Assembly: GCA_947625495.1 (NCBI GenBank)
Contig: CANQOQ010000012.1
Coordinates: forward strand, 1-49,481
Source: Candidatus Gastranaerophilales bacterium
Lineage (GTDB): Bacteria > Cyanobacteriota > Vampirovibrionia > Gastranaerophilales > Gastranaerophilaceae
Length of the DNA stretch: 49,481 nucleotides
Direction: 5' to 3'
Positions within the stretch are counted from its first letter, which is position 1. Each line of letters starts with the position of its first letter. The position numbers were made by a program, and so were the translations under genes. Below are positions 1 to 49,481 of the stretch, one piece after another. The notes beneath the pieces were generated by a model. The model was not told where the DNA came from, made no database searches, and saw nothing but the letters and a program-made list of their open reading frames with translations.

Positions 1-347
1 TATTTTGCTTCTACATTTTTATAATCTAAACGAGCAAGTCTTTTTATAAAATCTTTATTTTTATAAATTTCACTTAATGGAACTCCGTTTGATTTAAATA
101 ATTTAGTTATCTTTATTTCGCCAATTTTTTCATTAATTTTATTGCTTATTGCATTTTCTGCATTTTCAGCATTTTGAGTTTTTTTTGTGAAATACTCTAT
201 GCCATAACTAACTGAAGTCGGTAATGGATTGAGTTTTTCTCCTTTATTATTTGAAGGTAAAACTTTACTTAAAAATTTATCAGATACCGAAAAATCCTTA
301 TTTCCCGAATAATTGCCGGATATTTGCCCAATTTTTTGTATGAACAT
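1..347 (-). CDS. Hypothetical protein, 5' part only (runs off the window)
   Basis: An open frame reads from an ATG at 347 leftwards to the window edge without a stop, giving about 115 residues beginning MFIQKIGQISGNYSGN. An AAGGAAAG ribosome site lies 5 bases before the ATG, which supports the start. The visible part is hydrophilic, rich in Lys, Asn and Ser, with a short AENAENA repeat and no membrane segment or motif I recognise. Its Ser/Asn-rich N-terminus without a signal peptide recalls the other unknown large proteins of this window. The function is unknown and the C-terminal part lies outside the window. Confidence 0.6.
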   Translation of the reverse strand, partial: MFIQKIGQISGNYSGNKDFSVSDKFLSKVLPSNNKGEKLNPLPTSVSYGIEYFTKKTQNAENAENAISNKINEKIGEIKITKLFKSNGVPLSEIYKNKDFIKRLARLDYKNVEAK

Positions 348-672
348 TTTACTTTCCTTTTATATTATTAAAAAAATTTTTTACTTTAAATTGCCTAATT
401 TTTAACATATGTAAATGAAAACTTGCAGTTTTATTGAATTTCCACAAACAAAAACTTGAAATATTTCTGTTCGCTAAAAAATACAAGAGAAAGAGGTTGT
501 ACAAGGTGAATTTTAAAACAATACAAGAATTTCCCTTATTTCTTTTGGTAAAATAATCTAGAATTCTATAAATCTAAAAATTTAAAATCCGTCTCATTAT
601 TTGTTTTACACAAATGGCAAACCACACAAATTTATATTAAAAAAGAGGCTTATCAGATGCCTCTTAGATAAA
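348..672. other. Intergenic region, AT-rich, no gene seen
   Basis: About 325 bases separate the partial gene from tRNA-Ile. I see no open frame with a ribosome site. The only clear element is the tRNA terminator at its right end, listed separately. It presumably also holds the promoter of the leftmost gene, but no convincing -35/-10 pair stands out. Confidence 0.5.
638..665 (-). terminator. Rho-independent terminator after tRNA-Ile
   Basis: Read on the minus strand, a 7-bp stem (aagaggc/gcctctt) with a 9-base loop is followed by six T residues. It lies just downstream of the tRNA-Ile 3' end and should end that transcript. Confidence 0.75.
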
Positions 673-749
673 TGGTGGGCCATCCTGGACTCGAACCAGG
701 GACCTTACGCTTATCAGGCGTACGCTCTAACCACCTGAGCTAATAGCCC
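673..749 (-). tRNA. tRNA-Ile(GAT)
   Basis: The cloverleaf is complete. The acceptor stem GGGCTAT pairs with ATGGCCC (one G-T pair), the anticodon loop is CTGATAA and the T loop is TTCGAGT. The CCA end is encoded, giving 77 bases. The GAT anticodon reads AUC and AUU. It is followed by its own terminator. Confidence 0.95.
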
Positions 750-797
750 TTGACTTATTGACTATATAATTACACAGACATATTTAAAAATCAAGCA

Positions 798-1091
798 TTA
801 ATCTTCTTTTAATGGTCTTAATAATATTATGGAATTCAAGTTTAACTGTAAAAATTCATGAACTTCAGCTTTTCTGTTTGGGAATTCTCTATGAACTACT
901 TCACAATTTTTAATTGCAACAAACCTTTTTGAACCATTTAATATATCAGAAAGTACTCTGTTCTTTCTGCCTGTTTTGGGCATAAACACATTCCCTTTTA
1001 TTTGGTAATCTTTTGTTATTACAAGAACTCTTTCTGACCAAAGTCCCGTAATAAAACTATTGTCTTCATTTATATCATTTTCATCATACAT
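798..1091 (-). CDS. Small conserved-looking protein at the end of the pilus operon
   Basis: This 97-residue soluble protein of unknown function starts at an ATG 9 to 10 bases after an AAGGA site. It begins 19 bases after the pilC stop, so it is very probably the last gene of the pilus operon. The sequence has an acidic N-terminus, then a strand-rich part (RVLVITKDYQIKGNVF) and a ...SDILNGSKRFVAIKNCEV stretch. This pattern resembles small beta-barrel domains such as DUF6812, but I hold that match loosely. There is no signal peptide or membrane segment, so it should act in the cytoplasm. A role with the pilus machine is inferred only from position. Confidence 0.6.
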   Translation of the reverse strand: MYDENDINEDNSFITGLWSERVLVITKDYQIKGNVFMPKTGRKNRVLSDILNGSKRFVAIKNCEVVHREFPNRKAEVHEFLQLNLNSIILLRPLKED

Positions 1092-1110
1092 ATTTTTTTA
1101 TGTCCTTTCA

Positions 1111-2316
1111 CTACACTGTATATGATTGGAATAACGGCAAATATAAAGATAACGCCAGAAAACAAACTACTGCACCTATAAAAATTAACAATACAGGTTC
1201 TATTAATTTACTTATTGTTTCTATAATTAAGTCAAGTTGCTTATCTATGTGTTGAACAGCTTGAAGCATCAATTCTCCCAAACGACCTGATTGTTCACCT
1301 GTTGCGACCATAAACAATATCATCTTTGGAAATATATTAGCAGCTTTCAAAGAATCGGATAAGTGAACCCCTGACTGCATTTTTTTAATTGATATTTTTA
1401 TTGCATCCTGCATAATATAATTAGACAATGTAGTTCTTGAAAGGTATAAACACTCAATGATAGGTATACCGGCATCATACGCAATTTGAAGAACCGTTAA
1501 AAAGTTTGAAAAAGCAGCCGCTTTAACCAAATCACCTATTAATGGTATTTTTATAACAAAATCATCTATTATTCTTTTTGATGGTTCCCATCTTAACAGA
1601 TATGTAAAAGAAACTATCAATGTAACAATTGAAATAGGAATAGCAATCCATTTATCTTTTAAAAATTCACCTGTATCTATACAGAACTGAGTTATAAAAG
1701 GTAATGCTTTTCCTTGCTGTTCAAACATTTCTTTAAATGCGGGGAATACAAACATTAACATTACCAAAACTACTGCTATTGCCAGCAATACAACAAACAC
1801 AGGATACGTTAAAGCCGATATTACTTTACCTTTAATATCACCTTGTTTTTGTAAAAGCTCAATTAAACGTTCAAATGTTTTATCTATTTCACCTGAATCT
1901 TCACCGGCTTTTGCTAAACCAATATATACCTGACCAAATAAATTTGGATATTTAGATATTGTATCAGATAATGTATAACCTGCAATAATCTGTCTTTTTA
2001 TCTCGCCTGCCAAAAGCCTTACATTTTTTGTGGCTGCATCTTTTTCAATAAATACTAAACTTTCAATAATCGGCAGACCTGCTTTATTTAAAGTTAAAAA
2101 CGTTTGTGTAAAATCAATTTTCTCTTTTAATTTGAGTGATTTTAAAGAGAATGAATTATTAATAACATTTGCACCTGATAATTTTTGTTTTACATTTAAA
2201 AGTTTATAACCTAAATTTTTAATTTTCACACGTGCTTCAGCTGTTGATTTGGCATCAACAGTACCTTTTATTACTTCACCATTCCATTTTTGTGCTTCAT
2301 ACTCATATCTGGTCAT
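1111..2316 (-). CDS. pilC: Type IV pilus / type II secretion inner-membrane platform protein (PilC/GspF family)
   Basis: The 401-residue protein is the usual length for PilC/GspF. Such proteins form the inner-membrane platform on which the PilB motor drives pilin assembly. Two GspF repeats are visible: one from about 70 to 190 (FTQTFLTLNKAGLPIIESL...AGEDSGEIDKTFERL) and one from about 270 to 390 (FLTVLQIAYDAGIPIIECL...GEQSGRLGELM). Each is followed by hydrophobic helices, including residues about 165-190 and a C-terminal helix near 370-395. The short N-terminal segment (YEYEAQKWNGEVIKGTVDA) is also typical. The start ATG has a GAGG site 9 bases upstream, and the gene begins 10 bases after the pilB stop. 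Confidence 0.93.
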   Translation of the reverse strand: MTRYEYEAQKWNGEVIKGTVDAKSTAEARVKIKNLGYKLLNVKQKLSGANVINNSFSLKSLKLKEKIDFTQTFLTLNKAGLPIIESLVFIEKDAATKNVRLLAGEIKRQIIAGYTLSDTISKYPNLFGQVYIGLAKAGEDSGEIDKTFERLIELLQKQGDIKGKVISALTYPVFVVLLAIAVVLVMLMFVFPAFKEMFEQQGKALPFITQFCIDTGEFLKDKWIAIPISIVTLIVSFTYLLRWEPSKRIIDDFVIKIPLIGDLVKAAAFSNFLTVLQIAYDAGIPIIECLYLSRTTLSNYIMQDAIKISIKKMQSGVHLSDSLKAANIFPKMILFMVATGEQSGRLGELMLQAVQHIDKQLDLIIETISKLIEPVLLIFIGAVVCFLALSLYLPLFQSYTV

Positions 2317-2326
2317 ATACTAAGCC

Positions 2327-4444
2327 TCACTCTGTAACAGGTCCTAATACACGTAAAAATTCTGAAATAGTAGTATTACCCTCAATAATATGTTTCAAAC
2401 AAGCTTGATGTAATGTCTTCATTCCTGCACCTACGGCAACTTCTTCAATTTGAACATCATGCGCACCTTGTGCAATCAATCTTTTTATTTCTTTTGTTAT
2501 AGGCATTATTTCATATACACCAAGTCGTCCCAAATACCCCTCGAAGTTACACTTTTCACATCCGTTAGGTTTATATATAGGTGTTTTCATAAATTTCTGT
2601 ATTTCTGCTTCATTACCTGCAACAACTTGTTCTGCTTCTTCTCTGGTTGGGAAATATTGAGTTCTGCAGTGAGGACATAGTTGACGAACAAGTCTTTGTG
2701 CAATTATACCAACTAATGTTGATGAAACTAAATAATCTTTAGCACCCATATCTATTAATCTGGTAATTGTAGCCGCTGAAGAGTTCGTATGCAGAGTTGA
2801 CAGAACAAGGTGACCTGTAAGAGCAGCTGATATAGCTGTTTCAAGAGTTTCCAAATCACGAATTTCACCTACAAGTATTACGTCAGGGTCCTGTCTTAAA
2901 ATTGCACGCATACATGATGCAAATGTTATACCTGCTTTTGTATTTATTTGAGACTGATTTATACCGTCTATTCTAATTTCAATAGGATCTTCAATGGTTG
3001 TTATATTAATTTTTTCACTATTTATAGCTTCTAATAAAGTATATAAAGTAGTAGTTTTACCTGAACCGGTAGGACCTGTTGTCAGTATTATACCGTTTGG
3101 AACACTTTCCATTTTTTTTATCAATTCAACATCTTCAGGGAATGCACCTTTAATAGTCAATGAATCAGTAGAATTTGACATGGAAACAGCAGGAGCAAGA
3201 ATTCTGATTACCATTTTTTCCTGTTCACCAACAGCCAATGTATTAATTCTGAAATCATAATCTTTATCTTTATATGTTATAGAAAAAGAACCGTCTTGAG
3301 GTCGTCTGTGTTCAGCAATATTCATTTTGGATATTACTTTAAGACGCGTTAAAATAGCCGATTCACTATTTTCGGGAAGTTTAAGCATTTCATGTAAAAT
3401 ACCGTCTTTTCTGTATCTTACACAATAACCGTCTAATCTCGGTTCAATATGAATATCAGATGCACCCATATCAATACCATCTGATATCATTTTGTTTACA
3501 AATTTAACAACAATACTTGAATCATCTTGAAGCTCTTTTCGTGCCTGCTCAATTATTGTATCTTCTCTTTCTTCATTCTTAGTCTGACGTTCAATCCTTC
3601 TTATCATTTTGTTTGTAGATTTTTTTTGTTCAGAGAACATATTCTGCAAACACATCATAAACTCGTAATGAGTTATAATTAAAATGCTGGGCTTCAAACC
3701 TGTTAAAAATATAATATCATTGATAACTTTCTTATCGTTAGGATTTACCATACCAACAACAAGAACTTTATCATCATAACTTATAGGAATAACTTTATTC
3801 AATCTTATAAAGTCTTCAGGCAACATAGAAGCAACCTGCTCTGATATTTTTAATTGATCGGAAGCAACAGCTTCATAACCTTGTTGAGCTGTTAATGCTA
3901 TTTTAAGATTGTCTAAAGTAATATATCCCTTCTGTACAAGCATTGTACCAATAGGAATACCATTTTTCTTGGAATCAACCAGAGCATTAAATAATTGCTC
4001 TTGAGTTATAAATCCCATATCTATTAAGATTTCACCAATTTTTTTTACAGGAATACCTGTATTCACAGGTGCTTTGGCATCTGAAATATTCTCATTCTGA
4101 TGCTCGTCTGAATCTTTGTATGTTATTTCATGCGAATCATCAGGTTTAATATTTTCATCTATAGACTCAGCCGGATTTTCTAAATTTGTATATACATAAC
4201 TAATTATCTCTTTAAATTCATCTTCTGAAATCTGTTTAAAAGATATATTACTGTTATTTGAAATATCCTGTATAACAGGTCTGACTGAATCCAAATCTGT
4301 TTTTTCTGTTACCACTGAAAAAACAGAACCTTTTGCACAGCGAATTGGCATGTACATTCTATTTGCCATATCCTGAATATTAAATTTAGATATTAGTTCA
4401 AAATCTATAACTTGAATTAGTTTATTAATAACTTGGTCTGACAC
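2327..4444 (-). CDS. pilB: Type IV pilus assembly ATPase (PilB/GspE family)
   Basis: This 705-residue cytoplasmic hexameric ATPase powers pilin extension or type II secretion. An unusual N-terminal region of about 130 residues precedes a GspE-II/MshEN domain (GEILIDMGFITQEQLFNAL). The secretion ATPase domain follows, with Walker A GPTGSGKTTTLY, the Asp box ITTIEDPIEIRI, Walker B-like DPDVILVGEIRD and the His box TGHLVLSTLHTN. A zinc-binding CPHC...CEKC pair lies near residues 595-640, as in PilB and GspE. Translation appears to start at GTG, 8 bases after an AGGA, and the gene begins 11 bases after the secretin stop. PilT, used for retraction, is not in the window. Confidence 0.93.
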   Translation of the reverse strand: MSDQVINKLIQVIDFELISKFNIQDMANRMYMPIRCAKGSVFSVVTEKTDLDSVRPVIQDISNNSNISFKQISEDEFKEIISYVYTNLENPAESIDENIKPDDSHEITYKDSDEHQNENISDAKAPVNTGIPVKKIGEILIDMGFITQEQLFNALVDSKKNGIPIGTMLVQKGYITLDNLKIALTAQQGYEAVASDQLKISEQVASMLPEDFIRLNKVIPISYDDKVLVVGMVNPNDKKVINDIIFLTGLKPSILIITHYEFMMCLQNMFSEQKKSTNKMIRRIERQTKNEEREDTIIEQARKELQDDSSIVVKFVNKMISDGIDMGASDIHIEPRLDGYCVRYRKDGILHEMLKLPENSESAILTRLKVISKMNIAEHRRPQDGSFSITYKDKDYDFRINTLAVGEQEKMVIRILAPAVSMSNSTDSLTIKGAFPEDVELIKKMESVPNGIILTTGPTGSGKTTTLYTLLEAINSEKINITTIEDPIEIRIDGINQSQINTKAGITFASCMRAILRQDPDVILVGEIRDLETLETAISAALTGHLVLSTLHTNSSAATITRLIDMGAKDYLVSSTLVGIIAQRLVRQLCPHCRTQYFPTREEAEQVVAGNEAEIQKFMKTPIYKPNGCEKCNFEGYLGRLGVYEIMPITKEIKRLIAQGAHDVQIEEVAVGAGMKTLHQACLKHIIEGNTTISEFLRVLGPVTE

Positions 4445-4455
4445 TTATGTAATTC

Positions 4456-6240
4456 CTACAATTCTGCAACATCTTCCGTATCTTTGATTATTCTTGGAGT
4501 TATCATTATTAACAATTCTTCTTTTCTTGTATGTTTATTTTGATTTCTAAAGAAGAAGCCCAATACAGGAATATCACCTAAGAGCGGAAACTTACCGGTA
4601 TAGCTACTATCTTCTTGTTGAATCATACCGCCTAATAATAGTGTTTCTTCGTCTTTAATTCTGACATTGGATAAATCTAAATTATGTCTTTGAAGTAAAG
4701 TAGCAGCTGTATATGGTACACCTTCATATTCATCGGTTATTTCTCTATATATGGAAGCGTAATTTGGTTTCAAATTTAAAGAAACATACCCATCAGGACT
4801 GATAAACGGAGTCAGTTCAAATTTAATACCGTTATCTTTTGCAACGTTATACGTTTTTTGTACAGAAGAATTACTCATAATACCAATAGTAGTATTTGAC
4901 AAAATTTGGACTGTCGTAGAAGCTATATAATCCTGCGTAAGGTCAATTGTTGATTTTTTACCGTTAGTAATAACTATTTTCGGATTAGCCAGCATTCTAG
5001 CTTTATTATTCTCTATTAAATAAGAAATAGTTTGTCCGAGCATTCTTGCACCTTGACCGTTGCTTGGACCATGCCACATGTATTGACTTGTATTAGTTTC
5101 ACCGCCGGTAAAGTTAACGTTAATATGTTTACCGTTTAATACCCAATCATTATTGAAAGTTCTTGATCCGTCTTCTGTAAGAGCTACGATAGAGAGTTCA
5201 AGATAAGCCTGAGGCTGTTTTCTGTCATTTTCAATAATAAAATCATTAACCATTTGAACTTGCTGTTCACTTCCGCCAACCATTGTAAGCGTTCCTAATT
5301 CAGGCTGTACATAAATGATTAGTGTTGGTTTTGCTCTATATGAGTCCAAATTAGTTGTTGAAACAGAACTTTTTAATGTACAAGCAACCATACCGCCGCC
5401 AAGAGATAACGTATCCGATGTTGACTTATCAGGTGCCGTTTTCATTTGAAATTCCGCATTTAATTTTGCTTTATAAGAACCTGAAGTTGAACCTTCTTTA
5501 GATAATGAACCTGTAAAAGGAAGCTGAAATAGTGTTTCACATATCATCTTAGCCATTTCAAAAGGTGTTGTATGGTTTACTCTGTATGTAGTCATTGTCG
5601 GTTTTTTATCAAATTTATCAACAATCTTTTTTGCCAATAAATAATCATTTTCGGTACCAAAAATTAAGAGTTCATTTTTATCGGCATTTGTAGTTACTAT
5701 AGGACCAAAAGATAATCCCGGAGTATTTAGTGAAAATACATTAGTATTTAAAAAATAAGCAATATAAGCAGCATCTGCATATTTAACCGGTATAATCGTA
5801 ATATTATCTTTTGATAAATTCAAATTTTCAGAACTGTTTGTTGATACAATTAATAAAGTTTTATCCTTAATAACATACGTTAACCCGCACATTTTCATAA
5901 CCATTTTAAATGCATCTTCCAAAGATACATCAACTAAGTCAAGAGTAACTTTACCTTTTGCCGATTCATGGAAAACAATATTTAAACCGGCTTTATCCGC
6001 AAACATTCTAAGAACTTGCTGAACATCTGTATTTCTTAAACTAAGATTTATTTTTTGTCCGTTATCAACGAAATTAATATCTCCTTCAAGAATTATTTTG
6101 TCTCTGACGTCATAATCAGTTCTGACATCAGGAGTACCAAGGTCATATTCAAGAGGAGCCGCATTTGCCATATTTGTTGCAAGTAACGACACACATCCTG
6201 CTACAAACAATAATTTTGATATGTTTTTTAATCTAATCAT
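4456..6240 (-). CDS. pilQ: Secretin (PilQ/GspD family outer-membrane channel)
   Basis: This 594-residue protein has an N-terminal signal peptide (hydrophobic core LLFVAGCVSLLATNMANA). An STN/N0-like domain follows at about 60-130 (INLSLRNTDVQQVLRMFADKAGLNIV), then N1-like domains and a C-terminal secretin domain. The latter shows the family signature near the end (VRIKDEETLLLGGMIQQE ... PLLGDIPVLGFFFR ... KEELLIMITPRII). Secretins assemble as multimeric gated rings in the outer membrane, so this gene implies a diderm envelope. It lies between the PilP-like protein and PilB, which fits one pilus or secretion operon. Telling PilQ from GspD needs a phylogeny; neighbours pilB and pilC with a PilP-like protein favour a pilus. 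Confidence 0.9.
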   Translation of the reverse strand: MIRLKNISKLLFVAGCVSLLATNMANAAPLEYDLGTPDVRTDYDVRDKIILEGDINFVDNGQKINLSLRNTDVQQVLRMFADKAGLNIVFHESAKGKVTLDLVDVSLEDAFKMVMKMCGLTYVIKDKTLLIVSTNSSENLNLSKDNITIIPVKYADAAYIAYFLNTNVFSLNTPGLSFGPIVTTNADKNELLIFGTENDYLLAKKIVDKFDKKPTMTTYRVNHTTPFEMAKMICETLFQLPFTGSLSKEGSTSGSYKAKLNAEFQMKTAPDKSTSDTLSLGGGMVACTLKSSVSTTNLDSYRAKPTLIIYVQPELGTLTMVGGSEQQVQMVNDFIIENDRKQPQAYLELSIVALTEDGSRTFNNDWVLNGKHINVNFTGGETNTSQYMWHGPSNGQGARMLGQTISYLIENNKARMLANPKIVITNGKKSTIDLTQDYIASTTVQILSNTTIGIMSNSSVQKTYNVAKDNGIKFELTPFISPDGYVSLNLKPNYASIYREITDEYEGVPYTAATLLQRHNLDLSNVRIKDEETLLLGGMIQQEDSSYTGKFPLLGDIPVLGFFFRNQNKHTRKEELLIMITPRIIKDTEDVAEL

Positions 6241-6263
6241 AATATATATTCTAACTCCTCTAA

Positions 6264-7250
6264 TTAATTCTTGTATCTACCAGCAAATTTCTTTTCCAAA
6301 TTAGCAACATTACTTTGTTTCTCCAGCTTTCCTTTTGTAAAAAGCTCACCTACTGAAGCAACATAATGATTATTTTTATAACTAATTTGAACTTTATCTT
6401 CCGTAATAGACTCTATTTTATAACCGGAAATAACATCACCGACTTTAACAAATGAATCCACACCATTTAAATTAATAATGGCAGAAGGACTTTCTTTATC
6501 AAATAGAATACCCGAAATTTGAGTATTTAGTAATTTTACAAGATTTTCATCAGGAACCGAAGCTGTAGGCGGTTCTATAATTTCAAAAGGTGTATCATTA
6601 ACCAAATATTTAGGTTTGGGCGGTTCCACCACAACAGTTTCCGTTTTATAAACCGGCGGTTTAAACGGATTTGAATTAACTACTTTATCATAAGAAATAA
6701 TAATATCGTTATTTTCCTTAGACGGATCAAGAGATAAATTTTCAGAAGATTTATTAAACATATCTTCACCTGTTACAGGAGATGAATCCGTACTATCTTT
6801 TACACTGGCAACAACTTCGCCTTCATTGCCCGTAGTAGTAACAGTAGCTTCACCATTTGATTGATTAAAATCAACACTCATCATATCGGAAGAATTTCCG
6901 CCTGCCTGTTCAAAGAACATATCACCCATATCTTGTGAAGACTGTTGATTTTCACCGTCATTTTGTTGTTGTTCTATAACAGTCTGATCTGCAGATAAAC
7001 CGCCATCATCAGCATTTTTATTTGCATTCATTTTGGATACGAAAATAGCACCCGCTACACCTATCAATAAAAGTGCAATTATTATTAAAGGCAGCTGATT
7101 TGTTTTTTTCTTTTCAGAAGCATGACCATAATCATCATCTTCTTCGTAATCATCTTGTTCAGAATATTCTTCTTCGTAATCATCCGTAGTTGATGTTTGT
7201 TCTTCTTCCGAATATTCCATATCATCCCACTGTTTTTCTTTATCTACCAT
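6264..7250 (-). CDS. PilP/GspC-like inner-membrane protein with acidic cytoplasmic tail
   Basis: The ATG at 7250 (328 residues, MVDKEKQWDD) is preferred because AGAGTGAG lies just upstream; a GTG at 7259 is the alternative. A strongly acidic stretch (YEEEYSEQDDYEEDDDY) comes before a single membrane helix (LPLIIIALLLIGVAGAIFV, about residues 53-72). A low-complexity linker rich in Gln, Asn, Ser and Asp follows, and then a compact C-terminal domain. The NPFKPP segment and the end ISGILFDKESPSAIINLNGVD...VKVGDVISGYKIESI match the homology region of PilP and GspC, which links the inner-membrane complex to the secretin periplasmic domains. As first gene of the operon it probably does this for the adjacent secretin. 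The long acidic tail is not usual for PilP. Confidence 0.65.
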   Translation of the reverse strand: MVDKEKQWDDMEYSEEEQTSTTDDYEEEYSEQDDYEEDDDYGHASEKKKTNQLPLIIIALLLIGVAGAIFVSKMNANKNADDGGLSADQTVIEQQQNDGENQQSSQDMGDMFFEQAGGNSSDMMSVDFNQSNGEATVTTTGNEGEVVASVKDSTDSSPVTGEDMFNKSSENLSLDPSKENNDIIISYDKVVNSNPFKPPVYKTETVVVEPPKPKYLVNDTPFEIIEPPTASVPDENLVKLLNTQISGILFDKESPSAIINLNGVDSFVKVGDVISGYKIESITEDKVQISYKNNHYVASVGELFTKGKLEKQSNVANLEKKFAGRYKN

Positions 7251-7286
7251 ATTTCTCACTCTTTATTCCGAATAAGTTTCATTTAT

Positions 7287-7315
7287 ATTTTACACACATT
7301 AGTTAAAATGGGCAA
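7287..7315 (-). promoter_or_regulatory. Candidate sigma-70 type promoter of the pilus operon
   Basis: On the minus strand TTGCCC (7315-7310) and TAAAAT (7292-7287) are separated by 17 bases. They lie about 35 bases upstream of the start of the first operon gene. Confidence 0.4.
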
Positions 7316-7438
7316 ATATATAATTTTTGTAATATCTTATCAAAAAATAAGAACTATAACAACCAGTTTAAAATGTTTTGACAGTTTTTACGTCAATCAA
7401 ATGCATGAATTTTTATTTAAAAAATTTAAAAAATAAAA

Positions 7439-7510
7439 AGGCGGCACCCAGATTCGAACTGGGGGATAAAAGCTTTGCAGGCTTCTGCCTTACCACTTGG
7501 CCATGCCGCC
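7439..7510 (-). tRNA. tRNA-Cys(GCA)
   Basis: The acceptor stem GGCGGCA pairs perfectly with TGCCGCC and the discriminator base is U, as usual for cysteine tRNA. The anticodon loop is CTGCAAA and the T loop TTCGAAT. CCA is not encoded, unlike in the tRNA-Ile gene of this window. Confidence 0.95.
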
Positions 7511-7521
7511 AAAACTAAAAT

Positions 7522-7594
7522 AGCGGAAGACGGGACTCGGACCCGCGACATTCTGCTTGGAAGGCAGATGCTCTACCAACTGAGCTACTTCCGC
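7522..7594 (-). tRNA. tRNA-Gly(TCC)
   Basis: The acceptor stem GCGGAAG pairs with CTTCCGC, the anticodon loop is CTTCCAA and the discriminator is U. CCA is not encoded. It lies 11 bases upstream of tRNA-Cys in the same direction. This species is the one missing from the tRNA cluster upstream of tuf at the other end of the window. Confidence 0.95.
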
Positions 7595-7667
7595 ATTTAA
7601 AGAAGTTTTGCTTCTTTTATATACTAACTGAAAAGTTTTTATTTCGCAATAATAAATTTATATATTT

Positions 7668-8210
7668 TTATAATACTGTGTGTATAGCCAGATAAATTAA
7701 TAAAGCAGCCCCAATCCTCTCTAAATAAGCTGTCGGAATTTTTTTTAACGGAGATGATATCCAAAATCCCGTAAAAGAATCAATAAATGTTATAATCCCG
7801 ATTGACAATGAAGAAGCCAATATATTGGTTTGCGTTAATTCTAAATTTATACCTGCTGCAAATGCATCAATACTTGTTGCTATTGAAAGACAGAATATGC
7901 AAAATAACGAAATACATTTTTTTTGAGACTCTTCTTTTTTATTAAAAGAACTTTGTATGAATTTTAAAGCTAATATCAAAAATATGGAAAAAACAATCCA
8001 TTTCGAAATTATTTCAAATTTAAAAAAAGGAAGTGAAATAAAACCGGCACCTAAAACAGGCATAAGAAACTGAAAAAAACCAAAAGCTATAGACAGCATT
8101 AATGAATTTTTCAGCCTGTTCTTATTTATTATCAATCCGTAAGAAAGACATACAATAAAAGCATCTATAGACATAGCAACAGAAAGTATAATTATTTCAA
8201 AATTAGTCAT
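7668..8210 (-). CDS. mntP: MntP-like manganese efflux pump
   Basis: This 180-residue protein has six predicted membrane helices in two homologous halves. Each half carries the family motif: AMSIDAFIVCLSYG at the start and ATSIDAFAAGI at about residue 111. The paired acidic SIDAF motifs are the conserved ion-binding signature of MntP (formerly DUF204), which exports Mn2+ across the inner membrane. Length and topology agree with the family. The ribosome site is weak. No manganese (yybP-ykoY type) riboswitch is visible, because the gene starts 16 bases after the rpsP terminator. Confidence 0.88.
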   Translation of the reverse strand: MTNFEIIILSVAMSIDAFIVCLSYGLIINKNRLKNSLMLSIAFGFFQFLMPVLGAGFISLPFFKFEIISKWIVFSIFLILALKFIQSSFNKKEESQKKCISLFCIFCLSIATSIDAFAAGINLELTQTNILASSLSIGIITFIDSFTGFWISSPLKKIPTAYLERIGAALLIYLAIHTVL

Positions 8211-8225
8211 AAATAAAATTTAGCA

Positions 8226-8253
8226 TAAAAAAAACCGCTTTTGTTAAAGCGGT
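8226..8253 (-). terminator. Rho-independent terminator after rpsP
   Basis: On the minus strand the stem accgctt/aagcggt (7 bp, 6-base loop) is followed by eight T residues. It lies between the rpsP stop and the mntP start, so mntP is either read through or has its own weak promoter. Confidence 0.85.
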
Positions 8254-8293
8254 AAATAAGTGTTCTCTTTCCCTGTAAAATTTATATACAAGC

Positions 8294-8662
8294 TTAGGCT
8301 TGAACTGCATCAGAAGAAGCAGATTCGGCTTCTTCGGCAGCTTTAGCAGCTGCTTCTTTTTCTGCTTGCATTTTTGCCTGTGCTTTTTTAGATAATTTTT
8401 CTGTTTCTTTTTTTACATAATTCAAAGTGCCGTCTTCCCTGCAGTTGTTAATTAAGAACTGAACGGTTTCAGTAGGCTGTGCACCTTTTTTTATCCAATC
8501 TAATGCAGATTGTTTATCTAATTTCATTTCTTTGGTTTTAGGATTATAGAAGCCCAATTGTTGAATGGGAGCAGTTTCTCTTTTCGTTGTAGAATTTAGG
8601 ACTACAACTCTATAAACTGGATTCTTTTTATAACCTAATCTTCTTAATCTGATTTTAACCAT
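8294..8662 (-). CDS. rpsP: Small ribosomal subunit protein bS16
   Basis: The protein starts MVKIRLRRLGYKKNPVYRVVV, the invariant N-terminus of bS16. The ATG at 8662 is chosen over an in-frame ATG 10 codons upstream because it gives the canonical start and has a GGAGA site 12 bases before it. At 122 residues it is longer than many bS16 proteins, owing to an Ala/Glu/Lys-rich tail (KKAQAKMQAEKEAAAKAAEEAES) that probably extends from the ribosome as a helix. bS16 binds 16S rRNA early in 30S assembly. The usual partners rimM, trmD and rplS are not adjacent, so the gene stands alone here, with its own terminator. Confidence 0.97.
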   Translation of the reverse strand: MVKIRLRRLGYKKNPVYRVVVLNSTTKRETAPIQQLGFYNPKTKEMKLDKQSALDWIKKGAQPTETVQFLINNCREDGTLNYVKKETEKLSKKAQAKMQAEKEAAAKAAEEAESASSDAVQA

Positions 8663-8809
8663 TGTGGTATATTTCTCCATTTTAATATGCACTATGCCGG
8701 ATATCCGGCTTGCAGCCGTTAAACTTAAAGGATTAAAAGAGGATTCCTTCTCGTTCTTCTTTTATGAAATCACAAGCAAAATAAATAATCAAGTCGTTTT
8801 TTTTAATTT

Positions 8810-8839
8810 TTGTAACTAATCTTAAAATTATGTTATAAT
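8810..8839 (+). promoter_or_regulatory. Promoter of the kdsC-TPR-lysC operon
   Basis: A perfect TATAAT at 8834-8839 has an extended -10 TG at 8831-8832. A weak -35 match TTGTAA lies at 8810-8815, 18 bases away. The start codon of the first gene follows 24 bases later, with AGGAAG as ribosome site. Confidence 0.65.
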
Positions 8840-8863
8840 CAGCCTATATACAGGAAGAAACAA

Positions 8864-9334
8864 ATGTATAATTTTTCCGATATTAAATTATTTGTTAGTG
8901 ATTTTGACGGTATATTTACGGATGGTAAATTAACCGTGTTTTCTGACGGAAGAACTGCGAAGCAGATAGATTATAAAGACATTATGGCAATAGCGAATTT
9001 AATAAAAAAAGGAATAAAATTTGCCGTAATTTCTGGAGAAAGTTCTGCGGCTATAGATATTTTAAAAGAAAAATTTTCCCAAATAGAAATCTTTCAAAAT
9101 GAAAGAAAAAAATTTAAAGTTTTAAAAAATTTAATGGATAAATATAACATCTCAAAAGAAAATACACTATATATCGGAGATGACATAAATGATATAGAGT
9201 GTTTGGAATATGTAAAATATGCACTCACGGTTCCAAATGCACATGAAAGTATAAAAAGAATAAAAAATATTATTATAACTCAAAATTCCGGCGGAAATGG
9301 GGCCATAAGAGAAATCACCGATTGTATACTATGA
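8864..9334 (+). CDS. kdsC: HAD-family phosphatase, KdsC-like (KDO-8-phosphate phosphatase type)
   Basis: This 156-residue cytoplasmic protein has the HAD motifs in KdsC order. The nucleophile motif DFDGIFTDG has Asp13 and Asp15; then come AVISGESS, an internal Lys region, GDDINDIE and the C-terminal GGNGAIRE that is typical of KdsC. KdsC removes the phosphate from 3-deoxy-manno-octulosonate 8-phosphate during lipopolysaccharide core synthesis, which fits a diderm with a secretin. No other KDO gene is nearby, so a related nonulosonate or cytidylyl-linked substrate is possible. The AGGAAG site 6 bases upstream fixes the start. The stop overlaps the next ATG (ATGA), so the two genes are translationally coupled. 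Confidence 0.82.
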   Translation: MYNFSDIKLFVSDFDGIFTDGKLTVFSDGRTAKQIDYKDIMAIANLIKKGIKFAVISGESSAAIDILKEKFSQIEIFQNERKKFKVLKNLMDKYNISKENTLYIGDDINDIECLEYVKYALTVPNAHESIKRIKNIIITQNSGGNGAIREITDCIL

Positions 9335-11052
9335 AAAATTTTATTAAACAGATATTAAGCAAAATAGATAAACTTGATAATTATACATCTTCATATATTA
9401 AGCATTCCAACAATATAGAAATACCGGCACTTGCATATACAAACTGGGGAATGTATCTTGCCGAATTAAAAGATTATAGTTCGGCAATAGAAAAACTTGA
9501 GACTGCAGCTATAATGTCAAACCAAAATCCAAAGCCTTGTATAAGTCTTGGAGTTATTTATGCCAAAATGAAGAAATATAAAGAAGCCGAAACCGCATTA
9601 AAAAAAGCAATAGAAAGAGACACACAAAATCCTTATACATATTGTGTTCTAAGCAGTGTACTTGTTGCAACGGATAATTATGAAGAAGCTGAAGTAAATT
9701 TAAAAAAAGGATTAAAACTTGCGCCTACTGATTCCGAATTATACTTGAATTATGGAATTTTATATACCAAACAGCAAAAAAAATTAAAAGCAATAGAAAT
9801 GTTCAAAAAGGCAAAGTTTTATAATCCCTCTAATTTACATGCTTATTTTCTTTTAGGCGTAATGTTATTTGAGACAGAACAAATTGCCGATGCTTTTTGT
9901 GAATTTAAACAACTGCAGAATCTGAAATCAGATTACAAAAATTTAAACTACTATCTTGCCTTATGTTACAAAAAGGAAATGAATTATACGGCAGTAATGG
10001 AATATGCCCAAAAGGCACTGGATGAAGAACCCGATAATCCTTCCGTTCATATTTTACTCGCACAGAATTATATAATGCTGAAAAAAGAAGAAGAAGGTTT
10101 AAATATTTATAATAATGCCCTAAGATTGGGTATTGATGATTTTGAATTTTACTTATCCTGGGGAATAACACTTTTAAAAGTAAATAATATAGAAGAAGCG
10201 AAAGAAAAATTATTTAAAGCTTTGGAAAAGAAACAAAACGATTCAAATACGTTATATCGTCTGGGGTGCTGCTTTTATAAACAAAATAATTACAGTGAGG
10301 CTGAAAAATACTATAAAAAAGCTATAGAATCTGATTATAATAACTCTATGGCATATTCGGATATCGGGATATTATATTATGATCAGGGGAAATATGATGA
10401 TGCAATTGAAGCATTTTTTAAAGCCATAAATATTTCATCTCAAAAATCATTTTTATATTTTTATGTAGCAAATTGTTTTTACAAAAAAGGCAGATTAAGA
10501 AAAAGTATAGATTATTATGAAAGAACAATAGAATATTATCCTACGCATACGGAAGCTTTAATAAACTGTGCTGTGACATATTTAGAAATCGGAAATAATA
10601 AAGAGGCACTCAGAAAAATAAGAAATGCATATCAAATTAACAGAGACTCGGAAAAAATATTAATTATATATGCATTTATAGAATTAAAATCCGGATTATA
10701 CAGCAGTGCCACGGAAAAAACTGAAATTTTGCTGAATAAATATCCTCAAAATACGGGAGCAAAATATATAAAAGCCCAGTGTTTAATTAATCTGAATAAA
10801 CCTCAAGAAGCTTTAAATATATTATATTCTTTAACTGAAGAAGAAAGGAACTCTAATATATGTATATATTTAAGTTATCTTGCATACAAAATACTTGTAG
10901 AAGACAATCCGTCGCATTATAATGAAAGCATGCTCAATTTATACGGCAGTAAATTAAATGAAATCAAAACAGAAATCACTCCGTTAAATGAGTTATCAAA
11001 ATATATAAACAAGGCTTTAAACATTAATAAAGGACAGAGTAAGTGGGAATAA
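9331..11052 (+). CDS. Tetratricopeptide-repeat protein
   Basis: The ATG at 9331 overlaps the kdsC stop (ATGA) and is preferred over an in-frame TTG three codons earlier. The 573-residue protein is almost entirely TPR repeats from about residue 30 to 500. Examples of the 34-residue unit are NWGMYLAELKDYSSAIEKLE, SLGVIYAKMKKYKEAETALK and DIGILYYDQGKYDDAIEAFF, some dozen or more in all. There is no signal peptide or membrane segment, so it is likely a cytoplasmic protein-binding scaffold. Its partner is unknown. Coupling to kdsC and overlap with lysC suggest co-expression but do not reveal a shared pathway. Confidence 0.85.
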   Translation: MKNFIKQILSKIDKLDNYTSSYIKHSNNIEIPALAYTNWGMYLAELKDYSSAIEKLETAAIMSNQNPKPCISLGVIYAKMKKYKEAETALKKAIERDTQNPYTYCVLSSVLVATDNYEEAEVNLKKGLKLAPTDSELYLNYGILYTKQQKKLKAIEMFKKAKFYNPSNLHAYFLLGVMLFETEQIADAFCEFKQLQNLKSDYKNLNYYLALCYKKEMNYTAVMEYAQKALDEEPDNPSVHILLAQNYIMLKKEEEGLNIYNNALRLGIDDFEFYLSWGITLLKVNNIEEAKEKLFKALEKKQNDSNTLYRLGCCFYKQNNYSEAEKYYKKAIESDYNNSMAYSDIGILYYDQGKYDDAIEAFFKAINISSQKSFLYFYVANCFYKKGRLRKSIDYYERTIEYYPTHTEALINCAVTYLEIGNNKEALRKIRNAYQINRDSEKILIIYAFIELKSGLYSSATEKTEILLNKYPQNTGAKYIKAQCLINLNKPQEALNILYSLTEEERNSNICIYLSYLAYKILVEDNPSHYNESMLNLYGSKLNEIKTEITPLNELSKYINKALNINKGQSKWE

Positions 11053-12299
11053 TAGTACAAAAATTCGGCGGAACCTCCGTAGCAGATCCTAATAAAATTC
11101 ATAACGTAGCAAATGCGGTTATAAAAGAAAAAGAAAACGGAAACGACGTTGTAGTTGTTGTATCTGCAATGGGTCATACCACGGATTATTTAATAAAACT
11201 TGCAAAAGAAGTAACAAAAAATCCGGATTCACGGGAAATGGACATGCTTTTATCAACAGGCGAGCAAGTTTCAATAGCATTATTAGCTATGGCAATTCAG
11301 TCGCATGGTTATAAAGCAATAAGCATGAACGGACAGCAGGTAGGAATAATAACAGAATGTATTCATTCAAAAGCAAGAATTGTTGATATCAAGACAGAAA
11401 AACTTCATAAATATATAAAAGAAGGGAATATAATAGTAGTAGCAGGATTTCAAGGAGTAACACCCGATGGAGAAATAACCACATTAGGAAGAGGCGGTTC
11501 TGATACTTCGGCTGTTGCGATTGCAGCAGCACTCAATGCCGAAAGATGTGATATATATACCGATGTAGAGGGTGTTTATGCAACAGATCCTAGAATTGTT
11601 CCAAATATACAAAAAGCAGATGTTATATCGTACGAAGAAATGTTAGAACTTGCAAGAGTAGGAGCTAATGTACTTCATCCCCGTTCAGTTGAAACGGCGA
11701 AACAATTTAACGTACCGTTAAGAGTTCGCAGTTCTTTTAAATTAGATAACCTCGGCACTTTAATAATAGGAGTTGAAAATATGGAAATATATAAACCGGT
11801 AGCAGGTGTTGCTTCTGATTGTTCACAGGTAAGAATATTACTTTCAAATTTACCTGATATTCCGGGAACTGCAGCAAAAGTATTCGGAGCGTTAGCAAAA
11901 AATAATATAAGTGTTGATATGATAATTCAATCACTTGCAAGTAACGGTACAAATTCAATTGCATTTACTGTTAATGAAGAAGATTTAGATGCTGCAACAG
12001 ATATTCTGAATGAAGTAAAGCAAGAAGTTAAAGCAGGTGAAATACTTATTGACAGAGAGATAGCAAAAGTTTCTATAGTCGGTGCGGGTATGGTTGACAG
12101 ACCCGGAATTGCAGCTGATATGTTTAGAGCTTTAGCAGAAAATAACATCAACATTAAAATGATATCAACAAGTGAAATAAAAATAAGCTGCTTAGTTGAA
12201 AAATCAAATGCAAATTCTGCAATTAAGGCATTATGCAGAGAATTCGGATTGGAAGCAAAAGAGATAGCAGTTGTAAAAGGCGATTTACCTGATGTATAG
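11043..12299 (+). CDS. lysC: Aspartate kinase with two ACT domains
   Basis: This 418-residue enzyme phosphorylates aspartate, the first step towards lysine, threonine, methionine and diaminopimelate. The kinase domain opens with VQKFGGTSVAD and contains VSAMGHTTDYL, STGEQVSIALLA and TTLGRGGSDTSAVA. Two ACT domains (about 260-330 and 340-410, e.g. VSIVGAGMVDRPGIAADMF) point to allosteric control by lysine and/or threonine. It starts with GTG, 10 bases after AAGGA, and overlaps the TPR gene by 10 bases. No lysine riboswitch is visible, because the gene is translationally linked to its neighbour. A strong terminator follows. Confidence 0.96.
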   Translation: MGIIVQKFGGTSVADPNKIHNVANAVIKEKENGNDVVVVVSAMGHTTDYLIKLAKEVTKNPDSREMDMLLSTGEQVSIALLAMAIQSHGYKAISMNGQQVGIITECIHSKARIVDIKTEKLHKYIKEGNIIVVAGFQGVTPDGEITTLGRGGSDTSAVAIAAALNAERCDIYTDVEGVYATDPRIVPNIQKADVISYEEMLELARVGANVLHPRSVETAKQFNVPLRVRSSFKLDNLGTLIIGVENMEIYKPVAGVASDCSQVRILLSNLPDIPGTAAKVFGALAKNNISVDMIIQSLASNGTNSIAFTVNEEDLDAATDILNEVKQEVKAGEILIDREIAKVSIVGAGMVDRPGIAADMFRALAENNINIKMISTSEIKISCLVEKSNANSAIKALCREFGLEAKEIAVVKGDLPDV

Positions 12300-12304
12300 A
12301 AATT

Positions 12305-12346
12305 AAAAAAGCCGATTAGACAATTTATCTAATCGGCTTTTTTAAT
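12305..12346. terminator. Bidirectional terminator between lysC and the phage cluster
   Basis: A 10-bp stem gccgattaga/tctaatcggc (12311-12320 and 12328-12337) has a 7-base loop and is flanked by A on the left and T on the right. It can therefore stop both lysC transcription and the opposing phage-late transcript. Confidence 0.9.
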
Positions 12347-12358
12347 TAATTTTATTTT

Positions 12359-12784
12359 TTAAGAAATAAATAAAGATTTTTCAGTTTGTCTTCTTTTAAC
12401 TAATCCTTTAGAAATTTTACCATGAATATATATCCATTTGTCAAATTGTTCAGCAGCCAAATTAAAGTCAGACATATTTAGCAGCTTTAAAAGAGTTGAT
12501 TTTTTAAAATTGCTTATTCCTATATTAAACGCAAAAGAAACAAGCGCATCAAATTGGTTTTGGTTAAGACTAACTTTTACAAGATTATTTATGGCATTTT
12601 CAAATATTATTAAATCATTTTTTAAAAGATTCAAAGCAGTTTTTTCACTAATACATTCATTAGCCTTTACATTTTTAGTATGTCCGTAACCGATAGTCCA
12701 AACATTTGCAGGGCATAGATAAGCTTTTAATTTTAAACCTTCAAACTGTTTTATTAAATCTATTCCATTGCTTGATATTCTCAC
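12359..12784 (-). CDS. Phage endolysin, GH24 (T4-type) lysozyme
   Basis: The protein is 141 residues from a GTG at 12784, which has a GGAGGA site 8 bases upstream. It begins RISSNGIDLIKQFEGLKLKAY, the classic start of GH24 phage lysozymes, and contains TIGYGHT. The catalytic triad fits E-x8-C-x5-T: Glu15, Cys24, Thr30, with Cys in place of the more usual Asp, as described for phage P1 Lyz. It cleaves peptidoglycan for host lysis. From this start there is no signal or signal-arrest segment, so it needs a holin; the overlapping upstream gene is a candidate. Its start lies inside the holin-like gene, overlapping by 44 bases. It is the last gene of the cluster. Confidence 0.9.
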   Translation of the reverse strand: MRISSNGIDLIKQFEGLKLKAYLCPANVWTIGYGHTKNVKANECISEKTALNLLKNDLIIFENAINNLVKVSLNQNQFDALVSFAFNIGISNFKKSTLLKLLNMSDFNLAAEQFDKWIYIHGKISKGLVKRRQTEKSLFIS

Positions 12785-13007
12785 TATAAAAATCCTCCAT
12801 ACTATCAATACGGTGGTGTGCAGATTTAGTAGATTGTTCAACAACAGCCATTCTTTCAATAAGGTTGTTGTGTTTATCCTGTTTTATTTCAAGACGTTTT
12901 ATTTGAGCTTCAATAAATTTTATACTGCAAGCTAAACCGCCAATAAAAATACCGGCACTGGAAACATTTATTATAATCAATAAAAGAAGTTCTTCGTTAA
13001 TTAACAT
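12741..13007 (-). CDS. Holin-like / small phage membrane protein with coiled coil
   Basis: This 88-residue protein has one N-terminal membrane helix (LLLLIIINVSSAGIFIGGL). A charged helical region with KSAHHRIDSMEDF follows, a pattern common in small phage proteins of the lysis region (XhlA-like or DUF7201-like). A GGAGC site lies 7 bases before the ATG. It overlaps the DUF1353-like gene by 7 bases and the lysozyme by 44 bases, which is a typical lysis cassette layout. The holin role is inferred from topology and position; a spanin or tail-associated role is possible. Confidence 0.65.
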   Translation of the reverse strand: MLINEELLLLIIINVSSAGIFIGGLACSIKFIEAQIKRLEIKQDKHNNLIERMAVVEQSTKSAHHRIDSMEDFYSENIKQWNRFNKTV

Positions 13008-13483
13008 TTCCAGCTCCTGAAATTAATCATCTGAAAGATATCAACACACCAAGACATTATATTTGCTTTAAAGGTATTAGTGCCATTTTTTTTAATAATA
13101 AATCTGAAAATTAAAGTGGTTAAACGTCTATATTGCTTTATAGAAATTTGATTAGATAATATTTCATTAATAATAAAAGATTTAAATTCAAGCAAATAAT
13201 CATGCACCATAGAAGCGGTTAGATAATCATTATCGGTTCTCGAACCTATAATCCGCCAAAAAACTCTGGGTATATCTGCCCCATTCCAAGTATAACCTTC
13301 ATAAATTTTAAATTTAAAATTTCTGCATGTTGTTATTACTTGTACCGATAAAGGGTTATACAATTTAAACGGATATTTTTTCTTATTATTTTTAACCAAT
13401 TTAGAATCATCAAAATAAATAACCCTGACTCTTACGTCAGGGTTATTATCAAAAATAACGTTTAAAACTTTTTCTTTTTTCAT
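13001..13483 (-). CDS. DUF1353-like phage protein
   Basis: This 160-residue protein contains EGYTWNGADIPRVFWRIIG followed by YLTASMVHDYLLEF. That is the conserved core of DUF1353, a family of small phage proteins found near tail and lysis genes. The His-Asp in MVHDYL is the most conserved part. No biochemical function is established that I can name. Its start shares a base with the preceding stop (TAATG), and it overlaps the holin-like gene by 7 bases, so it is translationally coupled on both sides. Confidence 0.75.
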   Translation of the reverse strand: MKKEKVLNVIFDNNPDVRVRVIYFDDSKLVKNNKKKYPFKLYNPLSVQVITTCRNFKFKIYEGYTWNGADIPRVFWRIIGSRTDNDYLTASMVHDYLLEFKSFIINEILSNQISIKQYRRLTTLIFRFIIKKNGTNTFKANIMSWCVDIFQMINFRSWKC

Positions 13484-13938
13484 TAATTAACCTCAAGAAG
13501 TTTTGTATAATCTCCCGATTCAAAGAAATTATCAAGCTGTAGCTTAGAAAAACCAAGGATATTTCCTATTTTATCAATATAAGGGTTACCCCTGTAAAAG
13601 TTATTTGCTTTTAATTCAATTTTCAAGGCTTTTATATCCAAGTTTTCGGGAGGATTTGACTTAACAAGCTCAAGGATATCATCAAAGTCCATTCCTTTAG
13701 TTTTATAAATAGCCCTTTCTACATCGGCGGCAGTAAGATGAAGCATATTAATCCTCAATTTTTCCGCCTCTTCCTGATTTTTTTCATAATCGGGATCAAG
13801 CGTAATATCGCCGTCTTTAATGATATATTTACCATATTCAAAATCAGACGGAGCCTCTTTTACATTTTCATAGAATTCAGTTAATATGTTCTCTTTTTCC
13901 GCAGTAACTATATTGTTATCAACAATTGTATAATACAT
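13483..13938 (-). CDS. Hypothetical phage protein next to the tail fibre
   Basis: The start is placed at the ATG at 13938 (MYYTIVDNNIV, 151 residues) because a GGAGAA site lies 7 bases upstream; an upstream ATG would overlap the fibre gene. The N-terminal 50 residues (YYTIVDNNIVTAEKENILTEFYENV) look like a short beta-structured module. The rest is helical, with ITLDPDYEKNQEEAEKLRINMLHLTAADVERAIYK. Small genes after the tail fibre often encode fibre chaperones, and the acidic helical tail would suit that, but no motif proves it. The stop is coupled to the DUF1353-like gene. Confidence 0.6.
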   Translation of the reverse strand: MYYTIVDNNIVTAEKENILTEFYENVKEAPSDFEYGKYIIKDGDITLDPDYEKNQEEAEKLRINMLHLTAADVERAIYKTKGMDFDDILELVKSNPPENLDIKALKIELKANNFYRGNPYIDKIGNILGFSKLQLDNFFESGDYTKLLEVN

Positions 13939-13954
13939 TATGTTTTCTCCTTCA

Positions 13955-15952
13955 TTAAATATATTTTGAATAAAAATCTTCATAGTTCTTTTTTATTTTA
14001 TAAAACATACATATATGAATTATGCCAAATACACCGGAAGGCACGTTATTAGTTAATCTTAATACATCACCTTTACAGACAGGGAAACAAAAATTCGTTT
14101 CGGGGCTAACTCCTGTATATGAAGTATCAACCATTCTGCTTTTTGCTGCAACTCTAACCTCATTTATTAAAACAAATAATGTATAATGGTCATTACTTGC
14201 AGATTGACCAAATGACAGATAAATCCAACCGGAAGCCGGCGCAGTAAATTTTTTAGCTTCGCCGCTTTTAAATTCACCGCCTATTCCCATATCTACACCC
14301 TTAGTATAATCAGGGAAATAATAACCGCCATCGTTATCCGAAAATTCTTTTCTATATAATTTTCCGGCATAATCCACCTTAAAATATTTAATAAAATTAC
14401 CACTTCCGGCCGCTTTTTCTATTTTACCGATGTAACATATTTTTTGTATTTTATTTTCTTCATTAATACCAGCTATTTCAGTAATTAGGTTAGATTTTGC
14501 ACTATAGTATTTAACATCTTTGCTTTTATTAATTTGATTAGGTTCAGGTATAAAATCCGTTTCACAATATAACCCGCCATAACCTCTAAATTTTTTATTT
14601 TTTTCTTTCATTATATGAAAGAAGCCGGTTCTTGAAGCTTCTTCATTCAAGTCATAAATGTTTACATCATCAGTAGTATAAATAATATTTTTGTAAGAAC
14701 CGTCATCATTTAAACCGTCCGGAACAGTCATGGTTACATCAGGTAAGCTGAAAATTTTTCTGCCGAAAAATCCGAAACCGTTAAATACTTCGGCAACTGT
14801 TTTTTTCCAGCCTGAATATGCCATATTATTTTTAAACAAGGTATTTTTATTTTGATCGGTATCTACCCAAATAGGGGTACCATAAAGAACCGGAAGTGTA
14901 ACAATGTCCCATGTTGTACCGGAGTCATAAGTAATTTTCAGTTCATTACCATTATCCCATAAAGCCAGTCCGTAATATGGAATTTTCTCCTTGTCCGGAG
15001 CAGTTTCTTGATGAAATATCCCTTCACTTGATACACATGTTTTAAGGCATTTAAGTTCAGGACAGTAAAACAAAAGCACAATCCTTGCAAAATTTACATC
15101 AAACGCCCATAAATCACCATTCCAAGGAGTATCGGATTCCAGAATTATTTTTTCAATACTTCCGTCTGATTTTGGTAAAAACACCTCACTTCCCGCTTTC
15201 AATCTAATAGTTCCTATTTCCTCATTAATTTCATACTTAATTCTCTGGGGCATTCTTAAAACACAGTTTGATATGTGATTATTATTAAATGTTTCTTCAA
15301 GGTTTCTGGCAATTTGTTTAACATTATCGTAAACTTCACCAGTATCATCAGAACATTTTTCGGTTTGTTTTAAATATTCTTTTGTTTTATTTTCACTTTT
15401 TTCAGTTTTTTCAGCCAATTCTTCAGCTTTATCAGCAGATTTTTTAGCATTTTCAGCTGATTCTTCAGCCTTCCCAGCTGATTCTTCAACTTTTTTTTGA
15501 GCCTCGTTTAAATTTTCAATAACCTTATCAGGGTTTACATTAATACCCTCATCAACCTTAACAGATCTGTCTATTTTACGGCTGAGCATTTGAATAATTC
15601 TGACTATATAGTCAAAAGTCCACTCCAGAACCTTTAAATTAAGATAAGAAGAATTCTCAAATTCACTTTCTTGTTTTATTTCAAGATTTAATGTAAGAGA
15701 TAAAACCTCATCAGACTGTAATATGGAATAAGAAGAACTCTCTAAAGGGAATATAATATAACTTCCGTTTTTATTACCTATTTCATTAATAGAATAATCC
15801 ACACCCAAAGTAAGATGATTTTTTATTCCTGAAGCAGAAATATGAACAACCGCAAGTTCTTCCGGATGTTCTATTAGAAAATCAAAATCAAAAATAGTAC
15901 TGCTGCCGTTTCCCGCATAATTATTCACAGGACTTATTGATGATACTGTCAT
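13955..15952 (-). CDS. Tail fibre protein with T7 gp17-like N-terminal domain
   Basis: This 665-residue protein opens with MTVSSISPVNNYAGNGSSTI, followed by FDFDFLIEHPEELAVVHI and LTLGVDYSI. This is the virion-attachment domain of T7-like tail fibres (about residues 1-135). A regular alanine/glutamate/lysine coiled coil follows at about 145-205, with 7-residue units such as AEESAEN, AKKSADK and AEELAEK. The long C-terminal part (about 230-665) is probably the trimeric receptor-binding region and ends in a strand-rich domain (APASGWIYLSFGQSASNDHYTLFVLINEV). A GGAGG site lies 11 to 12 bases before the ATG. The start overlaps the end of the ejection-protein gene by 32 bases. The receptor is unknown. 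Confidence 0.88.
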   Translation of the reverse strand: MTVSSISPVNNYAGNGSSTIFDFDFLIEHPEELAVVHISASGIKNHLTLGVDYSINEIGNKNGSYIIFPLESSSYSILQSDEVLSLTLNLEIKQESEFENSSYLNLKVLEWTFDYIVRIIQMLSRKIDRSVKVDEGINVNPDKVIENLNEAQKKVEESAGKAEESAENAKKSADKAEELAEKTEKSENKTKEYLKQTEKCSDDTGEVYDNVKQIARNLEETFNNNHISNCVLRMPQRIKYEINEEIGTIRLKAGSEVFLPKSDGSIEKIILESDTPWNGDLWAFDVNFARIVLLFYCPELKCLKTCVSSEGIFHQETAPDKEKIPYYGLALWDNGNELKITYDSGTTWDIVTLPVLYGTPIWVDTDQNKNTLFKNNMAYSGWKKTVAEVFNGFGFFGRKIFSLPDVTMTVPDGLNDDGSYKNIIYTTDDVNIYDLNEEASRTGFFHIMKEKNKKFRGYGGLYCETDFIPEPNQINKSKDVKYYSAKSNLITEIAGINEENKIQKICYIGKIEKAAGSGNFIKYFKVDYAGKLYRKEFSDNDGGYYFPDYTKGVDMGIGGEFKSGEAKKFTAPASGWIYLSFGQSASNDHYTLFVLINEVRVAAKSRMVDTSYTGVSPETNFCFPVCKGDVLRLTNNVPSGVFGIIHICMFYKIKKNYEDFYSKYI

Positions 15953-17372
15953 CTTTTTTTATATCCTCCTTTTTTTCTGTATTTTTTTCTTTTACATTTC
16001 TTTCCAAAATCAACTCTATGATTTTATTTTTCTTTTCCAAATCAGCTTCTTTGGAACTCATTTCTTTATGTTTAGCAAGTGTATTTATAAAAAGAGCAAT
16101 TGAATCATATAATTTATCCTTATTTTTTATATTTGAATGCTCCAGTTTATTTAAAATATGTTTAAAATCGGAATAAATACATAAAAGATTATTATCGGAT
16201 TCCTTTTGAAGTTTCTCAAAAAAATCATAATCAACCGAAGACAATAAACACCTAAAATCAGCTAACTGCTTAAATTTAAATTTAATGGGATTATCAATAA
16301 ATTCCTTTAATAAATCAATGAATTGCGATTTATCGGTATAAATTAAATTATCTTTGGCAATTTTATAAATATAATCTTTTTGGGCTTTAACAGTAGATTT
16401 TTTTTGGCTTAAATCAATAAACAAAAGAGCTTTTTCAGGTTCATTTTCGGCTAAAGATATAATATTTTCCCAAGATTTAAGAGAATTTTCATATTTTTGC
16501 CGTTCGTCAATTTTCTTGTTTTGTTTCTTTAATAAATCGAGATAACAGCGAACCGAAGCTTCCAAATCAACATCATTAATAGCTGCAACCTCTTTATCTA
16601 TTTCTTCATCTGAAATATTATAAGAACTGATTTCTTTAGCCCAATTAAATGCAATAATATTTTTCTTTAAATCATTAACATAATTATCAAGTTCAGTTCG
16701 GTATTCATCAGTAAGATAATCTTTATATTTTTCAAAATAAATAAAAAATTTAATATCCTTATCATTAAGAAATTCACGGATAATAGAATAATAAAATTTA
16801 GCAATAAAACGTGATTTTTGAGCTTGATAAATTTTCTCACTCCATTTTTCACGATTGCGCATAAGTCCAAGAATAGAAATGGCATTTTGAAAAGACTTTT
16901 TAATAATTTCAGGATTATTTTTATATAATAAAGCCCTTGAAACAGAAGATTCCAAGGCATCATCATAAACAGAGAGTTCCCATTCAAATAATTCTTTTGC
17001 TTCATAGTCAAGAATTTGTTTTTTAATATTATCAATTTTAAGTTTTTTAATTTGACAAACAGCTTCTTTAGATTGCGGAAGAACTAAATCCATTTTATTG
17101 ATATTGGAATTGATAAATCTTTCAAGTTCTTCTATACATTCCTTGGATTTCTTTTTTACTTCAATTCCTTTCAAAGTAAAAAAACCATTTTGAGAGAAAA
17201 GGACTTCCTTTTCCCACTTATCAATAATATTACAAAGTTCAAGAATTTTTATTTTATCTGTATATTTATCATTTTCTGTATTTAAATTTTCATTATAATC
17301 AAAAGACTGAAGTTTATTAACAGTAAAAGAAGAATTTAAATTATTATTATAAATTTTATTTAATTTTTCCAT
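15921..17372 (-). CDS. Internal virion / DNA ejection protein (putative)
   Basis: This 483-residue, almost entirely alpha-helical protein has no signal peptide and is rich in Lys and Glu. The central part (KIYQAQKSRFIAKFYYSIIREFL, then YLTDEYRTELDNYV) resembles the middle helical region of internal core proteins that podoviruses eject with their DNA. Its place between a gp14-like protein and the tail fibre is that of T7 gp15/gp16. It is shorter than those, and I see no transglycosylase motif, so a peptidoglycan-cutting activity seems absent. The start has a GGAG site 6 bases upstream. The role rests mainly on gene order. Confidence 0.6.
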   Translation of the reverse strand: MEKLNKIYNNNLNSSFTVNKLQSFDYNENLNTENDKYTDKIKILELCNIIDKWEKEVLFSQNGFFTLKGIEVKKKSKECIEELERFINSNINKMDLVLPQSKEAVCQIKKLKIDNIKKQILDYEAKELFEWELSVYDDALESSVSRALLYKNNPEIIKKSFQNAISILGLMRNREKWSEKIYQAQKSRFIAKFYYSIIREFLNDKDIKFFIYFEKYKDYLTDEYRTELDNYVNDLKKNIIAFNWAKEISSYNISDEEIDKEVAAINDVDLEASVRCYLDLLKKQNKKIDERQKYENSLKSWENIISLAENEPEKALLFIDLSQKKSTVKAQKDYIYKIAKDNLIYTDKSQFIDLLKEFIDNPIKFKFKQLADFRCLLSSVDYDFFEKLQKESDNNLLCIYSDFKHILNKLEHSNIKNKDKLYDSIALFINTLAKHKEMSSKEADLEKKNKIIELILERNVKEKNTEKKEDIKKDDSIINKSCE

Positions 17373-17381
17373 ATTGAACTC

Positions 17382-17873
17382 CTACCCTAAACCGGAAAAA
17401 GCAGAAACAGCCGAATTTACACCTTTTGATAAAAGGGAATTTCCTTTATTTTTATAACGTAATTTTGTATTAAAAGTATAAAGTGCAGCATTATTATATT
17501 GCTGCATGGCAGAATTTAAATAAGCTTGCGAACGTTTTTCAGACTCATTAAGAATATCCACGGCATTTAAATCGCCTTTAGTTTTTTCATCATCAATAAG
17601 ATATAAAGCAGAAGTAGAGGAGGTAAAAATATTGCCTGCAGCAATATCAGTTTTAACGGAAGCCATATTTTGAATAGCTTTTAACCTTTCTTTTCTGGCA
17701 CTTTCAATACCTTCCTGACGCTCAATAGCGGCATTACGCTCAGAAATTTTTGCCTGTTGAATAGTTTGTTGAACTGTATACAAACCGGCTTTTTTTTCGG
17801 CTCTTGCACTTGGGAGTTGAAAAACAGCTCCGGCAAGAAGAGATGTGGCTTGTAAAGCTTCTACTACACACAT
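17382..17873 (-). CDS. Internal virion protein, gp14-like
   Basis: The start is placed at ATG 17873 (MCVVEALQATSLLAGAVFQL, 163 residues) with AAAGGAA 8 bases upstream. A short N-terminal amphipathic or hydrophobic stretch precedes a long helix (QQTIQQAKISERNAAIERQE), and IAAGNIFTSSTSALYLI follows. This pattern (helix with many Gln and Ala, then a small Gly/Ser region) is typical of T7 gp14-like internal proteins that form part of the ejected trans-envelope channel. It lies between the gp13-like and ejection-protein genes, as in T7. Confidence 0.7.
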   Translation of the reverse strand: MCVVEALQATSLLAGAVFQLPSARAEKKAGLYTVQQTIQQAKISERNAAIERQEGIESARKERLKAIQNMASVKTDIAAGNIFTSSTSALYLIDDEKTKGDLNAVDILNESEKRSQAYLNSAMQQYNNAALYTFNTKLRYKNKGNSLLSKGVNSAVSAFSGLG

Positions 17874-17895
17874 AAATAATTCCTTTCTAGGTAGT

Positions 17896-18366
17896 TTATC
17901 CGGATAATTTATAAAAGAACTCAAAATCATCAGGAACAAATAAATTTTTAGGATGAGGATTATCGAAAGAGAAACCAAGTTCTTTTAGCCATTTTTTTGC
18001 GCTGAGATTTGATTTATAAATATAGTTATACATAATATTATATTTTTTTGATGCTTGATTTATTTGTTCTTTAAGGTTTTTCATAAGAAGTTTTTTATTA
18101 AGATTGATATATTTAGAAGAAATAAGCCAAACACAGGCAACAGACGGACTAAGATTAATTATTTGAAACCCGCCCATAGCAATTGGAACAATTGAATTTA
18201 TTTCATTTTTGCCATACAAGATATTTACTTGGGATTTTTTAATATTGGAAAAAGAAATATTTCTCCAATTTTTACCCCAAAGTGCTTTTAATTCTTCAGC
18301 ATCTTCCTCACGCAAATTATCAAGAATAAACAGTATATCTTTAAAATTATCACATAATTTAATCAT
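17896..18366 (-). CDS. GNAT-like internal virion protein (T7 gp13 position)
   Basis: The start is placed at ATG 18366 (MIKLCDNFKDILFIL, 156 residues), which overlaps the nozzle stop by 8 bases. The sequence (VPIAMGGFQIINLSPSVACVWLISSKYI ... ASKKYNIMYNYIYKSNLSAKKWLKELGFSF) follows the GNAT acetyltransferase fold. A final K-WLKELGF helix is typical of that fold. Phage proteins of this kind (DUF2833-like) occupy the T7 gp13 position and are thought to be core-assembly proteins rather than proven enzymes. I cannot see a clear acetyl-CoA loop (R/Q-x-x-G-x-G/A), so catalysis is doubtful. Confidence 0.65.
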   Translation of the reverse strand: MIKLCDNFKDILFILDNLREEDAEELKALWGKNWRNISFSNIKKSQVNILYGKNEINSIVPIAMGGFQIINLSPSVACVWLISSKYINLNKKLLMKNLKEQINQASKKYNIMYNYIYKSNLSAKKWLKELGFSFDNPHPKNLFVPDDFEFFYKLSG

Positions 18367-20410
18367 TAATATCAGCCACCGAAACATCCATAGAAATTGA
18401 ATTAATAGTCAAAGGAAACGGATAAAGCTGTTTAATATGAACAACAGCTTCATCCGTATAATTAGAGAACGCATAAACATCCACATTACCGGAGTGTAAA
18501 TAGTTTGAATCATTAATACTTTTAATACTTCTGGGATTTTCAACAAGCTTGGAATCATTACCGAGCATAAAAAAATCTTCTCTGGATTTATCAACCTGAA
18601 CACTGATAGAATTAACTATTTTTAAAAGTCCGTGAGTATTTTCACCCTGCAAGTTAAGCGTTTCCAATTCAAATTCATAAGGTAATCCGGCTAAAATATT
18701 TGATGCGGGATAATCAAGCGATACAGAGCCATTTACTACTTTTTTACCTTTAATTATACTGTTATCAGCTAAAATAGTAATTTCTTCACCTTCCAAATGG
18801 TCCAATCCCGAAATTTTTTGAACAGGATTACCCTTATATTTTAAAGAGCAATCAAGGAAAATTCCATTTTCTGTTTTATCAACAATTCTTGAAGCCATAC
18901 GTTCAATAAATCTTTTAGTTTTGCCGTTAATTTCACGTTTAACAACAAAATAAGGAACATCTTCAAAATTTTCTCTCACGACAGCAACAGCTTCAAATTT
19001 TCCTTTAGTATCATGCTGATGCCAGCCCGATACTTCCTGTTTTTTGTTATAAGTTAAAGCATTTAAAGTACCATCGGACATAACACACCATAAGATACGG
19101 TATGGTTCTTTGGAATAAGCCATATCAACAACTTGTTTACCCTCAAACAGATGATTAGCGAAAATAGACAGCTCCTCACCATCATAACTGTTAGACATAT
19201 AAGTGTAGCCAAGGTCTCTAATAACTGAGCCTCCTGATTGAACAAATAAAATCATATTACCCGAAACAACCGGAGCAACATGGGAACACCCGTAAAAGCT
19301 TTGAGGAGAAGCAACCAAAGAAGAAGAAGCTGAAAAAGCTCCATCAGAACCGTTTAATTTCCACTCACCGCCTGAGGTTAGTAAAATCATATCATTCATT
19401 GCAATAATGTGTCTGATTTCATTAACTTCACGCTCTGACAGAGTAATATTAATAGAATCAGAAGCAGCCAAGGGTCTTGAAATATTAAAATTGTTATTAG
19501 TAGCGGTTTGAGAAGCAACTAATTGCTGCGGGCTGTTTTTTAGGCAGGCAAAAACTTTCCTTTGTTGAAAATAATTAACGCAGGCAGGGTTATTATTTTT
19601 TTCAAAAGGATTTGTAAAAACAGGAGCAGTTGATGTTAAATCAGGTTCAATTTTATCATCTTTAAAAGTAGTGGAAGAAGTAGTACCGACATAAGCAAAA
19701 ATACCGTTGACACTTCGATAAATATTATATTCAACAGCACCTTGAACAGCAGAAAAATTAATAGTAATAAACTCGGTAGTACCCCAGCTTGATTCTATCT
19801 CGCCTTCAACACTAACCTCATTGGAACGGTTACTTTCTTCGTAAGAATCTGCTTTAACAGCAGTAACAACATATTTATAGGTATTAGGATGTTCCTTTCC
19901 GCCCGTCCAGCTTGCAGTAACATTTTCAGGAGGCAAAATTTGGGGTTTAAAATCAATAGCGGTTAAACTCCAGTTATAGTGAGATAATCTGGATAACTCA
20001 TAAGGCTTGTAGTTATTATGACATAAAGTTAATACATCGGCATTTTGAGCATATTTAATGTTAAATAAGTCTTTAGAGAGATATGGAGTAGTTATTTCAA
20101 CAGGTTTTAAAGTTTCCGGCGTTAGTATTTGACCTGCATCTTTAATAAATCTGGCATATTTATTACCGAGTTCTATAATATAAGTTTGTTCAGTATTAAA
20201 AGAAAAAGGAATAAGCCGAACGGGAGAAGAAGAATCTTTAACTTCACAAACGAGTTCCAGACCGGAGCGGTTACTAACACAGCCTTCAGCACGAACAAAA
20301 CCGTTTTTAAGAACTTTTAAACCGACTTCATATTTAGCTAAATCATTTCTTGCATAAAGAGAAGGGCTTAGGACACCTCCCGTAAAAGATTTTTGAGTAT
20401 ATCTGACCAT
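18359..20410 (-). CDS. Tail tubular protein B / nozzle (T7 gp12-like)
   Basis: The start is at ATG 20410 (MVRYTQKSFTGGVLSPSLYA), 11 bases after the adaptor stop and 8 bases after GGAT, giving 683 residues. The N-terminus with FTGGVLSPSLYARNDLAKYEVGL and ALRN-like repeats (GFVRAEGCVSNRSGLELV) is highly characteristic of podovirus nozzle proteins. So are SFNTEQTYIIELGNKYARF and the later TSGGEWKLNGSDG and LGYTYMSNSYDGEELSIFANHLFEGK segments. Six copies close the tail tube and bind the fibres. A fibronectin-like insertion (PPENVTASWTGGKEHPNTYKYVV) near residues 155-240 is a common embellishment. Confidence 0.9.
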   Translation of the reverse strand: MVRYTQKSFTGGVLSPSLYARNDLAKYEVGLKVLKNGFVRAEGCVSNRSGLELVCEVKDSSSPVRLIPFSFNTEQTYIIELGNKYARFIKDAGQILTPETLKPVEITTPYLSKDLFNIKYAQNADVLTLCHNNYKPYELSRLSHYNWSLTAIDFKPQILPPENVTASWTGGKEHPNTYKYVVTAVKADSYEESNRSNEVSVEGEIESSWGTTEFITINFSAVQGAVEYNIYRSVNGIFAYVGTTSSTTFKDDKIEPDLTSTAPVFTNPFEKNNNPACVNYFQQRKVFACLKNSPQQLVASQTATNNNFNISRPLAASDSINITLSEREVNEIRHIIAMNDMILLTSGGEWKLNGSDGAFSASSSLVASPQSFYGCSHVAPVVSGNMILFVQSGGSVIRDLGYTYMSNSYDGEELSIFANHLFEGKQVVDMAYSKEPYRILWCVMSDGTLNALTYNKKQEVSGWHQHDTKGKFEAVAVVRENFEDVPYFVVKREINGKTKRFIERMASRIVDKTENGIFLDCSLKYKGNPVQKISGLDHLEGEEITILADNSIIKGKKVVNGSVSLDYPASNILAGLPYEFELETLNLQGENTHGLLKIVNSISVQVDKSREDFFMLGNDSKLVENPRSIKSINDSNYLHSGNVDVYAFSNYTDEAVVHIKQLYPFPLTINSISMDVSVADIND

Positions 20411-20421
20411 AAATATCCAAT

Positions 20422-21012
20422 CTATCTGGCATCCAGCCAGCTGCAACTGTCATTATTTTTAATAAAACCTTCAGAAGCATTTAAGGCTTTTGCTTTAGCC
20501 AAAATACCGGTATAAATATTCAAACAATCACTTTGAATACTTCTGTTGCCGGTAATAGCGGGAGCGGATAAAAAAGCGAGATACCAGCAAAGCGCCATCA
20601 CAAATTCGGTAGAGAAGAACACCTCATTATCAACAAGTCTTGTATATCTTAAGACACAAGGAGTAATATTAGTATTAATAACTTTTTGCCCTGTAGAATT
20701 TGCAGCAACTTCAAATTCTACAATATTATCATCCGCATAAGGAATTATTTCTCTTGAAAATACACAATCATTAGGATAATCATATTCATAAAGAAATTTA
20801 GGATTTTGAGGTATATTACCTGTTAAAGTAAGTTCTTTATAGGAATTAGCGAAGTTCCAATCAAAATCTTTAAGAACCTGTTCTTTAGCAGAATCATAAT
20901 ATTCATTAAGAATAACAGTATTTTTATCATTTTGATTAGCATTTTGAATGCTAACACTGACTCTTAAATTTTTAAGAGTGATATTAAAAATTTTTGCTTT
21001 GGTATAGTTCAT
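20422..21012 (-). CDS. Tail tubular protein A / adaptor (T7 gp11-like)
   Basis: The ATG at 21012 (MNYTKAKIFNITLKNLRV, 196 residues) has GGGAG 5 bases upstream. Typical features are a helical start, DSAKEQVLKDFDWNFANSYKELTL, and then PKFLYEYDYPNDCVFSREI with a strand-rich middle. A final helix (FVMALCWYLAFLSAPAITGN) completes the pattern. The FDWNFA...YPNDC combination is the hallmark of gp11-like adaptor proteins. Twelve copies sit under the portal and connect it to the nozzle, whose gene follows directly. Confidence 0.88.
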   Translation of the reverse strand: MNYTKAKIFNITLKNLRVSVSIQNANQNDKNTVILNEYYDSAKEQVLKDFDWNFANSYKELTLTGNIPQNPKFLYEYDYPNDCVFSREIIPYADDNIVEFEVAANSTGQKVINTNITPCVLRYTRLVDNEVFFSTEFVMALCWYLAFLSAPAITGNRSIQSDCLNIYTGILAKAKALNASEGFIKNNDSCSWLDAR

Positions 21013-21104
21013 GACAGCTCCCGAAATTAATAAAGAAAAGATATCCGGCATTCAAAGAAGTAAGGGGAAGAGCCGGATATCAAAGTATGTAACAAATAGA
21101 GGAA

Positions 21105-21512
21105 TTACACGTTATGAAAACTCTGCTGATTAGAATCAACTATACCTGCAAGTATACTACCTTTAGTCGGAGCCAAATCACCCGATTTAGAAAGAGTATA
21201 ATACAATCTCATAAACCCAAGATTACCTTTAGGCAGGAATTTAATATTAGAAACAGTTCCTGCTGTTAAATTATCAGCTGCTATAGTTTCATCAATCAAA
21301 TCTACAGGTAAAGAAAATTCTTCTTCTTTACTTGTTTGAACAGAAATTTTTAAACTTGTTAAATTATCAAAATCCTCCGTAATCTGAATAAATAATTCAA
21401 CGGGAGTACCAAAAGCAAGTTCTCTGTCACCGAAATATAAGACATTTTCCGATGCACCGTCTTCTAAAACCTTTTGATTATCAGAAAATATATTTTGTTC
21501 ATCTAAAATCAT
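21105..21512 (-). CDS. Capsid cement / decoration protein (Bbp16-like)
   Basis: The start is at ATG 21512 (MILDEQNIFSDNQKVLEDGA, 135 residues) with GGAGA 6 bases upstream. Upstream ATGs would overlap the capsid gene and lack such a site. The pattern SENVLYFGDRELAFGTPVEL, IQITEDFDNLTSLKISVQTS, and later NLGFMRLYYTLSKSGDLAPTKGSILAGIV corresponds to the Bbp16-like cement proteins encoded right after the capsid gene in Bordetella-phage-like podoviruses. It should bind the outside of the capsid and stabilise it. It lies 20 bases after the major capsid gene. Confidence 0.78.
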   Translation of the reverse strand: MILDEQNIFSDNQKVLEDGASENVLYFGDRELAFGTPVELFIQITEDFDNLTSLKISVQTSKEEEFSLPVDLIDETIAADNLTAGTVSNIKFLPKGNLGFMRLYYTLSKSGDLAPTKGSILAGIVDSNQQSFHNV

Positions 21513-21531
21513 CTTTATCTCCAATCTATAA

Positions 21532-22524
21532 TTAAGATACTTTTTCTTCATTGCATAAAATTTGTTCACATTCACGAATCGGAATATTTTTGTAATGAAG
21601 AATATTTTCATTTAAATATTCTTTAATAGTGAAGTTAACATTAGTTTTAGCTTTTAATTGGGCTTCAAAATACATTAGAACTGAAGAATTGCAATAAATG
21701 AAAGTTTTACCCGTTTTAGCAAATCTTCTGATTTTGTAATAAGCTTTATTTAAGAGGTCTTCAATATTAACGGCTCCGTCACCTGCGAGATTAGAAAGAC
21801 TAATATTAGCAATACGGCAAGTAGAACGCCAATCTCTAACAGATAAACCGACATCCATTTTATAATGATCCTGATAAACTTTTCTTTTACCGCCATCTGA
21901 AGTTTCGGTCAAAATACCGTCATCTTTGTGTTGTACACCTGCCATAGAGCCTGTAGGATATAGTAAAGAAGTATGTAAATCACCCCAAGTAACAAACCAT
22001 ATTGAAGTATTATCTGTACCTGTTCCGCCGGCATCTATAATATTAGAGCCGATTTTTTTAGTATCCTTGGAAATTTTAGAATAACGAACGGAAAGCCCGT
22101 CAAAAGCAGCAGCATTTTCTTTAATACTGCCGTAGAAAATAGTTTCCTGCAGTTTTTGATTCATTGCTTCTATGAAAGCAGAAGATTCAGACAACCTGAA
22201 TAATTTAGGATTTTCACATTTATCAACCAAATCAACATCAATAATAGAATAAGTTTCAAGCATGCCTGTAACGTCTTTAACTTGTTCAGTAGTAGATTTA
22301 GAAGTAGGGACATAGCCGTATAATTTTCTAAAGACAGCAGAAGGCAGACCTGTTCTTATAGTAGTAATATGGCTGGAACCATCATTACATTGAAGAGCAT
22401 TAGCATCTTGAAGTACTTCATTTGTTTCAGTCATCATTTCAATAATTTCGGCAGCGATTTTTCCGTTTTCGGTTCTTTTAAATCTGTCAGCCAAAGTTAA
22501 ATAATTAGCACCTAAAGTAGCCAT
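21532..22524 (-). CDS. Major capsid protein (podovirus, Bbp17-like HK97 fold)
   Basis: This 330-residue protein starts MATLGANYLTLADRFKRTEN. It continues with EIIEMMTETNEVLQDANALQCNDGSSH, TTIRTGLPSAVFRKLYGYVPTSKSTT, SESSAFIEAMNQKLQETIFYG and FDGLSVRYSKI. These segments are in the order and form of the major capsid proteins of BPP-1-like podoviruses. The C-terminal part includes VSIWF-type strands and SNLAGDGAVNIEDLLNKAYYKI. A strong AAAGGAAA site 7 bases before the ATG fits high expression. The gene lies between scaffold and cement. Confidence 0.92.
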   Translation of the reverse strand: MATLGANYLTLADRFKRTENGKIAAEIIEMMTETNEVLQDANALQCNDGSSHITTIRTGLPSAVFRKLYGYVPTSKSTTEQVKDVTGMLETYSIIDVDLVDKCENPKLFRLSESSAFIEAMNQKLQETIFYGSIKENAAAFDGLSVRYSKISKDTKKIGSNIIDAGGTGTDNTSIWFVTWGDLHTSLLYPTGSMAGVQHKDDGILTETSDGGKRKVYQDHYKMDVGLSVRDWRSTCRIANISLSNLAGDGAVNIEDLLNKAYYKIRRFAKTGKTFIYCNSSVLMYFEAQLKAKTNVNFTIKEYLNENILHYKNIPIRECEQILCNEEKVS

Positions 22525-22555
22525 TTTTCATTTCCTTTCTAGATTTATGTTTAGT

Positions 22556-23149
22556 TTACATTGTAGGGAAAAGAATATCTTCCCTGTTTTCTTTAACAGC
22601 CGCAGGGGAATCAACGCCATAAATCGAATCATTAGCCATTTTTTTGCCGATGTTATAGAACATTTTAACGAATTTAGGATGGCAATTAAGACCGGTATCA
22701 GCCAAAATTTTTCTAACTTCGTCATCAGCGAATTCGGTATAAGCGAGATTTGCGGAATTAATTACTTTTGAAAGATTAACACCGCCTATTTCACTGTCTG
22801 AAGCGAGCATTTGCTTATATTTATTAATTTTTTGTCTGTTTTGTTCAGCTAAAGCATTAGAGAAATTAGAACCCATTAGCTTAGTAAGCTTCACCGCCAT
22901 AGACATAAGCTCATTTGCCCCTTTTTGAGACAGATTATATTTTCCGGCAAGTTCGTTAAACTCGTTAAGTAATTCTTCGTTATAACAATAATTTTCAGGA
23001 AGTTCGACACCTGAATAATCATAAGTTTCAGGTTTACCAAAATAGCTTTCACCATCAGAAACAGGAGCTTCATTGTTGTTCAGAGAGGCACTTTCGCCCA
23101 AAGCTAAAGGAGCTGACGGCTCTTGTACAAATTGTTCTTCAAAATTCAT
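22556..23149 (-). CDS. Capsid scaffolding protein
   Basis: This 197-residue acidic helical protein lies between portal and capsid genes. It has PETYDYSGVELPENYCYNEE near residue 40, then NEFNELAGKYNLSQKGANEL. Later come SDSEIGGVNLSKVINSANLA and a TGLNCHPKFVKMFYNIGKKM segment. This pattern of a disordered N-terminus, YDYSGVELPE, a coiled coil and a conserved C-terminal helix is that of podovirus scaffolds. The C-terminal helices probably bind the capsid protein during prohead assembly. An AAAGGAAA-type site precedes the ATG. Confidence 0.8.
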   Translation of the reverse strand: MNFEEQFVQEPSAPLALGESASLNNNEAPVSDGESYFGKPETYDYSGVELPENYCYNEELLNEFNELAGKYNLSQKGANELMSMAVKLTKLMGSNFSNALAEQNRQKINKYKQMLASDSEIGGVNLSKVINSANLAYTEFADDEVRKILADTGLNCHPKFVKMFYNIGKKMANDSIYGVDSPAAVKENREDILFPTM

Positions 23150-23162
23150 TTTTTTTCCTTTC

Positions 23163-24815
23163 TTATAATAACCCTAACCTTGACATCAAGTCAGACCCAT
23201 ACGAATCTGTACCTGCAATATTTTTAATAATTTCAGAGCCTTCTTTAATCTGCTCAATAGCTTGTTTTTGAGACTCAGCTTGTTCTTGCTGCATTTTAAT
23301 TTTTTCAACCTCACTTGTTGATACAATTTGTTCGGGAGAAATATTGGCAAAATCAGCATAATCATCAACAATTTTATTAGCATTAAGCTTCATTTTTAAA
23401 GAAGGATCCAAAGTCTGAGCAAGATTAATAGTAAATGTCGTAAATCTTTCCATAGCGGATATTTTAACAGCCTTTTGAGCCTGAGCAAGAGTTGAAACAA
23501 ATTCGATATCAATATTAGCCCCCATAATTTCAACAGGCGGTTGAGGAATAACATTTAATTTGATACACTCAGCAAAAACCCAAGACATAATTTGATTAAG
23601 TCCGTTATGAATCTGTTCTAACAGAGGAGATAATAAAACCATTTTTTCTTCTTTAAGTTCATTAACCTCAGTAGCAGTACGTGAGCGTTCAGAAGTATTT
23701 AGAATCATAGCAAATAAATCGTTATAAAAAATTTCTTTAATAGATTCTTTTAATTTTTCAATAATAGAATCAACTTCAAGAACTCTCGGATTAACTTCAT
23801 AAATAGGAGATAAGCCTCTGCCGTTTTCATCTTCCTCAATAAAGGCGGCAGGTGCATCAATCATTTTTTTATTTTTAAGACTTGCAGGACCTTTATATGT
23901 AGGACTAATCATTTTTTTAACGGCTTTACCTTCATCTAAAACCATACTCATCAGCTGTTTAACATCAGGCAGAGCATTAACCCCCGGGCATTCAGAGGGA
24001 TAAACATCCTCTCCGTTGACTTCCGACTCAAAAACGGCATAAGGGAATTTATCAAACCCGCTTTTTGATAGGAATTTTTCCTCACCTGAAGTGTATTCAT
24101 AATAAACGGAAATAAATTGTTTATCTTTAGCCCAGACAGAATCAGGCTTATAATTTCTATTAGGTTCAACAAAATGAACAACCTCAAATAAATCTTCATA
24201 ACGATTTGAATGAATAGCATTTAGAACTTCTTTAGAAACATTTTGTTCACCAAACTGTTCATATAAATTACGTGCAGTTTCCATATAAACACGGCAAATA
24301 GTATCAACTTCACCTTTTTGATTTTTTGCAATTCTATAAGAACCTATAGGAAGAAGTGAACAGTGGAGAACCGAATCTTCATCATGCAAAAGAGCGAGAA
24401 CGGATATTCCAAAGACACCTATTTGTTTATAAACAGAAGGAAGAATTCTATATAGATTAGAAGAATTAAAAATATCTCTAAAAATATTTTCTACCTGACT
24501 TGACCAGGTTTTAACCTCAAATCCGCACTCCTGTCCATAATTTCTAATTCTCACTTTAAACCAGTTAGTAGCAGGACTGGTAGCCCCCGACATCATACCT
24601 GAAGAAAAATTACGGACAGCAAGGAGCGGAGTAGAATCTTTAATTTTTTTATTTTTAGCAGGCTGTTTATTAACATTTCTGGCAAGAAATCTTACGGAAC
24701 GAGGCAGAAAATAATCAGCAAGTTCCTGCCAGTCCTGTTTAAAAGAATTATAAGCAATATCCAGCTCATTTCTTCTCATATTAAAGTATTTTTTAGAATA
24801 TTTAGCTTCTTCCAT
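23163..24815 (-). CDS. Portal / head-to-tail connector protein (T7 gp8-like)
   Basis: The start is at ATG 24815 (MEEAKYSKKYFNMRRNELD, 550 residues) with GGGAG 8 bases upstream and one base after the previous stop. The DWQELADYFLPRSVRFL segment, then DSTPLLAVRNFSSGMMSGATSPATNWFK, identify the podovirus head-to-tail connector family. The later ...NVNPRVLEVDSIIEKLKESI... and FYNDLFAMILNTSERSRTATEV segments agree. Twelve copies form the channel for DNA entry and exit. The C-terminal tail (EQIVSTSEVEKIKMQQEQAE) is a long helix as in the barrel region. Confidence 0.93.
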   Translation of the reverse strand: MEEAKYSKKYFNMRRNELDIAYNSFKQDWQELADYFLPRSVRFLARNVNKQPAKNKKIKDSTPLLAVRNFSSGMMSGATSPATNWFKVRIRNYGQECGFEVKTWSSQVENIFRDIFNSSNLYRILPSVYKQIGVFGISVLALLHDEDSVLHCSLLPIGSYRIAKNQKGEVDTICRVYMETARNLYEQFGEQNVSKEVLNAIHSNRYEDLFEVVHFVEPNRNYKPDSVWAKDKQFISVYYEYTSGEEKFLSKSGFDKFPYAVFESEVNGEDVYPSECPGVNALPDVKQLMSMVLDEGKAVKKMISPTYKGPASLKNKKMIDAPAAFIEEDENGRGLSPIYEVNPRVLEVDSIIEKLKESIKEIFYNDLFAMILNTSERSRTATEVNELKEEKMVLLSPLLEQIHNGLNQIMSWVFAECIKLNVIPQPPVEIMGANIDIEFVSTLAQAQKAVKISAMERFTTFTINLAQTLDPSLKMKLNANKIVDDYADFANISPEQIVSTSEVEKIKMQQEQAESQKQAIEQIKEGSEIIKNIAGTDSYGSDLMSRLGLL

Positions 24816-24816
24816 T

Positions 24817-25017
24817 TTATTCTCCCAAAAGTTTTTTCTTGGAAGAAAGCACTTCATCTTCAACTCCGTTATTAGACGTTTTAATATTTTCGGATATAAT
24901 TCCTTTTACTCCCGATCTGTTGGCAGCAGTAGACTTTTGAACCGAAGCATCAGCTTGAGTTGCTGTTTTAATATCTTCGACAGGCGCAGGTGCTTGAATC
25001 TTAGGTGTTGAACACAT
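24817..25017 (-). CDS. Small phage protein preceding portal
   Basis: This 66-residue protein begins MCSTPKIQAPAPVEDIKTAT and ends SSKKKLLGE. It is low in complexity, rich in Ala, Pro and Ser, and basic towards the end. Short proteins with an MC...P-rich N-terminus and a K-x-LLG-type end occur just before the portal gene in many podoviruses, so it is likely a minor virion or assembly protein. AAAGGAAA precedes the start, and the stop lies one base before the portal ATG, implying coupled translation. Confidence 0.65.
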   Translation of the reverse strand: MCSTPKIQAPAPVEDIKTATQADASVQKSTAANRSGVKGIISENIKTSNNGVEDEVLSSKKKLLGE

Positions 25018-25049
25018 TAGATTTTCCTTTCTTTTTTAACACTATAAAT

Positions 25050-25069
25050 AGGACTGCTATTGCAGTCCT
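25050..25069 (-). terminator. Hairpin between the inserted two-gene module and the structural genes
   Basis: An 8-bp perfect stem aggactgc/gcagtcct has a 4-base loop. No long T run follows on the minus strand, so it may be a weak terminator, an attenuator or an RNA-processing site. It marks the downstream border of the two-gene insertion. Confidence 0.5.
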
Positions 25070-25102
25070 TAATTAAATTACTGTTTTATACAAAATTTAT
25101 AT

Positions 25103-25876
25103 TTATGAAATTATGTAATGATATAAAAATAATGAAATAACGAACACAAAAATTGTTTCCAAATAATAAAATTTAATAATTTTTTTCTTAATTTCTAATG
25201 TATAATCCCTAATTAATTTAAAATAATTAAAAATTAATAATGAAGCTAAATTTTCTATAGCAACAGCAAAAAGGGTATATATAAATATTAAAATTATATC
25301 AATAATATAGTCAGTACGAGAAAGAGAAATATTCATAAAATCAGTATCTCTAATTAAGTCTTTAGGCAAAATAAAATTCATTAATATAAAAATAAAAAAC
25401 CCGAAATAAAAAAGCCAGCAAAATATTTTAATTAAAGAAAACAGAAGAATTTTAAATTTTGGAGTTTTAACTTTATTTTTAATCTTTCTAAATAACATAA
25501 AAGAAAGAATAGAAAATGAATTAGAAATAGAAATAAAAAACAAAATGAGAAATAGTGCAAAAGCTGGGTCTTGATTTTTTTGATACAGAATAATAACTAT
25601 AATTGCATCTATTATAAATATACAGGGCAAAAGATAATTATTTTTTTCTTCAAGATAATAAATCAATCTGGTTGAAAAAAGTGATTGATAAGTAAGTAAA
25701 TTTTTAAACAGGACTGAAAAAATAAAAGCTAATAAAAAAGCTGAAGAAATCTCTAAATTACCAAAGGAAGCGTTACCTATCAGTAAAAACGATATAAAAC
25801 ACACAACAAAATAAATTCCGATATTAGCTAAAATAAATCTGAAAATATGTACATCTTTACCGTTTTTTGTATTCAT
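25103..25876 (-). CDS. Multi-spanning membrane protein in the phage cluster, possible immunity partner
   Basis: This 257-residue protein is very hydrophobic and has about seven predicted membrane helices (e.g. FILANIGIYFVVCFISFLL, FLILFFISISNSFSILSFML, LIKIFCWLFYFGFFIFIL). Short charged loops contain KNKVKTPKFK and EIKKKIIK. No conserved motif is recognised. The start overlaps the stop of the upstream gene by 4 bases (ATGA), so the two genes form a coupled pair inserted between terminase and portal. Podovirus late operons do not normally hold a protein like this here. Immunity to the partner protein, a superinfection-exclusion role or an accessory holin are possibilities; none is shown by the sequence. 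Confidence 0.5.
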   Translation of the reverse strand: MNTKNGKDVHIFRFILANIGIYFVVCFISFLLIGNASFGNLEISSAFLLAFIFSVLFKNLLTYQSLFSTRLIYYLEEKNNYLLPCIFIIDAIIVIILYQKNQDPAFALFLILFFISISNSFSILSFMLFRKIKNKVKTPKFKILLFSLIKIFCWLFYFGFFIFILMNFILPKDLIRDTDFMNISLSRTDYIIDIILIFIYTLFAVAIENLASLLIFNYFKLIRDYTLEIKKKIIKFYYLETIFVFVISLFLYHYIIS

Positions 25877-26844
25877 CTTAAATACCTTTCCGTTGTTTCT
25901 CTGTCTATTTTAACAGAATAAATCATAAAATATGGGATTAGAGTTCCGTTATCCTGATTTTCTTTTCCTGCCCATACAAAAGGGTTACTTGAATATTTAT
26001 TAAAATCGTAAGTATCAATAATATAAAAAACGATTTCATTTTCGCCGGTTAAATACATATCAATGATATCAGCTTTACCGATTGCATTATGAAAGTTATT
26101 ATCGGTAAATTGAATACTGTCTTTTTTAATATAACCATAGTTTTTCAAATATTCTTTATTTCTTTTGACAAACAACTTAACATCGGTATTAAGAGCAATA
26201 CGTTTAGAGGTATAAGAATCATTATCAAAATAAATACCTTTAATATTTAGGTATTGAGGACCGAGTTGTTTTAGAATTTTATTTTTAACATGTTCTCTAA
26301 GGAAAGGAGAAACTTCCATATAAGAGTTATAAATAGTATGCTGCCTAGCATAAGGAGTATCAAGATAATGGTCGGCCAGTGCCATATAAAGATTTTCATC
26401 GGTTTCATATCCGCCTAACAATCTTGCCCCATATCTTCCAAGAGATTCATAATCATTTTTTATAATATTTCGGGCTTTATCATAAGTTAGTACTTTTAAA
26501 TTATCAAAGACTTTTGTAGTAAGCGATTTTTTAGCAGGGACTTCAATTTTATCTATATTAGATGGTTTAGTATTAATATAATTAACAGGTTTATTTTTCA
26601 CAGGTTGAATTTTTTTAGTATTTTGTTTTTTCTTGTCATCAAATACTGTTTTTCTTTCAGGCAGAGGTTGATTATAATTTATTTTCTGCAAAAATTCATC
26701 AGGCATAACAGAGAAGTCGAGTTCTTCCTCAAAAGAATCATCAGGATAATTAAAAAGAGTTTTAGCTCTTTTTTTAAAGTCAACTTTAGAGACATTACCA
26801 TATAGAGTATATTGTCCGTCATTATTTTTTTTGCGGAAGTTCAT
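25873..26844 (-). CDS. Hypothetical cargo protein, toxin-like C-terminus
   Basis: The start is at ATG 26844 (MNFRKKNNDGQYTLYGNVSK, 323 residues) with AAAGG 8 bases upstream. The N-terminal 120 residues are basic, Lys/Asn/Pro-rich and probably unstructured. The next part is helical (NIIKNDYESLGRYGARLLGG, then ETDENLYMALADHYLDTPYA). The C-terminal part has HNAIGKADIIDMYL followed by FYIIDTYDFN at residues 277-282. A buried strand ending in D-x-YDFN is seen at the end of several secreted or polymorphic toxins, and the D-x-YD part also occurs in colicin M, but the following His-Arg of colicin M is absent. A toxin role is a hypothesis only. It is coupled to a downstream multi-spanning membrane protein. 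Confidence 0.45.
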   Translation of the reverse strand: MNFRKKNNDGQYTLYGNVSKVDFKKRAKTLFNYPDDSFEEELDFSVMPDEFLQKINYNQPLPERKTVFDDKKKQNTKKIQPVKNKPVNYINTKPSNIDKIEVPAKKSLTTKVFDNLKVLTYDKARNIIKNDYESLGRYGARLLGGYETDENLYMALADHYLDTPYARQHTIYNSYMEVSPFLREHVKNKILKQLGPQYLNIKGIYFDNDSYTSKRIALNTDVKLFVKRNKEYLKNYGYIKKDSIQFTDNNFHNAIGKADIIDMYLTGENEIVFYIIDTYDFNKYSSNPFVWAGKENQDNGTLIPYFMIYSVKIDRETTERYLR

Positions 26845-26909
26845 AATAAACCTTTCTATATATATATTAAACCATAGCAAGAAAAATATACTAACATATT
26901 TTCCGATTT

Positions 26910-26927
26910 AATTTACAAAATTTACAA
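26910..26927. repeat. Perfect tandem 9-bp repeat upstream of the cargo pair
   Basis: AATTTACAA occurs twice in direct succession in the gap between the terminase stop and the cargo gene start. Similar TTAC motifs occur upstream of the whole cluster. It may be a regulator-binding site, but this is inferred from position only. Confidence 0.4.
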
Positions 26928-26946
26928 TTAAAATAAAATGCAGGAA

Positions 26947-28260
26947 TTAAGAATAAGGATCAAAATTGGCATCTAATATAACGGCATCATCATGTTCATC
27001 AATAAGGTAGGAATAATAATTAATGGCATAAATACCCATCATTAAACTGTCGGCGAAATCAGGACTTTCACCCTGTTCTAATTTCATATCTTTTTTAGAT
27101 TGAATAACAATTTGTCCGTTTGGTTTATAGGTTTTTTTAATATATTCAAGCTGAGAGATAGTTAAATCAGAAGATATCTTGAGCCATTCATTGTCAATAA
27201 AATCTTTAAGAGTAAGATAACCGTCAGCACGTCTGTTAAGTGCATTAGGGCGATTACTTGAGGCAGCACCGTTAAATTTAATTGTATTGGATATAGCATT
27301 TTTAATACTTACATAAATGGAATAACCGAGTCCGTCGGCATCAAGGATGAGTAATTGAGGTTTCCAAACAGAATAAAGATTAATAATTTTACCCTTAGTA
27401 ATATCCGTATCAGGCTCAGACCAATGAACTTGTTCTTCAAGCGACCATTGATTGGTACTTTTTGATTCAATAAGACTTGCGACACATAAATCGCCGCCAT
27501 TACCGGCTAAGTCTACGGACATACAGCGGATTTTTCTATAAATTTCTTTTTTAAAGATTAAATTTCTGGCATTATCCAGTTTAATGGAAGAGAACAGAAA
27601 GTCATTACCAGATTCAAGCGGATTACCTTCCCAGATATATTCATAATCCAACATATTGCGTTCTTTACATCTTATTGCTTCTTTAATTAATTTATCCGGA
27701 CAATGTTTATTATCATAATAATTTATTTTAATATGAAGACAATCATCACGTGAAATGAACTCTGAATATACGGGATCATTACGGAAAAGCCTGTTCATTG
27801 TAAAAATAACAATGGAATTTTTTTTCCTAATAGTAGGTATAATAACATCGAGGGTAGATTTAGTAATAGCTTGAGCCTCGTCAATCCAAAGTATATCAAT
27901 ACCTTCGAGTCCTTTAATATTAACTCTGCCTTGTTCACGAAAACCTTTAAATATGATACTGGAAGCAGTAGAATTATGTAAAATTTTATTAGATTTAACA
28001 GTAAAATTCAAATTATAATCGGAAATTATGTCGCAAAAAATTTTGTGAACACTGTCAGAAATAGCGGATTGAGTTTCTCTTCCGCAACATACCCGTACTT
28101 TACGCTGTTCAGCGAGCCAGAGAATTATTCTTGCAATACTTTGAGACTTGCCACCACCCCTTCCTCCTTCAATAAGAAAATAGTTATAATCATTAATACC
28201 CGTTATAACGGGTATCAATTTATCGGGAATATCTAAAATTTCAGGTAATTCTATCATCAT
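26947..28260 (-). CDS. Terminase large subunit
   Basis: The start is set at the ATG at 28260 (MMIELPEILDIPDKLIPVIT, 437 residues); a second ATG follows at once, and GGAAA lies just upstream. The ATPase half has Walker A GGRGGGKSQSIA, Walker B IDILWIDEAQA and the coupling motif IVIFTMNR. The nuclease half has acidic residues at MSVDLAGNGGD, LLILDADGLGYS and the SPDFADSLMMG end, so both activities look intact. This motor cuts concatemers and pumps DNA into proheads. It overlaps TerS by about 20 bases. Confidence 0.93.
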   Translation of the reverse strand: MMIELPEILDIPDKLIPVITGINDYNYFLIEGGRGGGKSQSIARIILWLAEQRKVRVCCGRETQSAISDSVHKIFCDIISDYNLNFTVKSNKILHNSTASSIIFKGFREQGRVNIKGLEGIDILWIDEAQAITKSTLDVIIPTIRKKNSIVIFTMNRLFRNDPVYSEFISRDDCLHIKINYYDNKHCPDKLIKEAIRCKERNMLDYEYIWEGNPLESGNDFLFSSIKLDNARNLIFKKEIYRKIRCMSVDLAGNGGDLCVASLIESKSTNQWSLEEQVHWSEPDTDITKGKIINLYSVWKPQLLILDADGLGYSIYVSIKNAISNTIKFNGAASSNRPNALNRRADGYLTLKDFIDNEWLKISSDLTISQLEYIKKTYKPNGQIVIQSKKDMKLEQGESPDFADSLMMGIYAINYYSYLIDEHDDAVILDANFDPYS

Positions 28261-28549
28261 TATTTTCCGTGTTAACAACTTCGCCTGTGCGGATATCCAG
28301 TAATTTGCCTTCAATAAAAACACTACCCATAACATTAACGTTATGTGAGGCAGGGTCTTTATCCGTATAAAGTCCGCAGAGCTTTCCTTTCAATTCTTCC
28401 GCTTTAAGGAAAGCCGAAATATCCGGATTAGCTTCATCATCCTTACCTTTTCTTGTAAGTGCAAGATGTTGAACCGTTTCAAGATTTTCAAATGATTTTG
28501 ATTTAGAATATTTAAAATCATCATTAGAATTTTTTTTAGTTTTTTTCAT
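28241..28549 (-). CDS. Terminase small subunit (short)
   Basis: The start is placed at ATG 28549 (102 residues) with GGAT 8 bases upstream. The C-terminal half contains NPDISAFLKAEELKGKLCGLY, a pattern of small terminase subunits. The N-terminal part is basic and Ser/Lys-rich rather than a visible helix-turn-helix, and the protein is shorter than typical TerS (about 140-190 residues). TerS recognises phage DNA and regulates TerL, so a reduced DNA-binding part would favour non-specific packaging. Directly upstream of TerL, it overlaps it by about 20 bases. Confidence 0.65.
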   Translation of the reverse strand: MKKTKKNSNDDFKYSKSKSFENLETVQHLALTRKGKDDEANPDISAFLKAEELKGKLCGLYTDKDPASHNVNVMGSVFIEGKLLDIRTGEVVNTENNDDRIT

Positions 28550-28562
28550 AAATAAATCCAAA

Positions 28563-28928
28563 TTAATTAATAATTTTAACCAGTTTTTTTTCGCCGTTAA
28601 AATCGACGGAATATTGAAATATTTTTCCGTCTTTATTTTGTTTATTTAAGCCGTAGACAAATCCGGCTCTTTCTCTTGTAGCGAATTTGAGTTTAAATTC
28701 TCTCCATTTACCTTCTTGAAGGTCTTGAATAAACTTTGCGGTTTTCTTTCGTTTAGGTCTAAAAGTTTCATATTTTTGCGTTTTAATATTAAACTGGGTC
28801 AAAACAGCAACTAAAACTCCGCAAACAGGGCATAGCAAAATTTCAAGTTTTCTGTCTCTGTATTCAAACGTAGGGGACAAAAAAACAGTTTTAAGAGGGC
28901 TGTGATAGCCCCCGCAGCAATAAATCAT
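28563..28928 (-). CDS. Zinc-ribbon-like phage protein, first gene of the cluster
   Basis: This 121-residue protein has MIYCCGGYHS at the start and LLCPVCGVLV near residue 32. The two cysteine pairs suggest a small zinc ribbon. The middle is very basic (RPKRKKTAKFIQDLQEGKW), and the end is strand-rich (KIFQYSVDFNGEKKLVKII). The start has a GGGAG site. It lies 13 bases before TerS, so it is transcribed with the packaging genes; nucleic-acid binding is a reasonable guess from the charge and cysteines. Confidence 0.6.
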   Translation of the reverse strand: MIYCCGGYHSPLKTVFLSPTFEYRDRKLEILLCPVCGVLVAVLTQFNIKTQKYETFRPKRKKTAKFIQDLQEGKWREFKLKFATRERAGFVYGLNKQNKDGKIFQYSVDFNGEKKLVKIIN

Positions 28929-29009
28929 TACAATACACTCCCTCTGACTTAACGAATCCAGTCACCCTTTCGAAAACAACTTCTACTAAAGTCTTAATCC
29001 AAATCTTAT

Positions 29010-29096
29010 TTACATAATAACACATATTTTTTATTTTTATTACATATTTTAGATGTATTGTTACATTTATTTACAATATTTACTATTTTTATGTAA
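29010..29096. promoter_or_regulatory. Candidate control region of the phage cluster with TTAC repeats
   Basis: TTAC(A/T) motifs lie at 29010, 29040, 29061, 29071 and 29080, with an inverted copy ATGTAA at 29091. The last four are spaced by roughly one helical turn. On the minus strand an extended -10 TGTTATTAT sits at about 29022-29014, about 85 bases before the first gene. No good -35 box is seen, which would fit an activator-dependent promoter. Confidence 0.35.
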
Positions 29097-29112
29097 TCTG
29101 TTGATTAATAAT

Positions 29113-29583
29113 TTACCTATGATAGGGTTCGTTAGAATTAATTTTAAATGCTCTGTATATTTGTTCTGTTAGAATAAGCCTCATTAATTGATGAGTAAAT
29201 GTCATCTTAGAAAAACTCAATTTAAAATGTGCAATGTCAGAAATACTTTTACATAGACCATTAGCGCCGCCAATTATAAATAATAAATCATTTACTCCCT
29301 CATTTTCAATTTCTTTAATCTTTAGGGCAAATTCTTCAGAAGAAAGCATTTTTGCATTTATTTCAAGAGTTACTATATAAGAATTATTTTTTATATAATG
29401 TAAGATTTTTTCAGCTTCAATTTTTTTATAATGTTCCGAAAGATTATCATCCAAAATAAGTTCGGCAGGAATTTCAATAAAAGAGAAATTACAATAATTA
29501 GACAATCTTTTTTCATACTCTTTTATTGCATCCTTTAAATACTGTTCTTTTAACTTTCCGACTGCAATAATTTTAATATTCAT
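29113..29583 (-). CDS. rlmH: 23S rRNA pseudouridine-1915 N3-methyltransferase RlmH
   Basis: The protein is 156 residues, as in the family. It starts MNIKIIAVGKLKEQYLKDAI and has the SPOUT knot motifs FIIGGANGL and LSFSKMTFTHQLMRLILTEQIYRA. It ends in the conserved EPYHR (usually EPYHK). RlmH methylates pseudouridine 1915 of 23S rRNA in the assembled ribosome using S-adenosylmethionine. The complete C-terminus shows that the adjoining phage cluster did not disrupt it. Confidence 0.95.
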   Translation of the reverse strand: MNIKIIAVGKLKEQYLKDAIKEYEKRLSNYCNFSFIEIPAELILDDNLSEHYKKIEAEKILHYIKNNSYIVTLEINAKMLSSEEFALKIKEIENEGVNDLLFIIGGANGLCKSISDIAHFKLSFSKMTFTHQLMRLILTEQIYRAFKINSNEPYHR

Positions 29584-29702
29584 AAATAAATTATAAAAAA
29601 ATAGATTGAGTTAAGTAAACAGTTTTTTACGTTTTGTTCAAAAGAAAATAAATTTAAGTTAAAATCAAGATATAGAGAAGAGAAAAATAAGCGGAGAAGA
29701 AA

Positions 29703-31076
29703 ATGTATAATGTAGCCATAATAGGCGGGGGTCCTGCCGGAATATTTGCGGCACTTGAGATTATGAAACTAAAACCCGATTGGAAAGTTATTTTAGTTGA
29801 AAAAGGGGTGCGAATAGAAGAAAGAAAATGCCTTTTAAGAGAAGGTTACGCAAAATGTCCGACGTGTAAAAAGTGCGGGCTATTATGCGGCTGGGGAGGA
29901 GCCGGTGCATTTTCAGACGGCAAACTGACTCTTACTCCTGATGTCGGAGGACATTTGTTAGATTATATGTCACGAAAAGACGTGGAAGAATTAGTAAAAT
30001 ATACTGATGATACCTACTTAAAGTTTGGCGCAACAGATGAAGTATTTGGGCTTGATAAAGAAGCATTTGCAGATATTGAAAGAGCGGCTACTCTTGCAGA
30101 ATTAAAACTTGTTCACTCTCCCGTAAGACATCTCGGTACAGAAAGAAGTTTAAATGTATTAAAAAACATGCAGGACTACCTTGATAAAAGAATTACAATA
30201 CTATATGACACAATTGCAGATAAATTAATAGTAGAAAATTCACAGGTTAAAGGATTTATAACACAGGACAATCAAAAGATTGAAGCCGAGCATATTATTA
30301 TAGCACCCGGAAGAGAAGGAGCGGATTGGCTTACGCATGAATTTGCGAAAAATAAAATAGGCATGGTTAATAACGCAGTTGACGTAGGTGTAAGGGTAGA
30401 ACTTCCCGCTCCCGTTTTTGAACCGATAACAAATAAGCTATATGAATCAAAACTTATATATCATTCACCAACATTCGGGGATGAAGTAAGAACATTTTGT
30501 ATGAATCCGTACGGTGAAGTTGTTACGGAAAATTACTCGGGTATATCAACTGTTAACGGACACAGTTATGCAAATTACAGAACAGCGAATACTAATTTTG
30601 CACTTCTTGTATCAGAAAAATTCACTGAGCCGTTTAAAGAGCCTATAGCTTATGGTCAGCACGTGGCAAGACTTGCAAATATGCTGGCAGGCGGAGTTTT
30701 AGTTCAGCGTTTCGGCGACCTGTTAGACGGCAGACGTTCAACTCCCGACAGAATAAAGAGCAGTATAATTACCCCGACACTTGCTTGCGCAACACCCGGA
30801 GACTTAAGTTTAGTATTACCGTACAGACAAATGACGGCAATTATTGAAATGTTATATGCCTTAGATAAAATAGCTCCCGGTACAGCCTCAAGATACACAC
30901 TGCTTTACGGAATTGAAGTCAAATTTTATTCCGGCAGAGTTAAACTCACTAACGAGCTTGAAACAGAAGGTGTAAAAAACTTGTATGCAATAGGTGACGG
31001 AGCAGGCGTAACAAGAGGATTAATACAAGCTTCAGCTTCAGGCGTTCATGCAGCAAGAGTTATATGTTCCAAATGA
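29703..31076 (+). CDS. FAD-dependent dehydrogenase (COG2509-like)
   Basis: This 457-residue protein begins with the dinucleotide fold VAIIGGGPAGIFAALEI. It has a cysteine-rich loop (CPTCKKCGLLCGWGGAGAFSDGKL) at about 57-80 and ends with NLYAIGDGAGVTRGLIQASASGVHAARV, the second FAD contact. The WGGAGAFSDGKL motif is characteristic of the COG2509 group of uncharacterised FAD oxidoreductases. The cysteines may bind metal or a redox cofactor. A GGAGAAG site precedes the ATG. It lies 15 bases before gcvT, so it is likely in the same operon; a link to glycine metabolism is not known. Confidence 0.85.
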   Translation: MYNVAIIGGGPAGIFAALEIMKLKPDWKVILVEKGVRIEERKCLLREGYAKCPTCKKCGLLCGWGGAGAFSDGKLTLTPDVGGHLLDYMSRKDVEELVKYTDDTYLKFGATDEVFGLDKEAFADIERAATLAELKLVHSPVRHLGTERSLNVLKNMQDYLDKRITILYDTIADKLIVENSQVKGFITQDNQKIEAEHIIIAPGREGADWLTHEFAKNKIGMVNNAVDVGVRVELPAPVFEPITNKLYESKLIYHSPTFGDEVRTFCMNPYGEVVTENYSGISTVNGHSYANYRTANTNFALLVSEKFTEPFKEPIAYGQHVARLANMLAGGVLVQRFGDLLDGRRSTPDRIKSSIITPTLACATPGDLSLVLPYRQMTAIIEMLYALDKIAPGTASRYTLLYGIEVKFYSGRVKLTNELETEGVKNLYAIGDGAGVTRGLIQASASGVHAARVICSK

Positions 31077-31091
31077 AGAAAAGAGGCATTA

Positions 31092-32198
31092 ATGACAAAA
31101 AGAACTTGTTTATATAATGAACACATTAAATTAAACGCAAAAATGGTAGATTTTGCAGGTTGGGAAATGCCTGTACAATATACTAGTATTATAGAAGAAC
31201 ATAATAATGTCAGAAAAAATGCAGGATTATTTGATGTTTCACACATGGGAGAAATATTTATCTCCGGAAAAGATGCATTAAATTTTTTGCAGACTCTTTT
31301 TCCTCAGGATATATCCGGTTTAGAACTTAATAAAGCCAGATATTGCCAATTTACAAATACAAAAGGAGGTATTGTTGATGATCTTTTTGTATACAAACTA
31401 AAAGAAGAGTACTATCTTCTTGTTGTAAATGCTTCAAGACTTGATGATGATTATAATTGGCTTAAACAGAACAAGTCCGATTTTAGTGTAATAATAGATA
31501 ATAAGTCGGATATATACTCCATGATAGCGCTGCAAGGTCCAAAGGCAGCTGATATACTTGATAGTATAGGAATAAAAAAAGAGAATCAACCAAGAACAAT
31601 GTATATTAAAGAATATGCTTTAGCAGGAGAAAAAGCATATATTTCAAGAACCGGCTATACGGGAGAAGACGGATTTGAAATCATTATAAGAAATGAAAAA
31701 GCATGTGAGTTATGGAATTTATTACTGGATAAAGGAAAGCAATACAAAATACTGCCAATAGGACTTGGAGCAAGAGATACGTTAAGACTGGAAGCAGCTA
31801 TGAGCCTATACGGGAATGAACTAAACGAAACTACATCCCCAATTGAAGCAAGCCTAGTTTGGTCAATAGATAAGAACAAAAAAGAAAATTATATAGGTAA
31901 AGACATAATCCAAAATCAGCTTGAACATGGAGTAAAACGGAAATTAATCGCATTCAAAATGCTAGATAGAGCCATTGCACGTCATGAATACGAAATATAT
32001 TCCAAAAATGAAAAAGCTGGTTATGTAACAAGCGGAGGATTCGCTCCGTTTTTGGGTGCTAATATAGGATTAGGCTATGTAGATACCGACAAAAATTTAA
32101 AAATTGATGATACAATTCAAGTAATGGTAAGAAACAAATTGTACAACGCCCAAATAACCACAAAGAATTTTATAAAAAAGCATAACAGAGGTAATTAA
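31092..32198 (+). CDS. gcvT: Aminomethyltransferase, glycine cleavage T-protein
   Basis: This 368-residue enzyme transfers the aminomethyl unit from lipoyl-GcvH to tetrahydrofolate, releasing ammonia. Visible motifs are LNAKMVDFAGWEMPVQYTSI, FDVSHMGEI, QCQ-like YCQFTNTKGGIVDD, SRTGYTGEDGFEI, PIGLGARDTLRLEA and the C-terminal GYVTSGGFAPFLGANIGLGYV. Length and motif order are typical. It is followed after 10 bases by gcvH. Confidence 0.96.
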   Translation: MTKRTCLYNEHIKLNAKMVDFAGWEMPVQYTSIIEEHNNVRKNAGLFDVSHMGEIFISGKDALNFLQTLFPQDISGLELNKARYCQFTNTKGGIVDDLFVYKLKEEYYLLVVNASRLDDDYNWLKQNKSDFSVIIDNKSDIYSMIALQGPKAADILDSIGIKKENQPRTMYIKEYALAGEKAYISRTGYTGEDGFEIIIRNEKACELWNLLLDKGKQYKILPIGLGARDTLRLEAAMSLYGNELNETTSPIEASLVWSIDKNKKENYIGKDIIQNQLEHGVKRKLIAFKMLDRAIARHEYEIYSKNEKAGYVTSGGFAPFLGANIGLGYVDTDKNLKIDDTIQVMVRNKLYNAQITTKNFIKKHNRGN

Positions 32199-32208
32199 GG
32201 AGAAAAAA

Positions 32209-32589
32209 ATGGTTGCAAGAGAGAGTATATTTTGCAGTAAATCACATGAATATGTTTATGAAAAAGATGGTGCATATTATATAGGATTGACCGATTTTGC
32301 TATAGAACAGTTGGGAGACATTGTATTTGTAGAGCTTCCTGAGATAGGTTCACATTACGGCAAAGGAGAAATATTTGGTACTGTTGAATCAGTAAAAGCA
32401 GCTTCTGAATTATATATGCCGATTTCAGGAAAAATATTGGAAATAAATGAACAATTAATAGATAAACCTGAACTTTTAAATGAAAAAGAGTTTGATGAAA
32501 TATGGTTATTAAAAGTTTCCTCCGAATATTACGATGTCGACTGTAACGACCTGATGGATTATAATACATATAAAAAAGAAGTTGAGTAA
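32209..32589 (+). CDS. gcvH: Glycine cleavage H-protein
   Basis: The 126-residue lipoyl carrier of the glycine cleavage system shuttles the aminomethyl group between P- and T-proteins. The lipoylation site is Lys63 in GTVESVKAASELYMPISG. The typical start GAYYIGLTDFAIEQLGDIVFVELPEIG is also present. AAGGAG lies 7 bases before the ATG. The gene is tightly packed between gcvT and gcvPA. Confidence 0.96.
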   Translation: MVARESIFCSKSHEYVYEKDGAYYIGLTDFAIEQLGDIVFVELPEIGSHYGKGEIFGTVESVKAASELYMPISGKILEINEQLIDKPELLNEKEFDEIWLLKVSSEYYDVDCNDLMDYNTYKKEVE

Positions 32590-32591
32590 AA

Positions 32592-33890
32592 ATGAATAAT
32601 TACAAAGCAAATCCTGATAATACAGTAAAAGAAATGCTGGAAGCAATAGGGGAAAAAGGTATTGACGGTTTATATTCAATGATAGATTCTCAAGCTATAA
32701 TGCCAAAGCTTAATTTACCTGATGCAAAAAGTGAACTTGAAGTACAAAAGCAGATAAAATCAATTGCGAAAGAGAATAAGACGGAATACTCTTATTTTAT
32801 AGGAGCAGGTGCGTATAAAAGATTTATACCCGCAGCCATTTCAAGTATTTCTTCCCGATTTGAATTTAATACAGCTTATACACCATATCAGCCTGAGATT
32901 TCTCAAGGTACACTGCAGGTTATATATGAATTTCAATCAATGATATGTGATTTAACGGGAATGGATGTTTGTAATGCTTCTGTTTATGATGCGGGAAATG
33001 CCTGTGCGGAAGCAATGCTTATGGCATCAAGAATATCAGGAAAGAGTAAAATTCTTGTTTCAACAGGATTAAATCCCGAATATTTAAAAGCTGTAAAAAC
33101 TTATGCGCATGCCGGCAATATTACTGTAGAAGAAGTCAAAACCAAAGAATTTAAAACTGAAATAAGTGAATTAAAAGGAAAATTAGAATCGGGAGAATAT
33201 GCAGGATTAATAATTCAGAACCCAAATTTTTACGGGACCATTGAAGATATTGATAAATTAAAAGAAATAAACAGACACCAAAAAACAATGTTAATAGTAT
33301 GCTCAGAACCTATAAGTTTAAGCGTATTAAAAAAGCCGATTGAATATGGTGCTGATATAGTTATAGGTGATGTTCAATCTTTAGGTAATACAATATCATT
33401 TGGAGGCCCCTATGCGGGATTTATTGCCACATTAGATAAATATAAAAGGCAAATGCCCGGGAGAATAGTCGGCAGAACACTCGATTCTGATGGGAAACAA
33501 GCATTTACTCTAACCCTTCAAGCTCGAGAACAGCATATAAGAAGAGAAAAAGCTACAAGTAACATTTGTTCCAATCAAGGGCTTTGCATATTAAATGCGG
33601 TTATATATCTTGCCTTAATGGGTAAAAAAGGTATTAGTCAAGCGGCATATTTAAGTGCTAAAAATGCAAAAGAGTTATCTGAAGGATTAGTACAAAAAGG
33701 ATTCAAAGTATTGAATAAAGACTTTTTCAACGAATTTGTCCTTGAAGTCAATAATGCAGACAGCTTTATTAATAATTTAAAACAACATAAAATCCTTGCA
33801 GGATATAAGATTAATAATAACCAGATACTTGTTTGTACTACAGAAGTAAATAACGAGGAAGAAATACAAAATTATATTAAATTTGTATAA
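32592..33890 (+). CDS. gcvPA: Glycine dehydrogenase (decarboxylating) subunit 1
   Basis: This 432-residue protein is the N-terminal subunit of the two-subunit P-protein, a PLP enzyme that decarboxylates glycine. It starts with NPDNTVKEMLEAIGEKGIDGLY and has FIGAGAYKRFIPAAISSI, TAYTPYQPEISQGTLQ and SFGGPYAGFIA, the family signatures. The subunit 2 gene (gcvPB, which carries the PLP lysine) normally follows directly. Here a glycosyltransferase gene follows instead, so gcvPB must lie elsewhere or the system is incomplete. The start lies 2 bases after the gcvH stop. Confidence 0.93.
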   Translation: MNNYKANPDNTVKEMLEAIGEKGIDGLYSMIDSQAIMPKLNLPDAKSELEVQKQIKSIAKENKTEYSYFIGAGAYKRFIPAAISSISSRFEFNTAYTPYQPEISQGTLQVIYEFQSMICDLTGMDVCNASVYDAGNACAEAMLMASRISGKSKILVSTGLNPEYLKAVKTYAHAGNITVEEVKTKEFKTEISELKGKLESGEYAGLIIQNPNFYGTIEDIDKLKEINRHQKTMLIVCSEPISLSVLKKPIEYGADIVIGDVQSLGNTISFGGPYAGFIATLDKYKRQMPGRIVGRTLDSDGKQAFTLTLQAREQHIRREKATSNICSNQGLCILNAVIYLALMGKKGISQAAYLSAKNAKELSEGLVQKGFKVLNKDFFNEFVLEVNNADSFINNLKQHKILAGYKINNNQILVCTTEVNNEEEIQNYIKFV

Positions 33891-33908
33891 TTAAATTAAG
33901 GGAAAAAA

Positions 33909-35633
33909 ATGGAATACATAAAAAAACACTCAAAATTATTATTATCATTATTTTTATTAATAACATGTTTTTTTATATATTTTATAAATCTTGGAGAATA
34001 TCCGCTTTTAGATACAAAAGAAACAATGTATGTATCAATAGCAAGGGACATGTTAAATAATAATAATTGGGTTGAGCCAAAATTAAACGGAATGAATTAT
34101 TATGATTATCCGCCATTTTTATTTTGGATAATAAGTTTTTCATTTATAATTTTCGGAAAGATAAGCACATTTATAGCAAGAATACCGACATTTATATTTT
34201 TGGCGGCAGGAGTTATATTTTTATTCTTGACGGTTTCAAAAATACTTACAAAAGCATACGCATTAATAATCACATTAATATTAATAAGCTGTTTTGGATT
34301 TTTAGTAGCAGGAAAATTATCAACAGTAAGTATGATATATACAATCGTATCAATGTCGGCAATTTTAAATGCATACTTGCTTATATTATCCAATTCAAAA
34401 GAGAAACAAGGCAGATTATGGCTTAATATATATGTATTAACTTCCATTTCAATACTAACAGGAGGATTATTCGGAATAATTCCATATATATCGGCATTAA
34501 TAATGTTTATATTTGCGGGAAAACAAAAAGAAATATTAAAGCCAAAGAACATTTTTCCCGGATTCATAATAGCGTTTATAATTACAGTTCCTTGGTTTCT
34601 GGTAATTTTTAATAAATACGGCATAACATATTTAAAAGAGCTTATGTACGTATATGATTTTTCAAAATACAACGGAATAAAAGAATCTTTAAAAATACTC
34701 AGTATGATGTTTTTAGGATTTATGCCATGGACATTTTCATTTTTATGGATATTTGCTGCGAAATTTAAAGATATAATAAATTCGGTTATATCATATTTTA
34801 AAGATAATTCACAGGATAAACTGCATCAAAAATGGATAAAACTGGGGAAGGTAGAAAAATTTTTATCGTTAAATTCAATATTATTCGGAATAATATTTAT
34901 ATTTACTGTTTTTTACGGATATAAGTACAATTGTTTAATATTACTGTTAATGTTTCCGGCAGCATGTATAACGGGATATTACTGGTATGAATATATGTTT
35001 AGAAAGGAACATGATAAAAGTATATTTTTTGCAACAATGATTCCGAATCTTTTATTTATAATATGTTCACTATTTTGCATATTCGGATATAATTTTATAA
35101 ACACATTAACCGTAAATGGTTTTCAATATTTAATAATACCGTTAATAATAATATTTTTTATTATCCCTTTATTTGGCATTTTCTCTATAATTTTAAAAGG
35201 AAGAAAAGCAGTTTTTATATCGAATTTAATATTAATGATGAGTCTTGCATATATACTTACCCCTTCAATATTTAATTTTATAACAGTAAATACAGGTGAA
35301 GCAGATTTAATAAATTTTGCAAGGAAGGCAAATGAAAACAAAATAAAACTATATACATTTATGGAAGGAAAAAAGTACAGTCTTATATACTACTATGATA
35401 ACAGAGTCGAATTTCATGATAATAATGATTATGAGTGGTTGAATAGTCTGTTAATTAATAATAAAAATGATTATGTAATAACAGAAATAAAAGAATTATC
35501 AGAGATAGAAGCAAAAGGAATAAAATATTTATTAATAGATTCAGGGAACAGATATTGTATAATAAAGCATCTGCCATCGTCTGTAGAGAAACAGATAAAA
35601 CAAGAAGGAGAACCTCAAATAATTGGATATTAA
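33909..35633 (+). CDS. GT39/ArnT-like membrane glycosyltransferase
   Basis: This 574-residue membrane protein has some 10 to 13 helices. The first periplasmic loop has [17 protein letters not shown] then [12 protein letters not shown]. In ArnT and PMT-like GT-C enzymes the same place holds a D-E acidic pair followed by a PP-x-x-(F/Y)-W motif. Such enzymes use a polyprenyl-phosphate sugar and transfer it to lipid A, protein or polymer outside the inner membrane. The C-terminal hydrophilic part (about 465-574) is a small periplasmic domain. The acceptor cannot be told. It starts 18 bases after gcvPA and overlaps yidD. Confidence 0.8.
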
Positions 35634-35847
35634 AAATACAATAAAAAAAATAATAATAAAAATAATAAATATATATCAATATTTTTCAAGATTAACTCCG
35701 CCCGTATGCAGGTTTTATCCTACATGTTCAGAATATATGAAACAGGCAATAATAAAATACGGGATAATAAAAGGCGGATATCTTGGCATAAAAAGGGTAT
35801 TAAAATGCCATCCGTTTCACCCGGGGGGTTATGATCCCGTTCCTTAA
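35623..35847 (+). CDS. yidD: Membrane protein insertion efficiency factor YidD
   Basis: The 74-residue protein carries the invariant core [22 protein letters not shown] then [24 protein letters not shown], the signature of YidD. YidD helps YidC-dependent membrane protein insertion, usually near rnpA and yidC, which are absent here. It appears to start at TTG 35623, because no ATG precedes the core; AAGGAG lies 12 bases upstream, a rather long distance. It overlaps the glycosyltransferase stop by 11 bases. Confidence 0.93.
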
Positions 35848-35928
35848 CTTGTAACAAAAGATAACAAAGCATAAAAATAAGACAATTTTTTGTATGTTTA
35901 TTTTTAATTATACAAGTAAGGAAGGTAT

Positions 35929-36009
35929 ATGCTGAAAAATAAAACATACAAAAGAATCAAAGCAAATACACCACTGGTAGACTTCATGAATTTGGTATGG
36001 GGGCTATAG
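35929..36009 (+). CDS. 26-codon small ORF with strong ribosome site
   Basis: An ATG at 35929 follows AAGGAAGG by 4 to 5 bases, the strongest such site nearby. The peptide is MLKNKTYKRIKANTPLVDFM and then NLVWGL. It is basic at the start and has an amphipathic or hydrophobic end. It stops 6 bases before the start of the next large gene, whose own ribosome site is poor, so it may be a leader that couples translation. It could also be a small protein in its own right. Confidence 0.45.
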   Translation: MLKNKTYKRIKANTPLVDFMNLVWGL

Positions 36010-36015
36010 TTTATT

Positions 36016-37332
36016 ATGTCAATAAATATAGGCTCACAATTGATATCAAAACTAGGTTCACCCAATTCAAGAATACCTTTAGCAGCAAAAGACATATTCA
36101 ATACTGCCGGTTATACTTATTTTTCATACGATGCAGGAGGGAGCATAGAAGGTAAAGACAGGTTAGTTGATGAAGTCGGGACAGGAATTATATGGTTATT
36201 CGGCATTCCCGCATACAAAAAACTCATTGATTCAACAATATATAAATTATTCAAAATAAGTCCAGAAATTGATTTCAGGGTTATAAAAAATAATAACTAT
36301 TTAAAATCGGCAATAGAAAATGCTCCGACAGAACAAATAGTAAAAGAGCTGAAACAAGCGGTAAAAAATTCCAAGACGACAAAAGCACTTGCCATAATAA
36401 AGTTTGCATTATCGTTATTGTTGACAATGATGTCATATAAGGCTTTAACTACTTTTAAACAGAAAATGACCAAAAAAAATATAGAAAAAGAATTTATAGA
36501 AAATAAGCAAAAAAATTACAGAAATCAAAAAATAAGTCCTTTATTTGAAGATATAGCAGAATTTAATGATAAAAATTCGAAAGAAATATCGTTTGGTTCA
36601 AACGGAATAATCAGTGCTGCAGAGGATTTTATGATAAACCCTGTAAAGAATATGATAATTTTAGATGCGGGAATATCAACATCCAGAATAAAATCAGCAA
36701 GAACTAAAGGCGAATTTATGGAATACGGAATAAAAGAGGGCTCATTCTTATTTTTTGTATACGGTGCGGGAAGAATAATTTCAAAGGGTATAAATAAATT
36801 ATCGGAAAAATTATTAAAAGCCCCAATAGATTTAGATGCTAAATTTTTAGCTTCACAGACCTCGGAGGAACTGTTAAAAAACAAGAATCTGCAAAAAGAA
36901 ACCAAAGATTTTATCATAATGTTAAAAGAAAAGACAAACGAAGAAATATACGATTTTATATTAAAAAATCAAGATAATATAGCAGTAAAAGCAGCAAAAG
37001 AGTCAGGTATAATAGCAACAATAAAAGACAGTTCCGGTAAAGTTAAAATAGATACAAGAAAATACATAGACTTAAATGAAATAAAAAAACTTACAAATGA
37101 TTTAAAATCATATATATATAATTCAAAGAATACAAATATAGATAAATATATAAAGAAAATAAAAAATTTAAAAGTAGCTTCAACGATATTAAATGTAGCA
37201 GCATGCTGTATTGCGCTTGGTATTATCGTGCCAAAAATAATGTATGAATACAGAAAGAAACACCAAGACGGCAAAAATGATTTTCATGTAAAAACACAAT
37301 ATGAAAAAGAACTAGCAAAAAAATACAGTTAA
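36016..37332 (+). CDS. Unknown membrane-associated protein
   Basis: This 438-residue protein has no known domain that I can name. It has a Gly/Asp-rich N-terminus (YDAGGSIEGKDRLVDEVGTG) then hydrophobic segments at about 55-75, 125-145 and 390-410 (VASTILNVAACCIALGIIV). Lys-rich helices lie between them. An ISFGSNG stretch near residue 195 recalls short SFS/SFG motifs in other unknown proteins of this window (VSFSAKK near 47.5 kb). Such proteins appear to be lineage-specific. Ile codons are overwhelmingly ATA. The start lacks a classical ribosome site and may be coupled to the small ORF just upstream. Confidence 0.6.
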   Translation: MSINIGSQLISKLGSPNSRIPLAAKDIFNTAGYTYFSYDAGGSIEGKDRLVDEVGTGIIWLFGIPAYKKLIDSTIYKLFKISPEIDFRVIKNNNYLKSAIENAPTEQIVKELKQAVKNSKTTKALAIIKFALSLLLTMMSYKALTTFKQKMTKKNIEKEFIENKQKNYRNQKISPLFEDIAEFNDKNSKEISFGSNGIISAAEDFMINPVKNMIILDAGISTSRIKSARTKGEFMEYGIKEGSFLFFVYGAGRIISKGINKLSEKLLKAPIDLDAKFLASQTSEELLKNKNLQKETKDFIIMLKEKTNEEIYDFILKNQDNIAVKAAKESGIIATIKDSSGKVKIDTRKYIDLNEIKKLTNDLKSYIYNSKNTNIDKYIKKIKNLKVASTILNVAACCIALGIIVPKIMYEYRKKHQDGKNDFHVKTQYEKELAKKYS

Positions 37333-37348
37333 CTATAATTTATAAAGT

Positions 37349-37376
37349 TTGAGCATATTTCTAAATATGATATAAT
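37349..37376 (+). promoter_or_regulatory. Promoter for the unknown gene at 37.4 kb
   Basis: TATAAT at 37371-37376 has an extended TG at 37368-37369, and a TTGAGC -35 element lies at 37349-37354, 16 bases away. AAGGAG and an ATG follow. Confidence 0.6.
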
Positions 37377-37399
37377 CTGCTATATACAAGGAGATTATA

Positions 37400-38887
37400 A
37401 TGTCAAAAAAAGAAGAAGGACAAAAAATATCAAAAAGATTTATTGTTTTTCTTGTGGCAGTTTTGCTTTTTCTTTTTGTATATACAACAAAGCCAAAAGA
37501 CAATTTATATATAAAAGAGCCTCAGTCACTTGAAGAGATGCTGGAATATAATTCCATACGTCCCGTAAAAATGAACAAAAAAGAAGAAATAAAATCTCAA
37601 ATAAATAAAAGAGAAGAAATTAAGGCTATAAATATTCCGATAAATCATGAAGAAAAAATTTCATCTGATAAAAAAAACAAGGAAATAAAAATAGCCGAAT
37701 CAAATTATAATGACATATTAGATTCAATTGCAAATCTGCAGAATAATAGTATAAATTCTATAGAAATAATTAAAGATAAATTAGTAAAACAATACGGATA
37801 TCCTGCAGAAATTATAAAAATACATTATGATAACATTCCAAATATAGTATTCTTTGATATACAAAAAGGTGAATTAAGAATAAATCGGGAAAAGATATAT
37901 GATTATGATAATAAACATATAACAGCTTTAATTGCAAAAGAATTATATATTTTTGATAAATTATCAAAAATATGCAAATTAATAGGAATAAATGAATTTA
38001 AAAAAGAATTAGAAGAAAATAATATAAGCAATATAAATGATAAATTTTGGCAGGAAGCAAGTTATTATGCTCAAATTGAAAATAATGACATAAAAACCTC
38101 TAAATCCGAAATAAAAAATTATTTAAATAAAGAGAAACTAATACACACAAGTATATATGAATACATAAAGGATTTGACAGAAAACGAAAAAAGCGCAATA
38201 GAAGAAGAATCAAACGAGGCTTCAATTTATATATATAATTACTACAAAATACAAGCAGAAAACAAGACATTAGAAGAATTAAAAAAACTATTTAATGAAA
38301 TAAATACAAATCTGAATAATCTTACAGATAAGAATACAATACTAAGAAATGAGCAGAAAGAAATATTTGATTATTATTTTAGCAAAACAATAAGAGAGAA
38401 ATATCCTGCTCATAAAACAAATTTTATTCAATTTCTTGAAACATTTAATCAACAAGAAATATTGGAATTATTGAAGAACACAAATAATGAAATAAAAAAT
38501 GATATAAATGATAGCGAGATACAAGAATTTTTAAAATATAAAATAAATAAAATAAATAAAATAAACACAAAAGAAGAACTAAAAAAATCATTAACTGCAT
38601 ATTTAAACTTTAATAAGGCAAGAGAATTATCAGATTCAAAAACGGAATTAGAATGTATAATAAAACTGATATGTATAGAAAATGAATTACATAAAAATAG
38701 TACAATGCCTATTTCATTATATTATATAAAGATACCAAAAGATTTATACTCTCTATACAATATAACGAGTAAAAACAGAAGATTTGATTTTATATATAAT
38801 AATAAAGAATTCAAAGAAACCCAAAATGGCGAAACAGAACAAAGCCATCTGATAAATTTATTAAATCAAAACAGAATTGATAATTAA
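37400..38887 (+). CDS. Unknown membrane-anchored helical protein
   Basis: This 495-residue protein has one N-terminal membrane helix (FIVFLVAVLLFLFVYTT, residues 15-31) and a long hydrophilic, mostly alpha-helical remainder rich in Lys, Glu, Asn and Ile. Coiled-coil stretches are likely (e.g. NKTLEELKKLFNEINTNLNN). A compact part at about 130-180 (KLVKQYGYPAEIIKIHYDNI) may be a small domain, but I do not recognise it. There is no cleavage site, so the protein is probably anchored and exposed outside the inner membrane. AAGGAG lies 6 bases before the ATG. Function unknown. Confidence 0.6.
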   Translation: MSKKEEGQKISKRFIVFLVAVLLFLFVYTTKPKDNLYIKEPQSLEEMLEYNSIRPVKMNKKEEIKSQINKREEIKAINIPINHEEKISSDKKNKEIKIAESNYNDILDSIANLQNNSINSIEIIKDKLVKQYGYPAEIIKIHYDNIPNIVFFDIQKGELRINREKIYDYDNKHITALIAKELYIFDKLSKICKLIGINEFKKELEENNISNINDKFWQEASYYAQIENNDIKTSKSEIKNYLNKEKLIHTSIYEYIKDLTENEKSAIEEESNEASIYIYNYYKIQAENKTLEELKKLFNEINTNLNNLTDKNTILRNEQKEIFDYYFSKTIREKYPAHKTNFIQFLETFNQQEILELLKNTNNEIKNDINDSEIQEFLKYKINKINKINTKEELKKSLTAYLNFNKARELSDSKTELECIIKLICIENELHKNSTMPISLYYIKIPKDLYSLYNITSKNRRFDFIYNNKEFKETQNGETEQSHLINLLNQNRIDN

Positions 38888-38888
38888 T

Positions 38889-38948
38889 CTAGTGTCGCAA
38901 CATTACGCCTGCTCGTTTTGTAACCATTTCAAAACGCAACTCAGACAT
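38889..38948 (-). other. GC-richer 60-base island with a 19-codon reading frame
   Basis: Within an AT-rich gap lies a distinctly GC-richer segment. On the minus strand it can read MSELRFEMVTKRAGVMLRH and a stop. It faintly resembles the start of queuine tRNA-ribosyltransferase. It also contains an inverted repeat cgttttg/caaaacg with a 9-base loop (38914-38936). No ribosome site is visible, so it is more likely a remnant or a structured RNA element than a gene. Confidence 0.25.
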
Positions 38949-39050
38949 ATTAAGAAATATTAATTATATAGAAAAAATATATAAAAAATAGTCAATTTTT
39001 ATGATTAGAAAAACTTTAAATAAATATAAAGAAAAAACGGGAGAAAAAAA

Positions 39051-39239
39051 ATGGCAAGAGTATTAATATCAATGCCTGAGAATTTTTTAGGTGAAATAGA
39101 CAAAGTAGCGGATTATGAGAACAGAACAAGAAGTGAATTAATAAGAGAAGCCCTAAGGACATATATACACAGGAATAGAGTAAGAGAGAATGCTCTTGCG
39201 GCAAAAAATGCAGCTATATTGGAAACATTGTTGGATTAA
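39051..39239 (+). CDS. Ribbon-helix-helix (CopG/Arc-type) DNA-binding protein
   Basis: This 62-residue protein has the RHH pattern: a strand ARVLISMPENFLGEIDKVA, then a helix YENRTRSELIREALRTYIH, the typical NRTRSELIREALR signature. GGGAG precedes the ATG. Such proteins dimerise and bind DNA as antitoxins or small repressors. No toxin gene (RelE, MazF or similar) lies beside it, so it is either an orphan antitoxin or a stand-alone regulator. A strong terminator follows, so it is transcribed alone or at the end of an operon. Confidence 0.85.
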   Translation: MARVLISMPENFLGEIDKVADYENRTRSELIREALRTYIHRNRVRENALAAKNAAILETLLD

Positions 39240-39267
39240 AGAATAAATAAATAATAAAAATATAAAT

Positions 39268-39301
39268 AAAAAAGTACATATTATAAAATATGTACTTTTT
39301 T
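39268..39301. terminator. Bidirectional terminator after the RHH gene
   Basis: The stem gtacata/tatgtac (7 bp) with an 8-base loop extends through A-run/T-run pairing on both sides, giving a U tract in either direction. Confidence 0.85.
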
Positions 39302-39366
39302 CATGTCTTTAAATACGAGATTATTTATGATTTAATAAACAGTAAGGATAAACTGAGAAGAATGTA

Positions 39367-40317
39367 ATGATAAAGATATTAAAAACGGAAGAAAATAAGC
39401 AGTTATCAAGGCTCAGTATAAGTGAGGCTGTATCAGGTTCTTGGTTCAGTCTTATAGAACCTACGGAAGAAGAGATAAAACAGGTATCTCTGGTATTAGG
39501 ATTGAATGAGGATTTTCTAAGAAATTCATTAGACTTAGATGAAAAATCACGTATTGAAATAGAAGACGGAAACACATTAATAATAACGAATCTGCCAATA
39601 ATGACGGAAGACGGATGTTTTGATACATTACCTTTAGGTATAATATATACGCCTACATCAATAATAACAGTATGTTCAAAAGATAATAACATACTGGGTT
39701 CATTTAATGAAAAAACGGCATACACATTTGATACAAGAAACAAAACAGAATTCATGCTGAAAATACTGTATCGATCTGTCAAATTCTATTTAAAATACTT
39801 GGATATAATAAACAGGACATCGGAAGATGTAGAAACAGAATTACAAAAAGCAACAAATAATAAGGCGTTATTCCAATTAATGGAAATACAGAAGACATTG
39901 GTATATTTTTCAACGGCATTGAAAGATAACGATATAGTATTGCAAAAAATAATGAGAATGACAAAGTCTGCATCATTAAACTATTTAAAAACCACGGAAG
40001 AAGATATAGATATGCTGGAAGACGTAATAATAGATACCAGACAGGCTATAGAAATGGTTGATATGCACAGAATGATATTGGAAGCAATGATGGAAGGTTT
40101 TGCTTCAATAATAAATAATAATTTAAATCAGGTAATGAAATTTTTAGCTGCGATAACAATCATAATGTCAATACCGACAATGATAGGCGGGTTATGGGGA
40201 ATGAATGTCGCAGTACCATATAGAAATAGTCCGTATGGATTTTTAATAGTAGTAGCAATTTCAATAATAACATCAGTTGCTGTTGTTTTTTATTTCAGAA
40301 AGAAAGGTATGTTCTAA
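39367..40317 (+). CDS. corA: CorA-family divalent-cation (Mg2+) transporter
   Basis: This 316-residue protein has an N-terminal cytoplasmic funnel domain and long helices (RTSEDVETELQKATNNKALF). The two C-terminal membrane helices follow. The first ends in the invariant GMN motif (PTMIGGLWGMNVAVPY, about 268-283) and the second is FLIVVAISIITSVAVVFYF, with a basic end. CorA pentamers import Mg2+ (or Co2+/Ni2+, and related ZntB proteins move Zn2+). The GAGAAG site is 7 bases before the ATG. Confidence 0.92.
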   Translation: MIKILKTEENKQLSRLSISEAVSGSWFSLIEPTEEEIKQVSLVLGLNEDFLRNSLDLDEKSRIEIEDGNTLIITNLPIMTEDGCFDTLPLGIIYTPTSIITVCSKDNNILGSFNEKTAYTFDTRNKTEFMLKILYRSVKFYLKYLDIINRTSEDVETELQKATNNKALFQLMEIQKTLVYFSTALKDNDIVLQKIMRMTKSASLNYLKTTEEDIDMLEDVIIDTRQAIEMVDMHRMILEAMMEGFASIINNNLNQVMKFLAAITIIMSIPTMIGGLWGMNVAVPYRNSPYGFLIVVAISIITSVAVVFYFRKKGMF

Positions 40318-40326
40318 AAAACAATT

Positions 40327-41604
40327 ATGATAAATGATACAATATTAATCATAACAAATAACAAAGAAAAAGGCAGTCAAATATCTTCTAAAATCAAGTT
40401 ATTAAGAGAGAATGATATAATTAAAACTGTATCATATATTGAATGCATATCAATATTGAATACAAATAAGCCGTCATTGATGTTGTTATACAGTGAAGAA
40501 AATGACTCTATAGAAATAATAAAAGAAATACGAGGAATAAAAAATCTGGATAATGTTCCGATAATTTTAATAACAGATGAGATAAATGAAGAAAAGTTAT
40601 TTTATGCATTTGATAACGGAATAGACGATTTTTTATTTTTAAATGAAAAAGATTCTGTTATATTGATGAGAATATTATTAGCGATTCAAAAATCAATACT
40701 GTATAAACAAATAGAAATGAAGCAGGATATATTAATAACAGATAATGTAATAGATAAAGAGACAGGATTATACACAAAAGAAAAAGCGGCTATTGTATTC
40801 AGAAAATATTTCAGCAGGAGTATGGAAGAAGATAACACAAATACGGTATTTGTGTATATAAAGCCGGTAGCAGCAGGTAATACATTATTAAACAATAAAA
40901 AAATATCAAATATAATAAAAGCAATACCAAGAGGTAATGATATAGGAGCATATGCAAAAGAATCAGGCTACTATTTAATACTGTTTAATGCGGGAGAATC
41001 AGGAGCAAATTCAGTAGTAAGCAGGATACAAAAAGAGGCGGGAGAAAATTGTATAATATATGCCTCAGCTGCCGAAATAAATGTATCATTTGAAGAACTT
41101 GAAGCAATTTTATACAGGAGTATAAAAGAACAAATTGCAAATGAAGAACCATATAAATTTATAAAAAATATAGATATAAAAAAAATAAACAGTGATGAAA
41201 TAACAGATGAGAACGGGAAATCTTTTAAAGCGTTCAAAACGGATTTTTTAAACAATTTTGAGAAAATAGTAGCTCCAATATTTTATCAAATACAAAATAC
41301 TGCTACAGAGAAATATAAACAGGCCCTAATTTCATATTATATAAACGAAAATGAAAGTATATTTTCCATTAAACAAAACAAACATAAAGCGGAATTAAAA
41401 ATAACATATCCGTCATATATAAAAGTAATAATAGATATAAAGCAAATAAAAGAAGAAAAAATAACTGATATAAAAAGACTAACATACGATATAGAAGAAT
41501 TTTCACAAGAAATATTAAATATGCTATTAGAAGATATGTTGAATGAATATTCAATGAATTTAAGTTTTATAAGTATAAGGGAAGAAAGCGGCAATGAGCT
41601 GTAA
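40327..41604 (+). CDS. Degenerate receiver plus degenerate GGDEF protein
   Basis: This 425-residue protein begins like a response regulator (ILIITNNKEKGSQISSKIK) and has IPIILITDEINEEKLFYAFDNGIDDFL, but the phosphoacceptor position shows SLMLLYSEEND without the expected Asp. After about residue 140 comes IDKETGLYTKEKAAIVFRKYF, the typical start of a GGDEF domain. The catalytic GGDEF loop is then replaced by YYLILFNAGESGANSVV, so cyclic-di-GMP synthesis is unlikely. A C-terminal part (about 290-425) with KAELKITYPSYIKVIIDI is of unknown type. It may bind a ligand or a partner rather than signal by phosphorylation. It starts 9 bases after corA and overlaps the next gene. Confidence 0.65.
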   Translation: MINDTILIITNNKEKGSQISSKIKLLRENDIIKTVSYIECISILNTNKPSLMLLYSEENDSIEIIKEIRGIKNLDNVPIILITDEINEEKLFYAFDNGIDDFLFLNEKDSVILMRILLAIQKSILYKQIEMKQDILITDNVIDKETGLYTKEKAAIVFRKYFSRSMEEDNTNTVFVYIKPVAAGNTLLNNKKISNIIKAIPRGNDIGAYAKESGYYLILFNAGESGANSVVSRIQKEAGENCIIYASAAEINVSFEELEAILYRSIKEQIANEEPYKFIKNIDIKKINSDEITDENGKSFKAFKTDFLNNFEKIVAPIFYQIQNTATEKYKQALISYYINENESIFSIKQNKHKAELKITYPSYIKVIIDIKQIKEEKITDIKRLTYDIEEFSQEILNMLLEDMLNEYSMNLSFISIREESGNEL

Positions 41605-42382
41605 AGAGAAAATATTAATATCTTCATCAGCTAAAAGTACAATAAAAGAATCAAGTTATTTAGCAACTGAATTAGGTGTAGGACTCGAAATCAGCCGATT
41701 ACCGTTCTATAAAGACAAAAATATAAAAACAGAAGACGTTATAGAAATATTAAAAAAAGATTTATCGGGATTTGAGAACAGAATAACAGTGCATGCAATG
41801 TTTTCGGATGCAAATATAGCAAGTCAGGACCCGTTATTAAGGGAGATAGCGAAACTAAGATACAAGCAATCATTAGAAGTAGGTAAAGCATTAAAAGCAG
41901 ATACAATATTATTTCATACAGGAAATAAAGGAACAAAACATTATGGTTCGCAGGAACAATTCAAAACGAAATATATAATGTTTTGGAGAGAATTTATAAA
42001 AGAATTTGAATCGGAAGGAATAACGGCAGTTTTGGAAAATGTATTTGAAGAAACGCCTGATTATTGTATGGAATTATATGAAGGGATATCATCAAAGAAC
42101 TTAAAGTTAGCTCTGGATACGGGACATGTAAATTTATATGCAAAAGAGACAAAAGTAGAAGAGTGGATAAAAAAATATAATACCAATTTATACCATATGC
42201 ATATACATAACAATTTCGGGAAAAATGATGACCATTCAAATTTAAATAACGGAACCTTAGACTTTAAAGAGATTTTTACAACAATAAAAGCAACAAAAAT
42301 AGAACCTTCTTACGTACTTGAAATGTTTAAAGAAGAAGATATAAGAATAAGTTTAGATAAAATAGAAGAAATAATGAATTAA
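41594..42382 (+). CDS. Xylose isomerase-like TIM-barrel protein
   Basis: This 262-residue protein belongs by pattern to the AP-endonuclease-2 / sugar-phosphate isomerase-epimerase TIM barrels. Metal and active-site residues are visible in AVLENVF (Glu), LALDTGHVN (Asp, His), YHMHIHNN (His), DDHSNLNNGTLDF (Asp, His) and YVLEMFK (Glu). It probably isomerises or epimerises a sugar or its acid, or hydrolyses a related bond; the substrate is unknown. It overlaps the receiver-GGDEF gene by 11 bases, so it is co-translated with a degenerate signalling protein. It converges with the following minus-strand gene. Confidence 0.8.
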   Translation: MSCKEKILISSSAKSTIKESSYLATELGVGLEISRLPFYKDKNIKTEDVIEILKKDLSGFENRITVHAMFSDANIASQDPLLREIAKLRYKQSLEVGKALKADTILFHTGNKGTKHYGSQEQFKTKYIMFWREFIKEFESEGITAVLENVFEETPDYCMELYEGISSKNLKLALDTGHVNLYAKETKVEEWIKKYNTNLYHMHIHNNFGKNDDHSNLNNGTLDFKEIFTTIKATKIEPSYVLEMFKEEDIRISLDKIEEIMN

Positions 42383-43422
42383 TGTTCAAGATTAATTTCT
42401 TTAAGCCCGAAACCGTTTAAATCAATAACAGCTTGAGTAGAATCAATAGAAATCAAAGAAGATTTTTCTTCATTGAAGTCAATACTCCAAGTACCTAAAA
42501 AGAAAGGAATGGATTTTGTAAAAGCATAAGCATAACAAATAAGTCTGTCAGGATTATTTTTATCCCAGCCGACAGGGAAAATATCCCACATATAATCTTT
42601 TAAATCAATTTGTTTATTTTGCCGCCACCAATAAATAATAGCCTCACGAATAGCAGTAAGCCTTTTCCAGGATTTAGTGTTAAAATCATATATAATAATA
42701 TTAGTCTGCCAAGTTTCGTTTAAATTAGAGCCGATTTTTTCTTTAAAAGCAATTTTAGAACTGTCTTTAGACCAATCAATTGGAAAAAGAGTTATAAATT
42801 GATAATTAACCATTTCATCCATACCGACACTTACAATCGGATTAATATCTTCACTAATGACATTAGTCTTATAAAGTGCATCATAGGGATTTTTACTTTC
42901 CGAAACAGGAATATAATAAGCGCAAGAAGATGTTTGAGAAAATTTAGGATAGAAAAAAGCTTTAGTATAAACTATTTTCTTTAAATCAGGGGATAAAATA
43001 CCAAGAGAAGAAGCAGTTCTGTTATTAACAAGATGAGAAAGGTCAATATTTCTTTGTCCCGGGGGAGTATTATATTTAATAACTCTGTAATCAGGCATAA
43101 TAATATCATCAAAAGTTGAAAAATCAGGTTCGGGGATGGTGAAGTCGGAACGTATAATATCCTTTGCCATTGAATGATAATCAGAATTTGTAATAGGCTG
43201 ATGTGATTTATCGATATTATGATAATAGACTTTTTTAGAAGGTTTCAAGTGAAATTTACTTCTGAATTTTTCTTGAAGAGTACGAGGATCTTTAATTTTA
43301 TAATTAATTTCTTCTTTACTTTGAGAATTTTGTTCCAAAGAAGAATCAGGAATTTCATTTATTTGGGCAACAGCAAAAGAAGCAGATAAAAATAAAGCTG
43401 ACAGAAAAAATAGTTTTTTCAT
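42379..43422 (-). CDS. Secreted beta-propeller-like protein of unknown function
   Basis: This 347-residue protein has a signal peptide (MKKLFFLSALFLSASFAVAQ, probable cleavage after AVA). The mature part has repeated strand-and-loop patterns such as SSLGILSPDLKKIVYTKAFF and IDWSKDSSKIAFKEKIGS. Others are TNIIIYDFNTKSWKRLTAIRE and FPVGWDKNNPDRLICYAY. These S-P/W-S-x-D-G/K-x-x-I-A blades recall TolB/WD40-like propellers. It probably lies in the periplasm or on the surface. Its start shares a base with the regulator's stop (TAATG), so it is co-transcribed with the two-component genes and may be their sensor partner or output. Its stop codon shares the TTAA with that of the converging gene. Confidence 0.65.
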   Translation of the reverse strand: MKKLFFLSALFLSASFAVAQINEIPDSSLEQNSQSKEEINYKIKDPRTLQEKFRSKFHLKPSKKVYYHNIDKSHQPITNSDYHSMAKDIIRSDFTIPEPDFSTFDDIIMPDYRVIKYNTPPGQRNIDLSHLVNNRTASSLGILSPDLKKIVYTKAFFYPKFSQTSSCAYYIPVSESKNPYDALYKTNVISEDINPIVSVGMDEMVNYQFITLFPIDWSKDSSKIAFKEKIGSNLNETWQTNIIIYDFNTKSWKRLTAIREAIIYWWRQNKQIDLKDYMWDIFPVGWDKNNPDRLICYAYAFTKSIPFFLGTWSIDFNEEKSSLISIDSTQAVIDLNGFGLKEINLEH

Positions 43423-44096
43423 TATACAAGACCTTCTTTAACAGCCTGAATAGTTGCTTGAGTTCTGTTAGATACATAAAGTTTTTGAAGGATACTGTGA
43501 ACATGAGCTTTAGCTGTCGAAAGAGTAATAAATAATTTTTTAGATATTTGAACATTATTAAGTCCCTCAACTATAAGTGACAGGACTTCTATTTCTCTGT
43601 CAGTAAGCCCGTATAGATTTTTAGCATTGGAATTATTGGGTGAAATATCCGCTGTTTGGCTCTGGGAAGAATTTTTACGCACACTGGAAAGAACAAGTCT
43701 GGCAATGGCAGGATCAAGCCAAGCAGTACCTTCAGCAACAGCTTTAATAGCATTAACCAATTGTTCTTCATTAGCACCTTTCATAATATAACCGTCAGCG
43801 CCGGCAGAAAGTGAATCAAAGACATCATCATCAGATTCTCTGGAAGTAAAAATAAGGATTTTAATATCGGGATTAGTTTTTTTAATAAGAGCGGTAGCTT
43901 GTATACCATCCATTACAGGAAGCCCGATATCCATAAGAACTACATCAGGTTTAAGCTGAAGAGCTAAATCAACCCCCGTTTTACCGTTTTCAGCTTCACC
44001 AATTAAATCAATATCGGGACAGTTTTCAAAGAATACGGACAGTCCCAAACGATACATTTTATAATCTTCAATAAGTAAGACTTTTAAGTTGCCCAT
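43422..44096 (-). CDS. NarL/LuxR-family response regulator
   Basis: The 224-residue protein has a receiver domain (acidic pocket Glu10/Asp11, phosphoacceptor Asp56 in VVLMDIGLPVMDG) and a Thr/Ser and Lys pair in ILIFTSRESDDD and GYIMKGA. A C-terminal LuxR helix-turn-helix follows (GLTDREIEVLSLIVEGLNNV, then LFITLSTAKAHVHSILQKL). It binds DNA when phosphorylated. It overlaps the preceding sensor gene by 13 bases, so the kinase beside it is its probable partner. Confidence 0.93.
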   Translation of the reverse strand: MGNLKVLLIEDYKMYRLGLSVFFENCPDIDLIGEAENGKTGVDLALQLKPDVVLMDIGLPVMDGIQATALIKKTNPDIKILIFTSRESDDDVFDSLSAGADGYIMKGANEEQLVNAIKAVAEGTAWLDPAIARLVLSSVRKNSSQSQTADISPNNSNAKNLYGLTDREIEVLSLIVEGLNNVQISKKLFITLSTAKAHVHSILQKLYVSNRTQATIQAVKEGLV

Positions 44097-45631
44097 ACTT
44101 CATCCTTTTTTTCCGCAACAGCAGAATCTAAGAGTAAAAAGAAAAATTCACTGCCTTTATCTTTATCGCTTTCAAGCCAAATTTTACCGCCATGCGCATC
44201 AATAATCTGCTTAGACAGATACAAACCAAGTCCTGTACTAATAGAACGTTTAGCCTGAGTACCTTGAGAGAAACGCTTAAATAACTTAGGAATATCCGAC
44301 TTAAAAATACCAATACCGTTATCTTTAACACTTGCTCTTAAGTCTTTTCCATCTACTTCCGCTTTAATAAAAATATTACCGCCATCTTGAGTATATTTAA
44401 CGGCATTACCGAGTAAATTAATAATAACTCTTCTTAATTCATTTCTGTCAGCAAAAATTTGACAATTATCAGGATTAATAAATTCTTTTTCAAGAGATTG
44501 ATGTTTAGCCAGAGCGAGAGGCTTAATTTGTTCAATACAATCATTTAAAAGCGAATCAAAATCAAATAAAGACTTACACAGCTGAAGTCTGCCGGATTCA
44601 TATTTATAAACCTCGAGCAAAGTATTAATAAGACCTAACATATCCTGCTGGCTTTTTTTCATAGTATCCAAAAGATAAGTTTGTTTTTCATTTAAAGCCC
44701 CAAGCGTACCGTTCAGGAAATATTCAAGTGTCTGTATGGCAGCCAAGGAAGGCGTTCTAAGGTCATGAGTAAGAGTAGCAATAAAATCTTCTCGTAATCT
44801 TTCCATATCCTTTTGTAAATTAACGTCACGAATAACAAGAACAAAACTGCCCGTTTCTTCATCAGACTTAGGCGGAATAAAAGCACAGCTTATTTCAACA
44901 GGAATATGATTGCCGTTAACAACATTAACTATTTCAATATCCCGAATAAATTTTTCGGTATCAGGGACAAACACTTTATTCCAGTCGGTATCCTTAGTAA
45001 TAAATAATTCTTCAACGGATTTATTTTTAAGCAAATCCTCAGACAGACCAAATAAAGCTTCACTGGCGGGATTCGCATCAATTACTTTTTTATCTGTTGA
45101 AAAAGTAACAATACCATCAGCACAATTATTAATAACAGCAGATAATTTTTCGTTCATTTCAATAATACCTGCGGTTTTTTGCTTAACCAAATCTTCTAAA
45201 TGCAAAGAATAATCAGACAACTCAACATTTTTTTCTTCAAGAGAAGAAATAAGATGAGAGCGTTCATAGGCATTTTTAATATTAATAATCAGTTCATCAT
45301 TATCCCAAGGTTTTTCTATGTATTTATAAATTCCGACATCATTAATGGCTCTTATAGCATTTTCTTTATCAGCGTAGCCTGTAAGCAGGATAGTACTTGC
45401 ATTAGGGTATAAGTTTTTCGCTCTGGTAAGGAAAATAATACCATTCATTTCCTCCATCATAAAATCCGAAATAATAACATCACGCGGATTTTTTTCAAGA
45501 TATTCAAGCGCTTTAAAAGGACTGTTAAAAAAGACTGCATCAGAAAATCCTTCTAAAGTCAAAAGAGACTTAAGAGAAGAAGTAACAAGCGAATCATCAT
45601 CCAATACCAATATTTTATAATTAAACTGCAT
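44084..45631 (-). CDS. Receiver-PAS-histidine kinase
   Basis: This 515-residue cytoplasmic protein has no membrane segment. Domains in order are a receiver (DDD near residue 11, phosphoacceptor Asp56 in VIISDFMMEEMNG, Lys in EKPWDND), a coiled linker, a PAS domain (about 155-270), HisKA (phosphorylated His in ATLTHDLRTPSLAA) and HATPase (NELRRVIINLLGNAVKYTQ, then VKDNGIGIF, GTGLGLYL-like STGLGLYLSKQII). The receiver-first layout suits a kinase that is itself controlled by an upstream kinase. It is translationally coupled to the NarL-type regulator. Confidence 0.92.
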   Translation of the reverse strand: MQFNYKILVLDDDSLVTSSLKSLLTLEGFSDAVFFNSPFKALEYLEKNPRDVIISDFMMEEMNGIIFLTRAKNLYPNASTILLTGYADKENAIRAINDVGIYKYIEKPWDNDELIINIKNAYERSHLISSLEEKNVELSDYSLHLEDLVKQKTAGIIEMNEKLSAVINNCADGIVTFSTDKKVIDANPASEALFGLSEDLLKNKSVEELFITKDTDWNKVFVPDTEKFIRDIEIVNVVNGNHIPVEISCAFIPPKSDEETGSFVLVIRDVNLQKDMERLREDFIATLTHDLRTPSLAAIQTLEYFLNGTLGALNEKQTYLLDTMKKSQQDMLGLINTLLEVYKYESGRLQLCKSLFDFDSLLNDCIEQIKPLALAKHQSLEKEFINPDNCQIFADRNELRRVIINLLGNAVKYTQDGGNIFIKAEVDGKDLRASVKDNGIGIFKSDIPKLFKRFSQGTQAKRSISTGLGLYLSKQIIDAHGGKIWLESDKDKGSEFFFLLLDSAVAEKKDEVWAT

Positions 45632-45698
45632 TTATTAAATACTCTCCATAACAAAATAATAAATTAGAAAATTTAAACAGACAACTATATTACAAATA

Positions 45699-47600
45699 TT
45701 AAGCTTCAGACTTATAAGAAGACTCAATTTCCTTTAATTTATTATTTAAATCATTAATAGTTTGATTTAACAAAATAATTTCAGCATTTATTGAAGAGAT
45801 TCTCTGAGATATTTTTAAATTATTGGATTTATCGTTTAGGCGTCTGATAGCAGAAACAGTATCAGATAGTTTTTGTTGAACTTTATCCTTACTCATTGCC
45901 AAACATTCTTTTTTAAGATAAGATTGCTCATTTAATAAAGAACTGAGTTGTTTTTCAATATCTTCTTTTTGTTTTTTTAAATCAAGTAATTTTTTATTTA
46001 AAGCAGAGATTTTTTCATTCCTTTGATATTGGATAACAAGAGGATTATGAGAAAGCGAGGCGATTTGAGATTCAATATTAGACTTAGCGGATTGATGTAC
46101 AAGTATTCTAATATTACCTCCATTAGGATGTTCATCAATATATCTTAAAGCTTCCATTAAATCTTTATATTTATCAAATTGACTAAGTTCAATATCACTG
46201 CAATCTTCAGGAGAAATAATTTTATCAGGGACATTGGATAGTTCATCTTGTATATGAGAAATTTGATTATTTAACATGGCAATATTATGATTTTTTTCTT
46301 GTATTAAGGAATCATAAGAATCAAGTTTCTGCATTTTAGAAAGTAAAGATTCGAGATCAGTTTTTTGTCTTTGAAGCATATCAATAGTAGGGAATTGAGA
46401 ATTAAGTTGTTCAATTTCAATTTTTAGGGATAATTGGGCCTCTTCATGTACATCAATACTGCTGTTTAAAGAGAATAACTGATTTTTTAAAGCTGCAATT
46501 TTAGCTTTTTTCTCATCATCCGTCATTTCCTCCAATTTCTTTTTTGAAGGTTTAGGATTATTCAACTCATTGATAGAATTGCTAATATGTTGTTTTTTAT
46601 CTCTCAGGGAAGAAAGAATATTTTTTTCATTATCCATTTTAGATTCAAGAGAAAGTCTTTTTAACATAGCAGAATATTCAGGGTCTTTAAGAAGGTCATC
46701 TAATTTTTTATTTAAGGTTGAGAGTTCGGATTTTTTAGATTCAATTTCGGCTTGACAATCCTCAATAGTAGATTTTATTTGTTCGGCAGATCCTTTTATT
46801 CTCATATTAACGGAATAAAGGTAGTTTTCTGCCTCTGATTTTTGAAGTAACAATCTCTGAACCATTTTTAACATATTCGAAGCAGATAATCTCCTGATTA
46901 CATTAGACTGAGATAATTCAAGAAGCTTATTAGAAGCATACTGAAATTTATCAGGAGGCATATTATTCTTTATAGACGGAAACATCGTATAAAATTCGCC
47001 AAAAGAACTGCCTTTTTTTAAATCATGATTACAAGTATAACAAGACTCAACCAAATTAATATCAGAATTATTATTATCAAGTTCTTCATTTTGAGGAGAA
47101 ATATGATCAATAGTTTTCAAAAGAGGATGAAGATTTTTCAATAAAAGCTCAAGAGCTTGGTCTTTATCTAAATTATAGACCTGTTCAAAAATGGCATCAC
47201 CTTTTAAATAAGCTTTTTTTGAAGCAATATCAAGAAAATTTTTAAAAAAATCAATTTGTTCTTGATTTTCAAGGCGTTTAGCCAAAGCCATTTCCTGTGA
47301 ATGTTTAGCACCTTCCAACTTTTCAATTACGCTTTTAATTTTACCTTCAAGTCTGTCATATTTAGAAATAAGCATTTCTTTGGCAATTGAATCCAGTTGG
47401 GATTCGGTATATACCTTACATCCGCAGTATGCACAGTGATATGTAGGGTTGATGATAGTATCCGAATCATATTTTTTTGCACTAAAACTTACAATATCAG
47501 CTAATGCCTGATTTTTTAGGAATAAAAAACCGTTTGATTGCCTTATTTTACTATTTTTAACAGCGTATGTATTAAAATTGTTTATACTATATATTTTCAC
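45699..47600 (-). CDS. HNH-type domain with a large insertion, fused to a long coiled coil
   Basis: This 633-residue protein has no signal peptide. Residues 56-59 form CAYC, 165-169 DHISP, Asn182 and 187-191 CYTCN. This is the CxxC...DH...N...CxxCN pattern of HNH nucleases, interrupted between the first cysteine pair and the DH by about 105 helical residues. Residues about 230-633 are a heavily charged coiled coil with many heptads, interrupted near residue 480. Whether the nuclease is active is unknown. The N-terminal VSFSAKK stretch resembles other lineage-specific proteins here. The gene stands alone between the kinase and tuf. Confidence 0.6.
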   Translation of the reverse strand: MKIYSINNFNTYAVKNSKIRQSNGFLFLKNQALADIVSFSAKKYDSDTIINPTYHCAYCGCKVYTESQLDSIAKEMLISKYDRLEGKIKSVIEKLEGAKHSQEMALAKRLENQEQIDFFKNFLDIASKKAYLKGDAIFEQVYNLDKDQALELLLKNLHPLLKTIDHISPQNEELDNNNSDINLVESCYTCNHDLKKGSSFGEFYTMFPSIKNNMPPDKFQYASNKLLELSQSNVIRRLSASNMLKMVQRLLLQKSEAENYLYSVNMRIKGSAEQIKSTIEDCQAEIESKKSELSTLNKKLDDLLKDPEYSAMLKRLSLESKMDNEKNILSSLRDKKQHISNSINELNNPKPSKKKLEEMTDDEKKAKIAALKNQLFSLNSSIDVHEEAQLSLKIEIEQLNSQFPTIDMLQRQKTDLESLLSKMQKLDSYDSLIQEKNHNIAMLNNQISHIQDELSNVPDKIISPEDCSDIELSQFDKYKDLMEALRYIDEHPNGGNIRILVHQSAKSNIESQIASLSHNPLVIQYQRNEKISALNKKLLDLKKQKEDIEKQLSSLLNEQSYLKKECLAMSKDKVQQKLSDTVSAIRRLNDKSNNLKISQRISSINAEIILLNQTINDLNNKLKEIESSYKSEA

Positions 47601-47679
47601 AATATACTCTCAAATAATATATATATTTGAAAGTATGAATAAAAAATTTTTTGCCGAAATATTAAATATTATTTACATA

Positions 47680-47708
47680 AAAAGAAGCCGAACAATAAGT
47701 CCGGCTTC
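47680..47708 (-). terminator. Terminator after tuf
   Basis: On the minus strand a GAAGCCG/CGGCTTC stem with an 11-base loop is followed by T-rich sequence, just after the tuf stop. Confidence 0.75.
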
Positions 47709-47729
47709 AATTTTATTAGAATAAAAATA

Positions 47730-48938
47730 CTAAGCAGTAATTTTATCAACAACACCAGCGCCAACAGTACGTCCGCCTTCTCTGATAGCGAATCTCATAC
47801 CTTGTTCGATAGCAACAGGAGCGATTAATTCAACATCCATAACTACGTTATCACCTGGCATTACCATTTCGCCGTCAAATTTGATTGAACCTGTAACGTC
47901 AGTTGTTCTGATATAGAACTGAGGTCTGTAACCCGGGAAGAAAGGAGTATGACGACCGCCTTCATCCTTAGTTAAAACGTAAACGTTAGCAGTAAATTTA
48001 GTATGCGGTTTAATAGAACCGGGAGCTGCTAATACTTGACCTCTTTGGATATCAGTTTTATCAACACCTCTTAATAAAGTACCGATGTTATCACCTGCGA
48101 TACCTTCATCAAGAAGTTTTCTGAACATTTCAACACCTGTAACGGTAGTTTTTTTAGTTTCGCCGAAACCAACGATTTCAACTTCAGAACCAACTTTAAC
48201 TTTACCTCTTTCAACACGACCGGTAGCAACAGTACCACGACCTGTGATTGAGAATACGTCTTCAATCGGCATTAAGAACGGTTGGTCAACGTCACGTTCG
48301 GGAGTAGGAATCCAAGTATCAACTGCATCCATAAGTTCCCAAATTTTGTCAACCCATTTATCTTGACCACGAGTGATTGTAGGATTAGCTTGAACTGCTT
48401 CCAAAGCTTTTAAAGCTGAACCTCTGATGAAAGGTGTATTGTCGCCGTCAAATTCATATTTAGTTAATAATTCTCTAGCTTCCATTTCAACGAGTTCAAG
48501 TAATTCTTCGTCTTCTACCATATCACATTTGTTCATGAAAACAACTAACTTAGGAACACCAACCTGACGAGCAAGTAAGATGTGTTCTCTTGTCTGAGGC
48601 ATTGCACCGTCTGTTGCTGCGATAACGAGGATAGCTCCGTCCATTTGAGCTGCACCTGTAATCATGTTTTTAACATAGTCAGCGTGCCCTGGGCAGTCAA
48701 CGTGTGCATAGTGTCTTGCATCAGTTTCGTATTCTACGTGAGCTGTAGAGATTGTAATACCTCTAGCTTTTTCTTCCGGAGCTGCGTCGATTTCATCAAA
48801 CTTTTTAGCTTGAGCCTTACCAACAGCTGCCATACAAGATGTGATTGCTGCAGTTAATGTTGTTTTACCGTGGTCAACGTGTCCAACGGTACCAATATTA
48901 ACGTGCGGTTTGTTTCTTTCAAACTTTTCGCGTGCCAT
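47730..48938 (-). CDS. tuf: Elongation factor Tu
   Basis: The 402-residue GTPase delivers aminoacyl-tRNA to the ribosome. It starts [20 protein letters not shown] and has the P-loop GHVDHGKT, the switch motif [19 protein letters not shown] and the C-terminal [10 protein letters not shown]. Length and sequence are standard. AAGGAG lies 11 bases before the ATG. It follows the tRNA genes Thr-Tyr-Thr in the same direction, as in the classical tRNA-tufB operon, and is closed by its own terminator. Nothing unusual is seen in the protein. Confidence 0.98.
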
Positions 48939-49004
48939 GAGTTTAAACTCCTTTTTCTGTAATTTATTCTACTTATATCCTATGTTTTATTTTAGGTATT
49001 TAAT

Positions 49005-49076
49005 AGCCCTTGACGGGACTTGAACCCGTGGCCTCTCCCTTACCAAGGGAGTGCGCTACCACTGCGCCACAAGGGC
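49005..49076 (-). tRNA. tRNA-Thr(GGT)
   Basis: The acceptor stem GCCCTTG pairs with CAAGGGC, the anticodon loop is TTGGTAA, the T loop TTCAAGT and the discriminator U. CCA is not encoded. It lies just upstream of tuf. Its 5' end is repeated in the array that precedes it. Confidence 0.95.
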
Positions 49077-49293
49077 TCATTTATTTTCGAGCCTGTTGCC
49101 GCTTACTCCCTACGGGAGTGCTTCCTCTCCTCAAAAGATACACTGTATCTTTTTCGTCGGCAGAGTCACTGCGCCACAAGGGCTCATTTATTTTCGAGCC
49201 TGTTGTGCTTCCCCGCTCGGCAGAGTCTTCCTCTCAGAAAACAATACTTAATTGTTTTCTTCGGCAGAGTGCCACAAGGGCTCATTTTAAAAA
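49060..49293. repeat. Hairpin-bearing repeat array with copies of the tRNA-Thr(GGT) 5' end
   Basis: A 39-base sequence at 49060-49098 recurs exactly at 49167-49205, 107 bases apart. It contains the first 17 bases of tRNA-Thr(GGT) plus downstream sequence; a shorter copy of 17 bases lies at 49271-49287. The 10-base tcggcagagt occurs three times (49157, 49217, 49261). Two 9-bp hairpins (49133-49153 and 49237-49259) and one 6-bp hairpin (49105-49119) lie between copies. It sits between tRNA-Tyr and tRNA-Thr(GGT). Confidence 0.75.
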
Positions 49294-49376
49294 TGGGCAG
49301 AGGTGGATTCGAACCACCGTAGACTCGCGTCAACAGATTTACAGTCTGTCGCCTTTAGCCACTCGGCCATCTACCC
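49294..49376 (-). tRNA. tRNA-Tyr(GTA)
   Basis: The acceptor stem GGGTAGA pairs with TCTGCCC (one G-T pair). The long variable arm of a type II tRNA and the anticodon loop ACTGTAAAT (GTA) are visible, and the T loop is TTCGAAT with discriminator A. The length is 83 bases. CCA is not encoded. Confidence 0.95.
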
Positions 49377-49409
49377 ATGTATTGAATTGTTAATGTGCAA
49401 TCTATAAAC

Positions 49410-49481
49410 AGCCGGTGATAGGAATCGAACCTACAACCTACGGTTTACAAAACCGTTGCTCTACCGTTGAGCTACACCGGC
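49410..49481 (-). tRNA. tRNA-Thr(TGT)
   Basis: The gene reaches the last base of the window. The acceptor stem GCCGGTG pairs with CACCGGC, the anticodon loop is TTTGTAA (TGT), the T loop TTCGATT and the discriminator U. It is the first visible tRNA of the tRNA-tuf run. Confidence 0.93.

What the first reader, a model, noticed from the sequence alone, without database searches (positions are those of the whole stretch)
49060..49293. Repeat array occupies the place of tRNA-Gly in the Thr-Tyr-Gly-Thr-tuf operon
Seen: transcription order is tRNA-Thr(TGT), tRNA-Tyr(GTA), a 215-base array, tRNA-Thr(GGT), tuf. The array has two full and one partial copy of the tRNA-Thr(GGT) 5' end, three tcggcagagt copies and three hairpins. 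tRNA-Gly(TCC) is found instead at 7522-7594. Known: in E. coli the order is thrU-tyrU-glyT-thrT-tufB. Inference: a small hairpin element may have entered the tRNA 5' region repeatedly, duplicating it each time, after or during loss of glyT; the hairpins could also steer tRNA processing.
Basis: partly seen in the sequence, partly recalled or inferred. Interest (0 to 1): 0.6.

Follow-up and report, generated by a model that had tools for sequence, protein, structure and literature searches.

The report
Hairpin inserts nested in tRNA fragments
The array is one site of a previously undescribed family of tiny hairpin inserts that, throughout one family of gut bacteria, sit inside partial copies of tRNA and 5S rRNA genes, replace five bases of the copied gene in a fixed way and leave an intact gene beside them.

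Summary
The 215-nt array between tRNA-Tyr and tRNA-Thr(GGT) is not a replaced tRNA-Gly: nine relatives with no array run Tyr to Thr(GGT) directly, and none of 12 loci examined has tRNA-Gly there. It is two units of a family confined, as far as searched, to Candidatus Gastranaerophilales (135 of 146 genomes of the family; chance-level hits in eight other families of the class). Each unit is a truncated copy of the gene's end carrying a conserved ~42-nt hairpin, A-CTCTGCCGA-stem-loop-stem-GAGAG-GTA. The stem covaries strongly. The hairpin replaces a five-base GNANN word (14 of 14 target types; background 0.10), confirmed by dispersed repeats found with and without it. The own genome has 12 copies at seven tRNA genes; relatives add 5S rRNA and dispersed repeats. 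The intact gene end lies 3' of the hairpin in 108 cases and only 5' in 1. Sites are occupied or empty between close species, so the hairpins spread. Most likely they are non-autonomous mobile palindromes; the partial duplications, often with a short inverted copy, look like replication template-switching, with selection keeping the intact gene. The own genome has no detectable Y1 transposase or reverse transcriptase. What moves them is unknown.

The parts
49004..49077 (-). intact tRNA-Thr(GGT), 3' of the array in transcription order
   Evidence: ARAGORN and Rfam RF00005
49271..49283 (-). unit 1: truncated copy of the tRNA-Thr 5' end (GAGCCCTTGTGGC)
   Evidence: read; repeat D1
49228..49270 (-). 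unit 1: hairpin core 1, ACTCTGCCGA-AGAAAACAAT-TAAGT-ATTGTTTTCT-GAGAGGAA, in place of GCAGT
49209..49226 (-). unit 1: second, decayed core (ACTCTGCCGAGCGGGGAA), one G away, in place of GTAGC
   Evidence: sequence; third ACTCTGCCGA
49186..49208 (-). unit 1: remaining tRNA-like 3' part with acceptor-complementary AGGCTC and an AT-rich linker
   Evidence: fold
49167..49185 (-). unit 2: copy of the tRNA-Thr 5' end (GAGCCCTTGTGGCGCAGTG)
49122..49166 (-). unit 2: hairpin core 3, ACTCTGCCGACGAAAAAGATACAGTGTATCTTTTGAGGAGAGGAA, in place of GTAGC
49101..49121 (-). unit 2: small hairpin GCACTCCC-GTA-GGGAGT made of tRNA-Thr anticodon-stem sequence
49078..49100 (-). unit 2: acceptor-complementary CAACAGGCTC and AT-rich linker up to the intact gene
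49293..49377 (-). tRNA-Tyr, 5' flank of the array; it directly precedes tRNA-Thr(GGT) in relatives that lack the array

Best explanation
The array is two units of a family-specific hairpin insert nested in partial copies of an RNA gene. The conserved ~42-nt hairpin core is a non-autonomous mobile palindrome that lands on a GNANN word and replaces those five bases. It persists in tRNA and 5S genes only where a partial duplication of the gene's end has left an intact copy next to it; the duplicates often carry a short inverted copy (duplication-inversion-duplication), as expected from polymerase template-switching at natural palindromes such as tRNA arms. Tandem arrays then grow by repeated events or slippage. 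Shown: the family, its distribution, the stem covariation, the five-base replacement, the directionality, the duplications and the occupied/empty polymorphism. Inferred: that the core spreads by a copying process, that template-switching makes the duplications, and the order of events. The enzyme is unknown.
For: Core pattern in 38/41 genomes of the genus and 135/146 of the family, up to 86 copies per genome, reversed control 0; outside the family only chance-level hits. Named carriers are nearly all Candidatus Gastranaerophilales MAGs. Of 224 distinct copies, 139 lie within 700 nt upstream of a tRNA gene of many types; others at 5S rRNA and in dispersed repeats. Five-base replacement tabulated over 43 contexts, the modal form (5 nt out, core ending GAGAG-GTA) in 22; first base G and third base A in 14 of 14 target types, background 0.10. 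With/without pairs: GAAGT-GACCC 9 without and 10 with core; GTATT site 7 and 5. The 12 bases before the core recur 3' of it in 108 cases and only 5' of it in 1. Occupied versus empty sites: tRNA-Thr in G000 against G020, initiator-type Met 4 occupied among 26 loci with decayed remnants in others. Inverted piece: 58 of 102 units have an inverted match of 7 nt or more; mean 7.6 against 4.9 shuffled. Stem: covariation score 0.518 against 0.151 shuffled, 10 of 13 pairs with two-sided changes.
Against: No enzyme was identified. The own genome has no Y1 transposase and no reverse transcriptase match, and no viral, phage or plasmid record carries the array or an element-like core. The core is retained by almost every genome of the family, which could also mean a useful function. 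About 44 of 102 units show no clear inverted piece, so fold-back is not universal. The contexts are a search-defined sample: cores with altered conserved ends were missed, and the 5-mer table was partly curated by hand.
Confidence: 0.6

Rival explanations
1. The units are functional RNAs: a tRNA-like pseudo-gene with a kink-turn-like hairpin that steers processing or expression of the neighbouring tRNA operon.
For: Stem covariation, invariant CTCTGCCGA and GAGAGG with tandem G-A/A-G pairs replacing Watson-Crick pairs at stem positions 2-3, retention in most genomes of the family, position inside a tRNA-tuf operon.
Against: Occupancy differs between close species at the same gene; copies decay in place; copies lie antisense beyond the 3' ends of Arg, Phe, Met and 5S genes; many copies sit in dispersed repeats.
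Confidence: 0.15
2. Site-specific recombination: the units are minute integrative cassettes (integron attC-like or integrase att-like) that use the tRNA fragment as attachment site.
For: Tandem units, direct repeats of the gene end, fixed polarity toward the intact gene, hairpin structure.
Against: The tRNA fragment differs at every target and matches the local gene; only the hairpin is constant. Integron core sites GTTRRRY and RYYYAAC occur in 5 and 8 of 257 copies, both together in 1. The five-base replacement is not explained.
Confidence: 0.12
3. Transposition by a Y1 (HUH) transposase, as for REP/RAYT repeats, or by a reverse transcriptase primed at the target.
For: Hairpin with fixed flanks and a GGTAG tail; strand polarity; snap-back copies are typical of reverse transcriptases (general knowledge).
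Against: Y1_Tnp is absent from the own genome and from G139 and G174, which have 38 and 41 copies; RVT_1 is absent from the own genome, G136 (86 copies), G111 and G174.
Confidence: 0.1
4. The array replaced tRNA-Gly of an ancestral Thr-Tyr-Gly-Thr-tuf operon.
Against: Nine array-free loci in six genera have Tyr directly before Thr(GGT); no locus has Gly there.
Confidence: 0.01

Closest known systems
Rickettsia palindromic elements (RPE)
   Same: Family-specific bacterial palindromic repeats, structured, no mobilising enzyme named, some inside RNA genes (tmRNA and RNase P RNA; review PMC2229807).
   Different: RPEs are 105-146 bp and sit inside the functional gene, often in frame in protein genes. 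Here the hairpin is ~42 nt, replaces a five-base word, and sits in a truncated duplicate next to an intact tRNA or 5S gene, often in tandem.
Yeast mitochondrial GC clusters (GC42)
   Same: A 42-nt palindrome with variable copy number that merges and shuffles with other small palindromes; copy mechanism unknown (PMC4478555).
   Different: Mitochondrial, mostly intergenic, flanked by AG/ACT direct repeats; no five-base replacement and no RNA-gene end duplication reported in the passages read.
Repetitive hairpin-forming elements of sponge and fungal mitochondria
   Same: Small hairpins dispersed without known enzyme; lack of flanking duplications noted for Allomyces (PMC2800124).
   Different: Not tied to tRNA gene ends; organellar.
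REP/RAYT and other bacterial MITE-like repeats
   Same: Short hairpins present in many copies.
   Different: No Y1 transposase in the own genome or in several copy-rich relatives; no simple terminal repeats with target duplication.
Quasipalindrome template-switch mutation
   Same: Short inverted copies made at natural palindromes by polymerase template-switching (PMC7202029, PMC7954356; abstracts only).
   Different: Would explain the duplication and inversion but not the conserved hairpin core.

Membership tests
Small mobile bacterial palindromic repeats in the broad sense (RPE-like) | Multicopy dispersed repeat with conserved palindromic secondary structure | tested here: met
   1-86 copies per genome; stem covariation
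Small mobile bacterial palindromic repeats in the broad sense (RPE-like) | Presence/absence at orthologous sites | tested here: met
   tRNA-Thr site empty in G020, filled in G000, G030, G016; Met site; with/without pairs in dispersed repeats
Small mobile bacterial palindromic repeats in the broad sense (RPE-like) | Non-coding and non-autonomous | tested here: met
   Core ~42 nt, too short for a gene; no enclosing transposase in the copies read
REP/RAYT (Y1 transposase driven) | Resident Y1 (HUH) transposase | tested here: not met
   PF01797 absent in G000, G139, G174, G141
Retroelement (reverse transcriptase driven) | Resident reverse transcriptase | tested here: not met
   PF00078 absent in G000, G136, G111, G174
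Integron cassette attC | GTTRRRY and RYYYAAC core sites at the ends | tested here: not met
   both in 1 of 257 copies
Classical DNA transposon / MITE | Short constant target-site duplication | tested here: not met
   Five bases replaced instead; duplicated gene end varies from a few nt to 60
Kink-turn RNA | Two helices joined by a 3-nt bulge followed by tandem sheared G-A pairs | tested here: inconclusive
   CUC-UGCC-GA...GA-GAG fits with a 4-nt loop; tandem GA pairs recur inside the stem; no structure determined
Any curated RNA family | Rfam match | tested here: not met
   No match to the core or units

The most novel reading that the evidence does not exclude
A mobility system that recognises RNA genes as such: a hairpin that inserts at a GNANN word in RNA genes or RNA-like hairpins, in DNA or through an RNA step, and whose insertion itself copies the gene end so that the gene survives, without any of the enzyme classes tested here.
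Probability: 0.2. Interest if true: 0.88.

Novelty: new variant of a known kind. Interest (0 to 1): 0.7.

Why it matters
tRNA genes are common targets of large mobile elements; here units of about 100 nt occupy both ends of many tRNA genes and leave them intact. The five-base replacement, fixed polarity and occupied/empty sites in close species make a mechanism testable in a family of uncultured gut cyanobacterial relatives where it is nearly universal. No match was found in Rfam, and the literature searches run here returned no account of it.

Tried and rejected
tRNA-Gly replacement: rejected by relatives. Chance repeat: rejected by the reversed-pattern control. Known RNA family: no Rfam hit. 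Phage or plasmid origin: no match; the single viral-contig hit of the longer pattern has no recognisable stem and no tRNA nearby and I take it as chance. Five exact ACTCTGCCGA words in the own genome lie away from tRNAs and lack the rest of the core; I treat them as chance. Y1 transposase or reverse transcriptase as obligatory resident driver: not supported. Integron attC: not supported. Origin of the dispersed repeats from tRNA-Leu: an 11-nt exact match at the 5' end in one type, but local alignment is not better than shuffles (22 against a 95% level of 23), so only a weak lead.

Full report
What is in the window. The window is the whole of contig C12 of a 1.88-Mb genome in 51 contigs. On the minus strand the order is tRNA-Thr(TGT), tRNA-Tyr, a 215-nt array, tRNA-Thr(GGT), tuf. 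The array holds two units. Unit 2, next to the gene, reads: copy of the tRNA-Thr 5' end to GCGCAGTG, then ACTCTGCCGA-stem-loop-stem-GAGAGGAA, then GCACTCCC-GTA-GGGAGT, a piece complementary to the acceptor strand (CAACAGGCTC), an AT-rich linker, and the intact gene. Unit 1 is the same but truncated earlier (GTGGC) and carries a second, decayed hairpin one base after the first. This explains the three TCGGCAGAGT words. The array with tRNA-Thr folds better than all 200 shuffles, z = -5.9.

It is a genome-wide family. ACTCTGCCGA occurs 17 times in the own genome; 12 are at the ends of seven tRNA genes: Pro(GGG), Pro(TGG), elongator-type Met, initiator-type Met, Thr(GGT), Leu(GAG), and antisense beyond the 3' end of Arg(ACG). 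The core pattern CTCTGCCGA-N12..40-GAGAGG occurs in 38 of 41 genomes of the genus and 135 of 146 of the family, with 1 to 86 copies where present, and never in reversed order. In eight other families of the class, hits stay at the level of the reversed control. Named genomes with it are nearly all Candidatus Gastranaerophilales. Of 224 distinct copies read, 139 lie within 700 nt upstream, in the hairpin's orientation, of a tRNA gene (Val, Pro, Lys, Thr, Met, Ala, Leu in sense; Arg, Phe, Met in antisense at the 3' end); others sit at the 3' end of 5S rRNA (recognised from its antisense sequence; Rfam was not run on those loci) or in dispersed repeats of a few hundred nt.

The hairpin is conserved as a structure. 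In 36 distinct cores of equal length, ten stem pairs change on both sides; the covariation score is 0.518 against 0.151 in shuffles and at most 0.154 in slid versions. The flanks CTCTGCCGA and GAGAGG are invariant because the search demanded them. At stem positions 2-3, G-A followed by A-G often replaces Watson-Crick pairs together, a pattern typical of tandem sheared GA pairs; with the CUC/GAG helix and the UGCC bulge this resembles a kink-turn. That reading is inference.

The insertion rule. Comparing each truncated copy with the intact gene beside it shows that the hairpin replaces five bases. In 43 distinct contexts the commonest outcome (22) is five bases out and a core ending GAGAG-GTA. 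The words lost are GTAGC, GCAGC, GCAGT, GGAGC, GGAGT, GGATT, GGAAC, GAAAT, GGAAT, GTATG, GTAGA, and in dispersed repeats GAAGT and GTATT. All have G first and A third: 14 of 14 target types, where the background in the outer parts of tRNA genes is 0.10. The dispersed repeats give direct with/without pairs: TTTTACG-GAAGT-GACCC in 9 copies against TTTTACG-core-GACCC in 10, and GAGTGGC-GTATT-AGACAGC in 7 against 5 with the core (sequences).

Duplication and polarity. The 12 bases before the core recur 3' of it in 108 cases and only 5' of it in one. So the truncated copy is on the 5' side of the hairpin and the intact gene on its 3' side, whichever end of the gene is involved. Exact direct repeats ending at the insertion point vary from a few nt to 60. 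In 58 of 102 units the stretch between core and gene contains an inverted match of 7 nt or more to the gene's end, mean 7.6 against 4.9 in shuffles. Clear cases are initiator-type Met in the own genome, AGTCTGG-GAA-CCAGACTGCTCC, and Val in L063, where GCAGTTG-core-GTAGC faces CGCGCTAC-A-CAACTGC. The inverted arm carries the complement of the intact five-base word, so the palindrome was copied from a gene without the hairpin. The order gene end, inverted piece, gene end is what polymerase template-switching at a natural palindrome gives.

Sites come and go. The tuf locus of G020 (95% identical) has tRNA-Tyr and tRNA-Thr 10 nt apart and no array; G030 and G016 have arrays with different hairpins. 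At the initiator-type Met gene 4 of 26 loci in the genus have a core, and others keep decayed remnants such as GCAGAATACTCTGTTGAAAAAAG.

What drives it. Y1 transposase (PF01797) is absent from the own genome and from G139 and G174; reverse transcriptase (PF00078) is absent from the own genome, G136, G111 and G174, and most of these are rich in copies. Draft genomes can miss genes, but neither enzyme is generally required to be resident. Integron core sites are absent. No phage or plasmid record matches. I therefore favour a non-autonomous hairpin spread by an unidentified enzyme or by host replication and repair, and I mark that step as unknown.

A second layer. Nine of 42 tRNA genes in the own genome have their 3' end repeated downstream, most with trailer and terminator; in eight of them the insert is an unrelated module of 100-150 nt. 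Lys(TTT), Leu(CAG), Ser(CGA) and Arg(CCT) share one module; Asp and Gly(GCC) share another. They follow the same plan: intact tRNA, inverted T-arm piece, truncated copy with a module in the T-loop. The core hairpin is thus one of several small modules that colonise partial tRNA copies in these genomes.

Comparison with the known. The nearest relatives in kind are Rickettsia palindromic elements (PMC2229807), yeast mitochondrial GC clusters (PMC4478555) and hairpin elements of sponge mitochondria (PMC2800124). The five-base replacement, the restriction to RNA-gene copies and small repeats, and the gene-sparing duplication are not described in the passages I read. I file it as a new variant of small mobile palindromic repeats.

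Noticed in passing
L226, L255, L256, L254 (own genome, tRNA Lys-TTT, Leu-CAG, Ser-CGA, Arg-CCT): The tRNA 3' end plus trailer is repeated 100-150 nt downstream around a shared module GATGAGAAC-hairpin-GTTCGAGCG...TTCGGCACGAAATGCCG...CAAGACA inserted in the T-loop of the outer copy.
   Followed up: partly
L234, L239 (own genome, tRNA Asp-GTC, Gly-GCC): A second, different module (GAGCGA...GCCTGTATCCGAAGCAAAGCGGAGGTGT) in the same arrangement at the tRNA 3' end.
   Followed up: partly
L111, L138, L098 and others: Dispersed ~210-460-nt repeat TCTGAGTGGGACCTCGC...GTCAGTTGACTATATGAAA, with several hairpin modules present or absent at fixed places; no Rfam match in the copies scanned.
   Followed up: partly
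L259-L278 (G087): Another dispersed repeat TGTCCGAGAAAGACTCGCG...GGAGAACTGCTTTATT, many copies in one genome, with and without the core at GTATT.
   Followed up: partly
L275, L277 (G087): A core lies about 80 nt upstream of an ATG that opens a pilin-like reading frame, and the repeated sequence around it occurs at two loci.
   Followed up: no
L019 and L086: The core at tRNA-Leu(GAG) has a further ~110-nt insert inside its stem (TGCTTTAGTCGTAGTTGAG...CAGCTGA); the start of the same insert is seen at a tRNA-Pro unit in L086.
   Followed up: no
49410-49481 and G000:C10:66543-66614: tRNA-Thr(TGT) with the same Rfam score at the ends of contigs C12 and C10; the two contigs may adjoin, with the assembly broken at this gene.
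   Followed up: no
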